Shown in pieces: positions 1 through 64,000 of a stretch of 64,000 nt of DNA. The DNA is taken from positions 124,001 to 188,000 of the forward strand of contig JAOACR010000003.1 in assembly GCA_026417735.1 (NCBI GenBank), written 5' to 3'. Within the stretch, counting starts at the first letter, position 1, and every line of letters starts with the position of its first letter. Source of the stretch: Kiritimatiellia bacterium (lineage in GTDB: Bacteria; Verrucomicrobiota; Kiritimatiellia; PWTM01). The notes beneath the pieces were generated by a model that had not been told where the DNA came from, did not search any database, and saw only the letters and a program-made list of their open reading frames with translations. Position numbers and translations under genes: made by a program.

Positions 1-184
1 GCCCCTGGCCGCCGACACCGATGCAACCGATCGTGATGCGTTCGCTGGGAGCGACCGCGCCGCCGCGTCCGAGCGCGCTGGCCGGCACAATCAGCGGAGC
101 GGCGGCGAGCGCGGAGGCTCGAAGAAACGTCCGGCGTGAAACGGCACGACCGGCGAAGATCTTCGGATCGCGAGCTGAGCGCAT
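1..184 (-). CDS. Gfo/Idh/MocA-family oxidoreductase, Tat-exported (partial, C-terminus outside window)
   Basis: Only the first 61 codons are present. They encode a twin-arginine signal (S-R-R-T-F-L-R at about residues 15-21) followed by an Ala-rich hydrophobic stretch and then a Rossmann start, R-I-T-I-G-C-I-G-V-G-G-Q-G. This is the usual N-terminus of secreted NAD(P)-dependent Gfo/Idh/MocA oxidoreductases in Verrucomicrobiota and Planctomycetota. The ATG at 184 is preceded by GGAAGGGG at a good distance. It begins only 17 bases after the stop of the fucosidase gene on the same strand, so the two are probably one transcript for sugar breakdown. Substrate unknown. Confidence 0.8.
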   Translation of the reverse strand, partial: MRSARDPKIFAGRAVSRRTFLRASALAAAPLIVPASALGRGGAVAPSERITIGCIGVGGQG

Positions 185-201
185 CGTTTGAACCCCTTCC
201 A

Positions 202-1416
202 TTAGCTGATGCCCGGTGAGGGCGCCGAGGATGCGGCGGGCGACCGCGGCTGGAGCCAACCCTGTGCACGAATGCGGCGGCCGCACTCCCGCAACGTCGC
301 GACGTCATCGGGGTGAATCTCGCCCTCCGGCAGAGGACCTGTGTTCATCAGCAGGTTGCATTGCTGACCGAGCGCGGCGGCAAGACGGTTCAAGGTTTCG
401 GTCGCATCGAGGTGCTTGCCGTCATCGTCCTTTCGGTAGCCCCAGACGTGGGGCTGCAGCGTGTCGCAAATTTCGTTCCACTTGTTGCGGTTTGCGGCCC
501 ACGCGCGAGCAGCAATCCGGGCGTTCTCTTCCCCGATCATCTTGCGCACCCGTTGCTCGAGGGACTGACCGGCGCGCTCCGGCGCGGCGAAGTCCTCGGT
601 GCCGGTCGCGCCCTGCTTGAACGAAATCAGACAGTGCGGCTGCAGTCGGCGGACCAGCGCGTAGGTCTCCTCGATCGGGAACAAATCCGGCCGCGCGTAG
701 TAGCCCATGATAGGATCGAACCATACTCCCGCCAGTGGTCCGTACTGAGTGAGCAGTTCGCGGAGCTGGGCGTGCACGAACTCGATGTAGTGGCGGAAAT
801 CCTCGTCGCGCCGAAAACGGTACGACGGCTCCGGGACGGGGTAGGCGGGACGGGCGGATTTCCATTTCGACACCTCATTGCTGTAGAAGTAGGGGTGTCG
901 CCAGTCCAGCGCGTAGGAGTAGTACAGAAAGAGCCCCAGTTTCTTCTTTCGGCACGCATCGGCGAGCTCCGCGACCAGGTCGCGGCGGGCCGGCGAAGCC
1001 TTCGAGTGGAAGTCATTCTGCGCCGTTTCGAACAGACAGAAGCTGTCGTGGTGGCGCGAGGTCAGGTTCACGTAGCGCATCCCGGCTTCGCAGGCCAGAT
1101 CGGTAATGAAATCCGCGTCAAACCGGCGCGCGGTGAACTGCTCTTTCAAACGTTCGTACTCCGCGACCGGAATTTTTTCGTGCAGCATCACCCACTCACC
1201 GCGGCCCAGAATCGAGTATAGGCCGTAGTGAAGGAACAGTCCGAACTTCGCGTTGCGAAACCAGGCCAGCGAGGCCGCCCGCGGATCACGACGGAAAAGG
1301 TCCGCATAAGACTCGAGATGCGGAGGGACGCAGCCCGTGGCCCCCGCCGGTGCACCCGCCACCGCCATCGTCAACATGCCGCACCGGAAGAACTCGCGGC
1401 GGTTCATGCGGTTCAT
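202..1416 (-). CDS. Alpha-L-fucosidase, GH29 family, Tat-signal lipoprotein-like
   Basis: A 404-residue glycoside hydrolase expected to release terminal alpha-L-fucose from glycans. The N-terminus has a twin-arginine motif (R-R-E-F-F-R, residues 6-11), a hydrophobic stretch and a possible lipobox cysteine (C29), so it is exported. GH29 hallmarks are visible: W-F-R-N-A-K-F-G near 52-59, R-H-H-D near 121-124, and V-W-F-D at 231-234, whose Asp234 is the expected catalytic nucleophile by family position. Most relatives have W-F-D-G; here it is W-F-D-P. The start at 1416 was chosen because AAGGAG lies 9 bases upstream; an upstream ATG overlaps that ribosome binding site. A partial oxidoreductase gene follows. 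Confidence 0.85.
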   Translation of the reverse strand: MNRMNRREFFRCGMLTMAVAGAPAGATGCVPPHLESYADLFRRDPRAASLAWFRNAKFGLFLHYGLYSILGRGEWVMLHEKIPVAEYERLKEQFTARRFDADFITDLACEAGMRYVNLTSRHHDSFCLFETAQNDFHSKASPARRDLVAELADACRKKKLGLFLYYSYALDWRHPYFYSNEVSKWKSARPAYPVPEPSYRFRRDEDFRHYIEFVHAQLRELLTQYGPLAGVWFDPIMGYYARPDLFPIEETYALVRRLQPHCLISFKQGATGTEDFAAPERAGQSLEQRVRKMIGEENARIAARAWAANRNKWNEICDTLQPHVWGYRKDDDGKHLDATETLNRLAAALGQQCNLLMNTGPLPEGEIHPDDVATLRECGRRIRAQGWLQPRSPAASSAPSPGIS

Positions 1417-1457
1417 CGGCACCATCTCCTTGCGGGTCCGGCATACACGCAACCTGC

Positions 1458-1486
1458 ACACTGCCAGACGACCTCGGCCACGTCAA
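1458..1486 (-). promoter_or_regulatory. Candidate sigma70 promoter for the fucosidase operon
   Basis: TTGACG (1486-1481) and CAGTGT (1463-1458) are separated by exactly 17 bases on the minus strand, about 40 bases upstream of the fucosidase start. The -35 is good, the -10 weak. It fits the spacing seen at other genes in the window. Confidence 0.35.
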
Positions 1487-1554
1487 GAGGGTGAGCGGAG
1501 TCCCTCGGCGAGCGGGGAGGTCGGGGGGGGCGCAGCGCGGGTGCTCTCCACCGG

Positions 1555-1583
1555 TTGCGCCACGCACCCCGTGAGTGTAGACT
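1555..1583 (+). promoter_or_regulatory. Candidate sigma70 promoter for xylA
   Basis: TTGCGC (1555-1560), a 17-base spacer and TAGACT (1578-1583) lie about 55 bases before the xylA start. The pattern recurs at many genes of this window. Confidence 0.5.
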
Positions 1584-1638
1584 CCAGCGCAGCCCAGCGG
1601 CGCAGGAATGGAGTGACACAGGGCAGAAGGAGTGCGCA

Positions 1639-2967
1639 ATGAAAGTGCTGATCGGAGATCGGGAGTTCTTCAAGGGCATTGGGAAGATCGCGTATGAAGG
1701 GCCCGAGTCGCGAAATCCTCTCGCATTTCGCTGGTACGATGAGAACCGGGTCGTGGCCGGCAAGAAGCTGCGAGATCATCTCCGCTTTGCGGTTGCCTAT
1801 TGGCACTCGTTTTGTGGCACGGGCAGTGATCCCTTTGGTGCGCCGACACGGCGGCTTCCCTGGCTCAGCGCGACCGATCCGATTCAGCGCGCGAAAGACA
1901 AGATGGATGCCTGCTTCGAGTTCGCGACGAAACTGGGCATTCCGTTCTACTGTTTCCACGACTATGACCTCGTCGAAGAGGGCGACACGCTCGCGGAGAG
2001 CGAGCGCCGGTTGCAGGTGATGGTGGAGTATGCAAAGGCGAAGCAGAAGGCCTCCGGTGTGAAGCTGCTCTGGGGCACCGCGAACCTGTTCAGTCATCCC
2101 CGATACATGAACGGTGCGGCGACAAACCCCGACTTCGCGGTCGTTGCGCGTGCGGGCGCGCAGGTGAAGATGGCGCTGGACATCACGATCGAGCTGGGTG
2201 GAGCCAACTACGTCTTCTGGGGCGGCCGCGAGGGCTATTTGTCGCTGCTGAACACCGACATGAAGCGCGAACTCGAGCACATGGCGCGTTTCCTCGCGAT
2301 GGCGCGCGACTACGCGCGTGCCCAAGGGTGGAAAGGAACACTGCTCATTGAGCCGAAGCCGATGGAACCCTCGAAGCACCAGTACGACTTCGATGCGGCG
2401 ACCGTGATCGGTTTTCTCCGGCACCATGGTCTCGACAAGGACTTCAAACTCAACATCGAGGTGAACCACTCCACGCTGGCAAACCACTCCTTCCAGCACG
2501 AACTCCAGGTGGCGGCAGACGCGGGCATGCTAGGGAGCATTGATGCGAACCGCGGCGACTACCAGAACGGGTGGGACACCGACCAATTCCCGGTGAACCT
2601 CTACGAACTGGTGGAGGCGATGTTGGTGATCCTGCCGGCGGGGGGGTTCAAGACCGGCGGCATCAACTTTGATGCGAAGGTTCGTCGGAACTCGACCGAC
2701 CTGGAGGACATGGTGATCGCGCACATTACTGGCATGGATGCCTTTGCGCGCGCGCTGATCGTCGCGGACGAGATCCTGCGGAGCTCGCCATATCTGAAGC
2801 TGCGACGTGAGCGGTATGCCTCGTTTGACTCCGGCGACGGGGCCAAGTTTGAAAAGGGCAAGCTGACGCTCGAAGATCTCCACCGGATCGCGATGAGCCA
2901 GGGCGAGCCCAAGCAGATCAGTGGCAAACAAGAACTCTACGAACTCATCCTGAGCCAGTACCTCTGA
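1639..2967 (+). CDS. xylA: Xylose isomerase
   Basis: A 442-residue cytoplasmic TIM-barrel enzyme interconverting D-xylose and D-xylulose (and D-glucose/fructose), with two divalent metals. Family residues are visible: F-H-D-Y-D at 106-110 with the catalytic His107, W-G-G-R-E-G-Y at 194-200, and the metal-binding run with Glu238, Lys240 and His247 ([10 protein letters not shown]). Length matches the family of about 440. The ATG at 1639 follows AGAAGGAG at good spacing; upstream in-frame codons belong to the leader. Alone in its transcript, divergent from the fucosidase operon and convergent with a NIPSNAP gene. No xylulokinase is in the window. Confidence 0.95.
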
Positions 2968-2984
2968 GCCGACCGGCGGTGAGC

Positions 2985-3036
2985 GATCGCGCGCGCGCAT
3001 GCCACACGTCGCGCGCGGTGGTGGCACCGCGCGATC
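2985..3036. terminator. Long hairpin between convergent genes, possible bidirectional terminator
   Basis: GATCGCGCG at 2985-2993 pairs perfectly with CGCGCGATC at 3028-3036, with an inner GCCAC/GTGGC pairing (3001-3005 and 3021-3025). It lies between the 3' ends of xylA and the NIPSNAP gene and overlaps the latter's stop codon. There is no strong T-run, so intrinsic termination is uncertain. Confidence 0.35.
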
Positions 3037-3823
3037 AAATGTCTGAACCTGGCAGAGGGCGCAGGATGAGGTTCACGATTTGTGAGACGGTGTCGGTGTA
3101 GCGCGGATCGTCCTTCAGCTTCAGCCATGCGGGATCCGCTCGGAAGGCGGCCCACGCGGTTTCCAGCTGCTGGCGATTTTCAAACGCAAGCAGATAGATG
3201 AGGCTGGGAAGGCGGACGCCGGCGACGGAAGCGCCAAACAAGACTGGCCGGAGGCCCACGCGATCGAAGATCGCGATTTCGCCGCCGTCATCGAACATGT
3301 GGACCTTCCAGCGTGCGCGGTCTTCATTGTGGCTTTCGTAGATGCGCAGTTGAACGATGCGGTCCGGCCCTTTCGCCGGGACGCGAACGCGCGGGCACAT
3401 GCGAAAGCTTCGGAGCAGCTGCGTGTCGCGCCGCAGATAGAGCGGGTCCCTCATGGGTGTGGCGAGCGCGTTGGTTTCCGCGGCGAGGTAGGTGGGGTCG
3501 GCGGCGAGACGTTCATCGAGGTTCATCACGGACTGCGCATCGGGATGGGGAATGACGACGTAGAGGCGCAGTTCGAGGTTCGTATCGCTGGCGAGGTGGG
3601 GGTTGTCGGTGGCCGCCGCATGAAACAGGCCGACGGGCTCGCAGCGGAGACGCCGGAGCGCTGGCGCGAGCGCTTCTGCGGCAAACGCGGCAAACCTTTC
3701 GCGGCGGTCGCGTGACGCAAAGAAATAGGTCCGAAGTTCGACGGGCTGGCGCTCCTCCGCCGGTGCAAGGCCGCCGGACAGCGTCATGGCCGCAAGAAAA
3801 ACGACGAAACGCCTCGTTCGCAT
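3035..3823 (-). CDS. NIPSNAP-family secreted protein
   Basis: A 262-residue protein with an N-terminal signal peptide (hydrophobic V-V-F-L-A-A-M-T-L-S-G-G, then A-E-E) and two ferredoxin-like NIPSNAP repeats. The first begins at V-E-L-R-T-Y near residue 28; the second begins at V-Q-L-R-I-Y and contains the conserved G-G-E-I-A-I-F, a Leu-Pro-Ser segment and the A-W-A-A-F stretch. Bacterial family members are of unknown function; many sit beside carbohydrate genes in Verrucomicrobiota and Planctomycetota. The ATG at 3823 is preferred to a GTG two codons earlier because GGAGG is 5 bases upstream of it. It is a single-gene unit. Confidence 0.8.
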   Translation of the reverse strand: MRTRRFVVFLAAMTLSGGLAPAEERQPVELRTYFFASRDRRERFAAFAAEALAPALRRLRCEPVGLFHAAATDNPHLASDTNLELRLYVVIPHPDAQSVMNLDERLAADPTYLAAETNALATPMRDPLYLRRDTQLLRSFRMCPRVRVPAKGPDRIVQLRIYESHNEDRARWKVHMFDDGGEIAIFDRVGLRPVLFGASVAGVRLPSLIYLLAFENRQQLETAWAAFRADPAWLKLKDDPRYTDTVSQIVNLILRPLPGSDI

Positions 3824-3846
3824 GTTCACCTCCGTCAGTGGTCGGC

Positions 3847-3875
3847 CTTGTACGATCTTTGAGGACGAACCGCAA
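3847..3875 (-). promoter_or_regulatory. Candidate sigma70 promoter for the NIPSNAP gene
   Basis: On the minus strand TTGCGG (3875-3870), 17 bases, then TACAAG (3852-3847). It ends 23 bases before the ATG, giving a leader of roughly 17 bases that holds the GGAGG. Confidence 0.45.
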
Positions 3876-3903
3876 CTCGCGTTGCCATCAGTGCCCCCCA
3901 GCC

Positions 3904-3931
3904 TTGCGCATCAGGACAACTGGCGTAGGTT
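3904..3931 (+). promoter_or_regulatory. Candidate sigma70 promoter for the peroxiredoxin gene
   Basis: TTGCGC (3904-3909), 16 bases, TAGGTT (3926-3931), 25 bases before the ATG at 3957. Spacing is one base shorter than at most others here. Confidence 0.4.
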
Positions 3932-3956
3932 GTGCCAGCAAGGTCGGAGAAACACC

Positions 3957-4421
3957 ATGAGTCTGGAGATCGGTCAGCCGGCGCCCGCATTTGAACTTCC
4001 AGACCAGCACGGCCGCAAGGTGTCACTCTCTAGCCTGCGCGGCCACAAGACGCTGATCTACTTCTATCCGAAGGCCGACACACCCGGTTGTACGAAACAG
4101 GCGTGTGCGCTTCGCGACGCGCTGGACGAGCTCGGTCGTGCAGGTGTGGCGGTCGTCGGAATCAGCCCGGATCCGCCCGCTGCGCAAGAGCGTTTCGACG
4201 TGAAATACCGCCTCGGCTTCCCGTTGTTGTCGGACGAGGACCACCAGGTTGCCGCCAAGTACGGTGCATGGGGCGAAAAGACCATGTACGGGAAGACCTC
4301 CATGGGCATGATCCGGTCCGCATTTTTGCTAGATGAGGAGGGGCGCGTGATCGCGGCCTGGGTTCCTATCCGGCCAGAGGAAACGGTGCCCAACGTGCTT
4401 GCCGCGCTGACGCGGTGCTGA
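3957..4421 (+). CDS. bcp: Thioredoxin-dependent peroxiredoxin, BCP/PrxQ type
   Basis: A 154-residue cytoplasmic thiol peroxidase of the bacterioferritin-comigratory-protein class that reduces H2O2 and organic hydroperoxides with electrons from thioredoxin. The active-site segment is P-K-A-D-T-P-G-C-T-K-Q-A-C (38-50): Cys45 is the peroxidatic cysteine, and Cys50 occupies the resolving position seen in E. coli BCP. Length is typical. The ATG at 3957 follows GGAG and fits the conserved start (M-S-L-E-I-G-Q-P-A-P); the longer reading frame upstream covers the promoter. Apparently monocistronic. Confidence 0.92.
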   Translation: MSLEIGQPAPAFELPDQHGRKVSLSSLRGHKTLIYFYPKADTPGCTKQACALRDALDELGRAGVAVVGISPDPPAAQERFDVKYRLGFPLLSDEDHQVAAKYGAWGEKTMYGKTSMGMIRSAFLLDEEGRVIAAWVPIRPEETVPNVLAALTRC

Positions 4422-4486
4422 CCCCGCGCCGGGGTGCGGTTGGCGCCTCGTGGGACGGACGGCGCCCTGCCGATCCGCCACCGTGG

Positions 4487-4515
4487 TTGGACTTTTGGTT
4501 GCGGAGGGTTAGAAT
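4487..4515 (+). promoter_or_regulatory. Candidate sigma70 promoter for the Gfo/Idh gene
   Basis: TTGGAC (4487-4492), 17 bases, TAGAAT (4510-4515), about 30 bases before the ATG at 4545. One of the best matches to the promoter pattern of this window. Confidence 0.55.
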
Positions 4516-4544
4516 GCGCCGCATCCAACTCCATGGAGGTTTCG

Positions 4545-5873
4545 ATGACGGGGCGTGGTGATCTGACTCGTCGTTCGTTTCTTCGGGGTGCGATCGCTAC
4601 GAGCGCGCCCATGGTGCTGCCGGCCCGTCTGTTTTCGGCTCAGGCGCCGAGCGGACGCATCACGATGGGGTTCATCGGGATGGGAAAACAGTCCCGCTCG
4701 CTGCTGGGCACTTTCCTGTGGCGCACTCAGGTGTTGGCGGTCTGCGACGTCGACACCACCCGGCGGGAAGATGCGGTCGCAAAGGCGAAACGATTCTATG
4801 AAGAGCACCGAGACCTCGGTGTGCCGGATGTTACGGGCTACAACGATTTCCGCGATCTGCTGGCGCGAAAGGACCTCGACGCGATCTGTATTGCGACGCC
4901 GGACCACTGGCATGCGATCCAGACGATTGCGTCGGTGAAGTCGGGCCGCGACGTCTATTGCGAAAAGCCGCTCACGCACAACATCCACGAGGCGATCGAG
5001 GTGATGAAGGCGGTGGCGCAGCATCGGCGGGTGCTGCAGACCGGCTCGATGCAACGTTCCTCCAAGGAGTTCCGGATCGCCTGCGAGTTGGTTCGCAACG
5101 GGGTGATCGGCAAGATCGAGCGGGTGGAGTGCAGTTTCGGCGACCCCGCTGTCCCTTGTGATCTGCCGGCGGAGCCGGAAGAGCCGGGGCTGGATTGGAA
5201 CCTGTGGTTGGGGCCGGCGCCGATGCGACCCTACAATTCGGTGCTGAGTCCACGGGGTCTCCACGATCACTTTCCACACTGGCGGCGATACCGCGAATAC
5301 GGCGGCGGTATGGTGACGGATTGGGGCGCACATCACCTCGACATTGCGCAGTGGGGGCTCGGGATGGACGAGAGCGGACCGGTGGAGGTGCGCCCGCCGA
5401 CCGACCCCAACGCGAAGCGAGGCGCGACGCTCATCTACGCGAATGGGGTGCGCGTGATCCACAAGGATGGATTTGGAGTGCACTTTTTCGGGTCGGAGGG
5501 CGAAGTGAAGGTCAACCGCGGAAAGTTTGAGCTGATCATCAAGGGGGAGACGGTCGCCTCCTCCAACCGCGAAAAGACCTCGTGCGCGGCCGAAGTGGCG
5601 AAGGCCGAAAGGATGTTCCTTGCCAATGCGAAGGTGCGCCTCTACGAGAGCAAGTCGCACAGCGATGACTTCCTCGCGCGGATGAGGGACCGTGGCAAGC
5701 CGATTGCCAGCGAGGTGGTCGGGGCTCGCACCGCCATTTGTTGCCACCTGATGAATCTCGCTTACTACCACCGGCAGGTGATTCGGTGGGATCCCGGCAA
5801 GCTCGAGTTCGCCGGCAGCACCGGCGATCCCACCTGGTTGACGCGCAACTACCGTTCCCCCTGGCGGGTGTAG
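4545..5873 (+). CDS. Gfo/Idh/MocA-family oxidoreductase, Tat-exported
   Basis: A 442-residue NAD(P)-dependent sugar or polyol oxidoreductase. The Tat signal R-R-S-F-L-R-G (9-15) precedes a hydrophobic stretch ending near A-Q-A. The Rossmann motif is G-F-I-G-M-G (42-47); A-T-P-D-H-W-H and C-E-K-P-L (about 117-143) are the conserved nucleotide and catalytic lysine segments; G-G-G-M-V-T-D-W-G-A-H-H-L-D is the substrate-side motif of the exported clade. The start was set by GGAGG located 5 bases upstream. It converges on a DUF1080 gene; in these phyla the two families often act together on keto-glycosides, so a role in periplasmic 3-keto sugar processing is inferred. Confidence 0.85.
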   Translation: MTGRGDLTRRSFLRGAIATSAPMVLPARLFSAQAPSGRITMGFIGMGKQSRSLLGTFLWRTQVLAVCDVDTTRREDAVAKAKRFYEEHRDLGVPDVTGYNDFRDLLARKDLDAICIATPDHWHAIQTIASVKSGRDVYCEKPLTHNIHEAIEVMKAVAQHRRVLQTGSMQRSSKEFRIACELVRNGVIGKIERVECSFGDPAVPCDLPAEPEEPGLDWNLWLGPAPMRPYNSVLSPRGLHDHFPHWRRYREYGGGMVTDWGAHHLDIAQWGLGMDESGPVEVRPPTDPNAKRGATLIYANGVRVIHKDGFGVHFFGSEGEVKVNRGKFELIIKGETVASSNREKTSCAAEVAKAERMFLANAKVRLYESKSHSDDFLARMRDRGKPIASEVVGARTAICCHLMNLAYYHRQVIRWDPGKLEFAGSTGDPTWLTRNYRSPWRV

Positions 5874-5919
5874 CCGCCGATGGTCGGCCCCACGCGGTCG
5901 GGGCGAGCGCTCGTGAGTG

Positions 5920-6597
5920 TTACCGCAGCTCGCGCAGGCGCAGGTTGCGCCAGCGCACCTCGTAGGGGCCGGCGCCCTTGGGCACGCTGTGGACCTGCAG
6001 CCCGATGAAGCCGGTCGGATGTGTCTGGTAGATCGCCTCGTCCACCAGGTCTTCCACCGGTTCCCCATTGATCCAAGTTTGAATTCGCGGGCCGCGCGCG
6101 ACAATTCGATAGCGATTCCATTCGCCGTCTCGGAACTTTCTGTGCGGGATCAGCCGTTCTCTCGGCGTCAACCACCCACGGCCGGTCGCCTCGCCGTAGA
6201 CATAGCCAGCCTCTGCGCCGTTTTGCCCGCTGCACTCGATCTCCACCTGCGGACCGTACACTCGACCGGCAACGCCCTTGCGGCCACTGTCACCGGGCAG
6301 GGTCTTTGTCTTGGAGCGGATCTGGACGCCCGAGTTCAGACCACAGTCAAGCTTGACCTCGAACTCGAGTTCAAAGTCCGCGAACTCGCGCAGGGTGCAC
6401 AGAAACGAGTTCGGACTGCCTTCGGTGGTCCGGCCGACAATTGCGCCGTCCTCCACACGGTATGTCGCGGTCCCGTTGAGCTGTGTCCAACCGTTGAGCG
6501 TGGCCCCGTCAAAGAGGTTTGTCCATCCGTCTGCCGCCCTCGAACTGGCGACGCCCATCACGACGATGGCGATGCCGCTCCGGATGCTCATGGTCAT
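5920..6597 (-). CDS. DUF1080 (3-keto-disaccharide hydrolase-like) secreted protein
   Basis: A 225-residue protein with a signal peptide (about residues 1-20, ending A-A-D) followed by a single concanavalin-like beta-sandwich of the DUF1080 family. Typical landmarks are W-T-N-L-F-D-G-A-T-L-N-G-W right after the signal, an N-S-G-V-Q-I-R-S segment, and E-W-N-R-Y-R-I-V near the C-terminal third. Some family members hydrolyse 3-keto-glycosides; the exact substrate here cannot be read. GGAGG lies 10 bases before the ATG at 6597; a second ATG two codons on is also possible. It converges on the Gfo/Idh gene, its likely functional partner. Confidence 0.8.
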   Translation of the reverse strand: MTMSIRSGIAIVVMGVASSRAADGWTNLFDGATLNGWTQLNGTATYRVEDGAIVGRTTEGSPNSFLCTLREFADFELEFEVKLDCGLNSGVQIRSKTKTLPGDSGRKGVAGRVYGPQVEIECSGQNGAEAGYVYGEATGRGWLTPRERLIPHRKFRDGEWNRYRIVARGPRIQTWINGEPVEDLVDEAIYQTHPTGFIGLQVHSVPKGAGPYEVRWRNLRLRELR

Positions 6598-6835
6598 TTC
6601 GCTTGTACCTCCACGGCGACGTGCCGGTGCACATTTTGTAGCGCGAACGCCGTCGTTCCGTCGAGCGGCAGCGCGCGCTCGGAAGTACGAAACGTGGGAT
6701 TCTTTCGCGCACGAGGTCTTCACAAATCCGGAGGAGGACGGTCATTACGACGGCGGGGGAGGGTGGGGCGGGTGGACGAGCCGGTTGTCCGCTTGCGGCA
6801 GCGGCGCAGGCTCCGTACACTGCGGCGCCGCGGTG

Positions 6836-7150
6836 ATGACAACGTCGAGTTCTTCATCTGCACCGGAAGCGATGCGCGCGGAGGTTCGCCGTGTGGCAGC
6901 CCTCGCGCGGCTCTATCTGGAGGAAGAGGTCGCGGAGCGAATTGCGCGGGACCTTGGACGGATCCTCGAATATGTCCGGCAGCTCGACGAACTTGATTTG
7001 GAGGGGGTTGAGCCGACCGCTCATGCGATGCCCGTCAGCAACGTCTTCCGGCCGGACGAGATCGAAGCCGGGCTTTCCCCTGAGATGGCCCTGCGCAACG
7101 CGCCCGCGGCGCGGGACGGTCTGTTTTTAGTTCCGCGGATCCTCGAGTGA
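6836..7150 (+). CDS. gatC: Aspartyl/glutamyl-tRNA amidotransferase subunit C
   Basis: The small subunit of the GatCAB transamidosome, about 104 residues, which stabilises GatA and docks it to GatB. The conserved run V-R-R-V-A-A-L-A-R-L begins about 16 residues in, followed by the acidic I-L-E-Y-V-R-Q-L-D-E-L-D segment and the C-terminal R-D-G-L-F-L-V-P motif. Two starts are possible: ATG 6836 (chosen, no clear ribosome site) or ATG 6872, preceded by GGAAG and closer to the usual family N-terminus. Its stop overlaps the start of gatA (TGATG). Confidence 0.88.
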   Translation: MTTSSSSSAPEAMRAEVRRVAALARLYLEEEVAERIARDLGRILEYVRQLDELDLEGVEPTAHAMPVSNVFRPDEIEAGLSPEMALRNAPAARDGLFLVPRILE

Positions 7151-8607
7151 TGGCGATGAACGCGCCCGCCGCCTGGACGCTCGCGGAAACACGCGCTCGG
7201 CTAGCGGCGCGGGATGTTTCCGCGAGGGAGGTGGTCGAATCGGTTCTTGAGGCCATTGAGCGTCGAAACGGGGAGTTGAACGCCTACATTTCGGTGGATG
7301 CGGACGCGGCGCTCGCCGCAGCGCACGAGGCTGACGAGCGGCGCTCCCGTGGCGATTCGGCACCCCTGCTGGGTGTGCCGATCGGCGTGAAGGACAACAT
7401 TGCGGTGCGCGACGCGCCGTGCACGTGCGCGTCCCGGATGCTGGCGAATTACCGCTCGCCCTACGATTCGACCGTTGCCGCGCGTCTGCGCGCCACGGGA
7501 GCGATCCTGCTGGGACGGCTCAACCTCGACGAGTTCGCGATGGGATCGAGCACGGAGACGTCCGCGTTCGGGCCCGTTCGAAATCCATGGGATCCGGAGC
7601 GCGTCGCCGGGGGCTCCAGTGGTGGTTCCGCGGCGGCCGTTGCGGCGAACCTGGCGATTGCGGCGCTCGGCAGCGACACGGGCGGATCGATCCGCCAACC
7701 CGCCTCGTTCTGTGGTTGTGTTGGTCTGAAACCCACCTACGGGCGTGTGTCGAGATACGGTCTGGTTGCGTACGCGTCGTCGCTGGATCAAATCGGTCCG
7801 ATCACGAAAACGGTGCTCGATGCGGCCATTCTATTGGATGCGATCGCGGGCCGAGATCCTCGGGATTCAACAACGCTGGAGGTGCCCCCTCCCGGTTGTG
7901 AGCGGGCGCTCGAGACGGCATCGCAAGATCTCCGGGGGGTGCGGATCGGGATCCCGGGCGAGTACTTTATTGGTGGCCTGGACGCGGAGGTCGAGCGGCT
8001 GGTGCGTGGTGCGATTACGCGGGCCGGCGCGCTCGGCGCGGAGATCGTCGCGGTGAGCCTTCCGCACACACGCCATGCGATCGCGTCGTACTACCTGATT
8101 GCAACCGCGGAGGCTTCGGCAAACCTGGCGCGATATGACGGCGTTCGCTACGGTCTGCGGGTCTCCGCCGAGGGCGTGACCGAGATGTACGCGCGTACCC
8201 GAGGGGCGGGGTTTGGACTGGAGGTGCGGCGCCGGATCATCTTGGGCACGCATGCGCTGTCGGCCGGCTACTACGACCAGTATTACCTGCGCGCCCAGAA
8301 GGTCCGCACGCTGATTCGGCGCGACTTCGCGGCCGCGTTTGAGCGGTGCGATGTGATCGCCGGTCCGGTCGCGCCGACGCCGGCGTTTCGGCTCGGCGAA
8401 AACCTGGACGACCCGCTGAAAATGTACCTCAGTGACGTCTACACCGTGCCGGTCAATCTGGCCGGCGTTTGCGCGGTGTCAGTGCCGGCAGGGCGCACCT
8501 CGGCCGGGCTGCCGGTGGGCCTGCAGTTGATCGGACCGGCGATGGGCGAGGCGTCACTGTTGCGTGTCGCACGAGCGCTCGAGCGGGAACGAGAAACGCC
8601 TCCATGA
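7150..8607 (+). CDS. gatA: Aspartyl/glutamyl-tRNA amidotransferase subunit A
   Basis: A 485-residue amidase-signature enzyme that liberates ammonia from glutamine for transamidation of Glu-tRNA(Gln) and/or Asp-tRNA(Asn). The Lys-cisSer-Ser triad is clear: Lys81 in G-V-K-D-N, Ser156 in G-G-S-S-G-G-S, and Ser180 in S-D-T-G-G-S. The following V-G-L-K-P-T-Y-G-R-V-S-R-Y-G-L is the family's most conserved stretch. The ATG at 7150 overlaps the gatC stop, and the gene ends by overlapping the gatB start (ATGA), so the three subunits are translationally coupled. Its presence implies indirect charging of tRNA-Gln and/or tRNA-Asn. Confidence 0.96.
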   Translation: MAMNAPAAWTLAETRARLAARDVSAREVVESVLEAIERRNGELNAYISVDADAALAAAHEADERRSRGDSAPLLGVPIGVKDNIAVRDAPCTCASRMLANYRSPYDSTVAARLRATGAILLGRLNLDEFAMGSSTETSAFGPVRNPWDPERVAGGSSGGSAAAVAANLAIAALGSDTGGSIRQPASFCGCVGLKPTYGRVSRYGLVAYASSLDQIGPITKTVLDAAILLDAIAGRDPRDSTTLEVPPPGCERALETASQDLRGVRIGIPGEYFIGGLDAEVERLVRGAITRAGALGAEIVAVSLPHTRHAIASYYLIATAEASANLARYDGVRYGLRVSAEGVTEMYARTRGAGFGLEVRRRIILGTHALSAGYYDQYYLRAQKVRTLIRRDFAAAFERCDVIAGPVAPTPAFRLGENLDDPLKMYLSDVYTVPVNLAGVCAVSVPAGRTSAGLPVGLQLIGPAMGEASLLRVARALERERETPP

Positions 8608-10031
8608 GCTGGGTTGCAGCGATCGGCCTCGAGGTCCACGTGCAGTTGCGGACCGCGTCGAAAATGTTTTGCGGCTGCGCGACGTCGTTCGGGGCGCCGC
8701 CGAATACCCAGGTTTGCCCTGTATGTCTCGGGCTGCCGGGCGCGATGCCGGTCATCAACCTGGAGGCGATCCGCCTGACGGTCCAGGCGGGGCTGTTGCT
8801 GGGATGTCGGATTGCGCCGCGCAGCCGGTTTGACCGGAAGAACTATTTCTATCCCGACATGCCGAAGAATTATCAGATTTCGCAGTATGACCAGCCGCTG
8901 TGCCAGGGAGGCGGGCTGGACATCAGCACCGCGGACGAGCGGCGCTTCATTCGGATCCGGCGGATTCATCTGGAGGAGGACGTCGCCAAAAGCCTGCACT
9001 ACGAGCAGGTCAGCGGGATTGATTTCAACCGGGCAGGGACCCCACTGATGGAGATCGTGACCGAACCGGACCTGCGCACGCCGGAGGAGGCACATGCGTT
9101 TCTGAGCGAGCTCCGGCGGGTGCTCGACTATGCTCGAATCAGCGATTGCAATTTGGAAGAGGGCAACGTCCGATGCGACGTGAACGTCAGTGTCCGCCGC
9201 GCGGGGGAGGCGGCGTTCGGGACGAAGACGGAGCTGAAGAACCTGAACACCTTCCGAGGTGTGCAGCGGGCGCTGGCGGCGGAAATTCGGCGTCAGATTG
9301 CCGTGCTGGAGTCGGGCGGACGCGTGGTGCAGGAAACTCGGCGGTGGAACGATGAGACTGGTATGACCGAGGCGATGCGGACGAAGGAGGAGGAGCACGA
9401 CTATCGCTACTTTCCTGAGCCGGATTTGATGCCGGTGGAGCTGACCGCTGAGCAGATCGAGGCGTGGCGGGCAACTCTGCCCGAACTACCGGCCGCGCGC
9501 CGGGCGCGCTTCGTCATCCAGTACGGGCTCCCGGAATATGACGCCGGCGTGTTGACCGCGGACCGCGGTGTTGCGGACTTTTTTGAAGAAACTGTCCGAC
9601 TGTGCGGGCGGCCGAAAGCGGTCTCGAATTGGATCATGACGGAAGTGCTGAGGGCGCTCGGGGAGCAGGGCGTGGGGATTGCGGCGCTTCCGCTGACGCC
9701 GCGCGCACTGTCCGAGCTGATCCTCGCGGTCGAACAGGGCCAGATCAGCATGCTCGCCGCGAAGGATGTCCTCAGTGAGCTGATGGAACGGGGAGGCATG
9801 CCGGATGAGGTGATCCGCGCGAAAGGCCTTGCGCAGGTGAGCGACGAGATGGCGATCGCGGCCTGGGCGCAGGAGGCGATCGCAAAGCATCCCGGCCCGG
9901 CCGCTGACTACCGCGGCGGCAAGGCGGCCGCGCTGCAGTTTTTGATCGGCCAGGTGATGAAGCTGAGCGGAGGCAAGGCGAATCCAAAACTGGTGGCGGC
10001 CGCGCTGCGCCGGCAGCTCGAGAGCGGGTAA
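8604..10031 (+). CDS. gatB: Aspartyl/glutamyl-tRNA amidotransferase subunit B
   Basis: A 475-residue subunit that binds misacylated tRNA and activates it with ATP before amidation. The N-terminal G-L-E-V-H-V-Q-L opens the kinase-like cradle; the zinc-type C-x-C and C-P-V-C-L-G-L-P-G-A-M-P segments follow; L-E-E-G-N-V-R-C-D-V-N-V and K-T-E-L-K-N-L-N-T-F are conserved mid-protein. The C-terminal YqeY-like tail ends L-V-A-A-A-L-R-R-Q-L. The ATG at 8604 lies inside the gatA stop, and the N-terminus matches the family. Last gene of the gatCAB operon. Confidence 0.96.
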   Translation: MSWVAAIGLEVHVQLRTASKMFCGCATSFGAPPNTQVCPVCLGLPGAMPVINLEAIRLTVQAGLLLGCRIAPRSRFDRKNYFYPDMPKNYQISQYDQPLCQGGGLDISTADERRFIRIRRIHLEEDVAKSLHYEQVSGIDFNRAGTPLMEIVTEPDLRTPEEAHAFLSELRRVLDYARISDCNLEEGNVRCDVNVSVRRAGEAAFGTKTELKNLNTFRGVQRALAAEIRRQIAVLESGGRVVQETRRWNDETGMTEAMRTKEEEHDYRYFPEPDLMPVELTAEQIEAWRATLPELPAARRARFVIQYGLPEYDAGVLTADRGVADFFEETVRLCGRPKAVSNWIMTEVLRALGEQGVGIAALPLTPRALSELILAVEQGQISMLAAKDVLSELMERGGMPDEVIRAKGLAQVSDEMAIAAWAQEAIAKHPGPAADYRGGKAAALQFLIGQVMKLSGGKANPKLVAAALRRQLESG

Positions 10032-10049
10032 CAGGCCGAGCGGGAGGGT

Positions 10050-10078
10050 TTGCGAAGACCGCAGTCCGTCAATATAGT
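10050..10078 (+). promoter_or_regulatory. Candidate sigma70 promoter for ahcY
   Basis: TTGCGA (10050-10055), 17 bases, TATAGT (10073-10078). It lies in the 81-base gap between gatB and ahcY, leaving a leader of about 28 bases that carries GGAG. The leader is too short for a SAH riboswitch and none was recognised. Confidence 0.5.
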
Positions 10079-10112
10079 GTTGGACCTTTTGAGCAGCTAG
10101 GAGCCATCACCT

Positions 10113-11531
10113 ATGACGCGTAAACGCTCGACGCACAAAGGCGACTATCGCGTCGCGGATCTGTCGCTGGCGGATTTCGGCCGGCGGGAGATGAAGCTCG
10201 CCGAACACGAGATGCCCGGCCTGATGACGATACGCCGCAAGTACGGTCCCTCGAAGCCACTGCGGGGCGCCCGCATCACGGGCTCGCTGCACATGACGAT
10301 TCAGACGGCGATGCTGATTGAAACGTTGCAGCAGTTGGGCGCGAAAGTGCGGTGGGCCAGCTGCAACATTTTCTCGACCCAGGATCACGCCGCCGCGGCG
10401 CTCGCGGCGGCGGGCACGCCGGTGTTCGCGTACAAGGGCGAGAGCTTGCGTGAGTACTGGGAGTTCACCGACCGGGCGCTCGACTGGGGCGACGGCCGTG
10501 GGCCGAACATGATTCTCGATGATGGCGGTGACGCGACCCTTTTCGTGCATCTTGGTTACCAGGCCGAGGAAGACCCGTCCGTGCTCGATGGCCCCTACGA
10601 GAACGAAGAAGAGCGGGCGTTGAAGGAGCGCCTGAAGCTTTCACTCAAGCGTGACCCCGGCCGGTTTCACCGGATCGTGCGGGAGATCCGAGGTGTGACC
10701 GAAGAGACCACGACAGGTGTCCGGCGGCTTTACCGCATGCATCAGGAGGGGCGCCTGCTGTTTCCCGCCTTCAATGTGAACGACTCCGTGACGAAGTCGA
10801 AGTTCGACAACATTTACGGCTGCCGCCACTCCCTGGTGGACGGCATCATGCGGGCGACCGACGTCATGATCTCCGGCAAAGTTGCGGTGGTCGCGGGATA
10901 CGGCGATGTGGGCAAGGGATCAGCCCAGAGCCTCCGGGGCCAGTGCGCGCGCGTGATCGTCACCGAGATTGACCCCATCTGTGCGCTGCAGGCCGCGATG
11001 GAGGGTTACGAGGTGATGCCGATGGATCGCGCCTGCGAGATCGGCGACATCTTTGTCACCGCGACGGGCTGCTGCGACGTCATCACCGAAAAGCACATGC
11101 GCCGGATGAAACATCAGGCGATCGTCTGCAACATCGGTCACTTTGACAGTGAAATTCAGGTGGACGCACTGCGGAAGTACAAGTGGGAAGAGATCAAACC
11201 GCAGGTCCACAAGATCACGTTCCCGGACGGTAAGTGCATTTTGCTGCTGGCCGAAGGCCGGCTGGTGAACCTGGGCTGTGCGACCGGCCATCCGAGCTTT
11301 GTGATGTCGAACAGCTTTACGAACCAGGTGCTCGCACAGATGGAGCTGTACACGAACCCCGGCAAGTATCCAGTGGGCGTGTACTGCCTGCCGAAGAAGC
11401 TGGACGAGGAGGTGGCGCGCTTGCATCTGGCCCATTTGGGCGCCGAAATCGACCGTCTGACGCCGCGGCAGGCGCGTTATCTTGGTGTTCCGGTGGACGG
11501 CCCCTTCAAGCCGGACCACTATCGGTATTAG
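10113..11531 (+). CDS. ahcY: Adenosylhomocysteinase
   Basis: A 472-residue NAD-dependent enzyme that cleaves S-adenosylhomocysteine to adenosine and homocysteine, completing the methyl cycle. The N-terminal catalytic domain shows [10 protein letters not shown] and [24 protein letters not shown] is the catalytic lysine region; the NAD fold carries G-Y-G-D-V-G-K-G; the C-terminus ends K-P-D-H-Y-R-Y as in the family. An insertion of about 40 residues ([10 protein letters not shown] onward) is the form common in many Gram-negatives. The ATG follows TAGGAG. It probably has its own promoter. Confidence 0.97.
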
Positions 11532-11689
11532 AGCCGCGGATCGGCTGAAGCTCCGGCGGTGCGCGCAATGTTCGCGACAGTGTGCCGCGATCGTGCGCTT
11601 TGCGGCAGTCGGATTGTCCATGTGGCGATCCAGCGGCTGGATGGCCGACGGTGGGACCGCGAGGCCGCCCAAGTGCGGGGAGGTGCTGA

Positions 11690-12538
11690 ATGAAGAGCAA
11701 CACGCGCGCAGTTCTGTCCGCAATGGTGCTGGTGCTCAGCGTTTCCGCGGATGAACCTCCGATCCGCGTCGCGGTGGCCGCTTATTCGTTCCGGAACGCG
11801 ACCGCGCTGGAAGCGATCCCAAAGACCCGCGCGGTGGGAGCGGACGCGATCGAGTTCTTCCTTTGGCAAAAATTTGGCGGGGATGCCCCGTCCCTTGTGC
11901 TCGACCACCGGTTGCCGCCGGAGAGGGCGGAGGAGCTACTTCGCGTGTTGCGGGCCAACGAACTGCGGGCCTCCAACGCGTATTTCAACAACGCGGCGTT
12001 CCGTGATCCGAGCAGCGCCGAGGCAGGCGTCCGATCACTTTTCGAGCTGGCGAAGCGGCTTGGACTGGAGGGACTCACCGGCGAGCCCCCGCCCGGCCTG
12101 CTGGACGTTTTCGAACGACTCGCGAAAGAGTATGACCTTGCAGTGTGCTTCCACAACCATCCACGCGATCCCAATCGTCCGGAGTACCGCAACTGGGATC
12201 CGGAGTACCTGATGACACTACTCGAGGGCAGGGATCACCGGATGGGGCTTTGCGTGGATACGGGCCATTTGGTACGGTCTGGCCTTGACCCCGTCGCCGC
12301 GATTCGGCGCATGAAAAACCGCATTCGATCGGTACATCTGAAGGATGTCGTCGCGGCGGAGCCGAAAGCGCGCGATGTCCGCTTTGGAGAGGGCATTGGG
12401 CGCATTCGGGAAGTTATCGCCGAGCTGAGGGCGCTGGGCTACCGCGGCTACGTAGTGATCGAGTACGAGAATCTCAGTGAGCGGGTTGAGGAGGATGTGC
12501 GCCACTGTGTGGAGTTTGTGCGTTCGCTGCTGAAGTGA
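11690..12538 (+). CDS. Secreted sugar-phosphate isomerase/epimerase-like TIM-barrel protein
   Basis: A 282-residue protein of the AP endonuclease-2 / xylose-isomerase-like TIM-barrel superfamily, with a signal peptide (residues 1 to about 20, ending V-S-A). Metal-site segments of the fold are recognisable: A-Y-S-F-R-N early, A-V-C-F-H-N-H-P in the middle, L-C-V-D-T-G-H, V-H-L-K-D, and V-I-E-Y-E-N near the end. Family members with signals usually sit beside Gfo/Idh and DUF1080 genes and are thought to process keto sugars; that role is inferred. GGGGAGG lies 5 bases before the ATG at 11690. Confidence 0.8.
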   Translation: MKSNTRAVLSAMVLVLSVSADEPPIRVAVAAYSFRNATALEAIPKTRAVGADAIEFFLWQKFGGDAPSLVLDHRLPPERAEELLRVLRANELRASNAYFNNAAFRDPSSAEAGVRSLFELAKRLGLEGLTGEPPPGLLDVFERLAKEYDLAVCFHNHPRDPNRPEYRNWDPEYLMTLLEGRDHRMGLCVDTGHLVRSGLDPVAAIRRMKNRIRSVHLKDVVAAEPKARDVRFGEGIGRIREVIAELRALGYRGYVVIEYENLSERVEEDVRHCVEFVRSLLK

Positions 12539-12620
12539 ACGCGGCGAGCTGTTCACGCCACTGCCGGACCGCATGCGGTGACGGAGTCGGGAGAGGCGCT
12601 GACGTTGTCCGGCCGGAGCG

Positions 12621-12697
12621 TGGCGCTCCCGGCAGGATTCGAACCTGCGACCGTCGGATTAGAAATCCGATGCTCTGTCCTGCTGAGCTACGGGAGC
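12621..12697 (-). tRNA. tRNA-Arg(UCU)
   Basis: Read on the minus strand the 77 bases fold as a full cloverleaf: acceptor GCTCCCG/CGGGAGC, D stem GCTC/GAGC, anticodon stem TCGGA/TCCGA with loop T-T-T-C-T-A-A (anticodon TCT), T stem GCAGG/CCTGC with loop T-T-C-G-A-A-T, discriminator G and an encoded CCA. It decodes AGA. Confidence 0.97.
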
Positions 12698-12790
12698 CAG
12701 AAAATACGCGGTCGACATCCGCCGATCTGATCCTAGAGCATCATGGCCGCGCTGGCGAGGCCGCCGGGTGCGTCGGTTGCCGGCAGATGC

Positions 12791-12819
12791 TTGAGCGACG
12801 TGGCGCCGTGGTGTAGTCT
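12791..12819 (+). promoter_or_regulatory. Candidate sigma70 promoter for the riboflavin operon
   Basis: TTGAGC (12791-12796), 17 bases, TAGTCT (12814-12819). The predicted transcript start, about 7 bases later, coincides with the 5' base of the FMN aptamer at 12827. Confidence 0.55.
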
Positions 12820-12826
12820 CAGCTGC

Positions 12827-12982
12827 GATCTTCAGGGCAAGGTGAGCGTCGCGGCGGCTGCCACGATGCAATTCCTGACCGGCGGTGAGAGCCCGCGAGT
12901 CCCCTGCAGGGGATTGATGTGGTCGTCTGGGACACGGCCCGGATATCCGCAGCCGACAGTAGAGTCTGGATGGGAGAAGATC
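12827..12982 (+). ncRNA. FMN riboswitch (RFN element)
   Basis: All conserved blocks of the RFN element are present in order: GATCTTCAGGGCAAGGTG at the 5' end, ATTCCTGACCGGCGGT, AGCCCGCGAG, a CCCCTGCAGGGG variable arm, GCCGACAGT, and GTCTGGATGGGAGAAGATC at the 3' end, the first and last blocks closing helix P1. It binds flavin mononucleotide and lies directly upstream of ribBA, so FMN is expected to repress the riboflavin operon. A stretch between the first two blocks carries an insertion compared with the shortest family members. Confidence 0.95.
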
Positions 12983-13000
12983 GCGACGGCGCCGCCGCGC

Positions 13001-13033
13001 CGGCCCTGAAGATTCGCACAGAATCGAGGGCCG
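13001..13033 (+). promoter_or_regulatory. Ribosome-site-sequestering hairpin of the FMN riboswitch
   Basis: CGGCCCT (13001-13007) pairs with AGGGCCG (13027-13033), and inside it GATTC (13011-13015) pairs with GAATC (13021-13025). The ribosome binding site of ribBA (GAGGG, 13026-13030) is buried in the 3' arm, ending two bases before the ATG. This is the layout of a translational expression platform; there is no T-run for transcription termination. Confidence 0.65.
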
Positions 13034-13035
13034 CG

Positions 13036-14259
13036 ATGCGGAACGATGCGACAGCCGAAGACTCCGCACTACAGCGAATTCGCGAGGCGATTGCCGCGTA
13101 TGCGCGCGGGGAGATGCTCGTGGTGGTGGACGATGAGCGGCGCGAAAACGAGGGCGACCTCGTGGTGGCAGCAGAACATGCGACGCCGGCCGCGATCCAG
13201 TTCATGATCCGCGAGGGCGGCGGTCTGATCTGCATTGCGATGACGCGGGACCGTCTGCGGCGGTTGGGGTTGTCGCGAATGGCGCCGAGCGGGTCGGAAG
13301 ATCGGTATCGCACCGCGTTCATGGAGAGCGTGGATGCGCGCGAGGGCGTGACCACTGGCATCAGCGCCTTTGATCGCGCCCGCACCATCCAGGTGCTCAT
13401 CGCGCCCGATTCTCGGGCCGATGATCTGGTGCGACCCGGTCACATGTTTCCGCTGGAGGCCGCACCGGGCGGCGTGTTGGAGCGACCCGGCCATACGGAG
13501 GCGGCGGTGGATCTGGCGCGGCTGGCCGGCCTGACGCCGGCTGGAGTGATATGCGAGATCGTCGGCCCCGATGGCGAGATGGCGCGGCGGCCCCAGCTGG
13601 AGGAATTTGCGCGGCGGCACCACCTGCAGCTGATCAGCATCGGCGATCTGGTGGCGTATCGCCGCAGAACCGAGCGGCTGATTCGACTGGAGCAGACGGT
13701 GAGATTGCCGACCGAGATGGGGGTATTTCAGCTGCATATGTATCGTTCGCTGCCGGATGGCGAGTTGCATCTGGCATTGTGCATGGGTGAAGTTGCTGGC
13801 AGCCCGCCACCGCTGGTGCGGGTGCACAGCGAGTGTCTCACCGGCGATGTGTTCGGCTCACTGCGTTGCGACTGCGGCAGCCAGCTCGACCGCGCCATGC
13901 GTCGGATCGCAGCCGAGCAGCGCGGCGCGGTGGTGTATTTGCGACAGGAAGGGCGGGGCATCGGCCTCGAGCACAAGATCCATGCGTACGCGCTCCAGGA
14001 AACCGGTCTTGACACTGTCGAGGCCAATCAGCGGCTCGGGTTTGAGCCGGACATGCGCGATTATTCCGCCGCGGCGCAGATCCTCCGCGATCTGGGCGTT
14101 GAGCAGGTTCGATTGCTGACGAACAATCCCTTGAAGGTGGCCGGCCTGCAGAAATACGGCATCGTAGTCATCGAACGCGTGCCGCTCGTGATTCCGCCGG
14201 TTGAGCACAATGTCCGATATTTGGAGACGAAGAAGCGTAAGCTCGGTCACTGGCTGTGA
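13036..14259 (+). CDS. ribBA: Bifunctional 3,4-dihydroxy-2-butanone-4-phosphate synthase / GTP cyclohydrolase II
   Basis: A 407-residue fusion making both precursors of riboflavin. The RibB half (about 1-205) shows D-D-E-R-R-E-N-E-G-D (32-41), R-P-G-H-M-F-P-L (133-140) and H-T-E-A-A-V-D-L. The RibA half shows the zinc ligands Cys267, Cys278 and Cys280 (E-C-L-T-G-D ... R-C-D-C-G), the arginine-glycine loop G-R-G-I-G-L, and T-N-N-P-L-K near the end. The ATG at 13036 follows GAGGG and matches the family start. First gene of the FMN-riboswitch operon. Confidence 0.95.
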   Translation: MRNDATAEDSALQRIREAIAAYARGEMLVVVDDERRENEGDLVVAAEHATPAAIQFMIREGGGLICIAMTRDRLRRLGLSRMAPSGSEDRYRTAFMESVDAREGVTTGISAFDRARTIQVLIAPDSRADDLVRPGHMFPLEAAPGGVLERPGHTEAAVDLARLAGLTPAGVICEIVGPDGEMARRPQLEEFARRHHLQLISIGDLVAYRRRTERLIRLEQTVRLPTEMGVFQLHMYRSLPDGELHLALCMGEVAGSPPPLVRVHSECLTGDVFGSLRCDCGSQLDRAMRRIAAEQRGAVVYLRQEGRGIGLEHKIHAYALQETGLDTVEANQRLGFEPDMRDYSAAAQILRDLGVEQVRLLTNNPLKVAGLQKYGIVVIERVPLVIPPVEHNVRYLETKKRKLGHWL

Positions 14260-14267
14260 GGGAAGGG

Positions 14268-14804
14268 ATGCAACGCGCAGATCGCACATGGACGAGCAGC
14301 CGTGGGGCGCCGAAATTGCCGGCCGGCGTTCGCCGGATCGCGGGAAGACTGAGTGGGGCGGGGGTGCGCATCGGCGTGGTGGTCAGCCGCTACAACGCGC
14401 GTTACACCGCGGAACTTCTCCGCTCCGCAGTGCGGGAACTGGGGCGTCTGGGCGTTCGCGCCGGCGACATCACCGTCGTCGAGGTGCCCGGTGCCTTTGA
14501 AATCCCGTCGGCGGCGGCAGAGCTCGCTCAACATCATCCGGTGGAGGCGATCATCGCGCTCGGCTGTGTGATTCAAGGCGAGACTCCGCACGCTTCGCTC
14601 ATCAACCGCACGGTTGCGCTGCGGCTGAGCGAGCTGTCCCAGCGGCATCGCTTGCCCATTGTGGACGCAGTGGTGCCCGTGCTCAGCGAAGAACAGGCGC
14701 GTGCGCGCTGCGCGCCCGGGCCAGACAATCGCGGAAGCTACGCAGCGCGGGTCGCGGTCGAGATGGCTCGACTGTTCGAGCGGCTTCGGGCGGGCCGTCC
14801 ATGA
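14268..14804 (+). CDS. ribH: 6,7-dimethyl-8-ribityllumazine synthase
   Basis: Condenses the ribitylamino-uracil with the butanone phosphate to form lumazine, usually as an icosahedral shell. The 178 residues contain G-A-F-E-I-P (75-80), G-C-V-I-Q-G-E-T-P-H with catalytic His108, and N-R-G-S-Y-A-A at the expected C-terminal site. An N-terminal extension of about 30 basic residues precedes the usual start of the fold. A GTG at 14256 overlapping the ribBA stop is an alternative start; the ATG at 14268 is preceded by GAGGGAAGGG. It overlaps nusB by ATGA. Confidence 0.92.
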   Translation: MQRADRTWTSSRGAPKLPAGVRRIAGRLSGAGVRIGVVVSRYNARYTAELLRSAVRELGRLGVRAGDITVVEVPGAFEIPSAAAELAQHHPVEAIIALGCVIQGETPHASLINRTVALRLSELSQRHRLPIVDAVVPVLSEEQARARCAPGPDNRGSYAARVAVEMARLFERLRAGRP

Positions 14805-15268
14805 GCCGACGGCACGAAGGACGGATACTCGCGCTGCAGTTCCTGTTCCAGCGCGACTTCAATGTTGAAGATCTGGACGAAGCGCTGCGGGAGTTCTGGG
14901 GCGCGCGACCGGTTCGGCCGAAGCTCCGTGAATTTGCCGAATCGCTGATTCGCGGCGTGGAGCAGATGCGTCCCTCGCTCGACGAGCGGCTTCGGGGCTA
15001 CCTGGTGAACTGGGAGCTGTCGCGGTTGGCGGCGGTGGACCGCAACATTCTGCGCCTCGCCCTATACGAGATGCTTCACCGGCCGGACATTCCGCCCGTC
15101 GTGTCGTTGAATGAAGCGATCGATCTGGCCAAGGAGTTCGGCGACCCGGACTCTCCGCGCTTCGTGAATGGAGTGCTTGACCGCGCGGTGAAAGAGCTGT
15201 CTCGACCGGTTCGGGAGCCGATGGCCGGCCGTTCTAGCAGGCGGCGCAGAAGGGTGCTGAAGGGGTAG
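14801..15268 (+). CDS. nusB: Transcription antitermination factor NusB
   Basis: A 155-residue all-helical RNA-binding protein that, with NusE/S10, recognises boxA in rRNA leaders. The N-terminal arginine-rich start (R-R-H-E-G-R-I-L-A-L-Q-F-L-F-Q) and the C-terminal N-E-A-I-D-L-A-K-E-F-G and F-V-N-G-V-L-D segments are diagnostic. A basic tail (S-S-R-R-R-R-R-V) extends past the usual end. The start overlaps the ribH stop. The ribH-nusB adjacency is common in bacteria. Confidence 0.95.
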   Translation: MSRRHEGRILALQFLFQRDFNVEDLDEALREFWGARPVRPKLREFAESLIRGVEQMRPSLDERLRGYLVNWELSRLAAVDRNILRLALYEMLHRPDIPPVVSLNEAIDLAKEFGDPDSPRFVNGVLDRAVKELSRPVREPMAGRSSRRRRRVLKG

Positions 15269-15275
15269 CAGGGCG

Positions 15276-16172
15276 ATGGCGACAAGCTGGTGGTCGGCGC
15301 TGGCGCGGACTCGGGACGCAGTTTTGCGCGCAGTAGGGCTGGGCGCGCACAAGGCACCTGCGGCCGAGTTGTGGCCCACCGCAAAAATTGAAGAGGCGCT
15401 GTACACCGCCGACGTAGCACCCGCTGTTGTTGCGGACGTGCTCAAACATCTCGGCGCTCACCGCAACGGCGGTGCCTCACCGGCTGCGCTCGCGGAGCAC
15501 CTGACGATGCTGCTGCCGGAACCACCGGCGGTGCGGCCGGCGATCCGCCCCCGTGTGCGGGTGCTGGTCGGCACGAACGGATCCGGTAAAACGACCACAT
15601 GCGCAAAGCTCGCCCGGCGGGTTCTCCGCTCTGGCGGGCGCCCGTTGTTGTGCGCGGCGGACACGTTCCGGGCAGCGGGGAGTGCGCAGCTGCAGCTTTG
15701 GGCGGACCGCCTCGGCTGTGAGATCGTGGCTGGTGCGACAGGTGCGGATCCGGCCGCTGTCGCGTTCGACGCAGTCACTGCAGCGGTGAGGCGGGAAGTG
15801 GACGAGCTGATCGTTGACACGGCAGGTCGCATGCACACCCGTCTGCCGCTGATGCAGGAACTACAGAAACTCGTCCGCAGCATCGGGAAGGCTCGCGAGG
15901 GGGCGCCGGACGATTGTTGGTTGGTGCTGGATGCATCGCTCGGCCGAAATGCGCTCTCTCAAGCGTCCGCATTCCGCACCGCCGTGCCCCTTACCGGAGT
16001 GGTCATCACAAAGCTCGACGGCTCTGCGAAAGCGGGCTTCGTGTTCTCGCTGGGAGACGAACTGGGGATCCCTGTGCTCTTTGCCGGTCTCGGCGAAGGC
16101 GAGGATGACCTGGCCGTCTTTGACCGTCGCCAATTTGTGCTGGGCTTGCTGGGACTTCGTAATGGCGACTGA
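15276..16172 (+). CDS. ftsY: Signal recognition particle receptor FtsY
   Basis: A 298-residue SRP GTPase that docks ribosome-SRP complexes at the inner membrane. The NG domain is intact: G1 G-T-N-G-S-G-K-T-T (99-107), D-T-F-R-A-A, G3 V-D-T-A-G-R, G4 T-K-L-D-G-S-A-K-A-G, and the closing G-L-G-E-G-E-D-D-L. The acidic A domain is absent, leaving a short amphipathic N-terminus starting M-A-T-S-W-W-S-A-L, which may serve as the lipid anchor. Its last 11 bases overlap ribD. It sits inside the riboflavin operon. Confidence 0.94.
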   Translation: MATSWWSALARTRDAVLRAVGLGAHKAPAAELWPTAKIEEALYTADVAPAVVADVLKHLGAHRNGGASPAALAEHLTMLLPEPPAVRPAIRPRVRVLVGTNGSGKTTTCAKLARRVLRSGGRPLLCAADTFRAAGSAQLQLWADRLGCEIVAGATGADPAAVAFDAVTAAVRREVDELIVDTAGRMHTRLPLMQELQKLVRSIGKAREGAPDDCWLVLDASLGRNALSQASAFRTAVPLTGVVITKLDGSAKAGFVFSLGDELGIPVLFAGLGEGEDDLAVFDRRQFVLGLLGLRNGD

Positions 16173-17271
16173 GACGACGGAGCGGGACCGTTTCTGGATG
16201 CGTCATGCGCTCGCGCTTGCGGTGCGCGGCGAGGGACTGACCCGACCGAATCCGCCCGTCGGCGCGGTCGTGGTTCGAGATGAACGGGTCGTTGGCGAGG
16301 GGTGGCATCGGCTCGCCGGTGGGCCGCACGCGGAACGGATCGCGCTGGCGAAGGCAGGACCCCGGGCGCGCGGCGCAACGTTGTTTGTCACGCTGGAACC
16401 CTGTAGCACGTGGGGACGGACTCCGCCATGTACCGATGCGATCCTCGCTGCCGGCGTCAGCCGAGTGGTTGCGGCCTGCGCGGATCCGAACCCGAGGCAC
16501 CGTGGGCGGGGATTGCGGCTGCTGCGCCAGCGTGGCGTGCAGGTTACCGTCGGGCCGGAACGAGCGACCGCGAGGGAGCTCATTGCAGGCTTCGCGAAGT
16601 GGATCACGACGGGCCGTCCGTGGGTGACGCTGAAGCTGGCGATGTCGTTCGACGGTCGTCTTGCCGATGCCAACGGCCGTTCGCGATGGATCAGCTCACG
16701 CGAGAGCCGTCGGTGGGTTCAAGCGGAACGACGACGAGCAGACGCGATTCTGGTCGGGGTCGGCACCGTGCTTGCGGATGATCCCCGTCTGCTGCCGCGC
16801 CCGGCTCTGGGGCGCGCTCCGTGGCGGGTCGTTTTGGACACCACCGCTCGGACGCCGCGCGACGCGACGCTCCTCAACGATGCGGCAGCCAGACAAACGG
16901 TGGTCATGGTGGGGGAGAACTGTGACGCTGCCCGGTGTCGGGCTCTGACACGCGGAGGAGCGAGTGTGGAACGGGTGCGCGTCGATCCCACGAACGGGCG
17001 GCTGGATCTGCGGGAGGTGTTTGCAGCACTGGGACGCCGTGGCGTTTTGCGCGTGCTGTGCGAGGGGGGATCCACTCTCGCGGGCGCACTGGTCAAGGAT
17101 GGACTCGTGGACGAGCTGCTCCTGATTTATGCCCCTTGCGCACTTGGTGCCGGCGGCATTCCGGCCCTTGGGAATGTCGGCTGGCCATTGCGCAGCTGTC
17201 CCCGTTACGATCTCATCGCGCACGGCGTTTGGGGCCGCGACTGTTGGGTGAGGCTCCGGCGACCAACTTGA
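16162..17271 (+). CDS. ribD: Riboflavin biosynthesis deaminase/reductase
   Basis: A 369-residue fusion. The N-terminal cytidine-deaminase-like domain has the zinc site H-A-E (56-58) and P-C-S-T-W-G-R-T-P-P-C (Cys81, Cys90). The C-terminal reductase domain starts near P-W-V-T-L-K-L-A-M-S-F-D-G-R and carries L-C-E-G-G-S-T-L-A-G-A-L. Together they convert the GTP cyclohydrolase product to the ribitylamino-uracil phosphate. The ATG at 16162 lies within ftsY, overlapping 11 bases; upstream in-frame codons are ftsY in another frame. Confidence 0.93.
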   Translation: MATETTERDRFWMRHALALAVRGEGLTRPNPPVGAVVVRDERVVGEGWHRLAGGPHAERIALAKAGPRARGATLFVTLEPCSTWGRTPPCTDAILAAGVSRVVAACADPNPRHRGRGLRLLRQRGVQVTVGPERATARELIAGFAKWITTGRPWVTLKLAMSFDGRLADANGRSRWISSRESRRWVQAERRRADAILVGVGTVLADDPRLLPRPALGRAPWRVVLDTTARTPRDATLLNDAAARQTVVMVGENCDAARCRALTRGGASVERVRVDPTNGRLDLREVFAALGRRGVLRVLCEGGSTLAGALVKDGLVDELLLIYAPCALGAGGIPALGNVGWPLRSCPRYDLIAHGVWGRDCWVRLRRPT

Positions 17272-17282
17272 CGGAGACAGTC

Positions 17283-17945
17283 ATGTTCACCGGCATCGTA
17301 CAGCGGCGCGGTCGGATCGTGGAACGAAAGCTGGATTCGGCGTGGGGACGGATCGTGGTAGACGCAGGCGAGTGGGATCGTCCCGTCGAGATCGGTGAAA
17401 GCGTGGCGATCTCGGGGGTCTGTCTCACCGTGAAAACGGTGGACGGAACTCTCTTGGGCTTTGATGTTCTGGCGGAGACGTGCCGTCGGACCAACCTCGC
17501 CGTTGATACCGCGCAGGGCCGGGTCAACATCGAACGAGCTCTCCGGTGGGGAGATCCGCTGGGCGGTCACATCGTGACCGGCCATGTTGATGGCGTTGGC
17601 CGTGTCGGCTCGATCGAACCAGTGGGCCGCGACTGGCGATTTGAAATCGCGTGTGCGCCCGAACTGATGGATGGTATGGTGTTCAAGGGATCGGTCGCAG
17701 TGGACGGCGTGAGCCTGACCATTGCCGAGCTCACCGACACGTCGATCGCGGTGCACATCATTCCCCACACGTACGAGGTGACTTGTTTCGGCCTCTACCA
17801 GGTCGGCGATCTGGTCAACATCGAAGTGGACGTCCTCGGCAAGTTTGTGCGGCGATTTGTGGAGCGAGGGGTGGCGTTCCCTTCGCTAACGTGGGAAGAG
17901 CTGCGGCGACAGGGGCTGTTGACAGATGCAGAAGGGGAGCACTGA
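17283..17945 (+). CDS. ribE: Riboflavin synthase, alpha subunit
   Basis: A 220-residue enzyme that dismutates two lumazines to riboflavin. It starts with the diagnostic M-F-T-G-I-V and has the two homologous lumazine-binding barrels. The first runs to about residue 97 with V-C-L-T-V and a G-G-H-I-V-T-G-H-V-D-G linker; the second has S-V-A-V-D-G-V-S-L-T-I and I-P-H-T. GGAG precedes the ATG by 8 bases. Last gene of the riboflavin operon; ribBA, ribH, ribD and ribE together cover the pathway from GTP and ribulose-5-phosphate. Confidence 0.94.
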   Translation: MFTGIVQRRGRIVERKLDSAWGRIVVDAGEWDRPVEIGESVAISGVCLTVKTVDGTLLGFDVLAETCRRTNLAVDTAQGRVNIERALRWGDPLGGHIVTGHVDGVGRVGSIEPVGRDWRFEIACAPELMDGMVFKGSVAVDGVSLTIAELTDTSIAVHIIPHTYEVTCFGLYQVGDLVNIEVDVLGKFVRRFVERGVAFPSLTWEELRRQGLLTDAEGEH

Positions 17946-18022
17946 AAGCGAAGCATGCGCGAGCGATTCTCTTCATGGGAGCCAAAGCGTCGTTGTCCAC
18001 CCGCGTCGCGGACAGGCGGAGT

Positions 18023-18051
18023 TTGACGCGGGCTAAGCCGGCATTTAGGCT
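18023..18051 (+). promoter_or_regulatory. Candidate promoter giving a leaderless transcript
   Basis: TTGACG (18023-18028), 17 bases, TAGGCT (18046-18051). The ATG at 18059 is 8 bases past the -10, where transcription would begin, and no ribosome site is visible between. Confidence 0.55.
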
Positions 18052-18058
18052 GGTTGGG

Positions 18059-18796
18059 ATGTCCGAGCAGACCCCAGCGGCGGTCACGAAAAGTTTGATT
18101 CAGCGGCTGCTGCGTCTTCAGGAGTTTGACCGCCGTCTGTCTCAGATCCGAAGCGATCTGGCGGATCTTCCGGCTCGGAAGGACCGCCTCCGCCTGCGTC
18201 TGCAGGACCGAGAGGAGGCGTTCCGGCGTGCGGAAGCGGCGTGGAAGGAGGAAGCGCTCGCGGTCCGAAATCTGGAAAAGGAGATCGAGTCCCTCCGCGC
18301 AACACTGAACCGCCAATTGCAACAGCAGTTTGAGGTAAAGAGCAATGAAGCATACCGGACGCTCCTCCACGAGATTGAAGCGATCCGGGCCTCGATTCGC
18401 CGGATGGAAGACGAGGCGTTGGAGCGCATGGAGCGCACTGAGCAATACCAGCAGGCGCTGGCCTCAACACGACGGGACCTCGATGACGAAGCCCGGCGTG
18501 TAGCCAGAGAATGCGAAGAACTGGACGGGAAGGGAATCGCGCTGGCGGCGGAGGCTGAACGGCTCGAGCGGGAGCGTGCGGAGGCGGCGGCGGACCTGGA
18601 GCCCTCGCGGGTGCTGCAATACGAGCGCATCCGGCGGCACGTCGGCGATCTGGCGATCGTGCCGGTTGACCATGGGACGTGCGCCGGCTGTCACATGCGG
18701 TTGCCGCCGCAGACGATCCACAATGTTCGCCGGAGTGACCAGATCGTAGCGTGCGACTTTTGCGGGCGCATGCTATATTCTCCTCAGGAAAGCTGA
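18059..18796 (+). CDS. Coiled-coil protein with C4 zinc ribbon (DUF164 / CdsZ-like)
   Basis: A 245-residue protein: a long Glu/Arg-rich helical hairpin (about 15-190) followed by a C4 zinc ribbon with C-A-G-C (208-211) and C-D-F-C (232-235). This is the bacterial zf-RING_7/DUF164 family, of poorly defined cellular role. The ATG at 18059 is the only start matching the family N-terminus; it is probably leaderless. The stop codon lies inside the first bases of rnpB, so transcription through the gene must feed or collide with the RNase P RNA start. Confidence 0.85.
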   Translation: MSEQTPAAVTKSLIQRLLRLQEFDRRLSQIRSDLADLPARKDRLRLRLQDREEAFRRAEAAWKEEALAVRNLEKEIESLRATLNRQLQQQFEVKSNEAYRTLLHEIEAIRASIRRMEDEALERMERTEQYQQALASTRRDLDDEARRVARECEELDGKGIALAAEAERLERERAEAAADLEPSRVLQYERIRRHVGDLAIVPVDHGTCAGCHMRLPPQTIHNVRRSDQIVACDFCGRMLYSPQES

Positions 18797-19160
18797 TGGC
18801 CGGCTGGAGCGGACGGCCGCTCGCGCACCGTCGCAGGTGGTCGCGGGAGGAAAGTCCGGACTCCACAGGGCAGGACGTCCCGCTGAAAGGCGGGAGACCT
18901 TCTGCGAGATCGGAAGGGACGGATAGTGCCACAGAAAACAAACCGCCCCGCAGAGTGGCGGGGTAAGGGTGAAAAGGTGGTGTAAGAGACCACCGGCCCG
19001 GTTCAACGCCGGGTGCTGGGCAAACCCCGTCCGGAGCAAGGCCAAATAGGGAACTGGAGGCGGCCCGTCTCAAGCCCGAAAGGGCGCGGTTCCGGGTTGG
19101 CCGCTGAGATAAATGGCCGTCGAAACAGAATCCGGCTTACGGCTTCAGCCGGCCATCGGC
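18792..19160 (+). ncRNA. rnpB: RNase P RNA, bacterial type A
   Basis: The catalytic RNA that matures tRNA 5' ends. Universal blocks are present: GAGGAAAGTCCGGACTC near the 5' side, ACAGAAA in the middle, GGTAAGGGTGAAA, the AGCAAGGCCAAATAGGG block, and AGATAAATGGCC with ACAGAATCCGGCTTA at the 3' side. Helix P1 is exceptionally clear: GATGGCCGGCTG (18794-18805) pairs perfectly with CAGCCGGCCATC (19146-19157). The ends are set from this helix and are good to a few bases. Confidence 0.95.
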
Positions 19161-19172
19161 GGACGTGGATTT

Positions 19173-20120
19173 GTGTGGTCTGTGGTCAAACGCGGGGGGG
19201 TGGGGGGTGGGCCAGTTGACGCAGCGGGGGCTGGGGCTCTCGCGATGGCGACGCTGGCCTGTGTTCTCGCGCTCCGACCGCTCGACCGCGCCGCGGGCAT
19301 CTCCCGAGGATCCGGGCAATATGCTGGGCCGCCGACGACCGAACCGGTGGCGGACAGTATCCGCTGGCCAGCCGCGCCGGTAATTGCGCCGGCGGACTGG
19401 CTGCCTTTGCGAGCGCGCGCTGGCGGTCCTCCGGGTTCAGGTGCAGACGAGACCCGGGCGCCGGCACGGTACCGGTTGGCGGGCACCCTTTTACTGCGGA
19501 CCGACGACGGGACGGTCCGTTACGGGCGCGCGATTATTGACGATACGGAGGAAAAACGGCAGCTGGTCTTGGCAGAACAGGAGACCTCCGGCGATTTGCG
19601 TGTACTGCGCATCGACTGGAATCGCGCCACAGTCGAGATCGCGGGCCAGGTCTATACGCTGAGCATGCGTTTTGCCGGAAATGTGGCTCCGCCTTCCGAA
19701 CCGGGTGGAGTGATCGCGGCCGCCGCCTCCGCAGCTCCCCTCGAGGTGAGCCGGTTTGGCCGAAAGGTGCAACCGGACCGCTGGTTGATCGAGCGGGAGG
19801 CCGTTTTGGAGTACTACCGCGAGCTGCGTGACGATCCAGTGCGGGTCGCGCGGCTGTACGAATCGTTTCGGCCGGTGCGCGAAGGGCCCGATGGCCACAT
19901 CACGGGCTACGAGCTGAACATTCTCGGGGAGGAAGAGTTTCTTCGTGCGGTCGGACTGCAGCAGGGCGACGTAGTGCGTGCGGTGAACTCGATGCCCATG
20001 ACCAGTCAGTCGCGTGCGGAATTTTTCATCGCGGAGTTTCTTAAAGAGAACCTGAATGCGATTGTTTTGGATATCGAACGCAACCGGCAGCCCCAGAAGC
20101 TGGTTTATCTGATCCGCTGA
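19173..20120 (+). CDS. GspC-like inner-membrane PDZ protein (type II secretion)
   Basis: About 315 residues: a short N-terminus, one membrane segment (A-L-A-M-A-T-L-A-C-V-L-A-L), a Pro/Ala-rich linker, a domain resembling the GspC homology region (Y-R-L-A-G-T-L-L ... G-R-A-I-I-D-D), and a C-terminal PDZ-like domain (G-Y-E-L-N-I-L, then G-L-Q-Q-G-D-V-V-R-A-V-N). This order matches the type II secretion clamp protein GspC, but no other gsp gene is adjacent, so the name is tentative. The start is uncertain: GTG 19173 is the first past rnpB, with GTG 19182 and ATG 19244 as alternatives. Its 3' end overlaps that of rnr by 16 bases on the other strand. Confidence 0.6.
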   Translation: MWSVVKRGGVGGGPVDAAGAGALAMATLACVLALRPLDRAAGISRGSGQYAGPPTTEPVADSIRWPAAPVIAPADWLPLRARAGGPPGSGADETRAPARYRLAGTLLLRTDDGTVRYGRAIIDDTEEKRQLVLAEQETSGDLRVLRIDWNRATVEIAGQVYTLSMRFAGNVAPPSEPGGVIAAAASAAPLEVSRFGRKVQPDRWLIEREAVLEYYRELRDDPVRVARLYESFRPVREGPDGHITGYELNILGEEEFLRAVGLQQGDVVRAVNSMPMTSQSRAEFFIAEFLKENLNAIVLDIERNRQPQKLVYLIR

Positions 20121-22243
20121 CCCTGCCGCGGACGGAGGGGGGCGGCAGCAGCAGGGCGTACCTCGAGTAGGCGGCGGCGCTCGTCCACGCGGAGCAATTC
20201 CACGTCCAACCGCATGCCGGGGTGGAGTGCCCGACCTGTGACTTCTTCTCGGATGAGTGCGCTCTGCAGGGTGTCCGTAAGCTCGACGATCCATCCCGTG
20301 GAAAGCTGCTGAACGACCACCGCCGGCCAGGGTCCAGTTTCGCCGCGCTGCAGACATCGCTGGTAGTAATCCAGGCGCAGGAGCTCGAGGCTGTCGCGCT
20401 CCACTTCTTCCGCCAACTGTTCTTGTCGAGTCGCGTGACGCGCGATCTCGGCGGTGGCCGAATGTGAGTGCGGCGGCGGCTCGCCGGAGGCGAGGGCTCG
20501 CACGATGCGGTGCACTACAAGATCGGGATATCGGCGAATGGGGGAGGTGAAGTGGGTGTACGGTCGCGCGGCAAGGCCGAAGTGCACGCCACACCGCGTG
20601 GAGTACTCCGCCCGCTTGAGGTGACGCAGCACCGTCATCGCGACGGGATATTCGCGCACGGTGCCTTCCACTGCACGGAGTACCGCGATGGCGCCCTGTC
20701 GATCCGCTGAGGGCATTCGCACGCCGAGCTCCAGCAGCGCAGCTTCCATCCGTTCCCATTGTTCGACATCGGGTGGTGCGTGTATGCGGTAGATCGCCGG
20801 TACCCGCGCGGAGGCGAGACGTCTCGCGACCACCATGTTGGCCAGCAGCATCAGCTCCTCAATCAGAGCATAAGCGAGATGTGCTTCCCGTCGGTGGAAG
20901 GCAAGCGCGCGGCCGGCGTCATCGGTCTGGCACCACACTTCGGGAAGCGTGAACAGCAATGCCCCCGCCGCCGCCCGGCGGCGTCGCAGCGCCGCTGCGA
21001 CCTGTTCTAGCTCGCAAAGCAGTTGACGAATGTGGCCGGGCACCGCATCCGCCCGCTCGTCCACCAACCACGCCTGAACCGATTCGTAGTCCAGTCGCGC
21101 TCGCGATCGAATCACCGAGGGATAGATGTCGGCACTGAGCAAATGCGCCTGGTCATCGAGCACCGCGCGCACGGTGAGACAGGGCCGGTCGGTTTCGGGG
21201 GACAGACTGCATACTTCGGTCGTCAGCTCTGGCGGTAGCATCGTCAGCGCGCGGCCTGGCAAGTACACGCTGGTACCTCGCTCTCGGGCTTCGCGGTCCA
21301 TCGCCGAATCCGGCGCGACGTAGCTGGAGACATCTGCAATATGCACTCCGACTTCCCAGTGATGCGCGTCAAGTCGGCGGATCGACACGGCGTCGTCAAA
21401 ATCACGGGCATCCGGAGGGTCGATCGTCACTGCGGGCCAGTCCCGATGGTCTCGTCGGCCGTCGAAGGAGAAGGAAGAACTCCTCAGATGGCGCCGCCCC
21501 TCGCGAATCGCCTCCCCGGAGTGACGTTCGGGAAAGCCGGCGTCGCGGATCAGCGCTCGCAACCGAACCCCCAGATCGGCCTTCGGGCCGAGCACTTCCG
21601 TGATCCGGCCCCGGCACCGCGTGTCGCCCGCACGCCACGGCTCCAGCTCGATGGCCACCACTGCGCCCTCAGCGGGAGGTTCGTGCAGACGCTGCTCCCA
21701 GTTTGCAATCCAGACGTTAGTCGGGAATCGAGGGTCGAGCGGCACCGCATACCAGTAGTGCGGTCCTTTGCGGAGAACCCCCGTGGTCACTGGCCGGGAA
21801 CGCTCGACAACCCGCACGATGCGTCCAACCAGCGTGGGCCGGACGAATCGGCGCCCGCCCTCCCGCGAGGCGAGCAGGGCTCCCTTCGGCCGCACCTGGA
21901 CGAGCACTCGGTCTCCATGAACTGCCCCGGACAGCGCCTCCGGTGGGATTCGCACAATCCGGTCCGGCCGCAGCTCGTCGACCACGTTCGCGTCGCCCCG
22001 ACGGTTGACTTGTAGTAGGCCAACGCATTGGTCCAAGTTTTGGGGACGTGCCCAGCGCTGACCGCGAAGTCGCACTATCTGGCCATCGCGTTCCATCTGA
22101 CGCAGCAGTGCGCGGAGCGCGGCCCGCATGTCCGGCGACAGTCCCATCCGGCTGCCGATCTCGCGCGCCGTCATGGGACGGTACTCCGCGGACTGCACAA
22201 AGCGTTTGAACGCCTGTTCAAGGGATGGTATCCACTGATCCAT
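20105..22243 (-). CDS. rnr: Ribonuclease R (RNB-family 3'-5' exoribonuclease)
   Basis: A 712-residue processive exoribonuclease that degrades structured RNA. Domains in order: N-terminal winged helix (about 1-65), cold-shock domains (about 70-240), the catalytic RNB domain (about 262-590) and a C-terminal S1 domain (about 630-705). The catalytic acidic run is D-P-P-D-A-R-D-F-D-D (275-284), and T-S-P-I-R-R-Y-P-D-L is present near the end of RNB. The ATG at 22243 follows AAGG and fits the family start. The tail after S1 is short and basic. It diverges from glgA. Confidence 0.92.
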   Translation of the reverse strand: MDQWIPSLEQAFKRFVQSAEYRPMTAREIGSRMGLSPDMRAALRALLRQMERDGQIVRLRGQRWARPQNLDQCVGLLQVNRRGDANVVDELRPDRIVRIPPEALSGAVHGDRVLVQVRPKGALLASREGGRRFVRPTLVGRIVRVVERSRPVTTGVLRKGPHYWYAVPLDPRFPTNVWIANWEQRLHEPPAEGAVVAIELEPWRAGDTRCRGRITEVLGPKADLGVRLRALIRDAGFPERHSGEAIREGRRHLRSSSFSFDGRRDHRDWPAVTIDPPDARDFDDAVSIRRLDAHHWEVGVHIADVSSYVAPDSAMDREARERGTSVYLPGRALTMLPPELTTEVCSLSPETDRPCLTVRAVLDDQAHLLSADIYPSVIRSRARLDYESVQAWLVDERADAVPGHIRQLLCELEQVAAALRRRRAAAGALLFTLPEVWCQTDDAGRALAFHRREAHLAYALIEELMLLANMVVARRLASARVPAIYRIHAPPDVEQWERMEAALLELGVRMPSADRQGAIAVLRAVEGTVREYPVAMTVLRHLKRAEYSTRCGVHFGLAARPYTHFTSPIRRYPDLVVHRIVRALASGEPPPHSHSATAEIARHATRQEQLAEEVERDSLELLRLDYYQRCLQRGETGPWPAVVVQQLSTGWIVELTDTLQSALIREEVTGRALHPGMRLDVELLRVDERRRLLEVRPAAAAPLRPRQGQRIR

Positions 22244-22307
22244 TCGGCCTTGCAGGTTAGCATGCCAAATCGTTGTGCGCCACGGGCCGCCAGACGGGGA
22301 AGATCGC

Positions 22308-23756
22308 GTGAAAGTTCTGATGGCCAGCAGCGAAATCGCGCCGTTCGCTTCGACCGGTGGCCTCGGCGAGGTCATGAGGTCGCTGCCGCGAGCGTTGCGG
22401 CGTGCCGGCGTCGACGTGGTTCGGATCATGCCCCTGCATCGCTGCGTGTGGGAGGGCGAACATGATTTGAGCGATACGGGCACTCGTCTGCGGGTGCCGG
22501 TGGGATACCGTGTACACACCGCGGAAATCTGGCGCCACGACGGCGAGGTAACGACGCTTTTCGTGCGGCGTGACGAATACTTTGACCGGCGCGAAATTTA
22601 CGCGTTGCCCGAGCGGGAGTACACGGACAACTTCGAGCGATTTGTGTTCTTCCAGAAGGCGGTCGCCGCTCTATTGGATTTGGCGGAGTACGCTTCGGAC
22701 ATCGTACACGGCCATGACTGGACTTGCGGACTCATTCCGCTGTATCTGCGGCACGGCATATTCGGTCTGGGCCGTTCGGGCCGGGAGCGGACGGTCTTTA
22801 CCGTCCATAATCTCCGATATCAGGGAATCTACCCGGGCTCAGAGTTTGGACTGACGAACCTTCCTTTTAGCTGCTTTTCGATCGAGGGTGTCGAGTTTTT
22901 TGGCAACATCAACTGTCTGAAAGCCGGTCTGACATCGAGCGATGTCTCAACCACGGTCAGTCCGAGCTACGCCGATGAGATTCGTACTCCGGAGCACGGG
23001 TTCGGATTGGATGGGGTACTTCGCTCGCTGGGCAATCGTTTTTTAGGCATTCTGAACGGGGTCGACAATGAGATCTGGAACCCTGGGACGGATCCGCACA
23101 TTGCGCAGACGTTCACAGCGGAAAATCTCGCCGGAAAGCAGGTCTGTCGATCTGCTCTGCTTTCTGAGGTGGGTCTTCCCCTGGAGCCAACAATGCCCGT
23201 TGTAGGTATGGTGTCACGGATGGTGGATGAGAAGGGGTTTGACCTCCTCGAGAGCGCCATGGCTGACATTGTGCAGTTGCCTCTGAAGTTGGTCGTGTTA
23301 GGAAAGGGCACGGCGGCTCACCAACAGGCGGCAATCGGGTGGGCAAGACAGTGGCCCGACCGCGTTGCGGTGCGGGTCGGATATGACGAGGGACTGGCGC
23401 ACCGTATTCAGGCGGGCGCTGATTTGTTTCTGATGCCGTCGCGGAATGAGCCATGCGGCTTGAGCCAGCTTTACGCATTGCGGTATGGCACCATCCCCGT
23501 CGTTCACAGTGTGGGGGGCCTCAAAGACACGATTCGCGGCCTTTCGGCGGACGGCGCGGAAGGTAACGGTATCGTTTTCACCGAATATAGCGCCGGCGCT
23601 CTCCTGAGTGCGCTTCGACACGCGATCGCGCTGTGGAGACAGGAACGCTCCTGGCACACGCTAATGCAAAGGGTAATGCGGGAAGATCACGGATGGAGCG
23701 AGCCTGCGCGTCGTTACCTGGGACTCTACGAGCAGATACTCCGACCCCGAGGCTGA
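22308..23756 (+). CDS. glgA: Glycogen synthase (ADP-glucose type, GT5)
   Basis: A 482-residue glucosyltransferase extending alpha-1,4-glucan. The N-terminus K-V-L-M-A-S-S-E-I-A-P-F-A-S-T-G-G-L-G-E-V is the family signature, with S in place of the usual K before T-G-G-L. V-H-G-H-D-W-T, V-H-N-L-R-Y-Q-G and the C-terminal E-P-C-G-L-S-Q-L-Y-A-L-R-Y-G motif are intact. The GTG at 22308 gives the canonical N-terminus and is preceded by GGGGAAG; the upstream ATG would add an unrelated tail. No other glg gene is adjacent. Confidence 0.93.
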   Translation: MKVLMASSEIAPFASTGGLGEVMRSLPRALRRAGVDVVRIMPLHRCVWEGEHDLSDTGTRLRVPVGYRVHTAEIWRHDGEVTTLFVRRDEYFDRREIYALPEREYTDNFERFVFFQKAVAALLDLAEYASDIVHGHDWTCGLIPLYLRHGIFGLGRSGRERTVFTVHNLRYQGIYPGSEFGLTNLPFSCFSIEGVEFFGNINCLKAGLTSSDVSTTVSPSYADEIRTPEHGFGLDGVLRSLGNRFLGILNGVDNEIWNPGTDPHIAQTFTAENLAGKQVCRSALLSEVGLPLEPTMPVVGMVSRMVDEKGFDLLESAMADIVQLPLKLVVLGKGTAAHQQAAIGWARQWPDRVAVRVGYDEGLAHRIQAGADLFLMPSRNEPCGLSQLYALRYGTIPVVHSVGGLKDTIRGLSADGAEGNGIVFTEYSAGALLSALRHAIALWRQERSWHTLMQRVMREDHGWSEPARRYLGLYEQILRPRG

Positions 23757-24335
23757 GTCTGCCTGGGATTCGAAAGCGTACAGGCGCGATCCTTCGCCAT
23801 GGCATCTGTCTAGGGCGTAGTCCCTTCTTTTCACAGGCTACCGCGTGATAGCGGATCGATCGCGTTGTGCAACGGTCGTCCGCCCGCCTGTGGATAAGGG
23901 CTCACAACAAGATGTGGGGTTGTGAAACCGTCAATACTGGACATAACATATATTATGCGACGCAATTGTCCGGCTAAGCCTTCACAGCCGTTGGCCTAAC
24001 GGCGTGCCGCATTACGCGAGCGCCGACAGTCTGTGGATCGTTCGCCCACCGAAAGTGGAACCCAGTGCCCGTTCAGTTTCGCCCAGTATCCGAGCTGAGG
24101 GCGCAGGCTGGGACGCGCCAGGGCCCGATTTCTCAGGGGCATCCGCGTCCGAAGGTGCGTCAGTTTGAGCCCCATTACTTCTGGCCCCGACGAATCACGA
24201 AGAGTTTTCAGCCAGCCCGGACTCAGCGATGCGGTGCCGTTGAGCGCGCTGGAGGTCGACGGCTGCTCCTTGCGGAGCTTCGGCTGGCCTCTGACACCAA
24301 GATTAGGTAACTTCCCCGCTGGCGGAGGTGCCCAG
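23757..24335. other. 579-base non-coding stretch with palindromes and a DnaA-box-like site
   Basis: No convincing gene. The left half holds TGTGGATAA (23889-23897), an inverted repeat TCACAAC/GTTGTGA (23902-23908, 23919-23925), an A+T-rich palindrome CATAA/TTATG (23942-23946, 23953-23957) and a stem-loop GCCGTT/AACGGC (23987-23992, 23998-24003). The right half is unstructured to the eye; a minus-strand reading frame across it does not look like a protein. It separates glgA from the UroD-family gene. Confidence 0.6.
23889..23897 (-). promoter_or_regulatory. DnaA-box consensus match
   Basis: The minus strand reads TTATCCACA, a perfect match to the canonical DnaA box. A second, imperfect copy (TGTGGATCG) is at 24032-24040. 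One perfect box is weak evidence for an origin. Confidence 0.3.
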
Positions 24336-25337
24336 ATGATGACAGGGCGTGAAAGATATTTTGCGGTCCTGGAAGGCCAGCAACCGGACTTTGTGCCCCG
24401 GATTCCCATCCTCATGCAGTTCGCGGCGGAGTTCATTGGATCGAATTACGCAGAGTTCGCGTCCAACCACGAGGTACTCGTTCGCTCGAATCTCGCCTGC
24501 GCAGAGGCCTTTGATTTCGATCAGGTCAGTTGCATTTCCGACCCATATCGGGAAACACAGGGGTTCGGCGGCGTTGTGGAATATGTCACGGATGGCGTTC
24601 CCCGTTGCACCCATCCCTTGGCCGAGGATCGTTCGCTCGACCGTCTCGCGCGACCGGACCCCCACCTGTCGGAACGAATGCGCGACAGAGTGGATGCCTG
24701 CCGCTTGTACCGCCAGCTTGCCTCGGATCGCTACTCCATACTCGGGTGGGTGGAAGGCCCCGCCGCCGAGGCCGCCGATCTGCGTGATACGATCAACTTT
24801 CTTTACGACCTGATGGATGACCCGGTGTATGCGGCCGAGCTAATGGACCGGTGCCTTGAGGTGGCTATTGCATTTGCGAAAGCACAGCTTCAGGCTGGCG
24901 CCGATACCATTGGGATTGGCGACGCCATCGTAAGCCAGTTATCGCCCGACCTCTACGAGTCGCTTGTCCAGCCGCGAGAAAAAAAGCTGGTGCGAGCAAT
25001 CCAGGCAGCAGGCGGTCGTGTTCGCCTGCACATTTGTGGCGATATCTCCCATCTGCTACCTGGAATCGCTGACCTGGGCGTCGACATCTTGGATGTGGAT
25101 CACATGGTGAGCCTCTCCGCCGTGCGGGCAGCAGTGGGGCCGCGCGTGGTGATCGCCGGCAATCTGGACCCCGCTGAGGCCATTCTTCGTGGCAACCCCG
25201 CGGCGATTCGCATTGGCATTCAGAGCTGCCGAGACGAGGCCGGGCTTCCCTTCATGGTCTGCGCCGGCTGCGAAATCCCTCCTCGAACACCGATCGAAAA
25301 TCTAAAAGCACTTTGCGAACCCCTTGCGTGGCGCTGA
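24336..25337 (+). CDS. Uroporphyrinogen decarboxylase-family methyltransferase (MtaA/CmuA-like)
   Basis: A 333-residue TIM-barrel protein of the UroD superfamily. Its start (M-M-T-G-R-E-R-Y-F-A-V-L-E-G) and the zinc-ligand pattern H-x-C in R-L-H-I-C-G-D-I plus a late cysteine in A-G-C-E-I-P-P-R-T-P are those of the MtaA/CmuA/MtbA methyltransferase branch rather than haem-pathway HemE. Such enzymes usually move methyl groups between corrinoid proteins and thiols; no corrinoid protein gene is adjacent, so the substrate is unknown. GGAGG lies 7 bases before the first ATG of an ATGATG pair. Confidence 0.8.
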   Translation: MMTGRERYFAVLEGQQPDFVPRIPILMQFAAEFIGSNYAEFASNHEVLVRSNLACAEAFDFDQVSCISDPYRETQGFGGVVEYVTDGVPRCTHPLAEDRSLDRLARPDPHLSERMRDRVDACRLYRQLASDRYSILGWVEGPAAEAADLRDTINFLYDLMDDPVYAAELMDRCLEVAIAFAKAQLQAGADTIGIGDAIVSQLSPDLYESLVQPREKKLVRAIQAAGGRVRLHICGDISHLLPGIADLGVDILDVDHMVSLSAVRAAVGPRVVIAGNLDPAEAILRGNPAAIRIGIQSCRDEAGLPFMVCAGCEIPPRTPIENLKALCEPLAWR

Positions 25338-25406
25338 AGGTCTGAATGGCCGCCGGCTTGAAACCGGCTCGTCCGCGTGCTGTGGGCACAAACCCCTGTG
25401 TGCGGT

Positions 25407-25862
25407 TTATCTCACCGCCCGATGGACGAACAAACAGGCCACCGCGAGCACAAGCGAGATGACCGCCAGGCTCTTGTTAAACGAGTAAAAGATATCATCG
25501 GGCGCCACGGAGAGAATGATATCGCCCGGCAGCAGCTCTTCGCGCCGTATCGAGTCCACTCGCAACACCGTCCCCGCCGTCGGAGATCGCAAATCCACAC
25601 GCTCTGAGGCACCACCACCCTTCGCGATCTGGAAGACAGCGACTGGCTGGTTCGATAGCACCGTTTGCCCCGCAATTACTCGGACCTCCACCACCGCGCC
25701 GGTTGCTGGTGCCCTCACGTGGAGTTCTCGTGGGTGACGTTCCAGCACGCGGGCCGATGGAAACCAGCCATCCTTAATGGCCCAGAGGCCCAGACCCAAC
25801 AGCACAATCGCCGCGATCAGAAAATCGTTGCTGCCTTCAAGGTCGTACCGTCGCCGCGCCAT
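25407..25862 (-). CDS. Small membrane protein with biotinyl/lipoyl-like (HlyD-type) domain
   Basis: A 151-residue protein with a membrane segment near residues 15-31 (F-L-I-A-A-I-V-L-L-G-L-G-L), a barrel-sandwich-like middle (V-R-A-P-A-T-G-A-V-V-E-V, then L-R-S-P-T-A-G-T-V-L-R-V) and a second membrane segment at the C-terminus. The two A/S-P-x-x-G-x-V half-motifs are those of membrane-fusion/lipoyl domains, but the lipoylated lysine is absent. Last gene of the long moxR operon, 54 bases after the TPR-like gene; no ribosome site is visible, and TGCTAACCT just upstream could be an extended -10. Function unknown. Confidence 0.65.
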   Translation of the reverse strand: MARRRYDLEGSNDFLIAAIVLLGLGLWAIKDGWFPSARVLERHPRELHVRAPATGAVVEVRVIAGQTVLSNQPVAVFQIAKGGGASERVDLRSPTAGTVLRVDSIRREELLPGDIILSVAPDDIFYSFNKSLAVISLVLAVACLFVHRAVR

Positions 25863-25916
25863 GGCCACAGGTTAGCACAACCGATGCCATCTCCACAGCT
25901 TCTGTCGTTCCCTCGC

Positions 25917-27296
25917 TCATTCCGATCCCTCGGACGGCCGCCCCAGCCGCCGCCGCAGCTCCAGGATCGCGCGCATCAACCATTCCGTCCCACGCTGGCC
26001 GCCAGGACCAGTCAGCGATGGCGCATCGAGTTTCCGGCTGACCCGCAGCGCTTCTTCGCAGTGCGACAGGGCCGCCCTGAGATCACCGGTGGCCTCCGCC
26101 AAACGCGCGAGCCGCAGGTGTGCATTCACATCATGAATCGTGTCCCGTGGCGCGGACTCGACGATTCGGCTCCACAGACGGGCGGCAGCGGAAGAGTCGC
26201 CCAACCGGTCCATCACATCGGCAGTAGCGAGGGCCTCGTCTTCTTTCAATTCCCCCCGATCGACAAGGGCCGCCTCCAGCGCCGCTTCAGCATCTCCAGC
26301 CAATGGATCGCCAGCAACGCGCGCAACCCACGCCCGCAGGTAGATCTGAAAGGGGCTTTGCGCTCCTGAAAGCAGCTCCTGGGCATCCTGCGCCAGCCCG
26401 AGGCGCGTCAAATCCCGCACCACCGTCGCGGCCTCGCTGGACGGTAGACGCAATAGATCGGCTGGCCGCAATCGCCCCCGGATCGGCTCTGCGCGCCCGG
26501 CCTCCGCCGCCACGCGTATCCAGAAAACCAGCTCCCGTTCGCGACCGGCGCGATCGGAGCGACCACGATACAGACGGTCGAATGCGCTCGCTAAAGCTGC
26601 CCCGTCATCGCTCCGCCGCAGGGCGGTGGCGGCCAGGCGCACAAACTCGTCGGATCCGCTTGTTGCGTAAGCCCGTTCGGCGACTCGAAGCGCCTCGTCG
26701 TACTGCCAGAGAAGCAACAGGATCTCGACAACCCGGCTCAACACCACGGCATCGGTCGAACGCTCCACACTCTCCACCATGAAACGAATGAGTCGCCCCG
26801 CCAGGTCCGGATCCTTTTGCGAGGCGATCCAGCCCGCCGCGTCCGCCGGGGACACCGCCGTGAGCAACACCGGCAACAATCGCATCGCGCGGGCGGTAAA
26901 ACCCGCGGTCTCGCTCAATCTGAGTGCGACCGCCATCGCCGAGGCACCGCGCTCAGCTACCAATGTCTCCCACGCGGTGAGCGCCGCCGATTCCTCCGCA
27001 GCGAAGAGCGCCCCCGTGGCCGGCGTGCCCAAAACCTGCCAGCGCACATCCGCCCACGCACGCATCGCGACGGGTGCGACCTCCGCGGGACCATTCACCG
27101 CCAGCCGGCGCAACTCCGCTATTCCTTCCCATCCCCGCTCGAGCGCCGCCTTCGCCATCGCCGCAGGATCGGCTCCCTCCCCTACCCGCCCGCCTACCGG
27201 CGGGGCCGCAGCGGCCAGGAGCATTCCGGCGCTGAGGACGGCCCCGAGAACGATGATGCCCGCGCATCGCGGCCGCGACTCCTTCGCTCGCTTCAT
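25917..27296 (-). CDS. Secreted helical-repeat (TPR-like) protein
   Basis: A 459-residue protein with a signal peptide (about 1-30) followed by an almost entirely alpha-helical, Ala/Arg/Leu-rich body. The pattern of paired amphipathic helices (for example the A-L-R-V-A-E-R-A-Y segment and, near the end, L-R-L-A-R-L-A-E-A-T-G-D-L-R-A-A-L) suggests TPR/SEL1-like repeats and a scaffold role. No catalytic motif is visible. Its ATG overlaps the stop of the preceding gene (ATGA), so it is translated with the moxR operon. Confidence 0.6.
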   Translation of the reverse strand: MKRAKESRPRCAGIIVLGAVLSAGMLLAAAAPPVGGRVGEGADPAAMAKAALERGWEGIAELRRLAVNGPAEVAPVAMRAWADVRWQVLGTPATGALFAAEESAALTAWETLVAERGASAMAVALRLSETAGFTARAMRLLPVLLTAVSPADAAGWIASQKDPDLAGRLIRFMVESVERSTDAVVLSRVVEILLLLWQYDEALRVAERAYATSGSDEFVRLAATALRRSDDGAALASAFDRLYRGRSDRAGRERELVFWIRVAAEAGRAEPIRGRLRPADLLRLPSSEAATVVRDLTRLGLAQDAQELLSGAQSPFQIYLRAWVARVAGDPLAGDAEAALEAALVDRGELKEDEALATADVMDRLGDSSAAARLWSRIVESAPRDTIHDVNAHLRLARLAEATGDLRAALSHCEEALRVSRKLDAPSLTGPGGQRGTEWLMRAILELRRRLGRPSEGSE

Positions 27297-28063
27297 CGAA
27301 CGTTGCCTTCCGAGAGACGGGCCGGCGCAGGCACTCTCACCTTCAGACCGCGATTCAATGCAATCAGCGCCCGTTGCACGCGCGCCTCAAGATCTCTGCT
27401 GTCAATGAGATGTCGGTGCCGGAACGGCTGCCCTTTCGGTGAGATCCCACTCACCGTCACGTCACCTGCCGCATCGAGCCTCTCAAGCGAAATGCCGCCC
27501 AGCAAGTCCGTTTTTTCCACGGGGCGGCCCCCAAGCATCGCCTCTTGGAGGCTGCACAGGAAATACTGCTCCGCGTCGGGCAGCTGCAGGAGGAAGCGTA
27601 CACCCCCGGACCAAATCCAGATCGCACGGCCACCAGTCTTGGGCAACGCGAGCAGCGCCAGGCGGTCCAAATGCCACAACAGAAGTCTCCCTGACGCGAT
27701 TCCCTCAGGCACCTCGTTGGTCACCAGCGGAATGGTGCCAACGTAGAACGCAATCTTTCTCTCCGAGGGCGACCAATCGGCCCTCAAAGTCCCAGGTTCG
27801 CCGACGCTGCCCACTTCCGGCAAGGGAAGGCGCGCAGCGGCCACCGATGCCGGCAGTTCCGTCACGGCGTCCGCCATCGCGACTGCGCCCAAGGTTGCAG
27901 CATCCAGCCACAAGTCAACGGCATCTCCACCGTCGAAGCGGAATTGCCCTGAGGCCGCAATCAGCCGAATCGCCGGCCGCTGCTGAAACTGCCGGACGGG
28001 GACCGACATTTCCGCGGAGCTGCCCACCGCTGCCACCGCCAACAACAAAAACCGTGCGATCAT
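27293..28063 (-). CDS. Secreted protein of unknown function
   Basis: A 256-residue protein with a signal peptide (M-I-A-R-F-L-L-L-A-V-A-A-V-G-S-S-A-E). The body is beta-rich with no recognised domain; the C-terminal part contains V-T-V-S-G-I-S-P-K-G-Q-P and a segment ending with an Arg/Pro-rich tail. Seven bases separate it from the stop of the beta-repeat gene upstream, and its own stop overlaps the TPR-like gene. The position within the operon suggests an envelope-associated role shared with its neighbours. Confidence 0.55.
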   Translation of the reverse strand: MIARFLLLAVAAVGSSAEMSVPVRQFQQRPAIRLIAASGQFRFDGGDAVDLWLDAATLGAVAMADAVTELPASVAAARLPLPEVGSVGEPGTLRADWSPSERKIAFYVGTIPLVTNEVPEGIASGRLLLWHLDRLALLALPKTGGRAIWIWSGGVRFLLQLPDAEQYFLCSLQEAMLGGRPVEKTDLLGGISLERLDAAGDVTVSGISPKGQPFRHRHLIDSRDLEARVQRALIALNRGLKVRVPAPARLSEGNVR

Positions 28064-28070
28064 GCGACTG

Positions 28071-29543
28071 TTACGGGACGAGCCGTTGAACCGCCGGGCC
28101 ATAGAGGTTGAACTGGATACGCTGCACTGCCTCCAACGGCACTTCCGCGATGCCGAAGTTTTCGCTCTCACCGCGAATGACCCGACTGTCGATCTCACGC
28201 AGTGTCATCGTGATCTGGCCACCTCTCACAAGGCGCAACCGCACATCGCTTGGCCGGCGCCGGGCCCGCAGCTGTGACTCCGCAGCGAAAATGACTTGAG
28301 CAACCCGCTCCACCGGCACCTCCAACGGCGCGAACGGCGTCTCGAGGCGCAGCCGTCCCTCCCCCACGGTGAGCACTCGGCCGGACATCGTGTCGCCGTT
28401 CGCCAAAACCACCACGTCGCTGTCGACCCGTTCTGCCGACTCTGACGGTGGCGCGAGGCGCCCCGTCCAGCGAACCACGCGAATTTCGCTGAGTCGGAGC
28501 TCGCGACCTCCCTGAGGCATGAACGTGATCGCATTCCCCGTTCCCCGAAAATCTCGGGTGTCTTTCCATTGTCGCACCACGCGGTCGTTGACCGACACCG
28601 CAATTTCCCCCCGCCGGCGATCCGCAAAAATTGTCACGCGCATGGTCGCCGCACCGCCGGTCCATTCACCGATTTCAACGCCGCCGAGGCCTTGGCTGCC
28701 GCCGCCGGCGCGCATGCGGTTCAGCTCCAGGCGTTGCGCTGCGACAATGTTCAGCATGTACGCGTCCCCCTGCGGTTCTTCGGGCTTCTCGTGGAAGAAC
28801 CAAAAACTCAGAAAGCCGGGGAAGAACTTCCAGTCGATTGAAAAATCGATTCGCACCCGGTCACCCATCCCCTCGATCACACGGCCGATCGGCGAGGGGT
28901 TGAGCGGGATCAGCCCCCCTTCGCTCAGCGCCCATTGACGGCTTCGATCGCCACGTAACGCCCACTCCTCGAGCGACGACGGTCCCTCGTACAACACCTC
29001 GCCGGCTCCGCCGGCGGGCGAGAACTCTGCGACCATCGCACGGACCAGCCGCAGCGTACCCGCAGCGGTGTCAGCAATCACCAGTGAGTTCGAATCGAGC
29101 GAGAGGATCCGTCCGAACAGTTCATCGCCGTTCGTCAATCGGACGACGCTGTCTGCCGAGGATCGCCGTCGCGCCGCGCCGGGCACTGCAAGCTGTACCT
29201 CGGTCACCGCCTGCAGCCGCACCGACAGGAGCTCTCGGATCGCGCCATGCCGCCAGACGAGTTCGCCGGTATCGTTGCGAGCACTGACCAGGCTGCCGGA
29301 CAACCATTCACCTCCCGTCAACGTGAGGCGATCGTTGGGGGGGCGCTCCGGAGGTCGGTCGGCACTGCGCTCTGCCGAAATCGAACTGGCGTTGGTAACG
29401 CCGGGCGGTACCCCGGACGATGGCCCCACGACGATCGCCGCGCGAATGCCGGCACCAAACGGTGTCGTCGCTAGCCACAGCGCGAACACCAGCGGGCCCG
29501 CGGACTTTGAACAGTGCTTGCTATGCCGTTGATCAGCGTTCAT
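28071..29543 (-). CDS. Secreted protein with four beta repeats flanking a jelly-roll domain
   Basis: A 490-residue protein with a signal-like hydrophobic segment (about 18-40) and a low-complexity linker to residue 70. Four related modules of about 45 residues follow the scheme L-x-N-G-D, x-G-x-V/I-L, L-x-L/I, V-x-x-V-x-x-I/F: two before (about 72-118 and 132-174) and two after (about 383-429 and 438-483) a central domain of about 190 residues that resembles a concanavalin/LamG-type jelly roll. No enzyme motif is visible. It overlaps the end of the alpha/alpha-toroid gene by 11 bases. Confidence 0.55.
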   Translation of the reverse strand: MNADQRHSKHCSKSAGPLVFALWLATTPFGAGIRAAIVVGPSSGVPPGVTNASSISAERSADRPPERPPNDRLTLTGGEWLSGSLVSARNDTGELVWRHGAIRELLSVRLQAVTEVQLAVPGAARRRSSADSVVRLTNGDELFGRILSLDSNSLVIADTAAGTLRLVRAMVAEFSPAGGAGEVLYEGPSSLEEWALRGDRSRQWALSEGGLIPLNPSPIGRVIEGMGDRVRIDFSIDWKFFPGFLSFWFFHEKPEEPQGDAYMLNIVAAQRLELNRMRAGGGSQGLGGVEIGEWTGGAATMRVTIFADRRRGEIAVSVNDRVVRQWKDTRDFRGTGNAITFMPQGGRELRLSEIRVVRWTGRLAPPSESAERVDSDVVVLANGDTMSGRVLTVGEGRLRLETPFAPLEVPVERVAQVIFAAESQLRARRRPSDVRLRLVRGGQITMTLREIDSRVIRGESENFGIAEVPLEAVQRIQFNLYGPAVQRLVP

Positions 29544-30516
29544 AGATGGGGAGGTAGCGATAGTTTACTGCAAGAGAAAGTAGCGCGGCACTCGTACAGA
29601 ACACCCGCCCGTGGGGGCCGCTCCAGCTACCATCGGCTCCCTGGGTATCGAGCAGGCGGCGGATGTTCTTCGCGTTCCACTCGCGCCACGCGGCGGGATC
29701 GGCATGGAAGAACGCCTGGGCCGCGTAATACAGGTAGTAAAAGAAATAGCCTCCACCGTCCTGATCGCCCCGCGTGCGCAACACTTCAAAGGTGCGCCGG
29801 AACAGTGGTGAGCTACGTTCCCGCGCCAGTAAGGCCACGGTCACCGCGATCGCGTTCCGCGCCCCACTCCCTCCGCCATCGTTGCCCGTATAGCCGATCT
29901 GTCCATCGGAGGTTTGGCACTGTTCATAGAATTGCAGCGCACGCCAGATTGCTGCGTCCGGTACCGCAATGCCCGCGTTACGGACCGCCAGCAGCGCGAC
30001 TATCTGTGCACCACTGACGGTGGTATCCGCATCGCGTGCGTCGGGCGAATAGCGCCAGCCGCCGGTCGGGTTCAGTGCCTGAGAGGCGAGAATCAGGTCG
30101 GCGGCGCGCTTCAGTGCCGGCCCCAGACGCGGATCATCCACCGCGCCGTATGCTTCCGCCAGCGCGAGCGTCGCAAACCCGTGATGATACATCGAGGGGC
30201 CGATGTATCCGTTGTCCGACCGCTGTTGACGCAGAATGAACTCCAGGCCGCGGCGTATGTTCACCGCCCACGGACCGGCTTCCGGATCGTCACCGCGCGC
30301 AAGCATCGCCAACACTGCCAGGCCGACCACACCCGGCCCTGTCTCTCCCTCGCCCGGCCAGAAGCCCTCCGGCGACTGCGTGCGGGCCAGAAACTGCAGC
30401 CCCCGCACGTACGCAACGTCCATCTCGGGTGGCACCGGGTCGCCGTGAATCGCTCCCCAGCCCTGGGCATTCGCCGTGACCTGCGTGACCAGAACTGCAG
30501 CCAGCAGGATGTGCAC
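29533..30516 (-). CDS. Secreted alpha/alpha-toroid protein (squalene cyclase/prenyltransferase-repeat family)
   Basis: A 327-residue protein with signal peptide M-H-I-L-L-A-A-V-L-V-T-Q-V-T-A-N-A. The rest shows at least five QW-like repeats typical of terpene cyclase and prenyltransferase toroids (F-L-A-R-T-Q-S-P-E-G-F-W, F-I-L-R-Q-Q ... G-Y-I-G, L-A-S-Q ... G-G-W-R-Y, E-Q-C-Q-T-S-D-G-Q-I-G-Y, L-D-T-Q-G-A-D-G-S-W). The class II cyclase acid motif is not conserved (D-A-D-T-T instead of D-x-D-D), so a structural or binding role is more likely. GTG 30516 was chosen because it yields the signal peptide; GTG 30561 is an alternative. Confidence 0.7.
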   Translation of the reverse strand: MHILLAAVLVTQVTANAQGWGAIHGDPVPPEMDVAYVRGLQFLARTQSPEGFWPGEGETGPGVVGLAVLAMLARGDDPEAGPWAVNIRRGLEFILRQQRSDNGYIGPSMYHHGFATLALAEAYGAVDDPRLGPALKRAADLILASQALNPTGGWRYSPDARDADTTVSGAQIVALLAVRNAGIAVPDAAIWRALQFYEQCQTSDGQIGYTGNDGGGSGARNAIAVTVALLARERSSPLFRRTFEVLRTRGDQDGGGYFFYYLYYAAQAFFHADPAAWREWNAKNIRRLLDTQGADGSWSGPHGRVFCTSAALLSLAVNYRYLPIYER

Positions 30517-30538
30517 TGCGCACGATCGGCGGTGGGTC

Positions 30539-33500
30539 CTAGGGTTGGCGTTCAATCGCACGGAAATATCCCTCCAGCACCTCCCGAAACTCCGCGGGGA
30601 CCGCCTCGTCCACGGTGCCGGCGGCTCGCTGAGACGGCCGCGCGGAGGGCGATGTCCCCTCCCCCGCCCCATCAGGTCCGCTCGACGCCCGCGAAGTGTT
30701 GCCGCCCGCAAGGCTTCCGCCCCCGGCCCGCGCCAGCGCCTCCAACATCCTCGTCACGGCGGACATCGCCTCGGCCGACGGAGCCGGCTGACCTTCCGAA
30801 GGACTGCCGGTCGCCGCACTCAATGCTGCCGCGATCGACTCGATGATCTCGGTCTGAATCGCAATCGCCGCGGCGTCCGTCTGAGGTTCTCGTAACGTCG
30901 CCGCCGAAACGAGCATGGTTTGTTCGATCGTCTCCATCCACTGAAGGACACGCCCTCCGACAAGATCGTTGAGCTTCCGCAGGTCCGTCTCGATCTGCTC
31001 TTGCCGGTCGGCGAGGGTATTGGCTGCGGCGCGATAGTCCTCGCGCTCGCTGCGTTCACGGTCGAGCTGACGGGTCGCCTCGCGCAGGCTTTCCTGCCGC
31101 GCACGAGCCCGTAGCAATCCCATCAGCACCTCCGGCGGCAGCGAAGGGGTTTGCCCGCCAATACCGCCAGCGCTGGAACCTGACGAGTTGGGCGCAAGCA
31201 GTTCCGCCCACCGCGCGAAATCCTCCGCCAGCTGCCGGCTGAGAGCCATCGCGGCCATCACGTGATTCTCCAAGATCGCATGCCGGCTTTCGTCGTGGCG
31301 CTCCACCACATCCGGATTGCTCATCGCCTCTCGGATTTCACCATACACCCGCCGACGGGAGCGCTCATAGAACCCCGCGAGGTCGTCACGGAGGTTGCGC
31401 GCATCGTCGCGACGGCGCGCCTGCAGTTCCGCCCACCGCGCCAACTCCGCGCGCCGCTCTGGATCCAGCTCCGAAGGGTACAGCCCGGCAAGTGTGGAGA
31501 CCTGCTTTTGCAGCGTGACCGCTAAACTTGCATGGTGCTGTGAAAGCTCACGCAGGCGTTCCAGAAATGACCGGCTCGCCCATTCGTCGCCGGCGCTGGC
31601 CGCATCGCGCAGGATAGAGGCCAGCTGGTCTGTTGCCGTGCGCTGGTGCATGGAGGCCTGCCGCACCTGCTCCCGGCGGCGACCGGCCGTGGTACTGCGG
31701 CCGGCGGCCCCCAGCGTCTCCGCCGCCGATCTCATTGCGCCGGCCGCCACCGCCTGCAGGCGTTCCGCAATCATTGCCCACTCGAGCACCGATGCCTCGG
31801 CGATCGCCGGATTGCGCAACGCTTCGAGCGCCAGACGTGCTGCTTCTTCTGCCAGCTTCGAGGCGCGTTCTGCGTCGCGCTGCTCGCCGCTCTCGGAGCC
31901 GCGCAATCGCTCGTCGTTGATCGCGCCAGTGAGTTCGCGATCTCCCAGAGCCGCCAGTTCGTCCGAGAGATGGCGCCTCGCCTCTTCACGACGGCGAAGC
32001 TCCTCGACGACGGCCTGAATCGCGCGTGCCTGCTGCTCCAGCAACTGTGCGTGACGCGCCCGACTCACAACGAGAATCCGGTACACCGGCGTGTAGGACG
32101 GTCCACGATCGGGAGCGTAATCCAGCGCCGCAGCCCAAAGCTCGATCGTTGTATCCGGCGGCCACCGGAGCGCGTCGGGGGACATCGCCACCGTGCCCCG
32201 CAAAAGCGACTGGTCTGCCGCCCCCTCCGCGACCATGCGCATCTGACCGGCGCCGCCTGCTGACGTGCCCTGCGGTGCGGCTCGCCATTCCACCCAGATC
32301 CGACGCACCCCGACGTCATCAGTCGCAACCACATCGAACTGAAGCGTCTCGTCCTCGAGAATCGCGACCGCACCCTCGAGCCCCTCGCATCGCACGCGGG
32401 GCGGGGCATCGGGCACGCGCTGAACGCGAAGGCGGAGCGGGACGGCCGGCGTGAGGCCGAGGACGTCACGCCAGTTGATCACAAGCTCATCCGGCAATCG
32501 GTGCGACCCGCCGAGTGGGGAGGTGGTTGTTGCCAGCAGCCAGGGCGTCTCAAAACGTTGATCGGCGACCTTCATCGGCGGCCCCTCTGCGCCATTCAGG
32601 GTGGCTGCCACGAGGTCCCGGGTTGTTCGTCCACGCAGCATCACCGCCCCGGCCTCAGGGACCGTCAACCAGCCGGCCTCGACCAGGCGCGTCTCGTCGC
32701 CACGTCCGTGCCAAGGCGGCGAGCGAATGGTCGCAGTCAGTTCCACGAGCGCCGGCCGCTGTTCGGGCCGCAATCGGAGATGACGAATCGCATCCCCGAC
32801 GCGCAGCGTCAACCAGGCCGGGTGGTTCTGGCCAGGAAGCTGGAACCGGACGCGGCCCTCCTCACCGACAAAACGTTTCCAACGCATTCGTCCGACCCGG
32901 CAGGAAGCATTCAAGGGGCGCCGCCTCTTCCCCCCCTGCACGGAGCATTCCAGCTCGAACGGTTCGCCGAGCGGAACAATCATCTCAGCCGGCAGCTCGC
33001 CGATCCTCACAAAGGTAAACCGCGCAATGGAGGCCATCGGCCGCAGCCAGCGATGCAGGGCGTTCCGGGCGGGCTCGGGGTGTCGAACAGCCAGAAGGGT
33101 TACAGCGGCAAACAGGCCGACCGCGATCACCGCGATCCGCTGGACCATCCCGGCCGGAGCTGCTGCCCGGACGTCGATCAAATCAGCCTCACGCGCGACC
33201 TGTTCGATCGCGGCTCTGCGCAAAGGCGCCGACGCATTGGCCGCGCAACCGCTCTGCGGATCGGCGAGCTCGACCGCCCCCAACAGCCGGTCGCCCAGCG
33301 CCGGAATCCTTCGCTGGATCCGCCGGGCGATCTGCCGGAGGTCGGCCGGAGCCCACATCCACCGCCACCACCAGCGCGCAAACGGCAGTGCCACGCTCAG
33401 GGCGCCGGCAATCGAGCACAGCCATCGTACCGGCGACGGCGTTTCGCAGAGACGGTCGCAGACGTAGAGCACAAGAAAGCTTGACGTCGCCCCCGTCGCC

Positions 33501-33622
33501 GCCAGGCCGGCCGCCAGTGCAGACTCCAGCCGGCGCAGCCGTTTTCGGACCGCGCTGATTCGGCTCTGCAGCGCCAGCGGTAGTTCAATTGCGACGCTGC
33601 GGTCAGGGTTCGCCGGTCTCAC
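30539..33622 (-). CDS. Large membrane-anchored coiled-coil protein (DUF4175-like)
   Basis: A 1027-residue protein. The N-terminal 190 residues hold two or three membrane segments (about 36-56, 66-82 and 164-184). Beta-rich Ig-like regions (about 200-520) follow, then a long Arg/Glu/Ala-rich coiled coil (about 530-960) and a Ser/Gly/Pro-rich tail. The arrangement resembles DUF4175-type proteins that accompany MoxR/vWA clusters in several phyla. The GTG start at 33622 lies two bases after the stop of the vWA gene, so the two are coupled. Probably an envelope scaffold; no enzyme motif is visible. Confidence 0.6.
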   Translation of the reverse strand: MRPANPDRSVAIELPLALQSRISAVRKRLRRLESALAAGLAATGATSSFLVLYVCDRLCETPSPVRWLCSIAGALSVALPFARWWWRWMWAPADLRQIARRIQRRIPALGDRLLGAVELADPQSGCAANASAPLRRAAIEQVAREADLIDVRAAAPAGMVQRIAVIAVGLFAAVTLLAVRHPEPARNALHRWLRPMASIARFTFVRIGELPAEMIVPLGEPFELECSVQGGKRRRPLNASCRVGRMRWKRFVGEEGRVRFQLPGQNHPAWLTLRVGDAIRHLRLRPEQRPALVELTATIRSPPWHGRGDETRLVEAGWLTVPEAGAVMLRGRTTRDLVAATLNGAEGPPMKVADQRFETPWLLATTTSPLGGSHRLPDELVINWRDVLGLTPAVPLRLRVQRVPDAPPRVRCEGLEGAVAILEDETLQFDVVATDDVGVRRIWVEWRAAPQGTSAGGAGQMRMVAEGAADQSLLRGTVAMSPDALRWPPDTTIELWAAALDYAPDRGPSYTPVYRILVVSRARHAQLLEQQARAIQAVVEELRRREEARRHLSDELAALGDRELTGAINDERLRGSESGEQRDAERASKLAEEAARLALEALRNPAIAEASVLEWAMIAERLQAVAAGAMRSAAETLGAAGRSTTAGRRREQVRQASMHQRTATDQLASILRDAASAGDEWASRSFLERLRELSQHHASLAVTLQKQVSTLAGLYPSELDPERRAELARWAELQARRRDDARNLRDDLAGFYERSRRRVYGEIREAMSNPDVVERHDESRHAILENHVMAAMALSRQLAEDFARWAELLAPNSSGSSAGGIGGQTPSLPPEVLMGLLRARARQESLREATRQLDRERSEREDYRAAANTLADRQEQIETDLRKLNDLVGGRVLQWMETIEQTMLVSAATLREPQTDAAAIAIQTEIIESIAAALSAATGSPSEGQPAPSAEAMSAVTRMLEALARAGGGSLAGGNTSRASSGPDGAGEGTSPSARPSQRAAGTVDEAVPAEFREVLEGYFRAIERQP

Positions 33623-33624
33623 AG

Positions 33625-35820
33625 TTACAGCTTACCTGCCAGTTTCCTCGCGCACCAATACGCGGTGAGGGCCAGCCCGATCGCCCCACCCCACACCGGG
33701 TGACACCACAAACGAAACCGCAACTCCACCGGCTGCGTTTCCGGTAGCATGTGAATCGCCGCAAGCGCTTCAGCGATGCCGGCGGTGTCGGCCCAGCGGC
33801 CGCCGCCGACGAGTGCGATTTCCCTCATCACATCCGGTCTCGCCGGCTCGCCAACTCGTTCCCGAACCAGGGGGGACACTTCGATCATGCCGGCGACTGT
33901 GGCGCCCGAGCTGACGTCGCGAATGACGACCTGGTGAGGGCCGGCCTGGTCGGCTGTCCAGACCCCTTCGTGGAGGCCCCACGAGGGCTCCACCGGAGCA
34001 AGAAGCATCTGCGTTTCGCGTCCGTCCGGACTCGTGATCCGGGCATGTATCGTGCCGATGTTGGCGGCCTCTGCGGCCCCTGAGGCTGCAATCACCTGTA
34101 TCCGGCTGCGTTGTCCCACCTGCGGACGTTCGGGCATTGTAAACCACCGCAGCCCTTCGGCATGTCCGAGATGCCGGCGGTGCGCCATCCAGCGGATCAC
34201 CTGTCCCCAGAAGCGGTAATGATAGGTGTCCTCCACTCCGTGCCGCCATCGCCACACCGCGTCCGTGCCCATGTACAGCACCCGCCCCAAGCCGGCTGCA
34301 CGCACTGCAATCAGCGGGATGCGCCCCTCCTCGTTACGGGCCAATGCGTGAACAGCCAGCACTTCGGTGCCCGGCCGTGTGCGCAGTACACGCGCATACC
34401 AGAAAAAGCCAGGCAACGCGCGCCAAAGCAAATCGTTCGACGCAGGATCGTCCGCCAGCTGCACGAGCGGGTGCTCGCGACTGTCCGGCGTCAACTCGAA
34501 TCGCGCCTCCAGTGCGGAGGCTTCTCCCCGCGAATGTGTGGGATCCAGTTCGACCGGTAGCAAATCACGCAACGGCGTTTGGGCAAGGGTGACTTGCCGG
34601 CCCTGCCGCCCCGCAATCAAGATCAGACCTCCTCCCTGATACTCCACCAGGCCACGGATTTCCTCTGCCTGCGCCGCCGTAAGCCCGCCCTCGCCGGCAC
34701 CAATGTCCCCGAGCACGACCACATCGAACGAGGCAAACTCCGCGCGCGCAGATGGAAACGCCGGCAGATAATCCCGGCCACCGCCCGGTGGGAGTTGCGG
34801 ATGCGCCAGCCAGCACTTGACCTCTGTGCCCGGGTCCCGAATCAGCGCGTTCCGCAGATATCGATATTCCCAGCGAGGCAGCGTGTCGGCCAGCAGCACT
34901 CGCAACACCGCGCGGCGAATCGGAATTCGCACGTCGCGACGATTGTTCTGGCGATCAGTTTCCTCCGGCTCAGCGGGCACTTCCACTGACCAAAGGGCCT
35001 CACCCGGCTCCGACGGCCGCACCGTCAGACGGGCGCGGGCGCTGGACTGGGGTGCAAGGCGCACCGGCTGACGGTCGACCACACGCCCGTCCCGCATTAG
35101 TCGAATTTCCGTTTGCAGCTCACGATCCAGTCGGTTGCGGACCTCAACCGGCACGTCCAGGCGCTCGTCGGCCAAACCGTACGCGGGCGCAAGCACCCGC
35201 TCTACGGCGACATCCGGTAGTGGCTGCGCCCGTCCGACGCAAATGGCATAGACGGGTACGCCGGCGGCGCGCAGCCGCGCCGCAGCCAGCGCCGGAGGCG
35301 GTCCCGCGTTCCAGTCTCCATCCGACAGCAGCACAACCGCGCGCAACGATCTTGCCTCGCTGAGTGCCGACTCGAGCGCAGCGTGCAGATCCGTCTGTCC
35401 CTGGTCAGTGCCGCCGCCAACCGGCGGGGCGCACACTTCCTTCACGTCCGTCTCGTACCGGCCGCCGAGCACCGTCCGGATCTGGTTCGTCACCGCCTGC
35501 CGGACCCACTCCGACCGCCGTACCCATCCTCCCCGGCCATCGTCCACGTCGGCGGTGTCCATGCTCGCGGACACATCGCACAGCACCGCCACCCGCGTTT
35601 GTCTCGGGGACTCGAGCCGCCGCACAACTTCGGGCTGTAACAGGGTGAGTCCGAGCATGAGCACAATGATTGCTCGCAGAGCCTCCAATCGGCGCGTCGT
35701 CCGATCGCCGGCGCGACGGATGTGACGCACCATCAGCGCCGCGGCGGCAAACAGCAGCACCGCCAACAACGCCAGCCGGGCGGGCGACGCCTGCAGCGAC
35801 CAATGGAGCACCCCGTTCAC
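33625..35820 (-). CDS. Membrane vWA-domain protein with glutamine-amidotransferase-like region
   Basis: A 731-residue protein with two N-terminal membrane helices (about 16-31 and 46-62), a vWA domain whose metal site is D-V-S-A-S-M (about 81-86), an Ig-like stretch, a class-I-GATase-like region (V-V-V-L-G-D-I-G-A-G-E-G-G-L onward; nucleophile cysteine not evident) and a C-terminal membrane helix. Similar proteins pair with BatA-type vWA proteins in Planctomycetota and Verrucomicrobiota. The GTG start overlaps the previous stop (GTGA). Presumed partner of the MoxR ATPase in folding or assembling envelope complexes. Confidence 0.75.
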   Translation of the reverse strand: MNGVLHWSLQASPARLALLAVLLFAAAALMVRHIRRAGDRTTRRLEALRAIIVLMLGLTLLQPEVVRRLESPRQTRVAVLCDVSASMDTADVDDGRGGWVRRSEWVRQAVTNQIRTVLGGRYETDVKEVCAPPVGGGTDQGQTDLHAALESALSEARSLRAVVLLSDGDWNAGPPPALAAARLRAAGVPVYAICVGRAQPLPDVAVERVLAPAYGLADERLDVPVEVRNRLDRELQTEIRLMRDGRVVDRQPVRLAPQSSARARLTVRPSEPGEALWSVEVPAEPEETDRQNNRRDVRIPIRRAVLRVLLADTLPRWEYRYLRNALIRDPGTEVKCWLAHPQLPPGGGRDYLPAFPSARAEFASFDVVVLGDIGAGEGGLTAAQAEEIRGLVEYQGGGLILIAGRQGRQVTLAQTPLRDLLPVELDPTHSRGEASALEARFELTPDSREHPLVQLADDPASNDLLWRALPGFFWYARVLRTRPGTEVLAVHALARNEEGRIPLIAVRAAGLGRVLYMGTDAVWRWRHGVEDTYHYRFWGQVIRWMAHRRHLGHAEGLRWFTMPERPQVGQRSRIQVIAASGAAEAANIGTIHARITSPDGRETQMLLAPVEPSWGLHEGVWTADQAGPHQVVIRDVSSGATVAGMIEVSPLVRERVGEPARPDVMREIALVGGGRWADTAGIAEALAAIHMLPETQPVELRFRLWCHPVWGGAIGLALTAYWCARKLAGKL

Positions 35821-37784
35821 GGAAGGGCCGGTCGGTGCTCGCTGCCCAGCAACCAGCTCTCTGCAAGAAGCGCCAACATCGCGAGCACTGCAAGTGCGGC
35901 GGATATCTCCGCTCGCGCGGTTTCCTCCCCAGCGTGCGCCGTTGTGTCGCCCGCAAACACGGTCCGCACGGGCGATAGTTTCTGCCGAATCGAGTCGGGC
36001 CGCACCTCCTCCGCCTCATCCTCCTCCGGCGGGCGATTTAGCGCAATCATTCGGCCACCTCGCCGGAAGATCCCCGCTCCGTAACCGGGCCGGCTCGAAC
36101 TGCTTCCCTCAATCGGTCGCCAGTCGCCGTCCGCGAAGGCCGGCCACTGGCCGCACTGCAGCGTGTCGGCGGCCTCCCACCGGCGCGCACCTTCCTCGAG
36201 CATCCGCTGCAGCATCGGGACCCAAACCCACCCTTCGGCCAGGGTTGACCATTCCGTTAGCGGAAGCGTGCCGAGCGCGTAGGTTCGGCCCGCTTCGCAC
36301 ACCCGGCCCACAAGCAGCGGAACGCCATCCCCCATCACGGCATGAATGGCGTCTTCCAGCGGTTGTGTCGTCGGCACCCGGCGGTGACTCACAGCGAGCC
36401 GCTCCACCGGAATCGGCTGGCCATCCGAGCCATCGCGGAGCGGGCCGTCCCGGCGGTTCCATGCTGCAACACGCCAGGGATGTTCTGGCGCCGACTCCAA
36501 GGTGCCCCATGTCCAGTCGCCGCGACGGTGCCCTGCTTCAGTTCCGGGCATCCAGAGCGCGCTCGATCCCTCCGCGACCACGCGGCGAATTGCGGCGATG
36601 TCCGCCTCCGACAATTCCGTGCCTTGAATCACGACCAAAGCGACACGGCCAGTGAGAGCCGCAGCGACCGAGCCGGCTCGAGCTCGGACCACCTCGACAT
36701 GTCCCGTTTCCAACGGCGCCAGCGCCCAGCGCAGCCGGCGTTCGCATTCGTCATGTTCCGCGACGATCACCGCCCGGCTTTCAGCCGGTTTCGCCACCGC
36801 GAAATAAACTTGGTCATCCACAGGCGCTGCGTCGGGCGGCAACTCCACCGTCCCCCAAAAGACAGGTTGATCCACCGGCCACTCAAATGAGCGTTGAATG
36901 GTGCTGAAGGAAGGGCCGGGTCTCACTTCGGCGGCGGATCGCACACCCATCGCATTCCACGAGAGCATCACGGGCTGATTTGCGGCTGCACCTTCCGCCC
37001 GGATCGCCACGACGACATCCACTCGCCATCGCCCGCTCACCGCTACGCGTCGCACCCCCACCCACCGCAGCGTACGGTTGGCAGACGGCGCACCGCGGCT
37101 GGCGAAGAGTCGCACAGTCACATCCTGCGGGAGCGCCGCGAGCGAAGCGGCGACAACCCGCCAGCGCGGATCCTCTAGCCGCCACGAAGAGGCCTGCAGG
37201 TCGCTGAGGACCCAAAGTTCGGCGCGTCCGGGTCGCTCCAGCGCCAGCGCCTTCGCCGCGGCGCCGAGCAGTGCCGGCAGGTCCGCACCAGCATCGGTCG
37301 GCGCCGCGGCCGCCAGCTCCGGAAGCACAGCCGGCTCGGCGATGGTCTGAGGCAGGAGGGTCGCACTGTCCAACAGCACAAATCTGGTCTGGCGCCATAG
37401 CTCGCGCGGCGACCGCGCAATCGTTTCCAGCGCGGCCACGCGTCGCGTCCGCCCGCTGTCTCCCATGGACAGCTCCATGCTGGCGGAGCGATCCAGCGCG
37501 ATCACCACCAGGTCGGGGGGGCCGGCCAGCATGGCGCCGAATCGTCCCCCCGCCAGCGGCCTGGTCAGCAACAACAGCAGTGCGGTCAACGCTGTGACGC
37601 GACAGGCAAGAATCAGCCACTGCCGAATACGCGAACGACGCGTGGATGTACGGGTCGCGATACGCAAAAAGGCAGTCGCCGCCCATGGCATCCGTCGGTA
37701 GCGGAGCCGGTTCAACCAGTGAATCACGATCGGCAACGGCGCGGCGAGCAATCCCCAAAGCAGCTCGGGCTGCAGAAAGATCAC
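35817..37784 (-). CDS. BatA-type membrane protein with vWA domain
   Basis: A 655-residue protein beginning with the aerotolerance-regulator (BatA) N-terminal signature: M-I-F-L-Q-P-E-L-L-W-G-L-L, a first membrane helix, P-I-V-I-H-W-L-N-R and a second helix near 58-75. A vWA domain follows with metal site D-R-S-A-S-M (about 98-103); the long C-terminal half has GATase-like character and ends with a membrane helix near the terminus. The GTG start overlaps the DUF58 stop. By analogy with Bat proteins it is a membrane partner of MoxR and DUF58. Confidence 0.8.
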   Translation of the reverse strand: MIFLQPELLWGLLAAPLPIVIHWLNRLRYRRMPWAATAFLRIATRTSTRRSRIRQWLILACRVTALTALLLLLTRPLAGGRFGAMLAGPPDLVVIALDRSASMELSMGDSGRTRRVAALETIARSPRELWRQTRFVLLDSATLLPQTIAEPAVLPELAAAAPTDAGADLPALLGAAAKALALERPGRAELWVLSDLQASSWRLEDPRWRVVAASLAALPQDVTVRLFASRGAPSANRTLRWVGVRRVAVSGRWRVDVVVAIRAEGAAANQPVMLSWNAMGVRSAAEVRPGPSFSTIQRSFEWPVDQPVFWGTVELPPDAAPVDDQVYFAVAKPAESRAVIVAEHDECERRLRWALAPLETGHVEVVRARAGSVAAALTGRVALVVIQGTELSEADIAAIRRVVAEGSSALWMPGTEAGHRRGDWTWGTLESAPEHPWRVAAWNRRDGPLRDGSDGQPIPVERLAVSHRRVPTTQPLEDAIHAVMGDGVPLLVGRVCEAGRTYALGTLPLTEWSTLAEGWVWVPMLQRMLEEGARRWEAADTLQCGQWPAFADGDWRPIEGSSSSRPGYGAGIFRRGGRMIALNRPPEEDEAEEVRPDSIRQKLSPVRTVFAGDTTAHAGEETARAEISAALAVLAMLALLAESWLLGSEHRPALP

Positions 37785-38692
37785 CGCGCCCCCCCGCCGG
37801 CCCGTGATCGGCTCAGCACGAATGCGGCGAGCACATTCTCCAGATCCGCGTCCAGCAACACTCGGCGGTAGTCCACGCCGAACTCACGACAGCCGTGTTC
37901 AAGCGCGGCGAGGTGGGCGGTGACCGCCGCCCGATAGTCGTCGCCGATCACCGCTGGGTCCGTGACGACGGCGCCGCCGCCCTCGAGATCATCGAACCGC
38001 ATCGGCCGGTCAAACGCGAAACCAATCTCGAGCGGATCGAGCAATTGAAAAACGACCAGGTCATGGTGTCGGAAGCGCATGTGCTGGAAACCATCCAGCA
38101 CTGCGGCGGCATCCGCAAAGCAGTCGGAAATGACCACGATCATCGCACGCCGGCGCGCGCGCTCGGCAAGGCGATGCAACGCCTCCACGAGCGCGGTGTC
38201 GCCGGCCGGCTCCGCGTCCCGCAGCGCGTCGAGGATCAGTTTCAGGTGGGCCGGTGAACGCCGCGGCGGCAGTTCGAATGCCGCCGGCTGCGCGCACAGC
38301 ATCAACCCCACCGCATCGCCCTGCTGTGCCAGCAGCCATGCGAGCGATGCGGCGAGACGTCGCGCAAAGTCGAACCGGCGCACGTGCGTTCCGCGGAAGC
38401 CCATCGAACCGCTCGCATCAAGCAACAACCAGGCGCGCAGGTTGGTATCCGCCTCGAACTCTTTCATGTAGTAGCGGTCGGTCCGGGCGATAACGCGCCA
38501 GTCGAGATGCCGGATGTCATCCCCCTGCACATACTTGCGGTACTCCGCAAACTCCACGCTGGAGCCCCGCGTCGCACTGCGATGCAGTCCGGACACAGTC
38601 CCGAGCATCGGCGAACGCGCCTGCAGCGTCAGCCGTGAAAGCCGGGCAAGCATGGCCGGATCGAGCAACTCGCGATGAGACGGCGACGTCAT
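37781..38692 (-). CDS. DUF58-domain protein
   Basis: A 303-residue cytoplasmic protein with the DUF58 signature G-S-S-V-E-F-A-E-Y-R followed by D-D-I-R-H-L-D-W-R (44-66) and a vWA-like fold whose metal motif is D-A-S-G-S-M (92-97). DUF58 proteins sit directly downstream of moxR in nearly all bacteria and are thought to pass substrates between the AAA+ ATPase and membrane vWA partners. Its ATG overlaps the moxR stop (ATGA). Confidence 0.88.
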   Translation of the reverse strand: MTSPSHRELLDPAMLARLSRLTLQARSPMLGTVSGLHRSATRGSSVEFAEYRKYVQGDDIRHLDWRVIARTDRYYMKEFEADTNLRAWLLLDASGSMGFRGTHVRRFDFARRLAASLAWLLAQQGDAVGLMLCAQPAAFELPPRRSPAHLKLILDALRDAEPAGDTALVEALHRLAERARRRAMIVVISDCFADAAAVLDGFQHMRFRHHDLVVFQLLDPLEIGFAFDRPMRFDDLEGGGAVVTDPAVIGDDYRAAVTAHLAALEHGCREFGVDYRRVLLDADLENVLAAFVLSRSRAGGGAR

Positions 38693-39717
38693 CGGCCGTC
38701 CGACGAGAGCTCCGCGATCAGTCGGCGGATGATTTCGCGGCTGTCGATTCCCTCTGATTCGGCGTGAAAGTTCGTCAGAATGCGATGCTCCAACACCGGC
38801 ATCGCGACGGCGTGCACGTCGTCCACCTGCACGAGATAGCTGCCTCGGAGCACCGCGTGCGCACGAGCGCCGAGCACGAGGAACTGCACCGCGCGCGGGC
38901 CGGCTCCCCACTGTACCCAGCGACGGACCCACGCCGGCGACTCGGGCAAGGAAGGCCGCGAACGTCGAACCAGCCGGACAATGTACTCGATCACGTGATC
39001 CGGCACCGGCACGCGGCGGATGAGTTGCTGGCCTTCGATGATTTCGGGACCAGAAAGAATCGGCGAAAGCGCCGGGCGCGAATCACCGGTGGTTTCCCGC
39101 GCAATCCGTCGCTCCTGCTCCTCCGTGGGATAGTCCACCCGAATGAAAAACATGAAGCGGTCCAGTTGCGCTTCGGGCAACGGGTAGGTCCCCTCTTGTT
39201 CGATGGGGTTCTGAGTCGCCAGCACGAAGAAGGGCGGATCCAGCGGATAGCGCTGCGATCCGTAGTTCACGGCCTGCTCCTGCATGGCCTGCAGCAGCGC
39301 GGCCTGCGTCTTGGGAGGCGTTCGGTTGATCTCGTCGGCGAGCACCACGTTCGCGAAGATCGGCCCCCGCACAAATTCAAATGCGCGGCGGCCGGGCGTG
39401 TCGGTTTCCTGCAGAATTTCGGTGCCGGTGATGTCGGAGGGCATCAAGTCCGGCGTGAACTGGATTCGGCTGAAACGAAGCCGCATGAGGTCACTGATCG
39501 TGTGCACGAGAAGGGTCTTCGCGAGGCCGGGGACGCCCATCAACAGCGCATGCCCCCGGCAGAACAGGCAGATCAGCAACTGGCTGACCACCTCGTCCTG
39601 GCCGATGATCACACGAGCGATCTCACGGCGGAGGCGGTCGCACATCTCCCGAATCCGATCAATCGCTTGGACGTCGGCGTCGTTCATCGTCGCCGAGGGC
39701 GCGGAGAGCTCGCTCAT
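38689..39717 (-). CDS. MoxR-family AAA+ ATPase
   Basis: A 342-residue AAA+ ATPase with chaperone-like activity. Walker A is G-V-P-G-L-A-K-T (61-68), Walker B V-V-L-A-D-E-I-N-R (124-132), sensor-1 A-T-Q-N-P-I-E-Q-E-G-T-Y-P-L-P-E-A-Q-L-D, all as in MoxR. The start at 39717 was chosen over an ATG five codons upstream because AGG and a typical N-terminus lie there. First gene of a ten-gene operon that runs to 25407; it is divergent from the GT39 gene with a 92-base gap. Confidence 0.92.
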   Translation of the reverse strand: MSELSAPSATMNDADVQAIDRIREMCDRLRREIARVIIGQDEVVSQLLICLFCRGHALLMGVPGLAKTLLVHTISDLMRLRFSRIQFTPDLMPSDITGTEILQETDTPGRRAFEFVRGPIFANVVLADEINRTPPKTQAALLQAMQEQAVNYGSQRYPLDPPFFVLATQNPIEQEGTYPLPEAQLDRFMFFIRVDYPTEEQERRIARETTGDSRPALSPILSGPEIIEGQQLIRRVPVPDHVIEYIVRLVRRSRPSLPESPAWVRRWVQWGAGPRAVQFLVLGARAHAVLRGSYLVQVDDVHAVAMPVLEHRILTNFHAESEGIDSREIIRRLIAELSSDGR

Positions 39718-39770
39718 GGACCTGCACCTCAACCGTCCTGCGGCCAGAAAGCTGCCGCGCGAACCGCGGC

Positions 39771-39799
39771 TTGGCCCCGCACGGCCGGCTGCCTACCAT
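39771..39799 (+). promoter_or_regulatory. Candidate promoter for the GT39 gene, near-leaderless
   Basis: TTGGCC (39771-39776), 17 bases, TACCAT (39794-39799). The ATG at 39810 follows only 10 bases later, so the leader would be 3-4 bases. Confidence 0.4.
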
Positions 39800-39809
39800 C
39801 CTGGCGGAT

Positions 39810-41411
39810 ATGGCGACGACGGTCCAGCCGGCCGCGAAGACACACACCGACACCTCCATCACGGCGCGGCGCGCCGCGGCCCTTGTGGCGACGCTGACGA
39901 TATTGCGGCTGCTGTACTCAGCCACGCTGGAGCTGGCGGGCGACGAAGCGTACTACTGGGTGTGGTCGCGACATTTAGACATTGGTTACTACAGCAAGGG
40001 GCCAGCGATCGCGTGGGTGATTGCGGCCGCTACCCGGCTGTTCGGCGACGCCGAATGGGCGGTGCGGCTGCCGGCAGTGCTCGCCTCCGCGATTTCCAGC
40101 TGGGCGCTGTACGGTCTGGCACGCCGTCTCTACTCGCCGCGCGTGGCGTTGCGCGCGCTGGTCGTCGCGGCGACGATGCCACTGCTGCTGGTGGGCAGTC
40201 TATTGATGACGATCGACCCCCTCAGCGTTGCGGCCTGGCTGATCGGCGCCGTCGCGCTGCACGACGCCTTGCGCACAAACGCACGCCGCCACTGGATCGG
40301 CGCGGGGCTGGCGGTGGCCGCTGGCACTCTCGCGAAATTCACGAACCTCGCCCAGCTGCCCAGCTATGCAATTGCGGCGGCGATATGCCCCGACGGCCGC
40401 CGGCTGCGCCGGCCCGGGCTCTGGCTGGCCGTCGGGATCGGCCTGCTGGGTCTCGTGCCCCCGTTGGTGTGGAACTGGAACCATGGCTGGGCCACGCTGC
40501 AGCATCTCCGAGCCCGTGGAGCGCTGGACCAACCGTTTCGCGGCGATTTACTGGCGATGATCGGCTTCTTGGCCAGTCAGGCCGCAGTGCTGTCGCCGGC
40601 GTACGCCGCGGCCCTTATCGCTGGCCTTCGCCGCCAAGGTGGAGAAGAAGCGCGGGCGCCGTTGCGTTTTCTGGCCGCGTTCGTACTGCCCCTGCCGCTG
40701 ACCTATGCGCTCGTGAGCCTGAACGGCGAATGGGAACCAAACTGGACCGCCCCGGCCCTCGCGATGACGCCCGTGCTGCTGGCGGGTTTGTGGAGCCCGG
40801 CGATGGATTGCAACCCCGTGGTCCGTCGCCGAGCCCACCAGCTGGTTGCCGCGCACGCGGTTCTCGCGGTCACCGCGCACCTTCTGCTGCTGGGACCGTG
40901 GATATTCGGGAATGATCGTTTCCGGCGCATTGGCGGCGCCCGCAGCTTGGCGATGGAGGTCGCGCGGGCTCGTGCCACGGAGCGCTGCGACGCAGTGATC
41001 GCCGGCGGCTATCAGCTTGCCTCACTGCTCATCTACTACACGCCAGGCCACCCCTGGGTCTATACGCCTCCCTCCAATCCGCCCGCCCACCAGTTTGCCT
41101 TCTGGCCCGGCTACCGCGACCGGCCGGACATTCAGCGAGTGCTCTACGTCGCTAAAACGGAGCATCTTCCCGATCCGCTGCGACGGGACTTCGAATCGGT
41201 CCGCGCACTGGGCTGGGTACACCCGGTCTATCGTGGCCGGACGATGCGGCCCCACCATCTCACCGTGCTCGAACGCCGGCGCCACGGTGCCGCATCTGAC
41301 CCAGACCCGAGCGCGTCAGTCAAAGGGCGGAGGGGCGGTCGAACGGATTTGACCCGCTCCGCGGTTTCGGACACGATGCGGGGCTTCCGCCCGGCGGCGG
41401 AAGGAAGGTAA
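39810..41411 (+). CDS. GT39 / ArnT-like membrane glycosyltransferase
   Basis: A 533-residue polytopic membrane protein of the dolichyl-phosphate-mannose mannosyltransferase family (PMT_2). The first loop has the catalytic-type D-E-A-Y-Y-W-V-W-S (about 44-52) followed by Y-Y-S-K-G-P; about ten hydrophobic segments follow and the soluble C-terminus starts near residue 410. It would transfer a sugar from a polyprenyl phosphate to lipid or protein on the outer face of the inner membrane; the acceptor is unknown. The N-terminal Thr/Ala tail before the first helix fits a start at 39810. Confidence 0.85.
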   Translation: MATTVQPAAKTHTDTSITARRAAALVATLTILRLLYSATLELAGDEAYYWVWSRHLDIGYYSKGPAIAWVIAAATRLFGDAEWAVRLPAVLASAISSWALYGLARRLYSPRVALRALVVAATMPLLLVGSLLMTIDPLSVAAWLIGAVALHDALRTNARRHWIGAGLAVAAGTLAKFTNLAQLPSYAIAAAICPDGRRLRRPGLWLAVGIGLLGLVPPLVWNWNHGWATLQHLRARGALDQPFRGDLLAMIGFLASQAAVLSPAYAAALIAGLRRQGGEEARAPLRFLAAFVLPLPLTYALVSLNGEWEPNWTAPALAMTPVLLAGLWSPAMDCNPVVRRRAHQLVAAHAVLAVTAHLLLLGPWIFGNDRFRRIGGARSLAMEVARARATERCDAVIAGGYQLASLLIYYTPGHPWVYTPPSNPPAHQFAFWPGYRDRPDIQRVLYVAKTEHLPDPLRRDFESVRALGWVHPVYRGRTMRPHHLTVLERRRHGAASDPDPSASVKGRRGGRTDLTRSAVSDTMRGFRPAAEGR

Positions 41412-41418
41412 CAGCGCC

Positions 41419-43215
41419 ATGCCGATGTGGATCGGGAAATTTCACGCGATGATCCAGTCCCGGATCACCTGGATCATCTTTCTGGTCGTGATCGTGTTTT
41501 CCTTTGTGATCTGGGGCACCCCCTTCCTGTTTGCGAGCCGTGAAGAACGGGAACGCGGTGCGGCCGGCGTGCTGAATGGGCGACCGGTGACGCGGGCCGA
41601 ATACTGGGACGCTCTCCAACACGTGCGGCTGGCCATCGCGCTGGCCGCAACGGGACAAATGCCTTCGCTGGACGAGCGGACCGAGCCCACCTTGCGCCGA
41701 CTCGCATGGCAGCGTTTGGCGTCGCTGCGCGAAGCCGCGCGGCTCGGCATCGTGATTCGACCCGATGAAGTCCAGGACGCGATTCGATCCCAGCCGATGT
41801 TTCAACACGAGGGCCGCTTTCGCCTCGAGGCCTATCGCGGATTTGTAAATCGCCTGCTCGGTGAGACGGGACTCGGAGAACCGTTCTTTGAGGAGCACGT
41901 CGCACAGGAGTTGGCACTGCAGCGGCTCCGCATGATCACGGCGCAGGCGGTCCTCGCGCCGCCCGCCGACATCGCCCGGGTCTTCTCCGTGCTCGAGGAC
42001 GTGTTCCAGATTGAGTACCTCGAGCTGCCCCCCTCCATCGTCGAGACCAACATCGCCCTTAGCGAGGCACAGATTGCGGACTATTTCTCCCGCCACATGA
42101 CCAACTACGCGATTCCGCCGCGGGTGGTCGTCCAGTATGTCCATTTTCGAGCAGCCGACCATCTTTCCGAGGTGCCGCCCCCCGAAGCCAACGACATCGA
42201 GGACTACTACGACGAGCATCGTCAGCAGTACACCATTGAAACACAGGAAATTGTGACCAACCTCGTCGAGGCACCGACCCCGCCGGGGACCTCTTCCACC
42301 AACACGCCGGCAACGGCGCAACTGGCGACCCAGACCGTCCGTCGGGTACGACCGCTGGACGAAGTTCGCCCCGCCATCGTAGAGGCACTCCGGCAACGCC
42401 GAGCGATGGACCGCGCTGAACAGCGCGCGCTCGAGTTCGTTGGCCGCATTTCGCCGGACCGTCCGACTCGCCCCCTCTCGTTCGAGCAAGCGGCCCGCGA
42501 GTTCGGCGTGGAGGTTCGTGAGACCCCGCCGCTGCTTCGGGACGTCCCCCTCGCGACAGTGGACGCAGGTCTTCGTTTCAACCGGGCCGCATTCGAGCTG
42601 AGGGAAGCGCCGGACGAACGCTTCAGCCTGCCCGTTCGCGGTGAAAGTGGCTACTTCGTACTGTGGCTGAAGGAACGGCTCCCCTCGCGTATCCCCGAGC
42701 TAGCGGACGTGAGGGTAGAGGTCGAACGTGACGCCCGCGAGGAAGCGATTTCGGCGGCACTCGACACGTGCGCGGAGTCACTGCTGCACGACCTTCGCGC
42801 CGGAAAGACGACACTCGCCCAGGCGGCCGCCCGGTGGAATCTTCCGCTCCAGCAGCCGCCAGAATTCACGGCGACGCGGATGCCCACCAACCATCCGGCG
42901 GTCGAACGACTGATGGGCGAGCTGGCCACCTGCAATGCGGGGGAGTACACGCCGGTTGTCCGCGGGGGCCCTGACGGAACAACGCGCCTGGTCGCACACG
43001 TCATCCAGCGCAAGCCTGCCCCCCCTGGCCGTCTGATGGACATGAGCCGGAACATCGCCGATCTGATCCTGCGGGAGCGCGAAGCCGCCTACCACCGCGC
43101 GTTTGAAGCCGAACTATTGAAACGCGGGCAACTACAGGATCGCATGGGCCGCTCCGAGTCCGGTGCCGACGCGCGAGAAGATCGCGCCAGCGAAGGGGAC
43201 TCATCCGACTCCTGA
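41419..43215 (+). CDS. PpiD/SurA-like periplasmic chaperone, inner-membrane anchored
   Basis: A 598-residue protein with one N-terminal membrane helix (about 17-36, W-I-I-F-L-V-V-I-V-F-S-F-V-I-W) and a helical SurA_N-like domain (about 50-190) as in PpiD. The region where parvulin should lie has no recognisable Q-V-R-H-I-L-like motif and includes a Pro/Thr-rich insert, so isomerase activity may be lost. It lies 7 bases after the GT39 gene, so both are probably co-transcribed. Role: folding of outer-membrane or secreted proteins (inferred). Confidence 0.75.
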   Translation: MPMWIGKFHAMIQSRITWIIFLVVIVFSFVIWGTPFLFASREERERGAAGVLNGRPVTRAEYWDALQHVRLAIALAATGQMPSLDERTEPTLRRLAWQRLASLREAARLGIVIRPDEVQDAIRSQPMFQHEGRFRLEAYRGFVNRLLGETGLGEPFFEEHVAQELALQRLRMITAQAVLAPPADIARVFSVLEDVFQIEYLELPPSIVETNIALSEAQIADYFSRHMTNYAIPPRVVVQYVHFRAADHLSEVPPPEANDIEDYYDEHRQQYTIETQEIVTNLVEAPTPPGTSSTNTPATAQLATQTVRRVRPLDEVRPAIVEALRQRRAMDRAEQRALEFVGRISPDRPTRPLSFEQAAREFGVEVRETPPLLRDVPLATVDAGLRFNRAAFELREAPDERFSLPVRGESGYFVLWLKERLPSRIPELADVRVEVERDAREEAISAALDTCAESLLHDLRAGKTTLAQAAARWNLPLQQPPEFTATRMPTNHPAVERLMGELATCNAGEYTPVVRGGPDGTTRLVAHVIQRKPAPPGRLMDMSRNIADLILREREAAYHRAFEAELLKRGQLQDRMGRSESGADAREDRASEGDSSDS

Positions 43216-43351
43216 ACGGCGTGCGATGTGCCCGCTGGCCCGCCCGCACCGGTGACCGAGCCCGGGGGAGTCTTTCTCGCCCCAACCAATGGCGGCAGAC
43301 TGCTTTCTGAGTGATCGTCGGCCGGCCGGCGCGGCAAAAATCACGCCCAAC

Positions 43352-44155
43352 TTACTGGCGATTCCACCAGCCCCAGCCGTTCGGCGCGGCCACTGCCGCG
43401 TTGTACAGCGGGATCTCGGTCCCGGACGGTGCCCGCGCCCGCCAGTCCTGCGAGCGCGGATTTTTGAAAATACCGCCGGTTTTGCGCGCCGGCCCGATCG
43501 AAACGACCGCTCCCTCCGGCGTCCCAATGTTCCCGCGCCCCCGATGCCACGCACCCAGCCGATCCGTGGATTTGTGAAACGGCTGGATGTAGCCAGCGTT
43601 CAAAAATTCCGCCGGGTCCTCCTCAACCAACCACGGGCAGGGTGTTTCCTCCAAGCCAGAGCCCAGATCCACCCGCGCCCGGGACGGCATGCGAGACTGT
43701 TTCGCCCCCGCAAAAATCTCAAACATTGCATAATCGAAGTACCCGTTGCTGCCCGTCCCGCTGCGGAGGGGACCCGGTTGCAATCCCGGACAGCGGCTCA
43801 GCCGGCGGGCCGCATCTCGACCGCCAAGATAGTTCAACAGCGTACCGAGTTTGCCCTGGGGCCATTCCGAACTCACGGTCAGGCCGGGGGGAAGCAGCTC
43901 CTGCCCAATGAAGCACATTTCCCAATCGTTCGTCGACTGAGATCCGCGGCTCCACGCTGACGCCATCAGACCATTGTTGTCCGCCGCGAACGCCATCGCC
44001 GCCTTCAGGAGCCCCGACATGTTGTTGCGGCAGGCCGTTTCCCGCGCGCGGGCAATCGCCTGCCCGATCTGCGGAGAGATCAGCATCATCAGCACCCCGA
44101 TGATACCGATGACCGCGAGCAGCTCCACCAGCGTAAATCCGCCCCTGCGGTTCAT
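43352..44155 (-). CDS. Prepilin-like protein (type IV pilin N-terminal methylation site)
   Basis: A 267-residue protein whose N-terminus is a classical prepilin peptidase site: G6 before F7, Glu11 at +5, and a hydrophobic helix to about residue 30. The remainder is a globular pseudopilin-like domain of the type expanded in Verrucomicrobiota, Lentisphaerota and Planctomycetota, with W/G-rich segments. The gene starts 3 bases after the zinc-ribbon lipoprotein's stop, GGGAG being provided within that gene. Last gene of the methyltransferase-SAM hydrolase-pgi operon. Confidence 0.85.
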   Translation of the reverse strand: MNRRGGFTLVELLAVIGIIGVLMMLISPQIGQAIARARETACRNNMSGLLKAAMAFAADNNGLMASAWSRGSQSTNDWEMCFIGQELLPPGLTVSSEWPQGKLGTLLNYLGGRDAARRLSRCPGLQPGPLRSGTGSNGYFDYAMFEIFAGAKQSRMPSRARVDLGSGLEETPCPWLVEEDPAEFLNAGYIQPFHKSTDRLGAWHRGRGNIGTPEGAVVSIGPARKTGGIFKNPRSQDWRARAPSGTEIPLYNAAVAAPNGWGWWNRQ

Positions 44156-44158
44156 GGC

Positions 44159-44437
44159 TCACTTCTCCCGGATGATCTGCTGCGCCGCAAACTCGCCACA
44201 CTTTGGGCAGCGGAAAAGGTCGACGCCATCGCCCGACCCCCGAACTTCGCCCCGCTCAAAAGCAGCGTTCATCTCCTGAGGCGACATCTCAAACTCGTGA
44301 CCATCCTTGCGGCATTGCATCACATAACGCTGCCCCTTCGGAAGACCCTGGGGCGTGGACGCACCGCAGCCGCTTCCGAACAAGCCGACGATGAGCAGTG
44401 CGGCGGCGAACTGCGGCCAACATTTCAGTTTTGTCAT
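44159..44437 (-). CDS. Small lipoprotein with zinc-ribbon-like cysteines
   Basis: A 92-residue protein with a lipoprotein signal (hydrophobic residues 9-20, then G-S-G-C, lipid cysteine at about 24). The mature part has C-R-K-D-G-H-E-F and a later C-P-K-C, spaced like a small zinc ribbon. The family is unknown to me. The ATG overlaps the pgi stop (ATGA), and the prepilin gene follows after 3 bases; small zinc-ribbon lipoproteins next to a prepilin suggest a function in pseudopilus or envelope assembly, but this is inference. Confidence 0.65.
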
Positions 44438-46113
44438 TCTGTCTTCCCTCTCTCGTCGGCGGACAACGGCCGTGCGGGGCGAAGCCGCCGCTCGCGGTAA
44501 CGTCGGATCAGCGCGTTGGTGGAGCTGTCGTGCCGGAGGTCCGGCTCGGCCGCGCTCTGCAGCTCAGGGAGGATTCGGCGGGCCAGTTGCTTGCCGAGCT
44601 CAACCCCCCACTGGTCGAAGGAGCAAATGTTCCAGATCACACCTTGCGTGAAAATCTTGTGCTCGTATGCGGCGATCAGTTGGCCCAGCACGGACGGATT
44701 GAGCTCATCCGCCAGAATCGTGTTGGTGGGTCGGTTTCCGGGGAAGACCCGATGCGGCACAAGCTTCGGAGGCACCCCTTCTGCCGCAACCTCCTCCGCC
44801 GTTTTGCCAAACGCAAGCGCCTCCGTTTGTGCGAAGAAGTTGGCCATCAAGCGGTCGTGATGATCACCGATCGGATTTTGGGTGCGACAAAAGCCGATGA
44901 AGTCGCACGGCACAAGCTTGGTACCCTGGTGGATCAGCTGATAGAAAGCATGCTGGCCGTTGGTGCCGGGTTCTCCCCAAACAATCGGCCCCGTCTGCCA
45001 GCGCACCGGCCGTCCGCGCCGATCCACTCGTTTGCCATTGCTCTCCATGTCGGCCTGCTGCAGATAAGCAGGCAGCCGCGCCAGATACTGATCGTAGGGC
45101 AGGATCGCGTGCGTCTCCGCCCCCCATACGTTGTTGTACCAAACGCCCAGCAGCGCGAGGATGACGGGAAGATTCCGCTCGTACGGCGTCTCGAGAAAGT
45201 GCCGATCCATGCGGTGAAATCCGTCCAGCATCTCGCGGAAGCGTGCCGCGCCGATTGCAATCATCAGCGGTAGACCAATCGCGCTGCAGAGCGAATACCG
45301 CCCACCCACCCAGTCCCAAAACGGAAACATGTTCTCCGGATGGATTCCAAACTCGACGACCCTGTCGCGCTGGGTGGATACCGCCACGAAATGCCGTGCG
45401 ACCGCGCCGTCGGCCTGCCCGAGTCGCCCCAGCAGCCACGATCTTGCGCTCCGAGCATTCGTCATCGTCTCCTCGGTCGTAAACGTCTTCGAGGCGACGA
45501 TGAACAGGGTCTCCTCAGGATCTAGGTCTCGCACCGTCTCGGCCAGGTGCGTGCCATCCACGTTGGACACGAACGCGACGTTCAAGTGCCTTGCCGCGAA
45601 CGGACGCAGCGCCGCACACGCCATTGCGGGCCCAAGGTCCGAACCGCCGATGCCGATATTGATTACGTTTCGAATCCGCCGGCCCGTACAGCCTCGCCAA
45701 CTCCCGTCGCGCACCGCTTCCGCAAACGCCGCCATGCGCGCAAGCACTGCGTGGACCTCCGGTACAACGTTGTGCCCCCGAACCCGGATCACCGCTTCCG
45801 GAGGTGCGCGCAGCGCGACGTGCAACACCGCACGCCCTTCCGTCAAATTGATCGGACGGCCGTTGAACATCTCCTGCGCCGCCCCCTTCACGTCCGCCGC
45901 GTCGGCCAACGCGAACAACAAGGACATTGTTTCCTGCGTGATCAGGTTCTTCGAGTAGTCCAACAACAGATCGCCGGCTTCAACGGTGAACCGACGAGCG
46001 CGATCCGGATCTGCCGCGAACAGCTCCCGCAGATGGACCTTTTCGCGACGCATCTGACGGCCGTGCGCCAACAGCGCCCGCATATCTCGCAAGAAAGACC
46101 GGCGATTCTTCAC
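44434..46113 (-). CDS. pgi: Glucose-6-phosphate isomerase
   Basis: A 559-residue cytoplasmic enzyme interconverting glucose-6-P and fructose-6-P. Signatures are intact: [42 protein letters not shown] (most family members have W where C is), [10 protein letters not shown] and H-K-I-F-T-Q-G. The GTG at 46113 overlaps the upstream stop (GTGA) and gives the usual length; longer readings lie within the neighbouring gene. Confidence 0.95.
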
Positions 46114-46967
46114 TGTTTCCGCTCCGTTGCTCGCGGCTTCAGCTGCCCGGCCGGCCTGACTACAACCCACATTCCGGGCCGAAGCCCATATCGCTCGGCG
46201 GCCGACGCATCGCGCACCGCCAGCTCGAGCCGTCCGGCGGAGCCAAGATACACCAGCGGGCGGCCGGGGGCGACATCGCCATATGTCCGATGCAGCCGGC
46301 AGGCGCGAAACGTCCCCGCCCGGAGTCGCCAGCGGCCAGCAGGGAGATCCCGTATCTCGAGGCTGGTGATCGCGTTCCCGAAGCGATCCACGTGCAGCAC
46401 CCAGCCCCGCACCTTGCCAGCGGAATCACGTTCCGGCCGGCCCCACTCCCGCAGTCGCGTGATCTCCCATCGCCGTTCCACCAGCCGCCTCCAGGACTCT
46501 CCGGCCACGAGCCGCGCCGCGACCACTGCGAACAGATCGCGTCCGTGAAACGTTGATGAGATGATCTCCGCACCGGCGGTCGGCCGCAGCCGCCATGCTT
46601 CGAATCGGTCCGCCGCCGCCGCCACACCGCTGAGCAGTCCGTTGTCCGGTGCGATTAACCAGCGGCGGTCGGCCCGCGCAAGCACCGCGGCGCGGGACGT
46701 GCCGACACCGGGGTCCACGACCGCCACATGGACGGTACCCTCCGGCCACCAGCGCCAGTACTGAGAGAGCACCCAGGCACCCGCTCGAATGTCGCCGCGC
46801 GGAATCTCGTGAGCGGCATCCGCCACTCGCGCTAGCGGCGCTCGCGCCGCCAGCACTCCCTTCATCGCTGCGACATAGCTGTCCGAATCTCCGAAGTCCG
46901 TCAGCAAGGTGATCCAAGGTCCCACGGGACACCGGTCGTCGGGACGCCGCACAGAAGGTCTCGCCAT
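46110..46967 (-). CDS. SAM hydroxide adenosyltransferase (DUF62 / SAM hydrolase)
   Basis: A 285-residue enzyme of the DUF62 family, which hydrolyses S-adenosylmethionine to adenosine and methionine. Motifs visible: L-L-T-D-F-G at the N-terminus, V-V-D-P-G-V-G-T (mid), [16 protein letters not shown], and the C-terminal-domain D-R-F-G-N. The start at ATG 46967 places L-L-T-D-F-G about 22 residues in, as usual; GTG one codon earlier is an alternative. It follows the methyltransferase gene after 7 bases and overlaps pgi. Why it sits with pgi is unclear. Confidence 0.88.
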
Positions 46968-46974
46968 CACCCGA

Positions 46975-47460
46975 TCACCAAATACCGGGCAGCCATCGCC
47001 AGGTTCGGGCGGCGTACTCGCGGTACTCCGGAAACCGCTCCGCAAGGTGCCGCTCCTCGAGCCGACTTTTGGCCGCCAGAACTGTCACCAGCACCAGCCA
47101 CGTGAGCCACCGCGCCAGTCCTCCCGCGTGGAGTGCCAGTCCTGCCGCCGCGAGTGCGGCTGCCGTATACATCGGATGGCGGATCCACCGGTAGGGACCG
47201 CTGCACACCAGCGCAGTATTTCGCTTGGGTTCCGGCCACACGGACAGGCGCTTCCAGTGCATGGTCCGCAGCGCCCACACGCCGAGCGCAATCGCTACCG
47301 TCAGCAGACCGACCGCCGGCCACGGAGGCCGCCGGGCGGGCACGCTCAGCGCGAGGGCCGCCAACAGCGCAAACTGCGCCACGGTCAGCGCACGGCCCGC
47401 CATGCCGCGGATCGCTTCGCGAACGCCAGGGTCGCACATCGCCTTCACAATACCTAACAT
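46975..47460 (-). CDS. Isoprenylcysteine carboxyl-methyltransferase-like membrane protein
   Basis: About 161 residues with several membrane helices and the ICMT/phospholipid-methyltransferase C-terminal motif G-P-Y-R-W-I-R-H-P-M-Y followed by E-E-R-H-L-A-E-R-F-P-E-Y-R-E-Y. This is the SAM-binding region of integral membrane methyltransferases; the substrate is unknown. Start uncertain: ATG 47460, or ATG 47439, which has AAGG only two bases upstream. Head-to-head with bioD with a gap of 9 bases, so promoters must lie within coding sequence. Confidence 0.8.
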   Translation of the reverse strand: MLGIVKAMCDPGVREAIRGMAGRALTVAQFALLAALALSVPARRPPWPAVGLLTVAIALGVWALRTMHWKRLSVWPEPKRNTALVCSGPYRWIRHPMYTAAALAAAGLALHAGGLARWLTWLVLVTVLAAKSRLEERHLAERFPEYREYAARTWRWLPGIW

Positions 47461-47469
47461 GGTGGCGTT

Positions 47470-48216
47470 GTGAAGTGGCGTGGCATCTTCGTCAGTGGCA
47501 CCGACACCGGTGTCGGCAAAACAACCCTTACCGCAGTGTTGCTCGCCGCGGCGCGGCTGGCGGGGCAGAACTGGGTCGCCGCCAAGCCGGTGCAGACCGG
47601 CGTGCGGCCGCCCAGCGGAAAACTGCGCCGTCCTGTCGGTGACCTCGCGCGTGTGGCCCGCGCCGCTGCGTGGCGCCCATCGCCGGCGGTACTGACCGGC
47701 CTCCTGCAGCATGTGTTCACGCCACCCTGCTCGCCCCACCGCGCCGCTGAGCTTGCGGGCCGACGACTGTCTGCGGCGGTGATCGCCCGTCGTTTGCGGC
47801 GGAGCGCGCGGGGGGCCGACGGTCTGCTCGTGGAGGGCGCGGGGGGCCTCTACGTTCCGCTGAACAATCGGGAGACGATGCTGGACCTGATCGCCCATCT
47901 CGAGTTACCCGTGCTCCTGGCGATCCGGCCCGGCCTGGGCACACTGAACCACACGCTGCTGAGCTGTGCGGCCTTGCGCGCGCATGGCATTCCACTGCTG
48001 GGTTGCGTCGCGGTGCAGTCCTCGGCGGGACACTGGACTTCGCTCATGCGACATAACCTCGACACGCTGCGCCGGCGAGGGGTGCCGGTACTGGGACGGC
48101 TTCCCTTCCTGCCGAACTTCGCCCGGGCGCCCCGCACGGCTGTGCTTCGGGCGCTCCGCTCCCCTTCGCTTTGTTGGGTCTGGACGCTGTTGGAACGCCT
48201 TCGGGATCGTCATTGA
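47470..48216 (+). CDS. bioD: Dethiobiotin synthetase
   Basis: A 248-residue ATP-dependent enzyme that closes the ureido ring of dethiobiotin. The P-loop G-T-D-T-G-V-G-K-T (10-18), the substrate-lysine segment A-K-P-V-Q-T-G (38-44) and E-G-A-G-G-L-Y-V-P-L are diagnostic. The GTG at 47470 gives the family N-terminus. No other bio gene is present; it is followed after 31 bases by purU. Confidence 0.9.
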   Translation: MKWRGIFVSGTDTGVGKTTLTAVLLAAARLAGQNWVAAKPVQTGVRPPSGKLRRPVGDLARVARAAAWRPSPAVLTGLLQHVFTPPCSPHRAAELAGRRLSAAVIARRLRRSARGADGLLVEGAGGLYVPLNNRETMLDLIAHLELPVLLAIRPGLGTLNHTLLSCAALRAHGIPLLGCVAVQSSAGHWTSLMRHNLDTLRRRGVPVLGRLPFLPNFARAPRTAVLRALRSPSLCWVWTLLERLRDRH

Positions 48217-48247
48217 ATTCCGTCGCGCAGCCGCCGAAAATGCGATC

Positions 48248-49138
48248 ATGAATCGGCTGCCTTGCACCTGCGATGGCGCAGGGTGTTCGGATTCCTTCGT
48301 GTTGCTGGCGTCCTGTCCGGACCGCCCCGGCATCGTTGCCGCGGTGACCACCTTCATCGCCCGTCACGGCGGCAACATCCTCGACCTCGAACAGCATGTT
48401 GCCGCCGAGGACCAGATGTTCTTCATGCGCGTCGAGATCGCGCACGCGGGCTTTCAGCTTTCGGCAGACGAGTTCGCCGCGGCGTTCGCGCCGGTCGCGC
48501 AGACCTTCGCGATGACCTGGCAGCTCCGGGATGCCAGCCTTCGGCAACGAATGGCGATCGCGGTCACCCGCGAGCCCCACTGCCTCTATGACATTCTCGC
48601 CCGATGGCAGTCGGGAGAGTGGGCGGTCGACATTCCGCTGGTGTTTTCGAACCGCGACGATCTGCGGCCGGTAGTGGAGCAGTTCGGCATTCCGCTCCAT
48701 GTGTTCCCGAAAACGCCCGAAACCCGAGAGGCGCAGGAACGGCGGGAACTGGAGCTCCTCGAGGCGCACCGCGTGGACTTCATCGTGCTGGCCCGCTACA
48801 TGCAGATCCTGAGCCCGGCCTTCGTCGCCCGGTTTCCCAACCGCATCCTGAACATTCATCACTCCTTTCTGCCCGCGTTTGCGGGCGCGCGTCCCTATCA
48901 CGCCGCGTACGAACGAGGCGTGAAAATCGTCGGTGCGACCAGTCACTATGTGACGGACGAGCTCGATCGTGGGCCGATCATTGAACAGGACGTGATCCGC
49001 ATCTCGCACAAAGACTCGGTCGCGGACATGATCCGGAAAGGGCGCGACAACGAAAAGGTCGTCCTTGCCCGGGCGATCCGTGCGCATCTCGAACATCGGA
49101 TCCTGGTGTACCGGAACCGCACCGTCGTGTTCGGCTAA
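48248..49138 (+). CDS. purU: Formyltetrahydrofolate deformylase
   Basis: A 296-residue enzyme hydrolysing 10-formyl-THF to formate and THF. An N-terminal ACT domain (about 14-90; L-L-A-S-C-P-D-R-P-G-I-V-A-A-V) precedes the formyltransferase fold with N-I-H-H-S-F-L-P-A-F, A-R-P-Y-H-A-A-Y-E-R-G-V-K, G-A-T-S-H-Y-V-T and the catalytic D in L-D-R-G-P-I-I-E-Q-D-V. The longer upstream reading overlaps bioD in another frame; the ATG at 48248 matches the family. No clear ribosome site; possibly coupled to bioD. Confidence 0.93.
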   Translation: MNRLPCTCDGAGCSDSFVLLASCPDRPGIVAAVTTFIARHGGNILDLEQHVAAEDQMFFMRVEIAHAGFQLSADEFAAAFAPVAQTFAMTWQLRDASLRQRMAIAVTREPHCLYDILARWQSGEWAVDIPLVFSNRDDLRPVVEQFGIPLHVFPKTPETREAQERRELELLEAHRVDFIVLARYMQILSPAFVARFPNRILNIHHSFLPAFAGARPYHAAYERGVKIVGATSHYVTDELDRGPIIEQDVIRISHKDSVADMIRKGRDNEKVVLARAIRAHLEHRILVYRNRTVVFG

Positions 49139-49153
49139 GCCGAATCTCGCACC

Positions 49154-49182
49154 TTGACGGTCCGCACATCGCTGTCTAGACT
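49154..49182 (+). promoter_or_regulatory. Candidate sigma70 promoter for the cobalamin-riboswitch transcript
   Basis: TTGACG (49154-49159), 17 bases, TAGACT (49177-49182): one of the strongest promoter matches in the window. Transcription would start near 49189, at the 5' edge of the aptamer. Confidence 0.6.
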
Positions 49183-49184
49183 TC

Positions 49185-49362
49185 GCCGCCGTTGAGGTGG
49201 CACAGCGCCCGAGCGAACGGAAGTCCGTGAAAATCGGACGCGGTCGCGCCGCTGTGACCGGATGCGAAATTCCACGTGCCACTGTCGGATGCGGTTCGCG
49301 AACACGCGGGCGGTTCGATGGGAAGGCGGAAGAGTAGGAAGCCGGAAGCCAGAAGACGAGCT
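49185..49362 (+). ncRNA. Cobalamin (B12) riboswitch
   Basis: Conserved blocks in order: GAGGTGGCACAGCG-like 5' strand, GGAAGTCCGTGAAAATCGGACG, the universal CGCCGCTGTGA core (about 49248-49258), GCCACTGTC, GGGAAGGCGG, and the B12 box AGCCAGAAGACG (49347-49358). Together these are diagnostic of the adenosylcobalamin riboswitch family. It lies about 130 bases upstream of a DUF4465 PEP-CTERM gene, so B12 is expected to repress that gene. Confidence 0.92.
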
Positions 49363-49443
49363 CGGGCGCAGCGGTTCCCGTCGCGCGGGATGTAGTGTGG
49401 AATCGTCGTGCCGGGCGGCATGACCGTGCCAGGCGACTGGTGC

Positions 49444-49490
49444 GTCGGCTCCCAGTGCGAGGGGAACGGCCTCACGCGAGAGGAGTCGAC
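49444..49490 (+). promoter_or_regulatory. Ribosome-site-sequestering hairpin downstream of the cobalamin riboswitch
   Basis: GTCGGCTCC (49444-49452) pairs with GGAGTCGAC (49482-49490) over nine base pairs (one G-T), with a GAGG/CCTC pairing inside the loop. The Shine-Dalgarno AGGAG (49481-49485) of the DUF4465 gene is in the 3' arm, so formation of the hairpin would block translation. Confidence 0.6.
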
Positions 49491-49493
49491 CGC

Positions 49494-50333
49494 ATGCATG
49501 CAGTTCGTCTTGCCGCTGGCACGATCGCGTTGGCAACACTCTGCCGGGCGGCGATCATCTCGGTGGACTTCGAAAGTTTCGGGCTGCCCCCCCACGCCGC
49601 GCTGCCTTACACGGGCGGGTTCACCGCCGGCGGCATTGCATTCGCAAATTCCTGGACAACCTGGGGCGCGTTCACGAGCTGGAACGGGTTCGCCATCTCG
49701 ACCGGAACGAACACCGTCACGCCCGGCTACCTGAACCAGTTTTCCGCGTGGTCGGGGGGTGGCGCGGAGGGTACCTCTCACTATCTGATCGGCTATGACG
49801 ATGGGTTTTCGCTCGGACCCGACATGGTGATGACCTTCGCGACGGATGTGCTGGTGCACGGCCTGTATCTCAACAACACCACCTACACCGGCCTGGCAAT
49901 CCGCGATGGGGACGACGGAGGGTTTGGTGCGGTGAAAAAGTTCGGCGGGCCGAGCGGCACCGATCCGGACTGGTACGTGCTCTATGTTGCCGCTTATGAC
50001 GCCTCTTCAACACTGATCGGCACCAACGAGTTCTATCTGGCGGACTACCGATTTTCGAATTCCACCAACGACTACGTGATCTCCACCTGGACCTGGATGG
50101 ACCTCACCGGCTTCGGCCCGACCGTGCGCAAGCTGGAGTTTACGTTGAACTCTTCCGATGTGGGGTTGTGGGGCATCAATACGCCTACGTACGTGGCGAT
50201 GGACCAGATCAAGTACACGGTGATCCCCGAGCCGGCAACGTTCGGACTGCTCGCGGTGGCGCTGACTGTCGCTGCGGTCTTCCGGCCATGTCGCGCGAAG
50301 GTGGCGGCGAATGCACCGGATGCGTCGCCGTGA
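49494..50333 (+). CDS. DUF4465 protein with PEP-CTERM sorting tail
   Basis: A 279-residue exported protein: signal peptide (about 1-20), a DUF4465 domain of about 200 residues (V-D-F-E-S-F near the start; then K-K-F-G-G-P-S-G-T-D-P-D-W-Y; F-Y-L-A-D-Y-R; S-S-D-V-G-L-W-G-I-N-T-P-T-Y-V-A-M-D) and a PEP-CTERM tail, P-E-P at 245-247 with a hydrophobic helix and R-P-C-R, followed by an unusual extra tail of about 13 residues. DUF4465 proteins are often controlled by B12 riboswitches in Bacteroidota, where some are surface B12-binding lipoproteins (recalled, not checked). RBS GAGAGGAG. Probable B12-capture protein at the cell surface. Confidence 0.88.
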   Translation: MHAVRLAAGTIALATLCRAAIISVDFESFGLPPHAALPYTGGFTAGGIAFANSWTTWGAFTSWNGFAISTGTNTVTPGYLNQFSAWSGGGAEGTSHYLIGYDDGFSLGPDMVMTFATDVLVHGLYLNNTTYTGLAIRDGDDGGFGAVKKFGGPSGTDPDWYVLYVAAYDASSTLIGTNEFYLADYRFSNSTNDYVISTWTWMDLTGFGPTVRKLEFTLNSSDVGLWGINTPTYVAMDQIKYTVIPEPATFGLLAVALTVAAVFRPCRAKVAANAPDASP

Positions 50334-51090
50334 TCGGCACGGTCGCGAAGGCCTCACGCTGCTCGAGGCACTCGTGGCCGCCGCGCTGTTTACGGCGCTG
50401 CTGGCGTTGGTGATCATCCCCGCCATCGCACAGACCCGGCGGTACGCGCTTCGGGCCGCCTGTGCCGCCAACCTGCGGCAGATGCACACCGCATGGATTC
50501 AGTACCTCGCAGATCATGGCGGCCGTTTTTTCCCCTTCCGGGAGGACCGGCCGGACGGCGTCCTCTGGTACTGGGGCTTCGAACCCGGCGGCGGAGGGCC
50601 GGAGGGGCAGCGACCACTGGACAAGAGCCGCGCACGACTGGCTCCTTATCTGCCGCACGGCGCCGTCGAGCTCTGCCCCACCCTTCCGATCCGTGCACCC
50701 TACTTCAAACGCAAGTTTATCGTCGCCAGTTATGGATATGGGATCAATGGATATCTCCTGGCCGACCTGCCCGGCACCCAACGCATGGGCGTATTCGTGC
50801 TGAATGACGTCCAGCGGCCCGGAGAAACGGTCGCGTGGGGCGACTGCATCCAGATCAACACCTGGCAGGCGCCGGCCTCCCCTGAGCGCCCGATGTTGGA
50901 AGAGTGGTACGTGCTCGACAGCCTGCCGCCGCCCCATACGCACTTCCGGCACGGCCGCCTGGCCAACCTGACGCTGGTGGACGGAAGTCTGCGCGCGTTC
51001 GAACCCGCTCAGCTGGATCCCCGCTGCGACGGACTGGCGGGTTACATCGACGAGCCGCGGTCGGACCGATGGTTCGCTACGCGAAAGTGA
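50311..51090 (+). CDS. Prepilin-like protein with H-X9-DG motif
   Basis: A 259-residue protein whose start overlaps the DUF4465 gene by 23 bases. The N-terminus has a prepilin peptidase site (G14 before L15, Glu19 at +5) and a hydrophobic helix (about 19-40). The globular part ends with R-H-G-R-L-A-N-L-T-L-V-D-G-S, the H-X9-DG pattern of the large DUF1559-type pseudopilin families of Planctomycetota and Verrucomicrobiota. Translation coupled to the riboswitch gene suggests it takes part in the same B12-responsive function. Confidence 0.8.
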   Translation: MHRMRRRDRHGREGLTLLEALVAAALFTALLALVIIPAIAQTRRYALRAACAANLRQMHTAWIQYLADHGGRFFPFREDRPDGVLWYWGFEPGGGGPEGQRPLDKSRARLAPYLPHGAVELCPTLPIRAPYFKRKFIVASYGYGINGYLLADLPGTQRMGVFVLNDVQRPGETVAWGDCIQINTWQAPASPERPMLEEWYVLDSLPPPHTHFRHGRLANLTLVDGSLRAFEPAQLDPRCDGLAGYIDEPRSDRWFATRK

Positions 51091-51112
51091 ATGCGTGCCC
51101 TTTCCTCTCGAC

Positions 51113-51141
51113 TTGCAAGAAACAGCCCACTGCGGCACACT
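51113..51141 (+). promoter_or_regulatory. Candidate promoter for tRNA-Lys
   Basis: TTGCAA (51113-51118), 17 bases, CACACT (51136-51141), ending 10 bases before the tRNA. The -10 is weak. Confidence 0.3.
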
Positions 51142-51151
51142 GACGCCGCAC

Positions 51152-51227
<76 letters not shown>

Positions 51228-51265
51228 AGACGAAGAGGGCCACCGAAGCGGCCCACCATTACGGT

Positions 51266-51823
51266 TTAGCGAACCAGTTTCGAGATCTCGCGGAACACTG
51301 TCCCCTCGGCGGCGCGCAGCAAATCGAAGAGCACCATCTCCACGCAGGCGATGCCGGCGCCTGCGTCGCGCAACCGTACGAGGGCAAGATCCCGATGTGA
51401 CGGATCGCGCGACGCGACCGCGTCCGCCACCACTTCAACGCGGTATCCCTCCTGCAGCAAATCCCGCGCCGTCTGCCAAATACAGACGTGCGCTTCGATC
51501 CCCGCCAGAATCAGCGTCGGACGTCCCAACGACCGGATCATCTCCCGAAACGGCGCGACGTCACAGCAGCTGAACGAGACCTTCTCCACGGGAGGGCGCT
51601 CAATCCGTTCGCGCAGCGGCGACACCGTCGGCCCCAGCTTCGCGGGCGCCTGCTCGGTGAACACGACCGGCAACCCCAGCAGCCGAGCACCGTCCACGAG
51701 CCGTCGGGCGCGGTCCGCCAGTCGCGCCGATTCCGGCATCACTGCCATCAATCGCTCCTGCATGTCCACAACCACAACGGCGGTTTCCGCCACAATCAGT
51801 CGATCGTGTCGGGTGCTTGTCAT
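51266..51823 (-). CDS. Isochorismatase-like cysteine hydrolase
   Basis: A 185-residue Rossmann-type hydrolase of the isochorismatase/YcaC/nicotinamidase superfamily. The catalytic triad is in place: Asp20 (V-V-D-M-Q), Lys81 (E-K-V-S-F-S-C-C-D) and Cys114 (G-I-E-A-H-V-C-I). The family covers isochorismatases and amide hydrolases and the substrate cannot be read. A strong AGGAGGT precedes the ATG at 51823. It stands alone, followed after 38 bases by tRNA-Lys on the other strand; it may be co-transcribed with the tonB gene upstream (26-base gap). Confidence 0.88.
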   Translation of the reverse strand: MTSTRHDRLIVAETAVVVVDMQERLMAVMPESARLADRARRLVDGARLLGLPVVFTEQAPAKLGPTVSPLRERIERPPVEKVSFSCCDVAPFREMIRSLGRPTLILAGIEAHVCIWQTARDLLQEGYRVEVVADAVASRDPSHRDLALVRLRDAGAGIACVEMVLFDLLRAAEGTVFREISKLVR

Positions 51824-51849
51824 CGGCGCCACCTCCTAGGTGAAGGGGA

Positions 51850-52524
51850 TCACTCTTGGCCCAGCTCAAATGCAATTTGAAGGTCGCGATGCGCTCCCGG
51901 GAACGCTTCGGGCAGTGGCGGCAGCTTCGTCACCGCGCGGAGCGCACGCTCCACCGATGCGTCGAGCGTGGCGTGACCGGAGAGGCGAACGGGCTCGGCG
52001 CGCAGGATCGAACCATCGCGCGCGACGCGGATCTGTGCGATCACGCGCAGCCCCGGGCCCGGTCGAAGGCCGCCAGGCTGGTCCCACGCGTCATAAAACA
52101 CCTTCCGCACCAGCGCCAGATACCAGTCGGGTGGCGATGCACTCCGCGCATCGCCGGCCGATGACGGGGCAAGCGGCCGGCTCGGGGCGAGCAGCCGCTT
52201 GAGTTCTTCCGCCGTCGGCGCCAGACGGGGAGATGTGGGCGCGGGGCGGGTGATCTTCACCCGGCTCACCTGCACCTTGGGGCGCGGAGCCGCTTCGGGA
52301 ATGTCCTCGCTTACTTTGGGCGGGGGTGCGGAGGGCGTCGGCGAGGCCGCCGGCGGGGCGGGCGTCACCAGCGCCACGTCCGGCACATTGTACACGGTGA
52401 TCGAGTCGAATCGCCGCGGCCGATAGAAACAACTGCGCACCATGCCGGACACCGCCACCATCAGGATCAACGCGGCATGCACCGCGGCGCTTCGCGCAAC
52501 GACGCGCCAGTCGGCCAACGCCAT
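51850..52524 (-). CDS. TonB-family energy-transducing protein
   Basis: A 224-residue protein with one N-terminal membrane helix (about 13-32), a Pro-rich spacer (about 55-110; P-A-P-P-A-A-S-P-T-P-S-A-P-P-P) and a C-terminal TonB/TolA-like domain (I-A-Q-I-R-V-A-R-D-G-S-I, V-E-R-A-L-R-A-V, L-P-P-L-P). The stop/start overlap with exbD (ATGA) shows it is the third gene of an exbB-exbD-tonB operon. The domain is close to TolA-type C-termini, so a Tol role is a second possibility. Confidence 0.85.
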   Translation of the reverse strand: MALADWRVVARSAAVHAALILMVAVSGMVRSCFYRPRRFDSITVYNVPDVALVTPAPPAASPTPSAPPPKVSEDIPEAAPRPKVQVSRVKITRPAPTSPRLAPTAEELKRLLAPSRPLAPSSAGDARSASPPDWYLALVRKVFYDAWDQPGGLRPGPGLRVIAQIRVARDGSILRAEPVRLSGHATLDASVERALRAVTKLPPLPEAFPGAHRDLQIAFELGQE

Positions 52525-52937
52525 CACCGCGATTCCTCCGCCCGGTGAACCAGAGCGAGCTTCGAGATCTTCGCCTGGTGCAGGACTCGCAGTACTTCGG
52601 CGACACGCCCGTAGGGCACGTTCTCATCCGCGCGAACCATCACCACCAGGTCCGGATCCGCGGCGCCGAGCTGTCGCATTTCCTCGGCGAGAACATCCAG
52701 CGTCACTGACCGCTGGTCCAGGTGGATCATGCCGTCCCGGCGGATCGTAATCGAGCGGGTATTCCGCTGGGGCAGGTCCTCCGCCTTGCCCCGCGGGAGG
52801 TTCACCGGAACACCCTGTTCGATCAGGGGAAACGTGATGATGAACGTGATCAACAACAAAAACGTGAGATCAATCAGCGGCGTGAGGTTGATTTCCTTGA
52901 TCTCACTCAGCGCGACGATGGTCGTGCGGCGCGGCAT
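52524..52937 (-). CDS. exbD: ExbD/TolR-family proton-channel subunit
   Basis: A 137-residue protein with one N-terminal membrane helix. The essential Asp is visible in L-I-D-L-T-F-L-L-L-I-T-F-I-I (about 20-34). The periplasmic domain follows with the usual beta pattern. It works with ExbB to harness proton flow for TonB. RBS GGAG 5 bases before ATG 52937; exbB ends two bases upstream. Confidence 0.92.
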   Translation of the reverse strand: MPRRTTIVALSEIKEINLTPLIDLTFLLLITFIITFPLIEQGVPVNLPRGKAEDLPQRNTRSITIRRDGMIHLDQRSVTLDVLAEEMRQLGAADPDLVVMVRADENVPYGRVAEVLRVLHQAKISKLALVHRAEESR

Positions 52938-52939
52938 GG

Positions 52940-53698
52940 TCACTCCCGGCTGAAGGCACGCTGGACCTCCGCGACGAACTCTTGGGAGAAGTTGTCCATC
53001 TGAACCGCGAGCGTGCGGATGTGGCCGGCAAGCACGTTGTACCCCACGGAGGACGGCAGCGCGACCAGCAGACCGACAACCGTCGTGAGCAGCGCGCCCG
53101 AGATGCCGGGCGCCACCGCGGAGAGATTGGCGGCTCCCCGGTGTGCCATCGCACCGAACGCGTCGAGCACCCCCCAAACCGTTCCCAGCAGCCCCAACAT
53201 CGGACTGGCACTCACCGCGATCATCAGCCAGCCCATCCCGCTCTCCAGCTGGAGCGCCTGATCCGCAACAGTGCGCTCGGTCACCCGCCGAACAACTTCA
53301 ATCTGTAGCGGTGACAGCATCGCTTGCCGCCTCGTGGCGCCTCCTGACGCGACCGCGCCCAGGGTGCGCATTTCGGACTCGCCAATCTCCACGCCGATCG
53401 CGACACACCCCGCCTGGTAGACCTGAAACACCGGACTGTCCCGAAAGGCTGCCGAGCGGTTCTGCAGAAAGATTGCCAGCGGATTCGATTCCTGCCGGAA
53501 CGCCGCAAGAAAGTCCTCCGAGGCCCGCCTCGCGCGCCGCAGATCGCGCCACTTTGAGTACATCACCGACCAGGCGCCGATCGAGGCGACTATGAGGACC
53601 AGGACAATGAGTTTGCCCGACAGCCAGTTGCTATCGATGAACGCCTGCCGAATGTCCGCCGTGACAGGTCGGACCAGCCACTCGCTCCACCACAACAT
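52940..53698 (-). CDS. exbB: ExbB/TolQ/MotA-family proton-channel protein
   Basis: A 252-residue protein with three membrane segments (about 30-48, 160-185 and 205-228). The MotA/TolQ/ExbB signature is seen in L-L-G-T-V-W-G-V-L-D-A-F, and the third helix holds the conserved small residues with Thr (G-A-L-L-T-T-V-V-G-L). Start ATG 53698 was preferred because GGGGAG lies six bases upstream; an ATG two codons earlier overlaps it. First gene of exbB-exbD-tonB, divergent from the PL11 lyase gene. Confidence 0.92.
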   Translation of the reverse strand: MLWWSEWLVRPVTADIRQAFIDSNWLSGKLIVLVLIVASIGAWSVMYSKWRDLRRARRASEDFLAAFRQESNPLAIFLQNRSAAFRDSPVFQVYQAGCVAIGVEIGESEMRTLGAVASGGATRRQAMLSPLQIEVVRRVTERTVADQALQLESGMGWLMIAVSASPMLGLLGTVWGVLDAFGAMAHRGAANLSAVAPGISGALLTTVVGLLVALPSSVGYNVLAGHIRTLAVQMDNFSQEFVAEVQRAFSRE

Positions 53699-53802
53699 CC
53701 GCATCTCCCCGTGGTCCGCCGCGCGCAGACCGAAGTTGCATGATACAGTAGCTGTGAGCGCCCCGCCACCGGGTGGGGCTGAGCCATCGCCAAGGAGAAC
53801 GA

Positions 53803-56331
53803 ATGAACAAGCGACGTTGCCGACGGCGTCTACTCCTCCGGCCATCGGGCGGCCGTTGGGTACTCACCGGACTGCTGCACATCGCGGGCGCCGCATCGAG
53901 TTCGTCCTCGGGGGAGCCCGGTTCCCTCACCACGCTCGTGTTTGAAGCCGAAACGGTGAGCAGCCCAACCACCGCATGGACCACCAATCGCTCGCGGCCC
54001 GATCGTTGGAACCTGTGGTCCACCGACAGCGACGCACAGCGCAAATGGTCCGGCGGTGTTGTGCTTCAGAGCCCGCCCGTTCGCAAAGACCGCGCATCCG
54101 CCGACGAGGGCGCACCTCCGCTGCATACGCGGATCGAGCACCTCCCGCCCGGTCGCTATGACGTGGTGCTGCGGCCGACCCGCCCGCTGGCGGTTTCCCT
54201 GGATGGCCGTGAGTGGCGGAAGACGACCGGCGGAGTTGTGTTTGATCGCCTTCCGGCGACCAACGGCGTGATCGAATTCTGGGTGGACGACCGTTTTGCG
54301 GATCCCGCAAACCCCGGCGCCGCCTATTACGATACGGTGACGCTGGTCCGCATGCCCGATCCACCCGCACCGGTCCGTGTGGAGGGATGGGCGCGACGGC
54401 GACCAATCGAGCCATTTGGACGTGGGCTGACCGCGGTTCGCACCGCGGAGGGGATCTATGTGAGCTGGCGTTTACTGGCCGCGGACCCCCCGGATCTCGA
54501 GTTTGAACTCGACCGTGGGGATGGTGGGGGGCCGTTTCGGCGCCTGACCCCACATCCAGTGCGGTGGACGACCGGTTGGCTCGACTCAACCGCACCGACC
54601 TCCCCCGTCCTCCAATATCGCCTCCGGGTCGCTGGCACCGACCGCGCGCTCGCGGAGATCACCGTCGCCCCGGACGCTCCGCACCACGTCGCCCTGTCCA
54701 TCCCGCTGCGTGCGACGAACGCGACCTTCCACCGGTGCGCGGTGGCGGATCTCGACGGCGATGGAACCTATGACTTTGTGGTGAAAATTCCGGCCCAAAG
54801 CATTGATCCCTATGAAAGCTACTGGAAACCTTCGCCGGGCACGTATTCCCTCGAAGCCTACCTCGCGAACGGCCGTCACCTGTGGAGCCATGACCTGGGA
54901 TGGTCGATCGAGCAGGGCATCTGGTATTCGCCGTTCGTCGCCTTCGACCTCGATGGCGACGGCCGCGCAGAAGTGGTCACAAAAGCCGGCGAAGGGGACC
55001 CGCGCGGGCCGGACGGCCGAGTCCGAAGCGGGCCGGAATGGCTGGTGGTGCTCGACGGACTTACCGGGCGAGAACGTGCCCGCGCGCCCTGGCCCGACCG
55101 TTCCGGATTCGGCGACGACCTTCGCGGTTACAACTACGCCAGCCGCAACCAGATAGCGATCGCATTTTTGGATGGCCGCACACCGTGCGTGCTCGCCTTG
55201 CGCGGCACCTACACTCTCATGAAGGCCGACGCGTACGATTTCGACGGACGCGGTCTCCGGCTGCTGTGGTCCTATCACAGCGACCATCACGGGCAGCGTT
55301 ACCGCGGCCAGGGCGGGCACTTCACCCGTGTCTTTGACCTCGACGACGACGGCCGTGACGAAGTCATTCTGGGCAGCGTTGCGCTCGATGACACCGGCGT
55401 CCCCCTGTGGTGCACCGGTCTGGGACATCCCGACGCGTTCTACCTCGGCGATTTATGGCCCTCCCGACCCGGTGCGGAGATTTTTTACGTCGTCGAAACC
55501 CGGCAGCCGCGGAACGGTCTGTGTATGGCCGACGCCCGCACCGGTCGAATCCTGTGGGGGCTGGACCGCCCCACGCGGCACGTTCATTCGATCGGGCTGG
55601 GAGCGGATGTCGACGCTCGCTGGCCCGGCGCGGAGGGATACGGCGCGGATTCGGTGGATCACAAGCCCACCGGCGATCGCTGGTTTTTTGCGGCCGATGG
55701 CACACTGATCGCGACCAACGTGAACCTCAACTTCGGCAAAGATCCTGTGTGGTGGGACGCGGACCTGCAGCGCGAACTGGTCGTCGGCCGAAGCGTCCAG
55801 GATCATGACGGCACCATGTACGCCGTCTCGTGGCAAGGGGAGGAAGTGATGATCGCGGACATCCTCGGTGATTGGCGAGAAGAAATCATTGTCAGCGAGC
55901 CGGGATGGCTGCGGGTGTACTCCACTTCAGTGCCCGCATTCGACCGCCGCCTGGCGCTCATGCTGAATCCGCTCTACCGGCTGGATGTCGCGATGGCCTC
56001 GATGGGCTACACGCTGGCTGCGGGTTTGCCGTTCGATCTCGAACGCCAGGCTCCGAACGTAAATCTGACGGTGACCGCGAAAGGAAACAGCGTCCGCATC
56101 GTCGTGTCGGCGCCGACCAATTCACCCCTTGTTGGCGAAGTGCACCTCGAACTGCCCGCCGGTCTGTCGGCGGCGCAATGCCGCTGGCCGGTGTCGGTGC
56201 CGGCGGGCGAACGCATCGTGCTGGTCACCGATATCGCCGGGCAAAGTAAAGGTGGCAGCGCCCGGGCGATCCTCGCGCGGCCTGGTCACGCGGAGATCGC
56301 AACCGTGGCCGCGATCCCGCCACGTCGATAG
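53803..56331 (+). CDS. Rhamnogalacturonan lyase, PL11 family
   Basis: An 842-residue exported polysaccharide lyase that cleaves rhamnogalacturonan-I. After a signal peptide comes a CBM-like beta region (about 45-190, A-E-T-V at its start), then the eight-bladed propeller typical of PL11, with repeated calcium-binding D-x-D-G-D-G blades (D-L-D-G-D-G-T-Y-D-F, D-L-D-G-D-G-R-A-E-V, D-L-D-D-D-G-R-D-E-V) and the signature K-P-S-P-G-T-Y-S-L-E-A-Y-L and G-I-W-Y-S-P-F. RBS AAGGAG five bases before ATG 53803. A C-terminal Ig-like module of about 70 residues follows the propeller. Confidence 0.9.
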   Translation: MNKRRCRRRLLLRPSGGRWVLTGLLHIAGAASSSSSGEPGSLTTLVFEAETVSSPTTAWTTNRSRPDRWNLWSTDSDAQRKWSGGVVLQSPPVRKDRASADEGAPPLHTRIEHLPPGRYDVVLRPTRPLAVSLDGREWRKTTGGVVFDRLPATNGVIEFWVDDRFADPANPGAAYYDTVTLVRMPDPPAPVRVEGWARRRPIEPFGRGLTAVRTAEGIYVSWRLLAADPPDLEFELDRGDGGGPFRRLTPHPVRWTTGWLDSTAPTSPVLQYRLRVAGTDRALAEITVAPDAPHHVALSIPLRATNATFHRCAVADLDGDGTYDFVVKIPAQSIDPYESYWKPSPGTYSLEAYLANGRHLWSHDLGWSIEQGIWYSPFVAFDLDGDGRAEVVTKAGEGDPRGPDGRVRSGPEWLVVLDGLTGRERARAPWPDRSGFGDDLRGYNYASRNQIAIAFLDGRTPCVLALRGTYTLMKADAYDFDGRGLRLLWSYHSDHHGQRYRGQGGHFTRVFDLDDDGRDEVILGSVALDDTGVPLWCTGLGHPDAFYLGDLWPSRPGAEIFYVVETRQPRNGLCMADARTGRILWGLDRPTRHVHSIGLGADVDARWPGAEGYGADSVDHKPTGDRWFFAADGTLIATNVNLNFGKDPVWWDADLQRELVVGRSVQDHDGTMYAVSWQGEEVMIADILGDWREEIIVSEPGWLRVYSTSVPAFDRRLALMLNPLYRLDVAMASMGYTLAAGLPFDLERQAPNVNLTVTAKGNSVRIVVSAPTNSPLVGEVHLELPAGLSAAQCRWPVSVPAGERIVLVTDIAGQSKGGSARAILARPGHAEIATVAAIPPRR

Positions 56332-56460
56332 CGTTCCGAACGTCTCGCTTTCCAGGGCTAGATGAGCGGCGCGTACCCGACCGTCCCCGTGTTGGACCGT
56401 CAAGCCGGAACGGCGGCACCCTGGAACGCGTTCGTCTCACTCTAGCGCCCCAAAGAAACT

Positions 56461-56489
56461 TTGACGGCCGCACTCGGGCTGGCTATTCT
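56461..56489 (+). promoter_or_regulatory. Candidate sigma70 promoter for tRNA-Gly
   Basis: TTGACG (56461-56466), 17 bases, TATTCT (56484-56489), 24 bases before the tRNA. A good match; it may also drive phoH, whose start is 52 bases past the tRNA. Confidence 0.5.
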
Positions 56490-56513
56490 GATCGGTGATG
56501 GTCAGCGGACCGG

Positions 56514-56587
<74 letters not shown>

Positions 56588-56639
56588 CCTCCCCTTCGGC
56601 ACCGCGGGCTGCAATGCTGTGCGGGGACAGCGTTCCCGA

Positions 56640-57935
56640 ATGAAAAAAAATTACATCCTCGACACGAACGTTCTGCTGCACGATCCCGAGGCGTTGTTCC
56701 GATTCGAGGACAACACCGTCCTCCTCCCGATCGGCGTGATCCGAGAGATTGATCGTTTCAAACGCGATCTTTCCGAGCTGGGCCGCAGTGCTCGGCGCGT
56801 CAGCCGGGCGCTCGATGAATTGCGCGCGAGAGGCAAACTGTCCGACGGTATTCGGCTTGACGGCGGCGGTATCCTTCAGGTCGTCACCCCTCCCGACGGC
56901 CATATGAACGGCCGCGACGGCTCGGTAGATCAGGAGATCCTCGACGTTGCGTTGCGCCTGCGCGCCACCGCGCAAGGGCCGTGTATCGTGGTCAGCAAAG
57001 ACATCAACCTTCGGATCCTCGCCGATGCGATGGGGATCGATGCGCAAGACTACGAAAGTGACCGCGTGGACATCAACGAGCTCTATCTCGGTCATTCCGA
57101 ACTGGAGCTGACGACCGAGGAGATGGCGCAAATCGCCGCAGGGGCGATGGTCCCCTATCGCGGCGACCGGCGCCCACCGAACGAATATCTGCTGCTGCGC
57201 GACCTTACCGACCCGAACCACACCCTTCTGGGCCGTCTCGATCCCGATGCACAAAACATACTCCCGCTGATTCCCGCGCCCCGCGAGCTCGCGGCAGTGA
57301 AACCCCGGAACAAGGAACAACACTTCGCGCTCGACGCGTTGCTGGACGAACGCATCCGGCTCGTGACGATCATTGGAAAGGCCGGCACCGGCAAAACACT
57401 GCTGGCGGTCGCGGCGGGACTCTACGTAACGCTCGAGCGAAAACAGTACCGGAAACTGCTCGTTTCCCGCCCCACCCTGCCCATGGGCAAGGACATCGGG
57501 TACTTGCCCGGCAGCGTCGAGGAAAAACTCAACCCGTGGATGCAGCCGATTTTTGACGCGCTCGACTTACTCCTCGGTGAAGCACGGGACGGGCGACGCC
57601 CGGCCGATCTTCTCAATGGTGACGATCCGCGCGTCGCGATCGAGCCGCTCACGTTCATCCGCGGCCGCAGCATTCATCATCAGTTCATGATCGTGGACGA
57701 GGCGCAAAACCTCACGCCGCTGGAGGTGAAGACCATCATCACCCGCGTCGGCCACGGCACCAAAATCATTTTGACGGGCGACATTTATCAAATCGACAAC
57801 CCGTACGTGGACAGCACCTCGAACGGCTTATCGCGGGCGGTGAATCAGTTCCGATGGCACGGTATTGCCGCGCACATCAGCCTGCGCAAAGGCGTACGCT
57901 CCGAGCTGGCCGAGCTAGCCGCGAACATTCTTTGA
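56640..57935 (+). CDS. PhoH-family ATPase with PIN domain
   Basis: A 431-residue protein: a PIN nuclease domain (about 1-150, opening Y-I-L-D-T-N-V-L-L-H-D and with D-x-x-L/I near 122) fused to a PhoH/YlaK ATPase domain. Walker A is G-K-A-G-T-G-K-T (246-253) and Walker B M-I-V-D-E-A-Q-N. This is the PhoH2-type arrangement, thought to be an RNA helicase/ribonuclease, active on RNA under stress. The ATG is preceded by GGGGA. Possibly read through from tRNA-Gly. Confidence 0.92.
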   Translation: MKKNYILDTNVLLHDPEALFRFEDNTVLLPIGVIREIDRFKRDLSELGRSARRVSRALDELRARGKLSDGIRLDGGGILQVVTPPDGHMNGRDGSVDQEILDVALRLRATAQGPCIVVSKDINLRILADAMGIDAQDYESDRVDINELYLGHSELELTTEEMAQIAAGAMVPYRGDRRPPNEYLLLRDLTDPNHTLLGRLDPDAQNILPLIPAPRELAAVKPRNKEQHFALDALLDERIRLVTIIGKAGTGKTLLAVAAGLYVTLERKQYRKLLVSRPTLPMGKDIGYLPGSVEEKLNPWMQPIFDALDLLLGEARDGRRPADLLNGDDPRVAIEPLTFIRGRSIHHQFMIVDEAQNLTPLEVKTIITRVGHGTKIILTGDIYQIDNPYVDSTSNGLSRAVNQFRWHGIAAHISLRKGVRSELAELAANIL

Positions 57936-58028
57936 CACCCTACGGTTCCCCGCTCGCCGTCGACGCCGAGCCTTGAAAATGCGGCGTCCCACCTACTTCT
58001 CTGGCCGGCCAATGATCCGCTCCGTGCG

Positions 58029-59315
58029 TCAGGGCTGGGGTAGTGGCCAGAGTTGTCGAATACGATAGAACACGCGCGATGTGTGCGGCGTGCCGAACGG
58101 CGCGGCGGCGACCCCCGACCACGCCGCGGTGATCGTTGGGCCCGCAACCCATGCGGACGACAAGAAGCTGGTTGTCCACTCCACCTCGTAGACACGGCCG
58201 CTGACCGCCAGCCAGCGCAAACGACCACCCTCGGCGCCGAAATCGAAATGGTGAATCTCCGGTGCAGGAAACACCGGATCGCTCAGAAAAGCGCAGAAAT
58301 CCACAAGGTGACGGACGCCAAGCAAACGGTCCGCACCGCTCCCGCTCGCGAACGCGCGAATCGGCGCCGAGGTGTGACCGGTTGTGCTCCAGCTCACCAC
58401 CGGCAGCTGGCCGGCTCCACGGTTCTCGATGACCCGAAGCCCACCAGTTTCATGATCCGCTGCCACAACGATCAAAACATCGCCGCGACTCTCTGCCCAG
58501 GCGCTCGCCGCCGCCACCGCCTGATCCAACGCCCACATTTCACCCACACACCGCATCAAATCGTTCGCGTGGCAGGCATGGTCAATCCGCCCGGCTTCAA
58601 TCACCAGAAAACTCGGCGCGTTCTGGCGCACGACCCACTCGAGCGCCGCCCGGGTCATCTCTTCCAGACCCGGCAGCTCTCCGAGACCGTCGATTTCATA
58701 GGGCAACACTGCGCCGAACACCCCCGCCAGCCGCCCCACCCCGCCGGTGACTGCGCTCCACATCTCGTGCGAGTTGACGGCGACGCGGTACCCTGCCGTC
58801 GCCAACTCACCCGTCGAAAGACCCGCCCCGCCTCCGAGCAACAAATGGGGGCCGTTTGTGGCCAGATATGCGGTCACAATCGCCGACCAGTCGGAACGAT
58901 GATTCGCATGGGCAATAAATGCTGCCGGAGTCGCGTCCAATAGGTACGACGTTGTCACCAGACCCACGCGCCGCCCCGCCGCGATCATCCGCTCGCCCAG
59001 CGTTCGCAGGTCCTCGCCAGTACCCGGCAACGCTCGGCTGATCACTCCGTTCCCCACCCGGCGACCGGTAGAGATCGCGGTCGAAGAAGCGGCCGAGTCG
59101 GTGAGGCCGGAGGCCGACTCCGTTGCGACCAGCACACCCCACGGGTACGTCTCGAACACGAGCGGGCGACCTAGCCACGCGCGCGCCGCCGCGATCTGGC
59201 CCTCGCCCATGCCGTCACCAATAAACAAAAGAATGTGCCGGGGCAGACCATCGGCCCGCACAAGCCATGCGGCCGCCACCGCCCATGCCGCGATCCTTCG
59301 GACAAAAGGCCGCAC
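58029..59315 (-). CDS. Alkaline phosphatase, PhoA family, with extra C-terminal domain
   Basis: A 428-residue exported phosphomonoesterase: signal peptide (about 1-23), then the metal motif L-F-I-G-D-G-M-G (Asp34), the nucleophile T-D-S-A-A (Ser74), I-E-A-G-R-I-D-H-A-C-H, A-A-D-H-E-T-G-G and T-G-H-T. After the catalytic fold ends near residue 350 there is an extra beta module of about 75 residues (E-V-E-W-T-T-S, G-T-P, V-F-Y-R-I) like those appended to many Verrucomicrobiota hydrolases. The GTG start follows AAGGCGG and lies 7 bases after the small membrane gene. Confidence 0.85.
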   Translation of the reverse strand: MRPFVRRIAAWAVAAAWLVRADGLPRHILLFIGDGMGEGQIAAARAWLGRPLVFETYPWGVLVATESASGLTDSAASSTAISTGRRVGNGVISRALPGTGEDLRTLGERMIAAGRRVGLVTTSYLLDATPAAFIAHANHRSDWSAIVTAYLATNGPHLLLGGGAGLSTGELATAGYRVAVNSHEMWSAVTGGVGRLAGVFGAVLPYEIDGLGELPGLEEMTRAALEWVVRQNAPSFLVIEAGRIDHACHANDLMRCVGEMWALDQAVAAASAWAESRGDVLIVVAADHETGGLRVIENRGAGQLPVVSWSTTGHTSAPIRAFASGSGADRLLGVRHLVDFCAFLSDPVFPAPEIHHFDFGAEGGRLRWLAVSGRVYEVEWTTSFLSSAWVAGPTITAAWSGVAAAPFGTPHTSRVFYRIRQLWPLPQP

Positions 59316-59322
59316 AAACGTC

Positions 59323-59856
59323 TTAGCCGCCTTGTGATGCCGCCGGCAGAGGCCGGATCACCTCCACCACCCGAACTTCCGCTATCCGCCAGCCATCCGA
59401 CTCCCGCCGCCACCGCAGCGAGAGCTCGCGCGCCTGTACGTCCGACCAGTCCGCTCCTCGTACGCACACTCGCACTGTACAGCGCTGCTCCGCGGTTGCG
59501 CGGTCCGGCGCCAGCCGCGTCTGCAGATCCTCAATCGCGACACTTAGCCAGTCCAGTGCCGCGCGCGCCTCCAGAATCGCCCGCCCTGCCTCCCGGCGAG
59601 AGTTCAGCGAAACGCTCCATGGATGTTCCGAGCTGAGCCGTACGTCTTCACTCATGAGCGCGGCAATTCGCTCCGCGCGCCGCGCCGCCTCCACCAACGG
59701 CTCCTCGCCGTGTTTTTCTGCAAGGTGGCACAATCGGAACAGTTCCCGCTTCAGCCACCGCTCTTCACGGGGCCGTCGCCACCACCACCCCGCGGCGGCC
59801 ACGACCGCCGTCACCGCGATGAAGGTGACTGCAGCTGTTCTCCACCGCCGGTCCAT
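59323..59856 (-). CDS. Small single-span membrane protein of unknown function
   Basis: A 177-residue protein with an N-terminal membrane helix (about 8-25, V-T-F-I-A-V-T-A-V-V-A-A-A-G-W) followed by basic, helical and then beta-rich segments. The pattern of the C-terminal half (V-R-V-C-V-R-G, L-S-L-R-W-R-R, W-R-I-A-E-V-R-V) resembles NTF2/SnoaL-like lone domains. No family recognised. It overlaps the end of lepB by 46 bases. Confidence 0.55.
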   Translation of the reverse strand: MDRRWRTAAVTFIAVTAVVAAAGWWWRRPREERWLKRELFRLCHLAEKHGEEPLVEAARRAERIAALMSEDVRLSSEHPWSVSLNSRREAGRAILEARAALDWLSVAIEDLQTRLAPDRATAEQRCTVRVCVRGADWSDVQARELSLRWRRESDGWRIAEVRVVEVIRPLPAASQGG

Positions 59857-60341
59857 TTCCAGAGTTTTCCCACAATCCGCTCGCGCCGAACAACCCCCGC
59901 CAGATGCGCCGATTGGCGAACATCACGGCGGTCACCCGCAACGAGGTATTCGCCGGGCCCCAGCGTCACCGGTGCGCTGTTCCAGTCGCAGGTGGTGCGT
60001 AGATAGGGCTCGGCACACCGTTTTCCGTTCACCCAGAGCTGGCCGCCGCGGAACTCGGCGGTCTCGCCCGGCAGTGCCAGCACCCGTTTCAGATACATGA
60101 CTGAATCGCCTGCCAGCCGAATCATCACGATGTCACCGCGCCGAGGTTCTCCGCTCCAATAGGCCGCCAGCCATCCGAGGCCCCACGCGCGATCCCGGAC
60201 CGTGGGTTCCATGCTAGTTCCCGCAACTCGGAATGGGCGAACGACATGGCGGACAATCCATGCGGTCACCAACGCCAACACCGCCGCGCGCACCATCGTC
60301 CATGTGGGCCGATGTCCGATCACCCACCGCCGCCAGTTCAT
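59811..60341 (-). CDS. lepB: Signal peptidase I
   Basis: A 176-residue inner-membrane serine protease that removes signal peptides. One N-terminal membrane helix (about 17-33) precedes the catalytic motifs: G-T-S-M-E-P-T (Ser43), Y-L-K-R-V-L-A-L-P-G-E (Lys85) and the C-terminal A-G-D-R-R-D-V-R-Q-S. It is near the short end for the family. The start at ATG 60341 gives the usual N-terminus; no strong ribosome site. Confidence 0.88.
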   Translation of the reverse strand: MNWRRWVIGHRPTWTMVRAAVLALVTAWIVRHVVRPFRVAGTSMEPTVRDRAWGLGWLAAYWSGEPRRGDIVMIRLAGDSVMYLKRVLALPGETAEFRGGQLWVNGKRCAEPYLRTTCDWNSAPVTLGPGEYLVAGDRRDVRQSAHLAGVVRRERIVGKLWKWTGGGEQLQSPSSR

Positions 60342-60608
60342 CCAGCCACAGAATCCGACAGTCGCAGCGCCTTCGCAACCGATGAAGCGAGGAGTCGGCT
60401 TCCCCTTTGCCGGCGCGTGCCGCTGCCGGTTAGACACAACCGCGCCGGAAACTTCCGCCGGCCCGACGCCATCGGTCACCGACCCCGCAGCCGGCGTGAT
60501 CTGCCGCCCACACGCCGGCCGAAGCAGCACCTTTCAACGTCGCCGCTGGAAAAGCACGTTACCCCATACGACTGGCGCTGCATCTCGCGCCGCCACGCAA
60601 CGCCGTTT
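60342..60608. other. Intergenic stretch of 267 bases upstream of lepB
   Basis: Contains no convincing gene, tRNA or riboswitch. A minus-strand reading frame extends the lepB frame to 60530 but resembles no signal-peptidase N-terminus. A lepB promoter is likely here but not obvious. Confidence 0.5.
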
Positions 60609-62420
60609 TCACCGTGCTTCGCGGGTCGTCGGAATCTCCGCGCGCATGCGGTTGGTGCCGGCTGGATTCAGAGCGATCAGAGTCCACACGCGCTCGGTGT
60701 GAGCGGTCACCAACAACGAACCTGCGTCCTCGGCGAGCCATCCGACATGCGGCTCGATGATCAGCTCCGTCGGCGTCTGCGCAAGGGGATTGCCACTGAC
60801 GTCCCAAGTCAACCTCACTCCCTGCGCTCCCGCCTCGGCGCGGAACGCCCGGATCACTGGAGGAGCGGCGTAAAAGTTGGTCTCGATATCGGTCGGTTCA
60901 ATCCAGTCTGCGCGCACCGCTTCTCCCGCGCGAAATCGTTCATAGAAACGAGCATGCGCCGGGTTCGCATACGGATGGGCCTCGTATTCGCGGCCACGGC
61001 CAACCGCCCGCAAATCCCCCTCGGCCGCGAGCTGTGCGTCCAGCTTTGCCCGCATCGCGCGAACGCGGTTGGCCATTTCTGCGCGCCCCGCCAAATTGGT
61101 GACGCAGTCGGGATCGCTCCGCAGGTCGTACAGTTCCTCAGCCGGGCGGCGCCCAAACGATAGCTCCCACCAGCGTCGAGCCTCGGCCGAGTCAGGCTGT
61201 CGGCGCCGCATTTCCAATAACAGCGTTTTCGTTGGGCTACCATCGGTGTTCATGTAGCCCGTTTCGGGATTGCCAACCGGCCACCGCATCGGTTCATAGT
61301 TTCGGATGTACAGCCAGTCCCGCTCCACGAGCCCGCGCATGGGATACCCCCAGTCGTGAGGACGCCCCATGTCGTGACGTTCCGTACCGATCAGCACGTA
61401 GTCCCGCGGGGCACGGCCCGCTTGATCTGCGAAAATATCGCTCAGGCTGCGGCCGGCCATCGGTGGCATGCCCGCGGTTTCTGGCGTCAGGCCCGCCAGT
61501 TCCAGCCAGGTCGGCGCAAGGTCAATAAAACTCACTAGGTCCGATACGCGACGTCCCGGGTTGCGAATGCCCGCCAGCCACATCACCGCCAGAGGCAGAT
61601 GATTGGCGGCCTCGTAGCAGTTGCCCTTGCACCGTGGGAACGGCATGCCATTGTCGGCGGTGACGATCACCACCGTGTTGGAAAGCTCTCCACTTTGCTC
61701 CAGAATCTCGAGCATTCGACCGAGATGACGGTCGAAGTGCTCCACCTCGAAGGCATAGTCTAGCAAATCCGTGCGAATCACCTCGTGGTCCGGCCAGAAC
61801 GCCGGCACGCGGTCCACCTCCTCCAGACGCCGACCACCCCGCTCGATGGCGGCCCGGTACTCGTACTCCCGGTGCGGTTCACTGGCCCCATACCAGAAAA
61901 AGAACGGCGCTCCCGCGGGCCGAGCCCGAAGAAACTCCTCGAAGTTCGCCGCGTAGTCGTTGCGGCTGATCGCCGGCGTGGGCGGAGTCGTGCTGTAGCG
62001 GTTGTACGCCCGGCCGGTCAGCGCACGCCCCTGCGGATCGCCCGGCGCCCATCCTTTCCCAACACACCCCACGTGCCATCCCCGGGCACCGAGCACCTCC
62101 ATGATGGACGCATACTCGCGGGGAAACACACACACATGGTTTGCGGCCGCCCCCAGCTGCCAGGGGTTACGCCCTGTCAGAATACATGCGCGGGAGGGTG
62201 CGCACTTGGCGTTCGGCGTGTAGGCTCGTTCAAAGAGCAGTCCCTGCGCGGCCACCCGGTCAAAGGCAGGGGTTCGTACCCACCGGCAGCCATAGGCCCC
62301 CGCGTGCGGCCACGACCAATCGTCGGCAATCGCAAAAAGCACGTTCGGGGGCGCCGCGCTACCTGCGCCTGCAGCGGTCAGGCTAGCCAACGCGGCGGCA
62401 AACAGCTGATGGCGCGTCAC
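60609..62420 (-). CDS. Sulfatase of the formylglycine-dependent S1 family
   Basis: A 603-residue secreted arylsulfatase-like enzyme. The signal peptide (about 1-23) ends A-A-P; the metal Asp pair is I-A-D-D-W (32-36), and the formylglycine site is [12 protein letters not shown] (Cys73), which is modified by a sulfatase-maturing enzyme not in the window. T-A-D-N-G-M-P is the second metal segment. The C-terminal part carries an extra beta module ([10 protein letters not shown]). Strong GGAGG six bases before the GTG at 62420. Expected to desulfate algal or host glycans. Confidence 0.88.
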
Positions 62421-62457
62421 CCGACGCCTCCGCTTCGTCGATGGGCCCCTCTTCCCC

Positions 62458-63522
62458 TCACACACTGAACCGCACGTGGATGACATCGCCATCCTGCACC
62501 ACGTAGTCCTTTCCCTCGATCCGCAGCGTTCCCGCCTCTCGGCACCGAGCGAGGCTGCCCGCCGCCAGCAGCGTTTCGGCGGGGACCACCTCCGCGCGGA
62601 TGAAGCCACGTTCCATGTCGGAGTGAATCTTTCCGGCCGCCACCTGCGCGGTCGTGCCTCTGGCGACTGTCCAGGCGCGAACCTCGTCCTCACCAACAGT
62701 GAAGAAACTGATGAGGTTCAGCGCATGGTATGCGGTCCGTATCAGACGTACGCGTGCAGGCTCGTCGAGTTCGTACTCGCGCAAAAATTCGCGCTGTGTC
62801 TCCGGTTCCATCAGCGCAATGTCCGCCTCGATCGGCGCGCAGAACTTGACGAGGTCCAGTCCGCGTGCACGAGCCGCGGCCTCGAGCGTCTGGGCGTCGG
62901 TGCCGCGAAGCGACCGTTCATCCACGTTCGCCACCACAAACAGCGGCTTGCGGGAAAGAAACTGATAAGTGCGGATCAGCTTCTCCTCATCGGGCCGCAG
63001 CGCAAGGCTTCGCAAAGGCTGGTCCGTCGCTAGGTGCTGATGACAGCGCTCTAGCAGCGCGAGCTCCGCGGCCGAGACTTTCGCCCCGTGGCGGCGATCG
63101 GTCCGTATCCGCTCCAAACGGCGCCCGAGCTGCTCGAAATCAGCGATCGTCATTTCCAGCAATACCGTTTCCATTTGCGCGGCGGGATCCAGCGGGCGAC
63201 CGTCGCCGTCCGTCTCGCCAAATGCCTGCACGACCAGCACAAACGCGTCGGCCTGGGCAAGTGTGGGGACCGACTCACGGAACGCCGCCCCCTCGGCCCC
63301 GGGGAGCATAATGTCCGCGAAAGTGATTTCAGCGGGCGTGAACTTGCGGGGCCGGAAGAGATCTCGCAGCGCGTCCAGTCGAGCGTCCGGCACCTTCACC
63401 ACGCCCCATCGATGCCCCCCTCGGACTGTGAAGTGCGGCCCGTCGGGGGTGTTCGTCAACGCATTAAAAACGGATGACTTGCCGCAACGGGCAGCGCCGA
63501 TCAAATAGAGGGCGACACTCAC
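62458..63522 (-). CDS. YchF/OLA1-like NTPase, divergent
   Basis: A 354-residue P-loop NTPase. G1 is G-A-A-R-C-G-K-S-S (9-17) where YchF normally has G-x-P-N-V-G-K-S; G4 is N-V-D-E, the ATP-favouring form of the YchF clade. The C-terminal TGS domain ends [14 protein letters not shown]. The helical insert typical of YchF is present. GTG 63522 overlaps the response-regulator stop (GTGA) and gives the start M-S-V-A-L-Y-L-I-G; a longer reading overlaps that gene in another frame. Confidence 0.8.
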
Positions 63523-63953
63523 GTGCAGGTCGACTGGGAGTCGCCACCTCTCGGTGCTGGCGATTCGTCGCTCAGCCTGGGGGGTGGCCGAAGCCCGGCC
63601 ACCTCGTAGGCCTTCGCGACCACCGCGGCGGGCGAAAACGGCTTCGTAATGAACGCGCGGCTGCCCGCGGCCAGACACGCATCGCGCACATCGTCACCCT
63701 GCAGCGCGGTGATGCAGATCACGGGGATCAGGTGCGTCAGCACATTGCGACTCAACGACTGCAATACGGCTGCCCCGCCACCGGCCGGCATCTGCAGATC
63801 CAGCAAGATCACGTCCGGCCGCTCGTCGATCGCCAGCCGCACACCTTGGATCGGGTCGGACGCCGCGAATACCCGTGCACCGTGTTCGCTAAAGGCCATC
63901 TGCAGTGTTCGAACGATCGTGCGATCGTCATCAATGATCAAAACCCTCAACAT
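63519..63953 (-). CDS. Single-domain CheY-like response regulator
   Basis: A 144-residue receiver domain without output domain: the acidic pocket is Asp8/Asp9/Asp10 (L-I-I-D-D-D), the phosphoacceptor is Asp52 (L-L-D-L-Q-M-P), and Lys103 closes the site (I-T-K-P-F). A Pro/Ser-rich C-terminal tail of about 25 residues follows. GGGG lies five bases before ATG 63953; GTG two codons earlier is an alternative. It starts the operon and overlaps the YchF-like gene. No histidine kinase is in view. Confidence 0.9.
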   Translation of the reverse strand: MLRVLIIDDDRTIVRTLQMAFSEHGARVFAASDPIQGVRLAIDERPDVILLDLQMPAGGGAAVLQSLSRNVLTHLIPVICITALQGDDVRDACLAAGSRAFITKPFSPAAVVAKAYEVAGLRPPPRLSDESPAPRGGDSQSTCT

Positions 63954-64000
63954 GAACACCCCGCGCCGCGACTATACCAGATCCCCTCGCCTGAATCACA

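What the first reader, a model, noticed from the sequence alone, without database searches (positions are those of the whole stretch)
49154..51090. Cobalamin riboswitch controls a PEP-CTERM DUF4465 protein and an overlapping prepilin-like gene
Seen: a complete B12 aptamer, a promoter matched to its 5' end, and a downstream gene for an exported DUF4465 protein with a PEP-CTERM tail, overlapping by 23 bases a prepilin-like gene. Known: B12 riboswitches usually precede transport or B12-independent enzymes; DUF4465 proteins occur in B12 loci of Bacteroidota, some as surface binders (recalled, to be checked). Inference: in this lineage the lipoprotein anchor is replaced by PEP-CTERM sorting, and the prepilin may be part of the display or uptake machinery. 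This would be an undescribed B12-capture module. An exbB-exbD-tonB operon lies 0.8 kb downstream on the other strand.
Basis: partly seen in the sequence, partly recalled or inferred. Interest (0 to 1): 0.8.

Follow-up and report, generated by a model that had tools for sequence, protein, structure and literature searches.

The report
B12-switched binder and pilin-like gene pair
A vitamin-B12-sensing RNA controls an exported protein of a family proven to bind B12 together with a pilin-like gene, and the RNA-plus-pilin pairing recurs across Verrucomicrobiota and neighbouring phyla with different exported proteins in between, which points to an undescribed kit for capturing B12.

Summary
The window has a complete cobalamin aptamer (RF00174, 70.8 bits, the only one found in the genome), a DUF4465 gene with a PEP-CTERM-like tail, and a prepilin-like gene overlapping it by 23 bases. 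DUF4465 is a published B12-binding family (BtuJ; PMC12751083, PMC13398666); both conserved B12-contact tyrosines are present here. The expression platform is a hairpin holding the Shine-Dalgarno; its loop complements aptamer loop L5 in 9/9 relatives, so cobalamin probably blocks translation. The new part is the prepilin. In the GTDB family all nine genomes keep riboswitch, PEP-CTERM protein and prepilin; seven use DUF4465, two use unrelated exported proteins. A database search with the prepilin protein alone gave loci in Kiritimatiellae, other Verrucomicrobiota, Planctomycetota and Ca. Auribacterota; 44 of 55 scanned have a cobalamin riboswitch upstream on the same strand, none downstream or opposite. 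The intervening gene swaps among DUF4465, a propeller-like family and three unnamed families, which become candidate cobamide binders. No recognisable BtuB was found in the host genome. exbB-exbD-tonB next door is kept only in one congener and is probably incidental. B12 binding by this protein and the prepilin's exact role remain untested.

The parts
49154..49182 (+). sigma-70-like promoter TTGACG-17-TAGACT just upstream of the aptamer
   Evidence: consensus scan; a TTGACN-TANNNT element also lies within about 75 bases of the Rfam match in several relatives; activity untested
49205..49369 (+). cobalamin riboswitch aptamer (Rfam match 49219-49357, P1 helix 49205-49214/49360-49369)
   Evidence: RF00174 70.8 bits; P1 complementarity; aligned with eight family relatives
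49244..49248 (+). L5 loop segment UCGCG, proposed kissing-loop partner
   Evidence: exact complement of CGCGA at 49475-49479; present in 9/9 family loci
49470..49485 (+). P13-like hairpin CCUC-ACGCGA-GAGG whose 3' arm is the Shine-Dalgarno GAGGAG (49480-49485)
   Evidence: hairpin with CGCGA loop before the start codon in 9/9 family loci; 36/36 pairs standard; several stem positions change on both sides
49494..50333 (+). exported DUF4465 (BtuJ-like) protein, 279 aa, signal peptide, PEP-CTERM-like tail; predicted cobamide binder
   Evidence: PF14717 155 bits; PDB relatives 9hmu, 9fct, 9qpm, 9i2l
49671..50210 (+). DUF4465 domain (aa 60-239), with conserved tyrosines Y131 (NTTY) and Y233 (NTPTY)
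   Evidence: tyrosine roles from PMC13398666
50223..50285 (+). PEP-CTERM-like sorting tail (aa 244-264)
   Evidence: sub-threshold alone; conserved in relatives; exosortase in genome
50311..51090 (+). prepilin-like protein (259 aa): class III signal, long N-helix, conserved aromatic-rich head with H-X9-DG motif
   Evidence: linked to cobalamin riboswitches across PVC

Best explanation
It is a cobamide-capture operon. When cobamide is low, the riboswitch leaves the Shine-Dalgarno free and the cell makes (1) an exported DUF4465/BtuJ-type protein that binds cobamide outside the inner membrane and is sorted by an exosortase through its PEP-CTERM tail, and (2) a dedicated prepilin-like partner, anchored by its N-terminal helix, whose conserved head works with the binder: most likely it holds or receives the binder or its cobamide at the envelope, so that the ligand is kept or passed towards an inner-membrane transporter. 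When cobamide is plentiful, ligand binding favours the L5-L13 kissing loop, the hairpin closes over the Shine-Dalgarno, and translation of the binder and the overlapping prepilin gene falls. Across PVC the riboswitch and prepilin are the constant parts and the binder is exchangeable. Shown here: sequence identity of the parts, riboswitch architecture, conservation of the linkage. Inferred: B12 binding by this protein, translational coupling, and the prepilin's role.
For: RF00174 and complete P1. L5 UCGCG complements hairpin loop CGCGA; the hairpin precedes the start codon in 9/9 family loci and its stem keeps pairing through changes on both sides; no terminator; published L5-L13/RBS mechanism (PMC10653944). 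DUF4465 155 bits, closest solved relative 9hmu, the D5EK51 protein crystallised with B12; eight divergent family members bind B12 (PMC13398666); both key tyrosines kept in all seven family DUF4465 proteins. Prepilin linkage: all seven DUF4465 loci of the family have riboswitch and prepilin; 24/37 DUF4465 loci in the phylum have a same-strand prepilin within about 3 kb; 54/141 riboswitch-downstream regions have a same-strand prepilin, 0 opposite (17/100 in the subset not chosen for it); in a search by prepilin protein only, 44/55 loci have an upstream same-strand cobalamin riboswitch, 0 elsewhere. Prepilin head is more conserved (77% mean pairwise identity) than the DUF4465 domain (62%) in the same five genomes. 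Cobamide users in the genome: methyltransferase-type corrinoid protein beside an AcsV-like activase.
Against: No experiment on any of these proteins. The PEP-CTERM and N-methyl motifs of the window proteins are below curated cut-offs on their own. PVC genomes carry many prepilin-like paralogues, so a prepilin next to an exported protein need not be specific to B12. The prepilin head has no match in solved structures, so no ligand or partner site can be named. 13 of 37 DUF4465 loci in the phylum lack a nearby prepilin.
Confidence: 0.62

Rival explanations
1. The prepilin is the export or display device for the binder: a cargo-specific pseudopilin that works with a type II secretion or type IV pilus machine to move or hold the PEP-CTERM protein at the cell surface, and itself never touches cobamide.
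For: N-terminal helix matches type IV pilins and GspG. It lies directly behind exported proteins of unrelated families, all between the riboswitch and the prepilin, as expected of a device that serves different cargoes.
Against: The head is more conserved than the cargo and keeps invariant aromatic motifs (LWYWG, EEWY, HFRH) while the cargo changes family, which fits a constant ligand or constant machine part better than cargo recognition.
Confidence: 0.3
2. The prepilin head is itself a membrane-anchored cobamide receptor, handing ligand on inside the envelope, in place of BtuB or a BtuF-type protein; the exported binder is an accessory scavenger.
For: Constant partner of cobalamin riboswitches across phyla; dense invariant aromatic and polar residues; host genome has three TonB-dependent receptors, none best matched by the B12 model, and relative G007 has no Plug-domain match yet keeps the operon.
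Against: No fold match to any known binder; G007 is an 89%-complete draft; FecCD-type permeases exist but their substrate is unknown.
Confidence: 0.2
3. Riboswitch, exported gene and prepilin are neighbours by descent only; the prepilin belongs to the abundant PVC prepilin background and has no B12 role.
For: Dozens of prepilin-like candidates per genome; the window holds a second one (43355-44158) with no riboswitch.
Against: Linkage spans several phyla while the gene in between is replaced; orientation is the same in every case; the best-scoring paralogue is the linked one in 24 of the top 26 class genomes.
Confidence: 0.05

Closest known systems
BtuJ1/BtuJ2 of Bacteroides thetaiotaomicron and other DUF4465 proteins (PMC12751083, PMC13398666)
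   Same: Same domain family, same B12-contact tyrosines, cobalamin-riboswitch control in B. theta, exported.
   Different: Here the anchor is a PEP-CTERM-like tail, not a lipid; the partner is a prepilin-like protein, not btuB/btuCD/btuG; no BtuB in the operon. The crystallised D5EK51 chain ends at '...VVPE', so it may be a PEP-CTERM protein too, but the paper's main text does not mention PEP-CTERM.
E. coli btuB and env8HyCbl translational cobalamin riboswitches (as described in PMC10653944)
   Same: L5-L13 complementarity with a hairpin that can hide the ribosome-binding site.
   Different: L5 is UCGCG with L13 CGCGA instead of the UCCCG consensus; the regulated gene is a DUF4465 binder, not btuB.
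Prepilin-type H-X9-DG proteins of PVC bacteria (TIGR02532 with TIGR04294)
   Same: N-terminal prepilin signal and helix, H-X9-DG motif; a riboswitch-linked relative (G386) passes both cut-offs.
   Different: The window protein passes neither curated cut-off and belongs to a subfamily with its own motifs (LWYWG, QxNTWQxPA, PMLEEWY, HFRH) that is tied to cobalamin riboswitches.

Membership tests
Cobalamin riboswitch (RF00174) | covariance-model score above gathering | tested here: met
   70.8 against 31.5 bits
Cobalamin riboswitch (RF00174) | P1 helix and L5-L13 kissing loop linked to an expression platform | tested here: met
   10-bp P1; UCGCG/CGCGA complement; SD-proximal hairpin in 9/9 relatives
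Cobalamin riboswitch (RF00174) | expression falls with cobalamin | not testable with these tools
   needs a reporter assay
DUF4465 / BtuJ B12-binding proteins | DUF4465 domain | tested here: met
   PF14717 155 bits against 25
DUF4465 / BtuJ B12-binding proteins | B12-contact tyrosines in loops DE and HI (NTPAY motif) | tested here: met
   NTTY and NTPTY, aligned with solved chains
DUF4465 / BtuJ B12-binding proteins | binds cobalamin | not testable with these tools
   shown for eight other members in PMC13398666
DUF4465 / BtuJ B12-binding proteins | linked to B12 transport genes (common in the family, not universal) | tested here: not met
   no btuB, btuC or btuF in the operon or next to it; partner is a prepilin
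PEP-CTERM / exosortase substrates | curated PEP-CTERM model above cut-off | tested here: inconclusive
   below cut-off alone; tail conserved in all nine family loci
PEP-CTERM / exosortase substrates | exosortase in the same genome | tested here: met
   PF09721 177 bits in G000, present in all nine genomes
Prepilins with H-X9-DG head (TIGR02532 + TIGR04294) | N-terminal prepilin signal and helix | tested here: inconclusive
   N_methyl 17.1 against 21.2; alignment profile hits pilins at 7e-14
Prepilins with H-X9-DG head (TIGR02532 + TIGR04294) | H-X9-DG motif | tested here: inconclusive
   motif present by eye (HGRLANLTLVDG) but no TIGR04294 match reported for the window protein
B. theta-type Btu uptake operon | TonB-dependent BtuB in the operon | tested here: not met
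   absent; three genomic TonB-dependent receptors, none best matched by TIGR01779

The most novel reading that the evidence does not exclude
PVC bacteria have a pilin-based, BtuB-independent way to take up cobamides: a cobalamin-riboswitch-controlled pseudopilin is the constant receptor or carrier, and exported binders of at least five unrelated families (DUF4465 among them) are interchangeable front ends.
Probability: 0.22. Interest if true: 0.9.

Novelty: new variant of a known kind. Interest (0 to 1): 0.76.

Why it matters
It ties a large and functionally unexplained class of PVC proteins (prepilins with big heads) to a defined nutrient through a sensor RNA whose ligand is known, so their function becomes testable. 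It also nominates several unnamed exported protein families as cobamide binders by their place between riboswitch and prepilin. If the system replaces BtuB, B12 uptake would have a second outer-envelope solution.

Tried and rejected
exbB-exbD-tonB as part of the module: rejected, kept next to the trio only in G000 and G003 among 37 DUF4465 loci. DUF4465 as the fixed core: rejected, other exported families replace it. Transcription termination as the switch: no terminator-like site. RNA folding of the whole leader gave no significant extra stability (z -1.1), so the regulatory claim rests on comparison of relatives. A scripted scan for the CGCGA-loop hairpin in distant loci was too loose: 29/94 linked loci against 17/89 other riboswitches, and it crashed before the shuffles; only the nine-member family comparison is used. 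Prepilin model (mean pLDDT 93) has no PDB fold match at E<=0.001. Model of the 'DDFS' family (pLDDT 69.5) resembles lectin-like beta sandwiches (TM to target at best 0.57), too weak to use; no sequence link to DUF4465. Pfam, NCBIfam and PDB searches of the replacement families found no named family apart from DUF4465 fusions and weak propeller-like matches. Exclusivity of riboswitch-BtuB and riboswitch-prepilin genomes (38 and 52 of 112, both in 2) is suggestive only, because most genomes contributed one region.

Full report
WHAT IS THERE. The window stretch 49154-51090 holds, on the plus strand, a sigma-70-like promoter, a cobalamin aptamer, a DUF4465 gene and a prepilin-like gene that starts 23 bases before the end of the DUF4465 gene. 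Rfam gives RF00174 at 49219-49357 with 70.8 bits against a gathering score of 31.5; the P1 helix outside the local match is a perfect 10-bp pairing. It is the only RF00174 match in the 3.09-Mb genome, which is 96.8% complete. PF14717 scores 155 bits and is also unique in the genome.

REGULATION. In all nine genomes of the GTDB family the first gene after the riboswitch is preceded by a short hairpin with the loop core CGCGA, and L5 of the aptamer carries the exact complement UCGCG. In the window the hairpin's 3' arm is the Shine-Dalgarno (GAGGAG, 49480-49485, eight bases before ATG 49494). Over the nine loci all 36 stem pairs are standard, and the pair types change on both sides at three of the four stem positions (hand-defined arms, nine related sequences). 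In G004, G005 and G007 a purine-rich stretch follows the hairpin, so there the Shine-Dalgarno may lie beside it rather than in it. No terminator-like site was found. The published mechanism, in which effector binding favours the L5-L13 kissing loop, P13 and the RBS hairpin (PMC10653944), therefore fits: cobalamin should lower translation. This is inference from sequence; no expression data exist.

THE BINDER. The best solved relatives are DUF4465 chains 9hmu, 9fct, 9qpm and 9i2l. PMC13398666 reports B12 binding for eight divergent members, including D5EK51 of Coraliomargarita akajimensis and one of Haloferula luteola, and names loop-DE and loop-HI tyrosines as the conserved contacts. The window protein has both (NTTY, NTPTY), as do the six other DUF4465 proteins of the family. 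All nine family loci end the exported protein with a PEP-CTERM-like tail, and all nine genomes have an exosortase, although the window's tail is below curated cut-offs by itself.

THE PREPILIN IS THE CONSTANT PARTNER. In the family, the seven DUF4465 loci all have the riboswitch upstream and the prepilin downstream. The two genomes without DUF4465, G006 and G007, still have riboswitch and prepilin, with unrelated PEP-CTERM proteins in between. In the class search the 26 genomes with the best prepilin hits include 24 with a cobalamin riboswitch about 0.9-2.2 kb upstream on the same strand; one of these, G342, is below the gathering score (my count). Of 141 regions downstream of cobalamin riboswitches, 54 hold a same-strand prepilin and none an opposite-strand one. 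41 of these regions had been chosen for DUF4465 or prepilin; in the 100 not so chosen the count is 17 (the notebook's figure of 18 was a miscount). In the phylum, 24 of 37 DUF4465 loci have a same-strand prepilin within about 3 kb, 22 downstream and two upstream.

OUTSIDE THE CLASS. The prepilin alignment alone was used to search named genomes (two peptide patterns). The 80 loci come from Kiritimatiellae, several Verrucomicrobiota groups, Planctomycetota and Ca. Auribacterota; the closest hits are labelled Kiritimatiellae or Lentisphaerae, so the window is probably from a Kiritimatiellae bacterium. Of 55 loci scanned with Rfam, 44 carry RF00174 or AdoCbl RF01482 upstream on the same strand, and none carries one elsewhere (14/20, 17/18, 13/17). 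The query family was defined from riboswitch-linked genes, but the loci were not chosen by riboswitch. With one or two cobalamin riboswitches in a genome of several Mb, a chance match within 4 kb is of the order of one in a thousand (my estimate).

THE MIDDLE GENE IS EXCHANGED. Between riboswitch and prepilin lie DUF4465 alone, or DUF4465 fused to or followed by a domain ending in GFDLDAVG, or propeller-like proteins with that domain, or a 'DDFS..W.YAG' family, or a 'WNDG..AWG.RWDG' family. None but DUF4465 has a Pfam or NCBIfam name. The fold model of the DDFS family is of low confidence. By position they are candidate cobamide binders; that is inference. The cobalamin riboswitch calls in the class are sound: others precede TonB-dependent receptors (one best matched by the B12 receptor model), CobT, MetE, a ribonucleotide reductase small chain and a periplasmic binding protein.

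HOW IT MAY WORK. The host genome has three Plug-domain receptors; the best models for them are heme, siderophore and Xanthomonas/Caulobacter-type, not BtuB. G007 has none found, but is 89% complete. FecCD-type permeases are present, substrate unknown. The genome has a methyltransferase-type corrinoid protein beside an activase, so cobamide is probably used. A full-length MetH was not found in G000. The most economical reading is a capture operon whose prepilin-like partner handles the binder or the ligand at the envelope. The prepilin's head is more conserved than the binder (77% against 62% mean pairwise identity in the same five genomes); its predicted fold is confident and unmatched in the PDB. 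Which of carrier, display device or receptor it is cannot be decided from sequence.

WHAT IS NEW. A search of the held literature found no paper joining cobalamin riboswitch and prepilin; the five papers holding both PEP-CTERM and cobalamin are about other things by title and abstract. The library is incomplete. Known: the riboswitch class, DUF4465 binding, surface capture in Bacteroidota. New as far as tested: a prepilin subfamily tied to cobalamin riboswitches across PVC, PEP-CTERM sorting of the binders, and exchange of binder families in one position. I file it as a new variant of a known kind.

Noticed in passing
window 43355-44158 (-): A second prepilin-like gene (A3 profile E 2.5e-20) with no cobalamin riboswitch; a paralogue from the large PVC prepilin background.
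   Followed up: partly
window 12824-12985 (+): FMN riboswitch (RF00050, 81.2 bits); the gene it controls was not examined.
   Followed up: no
window 18801-19155 (+): Bacterial class A RNase P RNA, 214 bits.
   Followed up: no
window 53773-56331 (+): Rhamnogalacturonan lyase family 11 protein, suggesting pectin degradation.
   Followed up: no
L114:6513-8393, L115:7266-9218, L116:7749-9647: Propeller-like region fused to the GFDLDAVG domain, between cobalamin riboswitch and prepilin; resembles in layout the BtuG-BtuH fusion reported in B. theta (PMC12751083), but no sequence link was shown.
   Followed up: partly
G004:C157:407-3765 and G006:C231: Methionine synthase MetH appears split into two adjacent reading frames in relatives; the own genome shows only N-terminal-like and short corrinoid-domain matches.
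   Followed up: no
L119 (G051): A cobalamin riboswitch precedes a ribonucleotide reductase small chain, the expected B12-independent substitute.
   Followed up: no
PDB 9hmu chain A: The crystallised Coraliomargarita DUF4465 chain ends in VVPE, just where a PEP-CTERM motif would begin, so the solved protein may also be an exosortase substrate.
   Followed up: no
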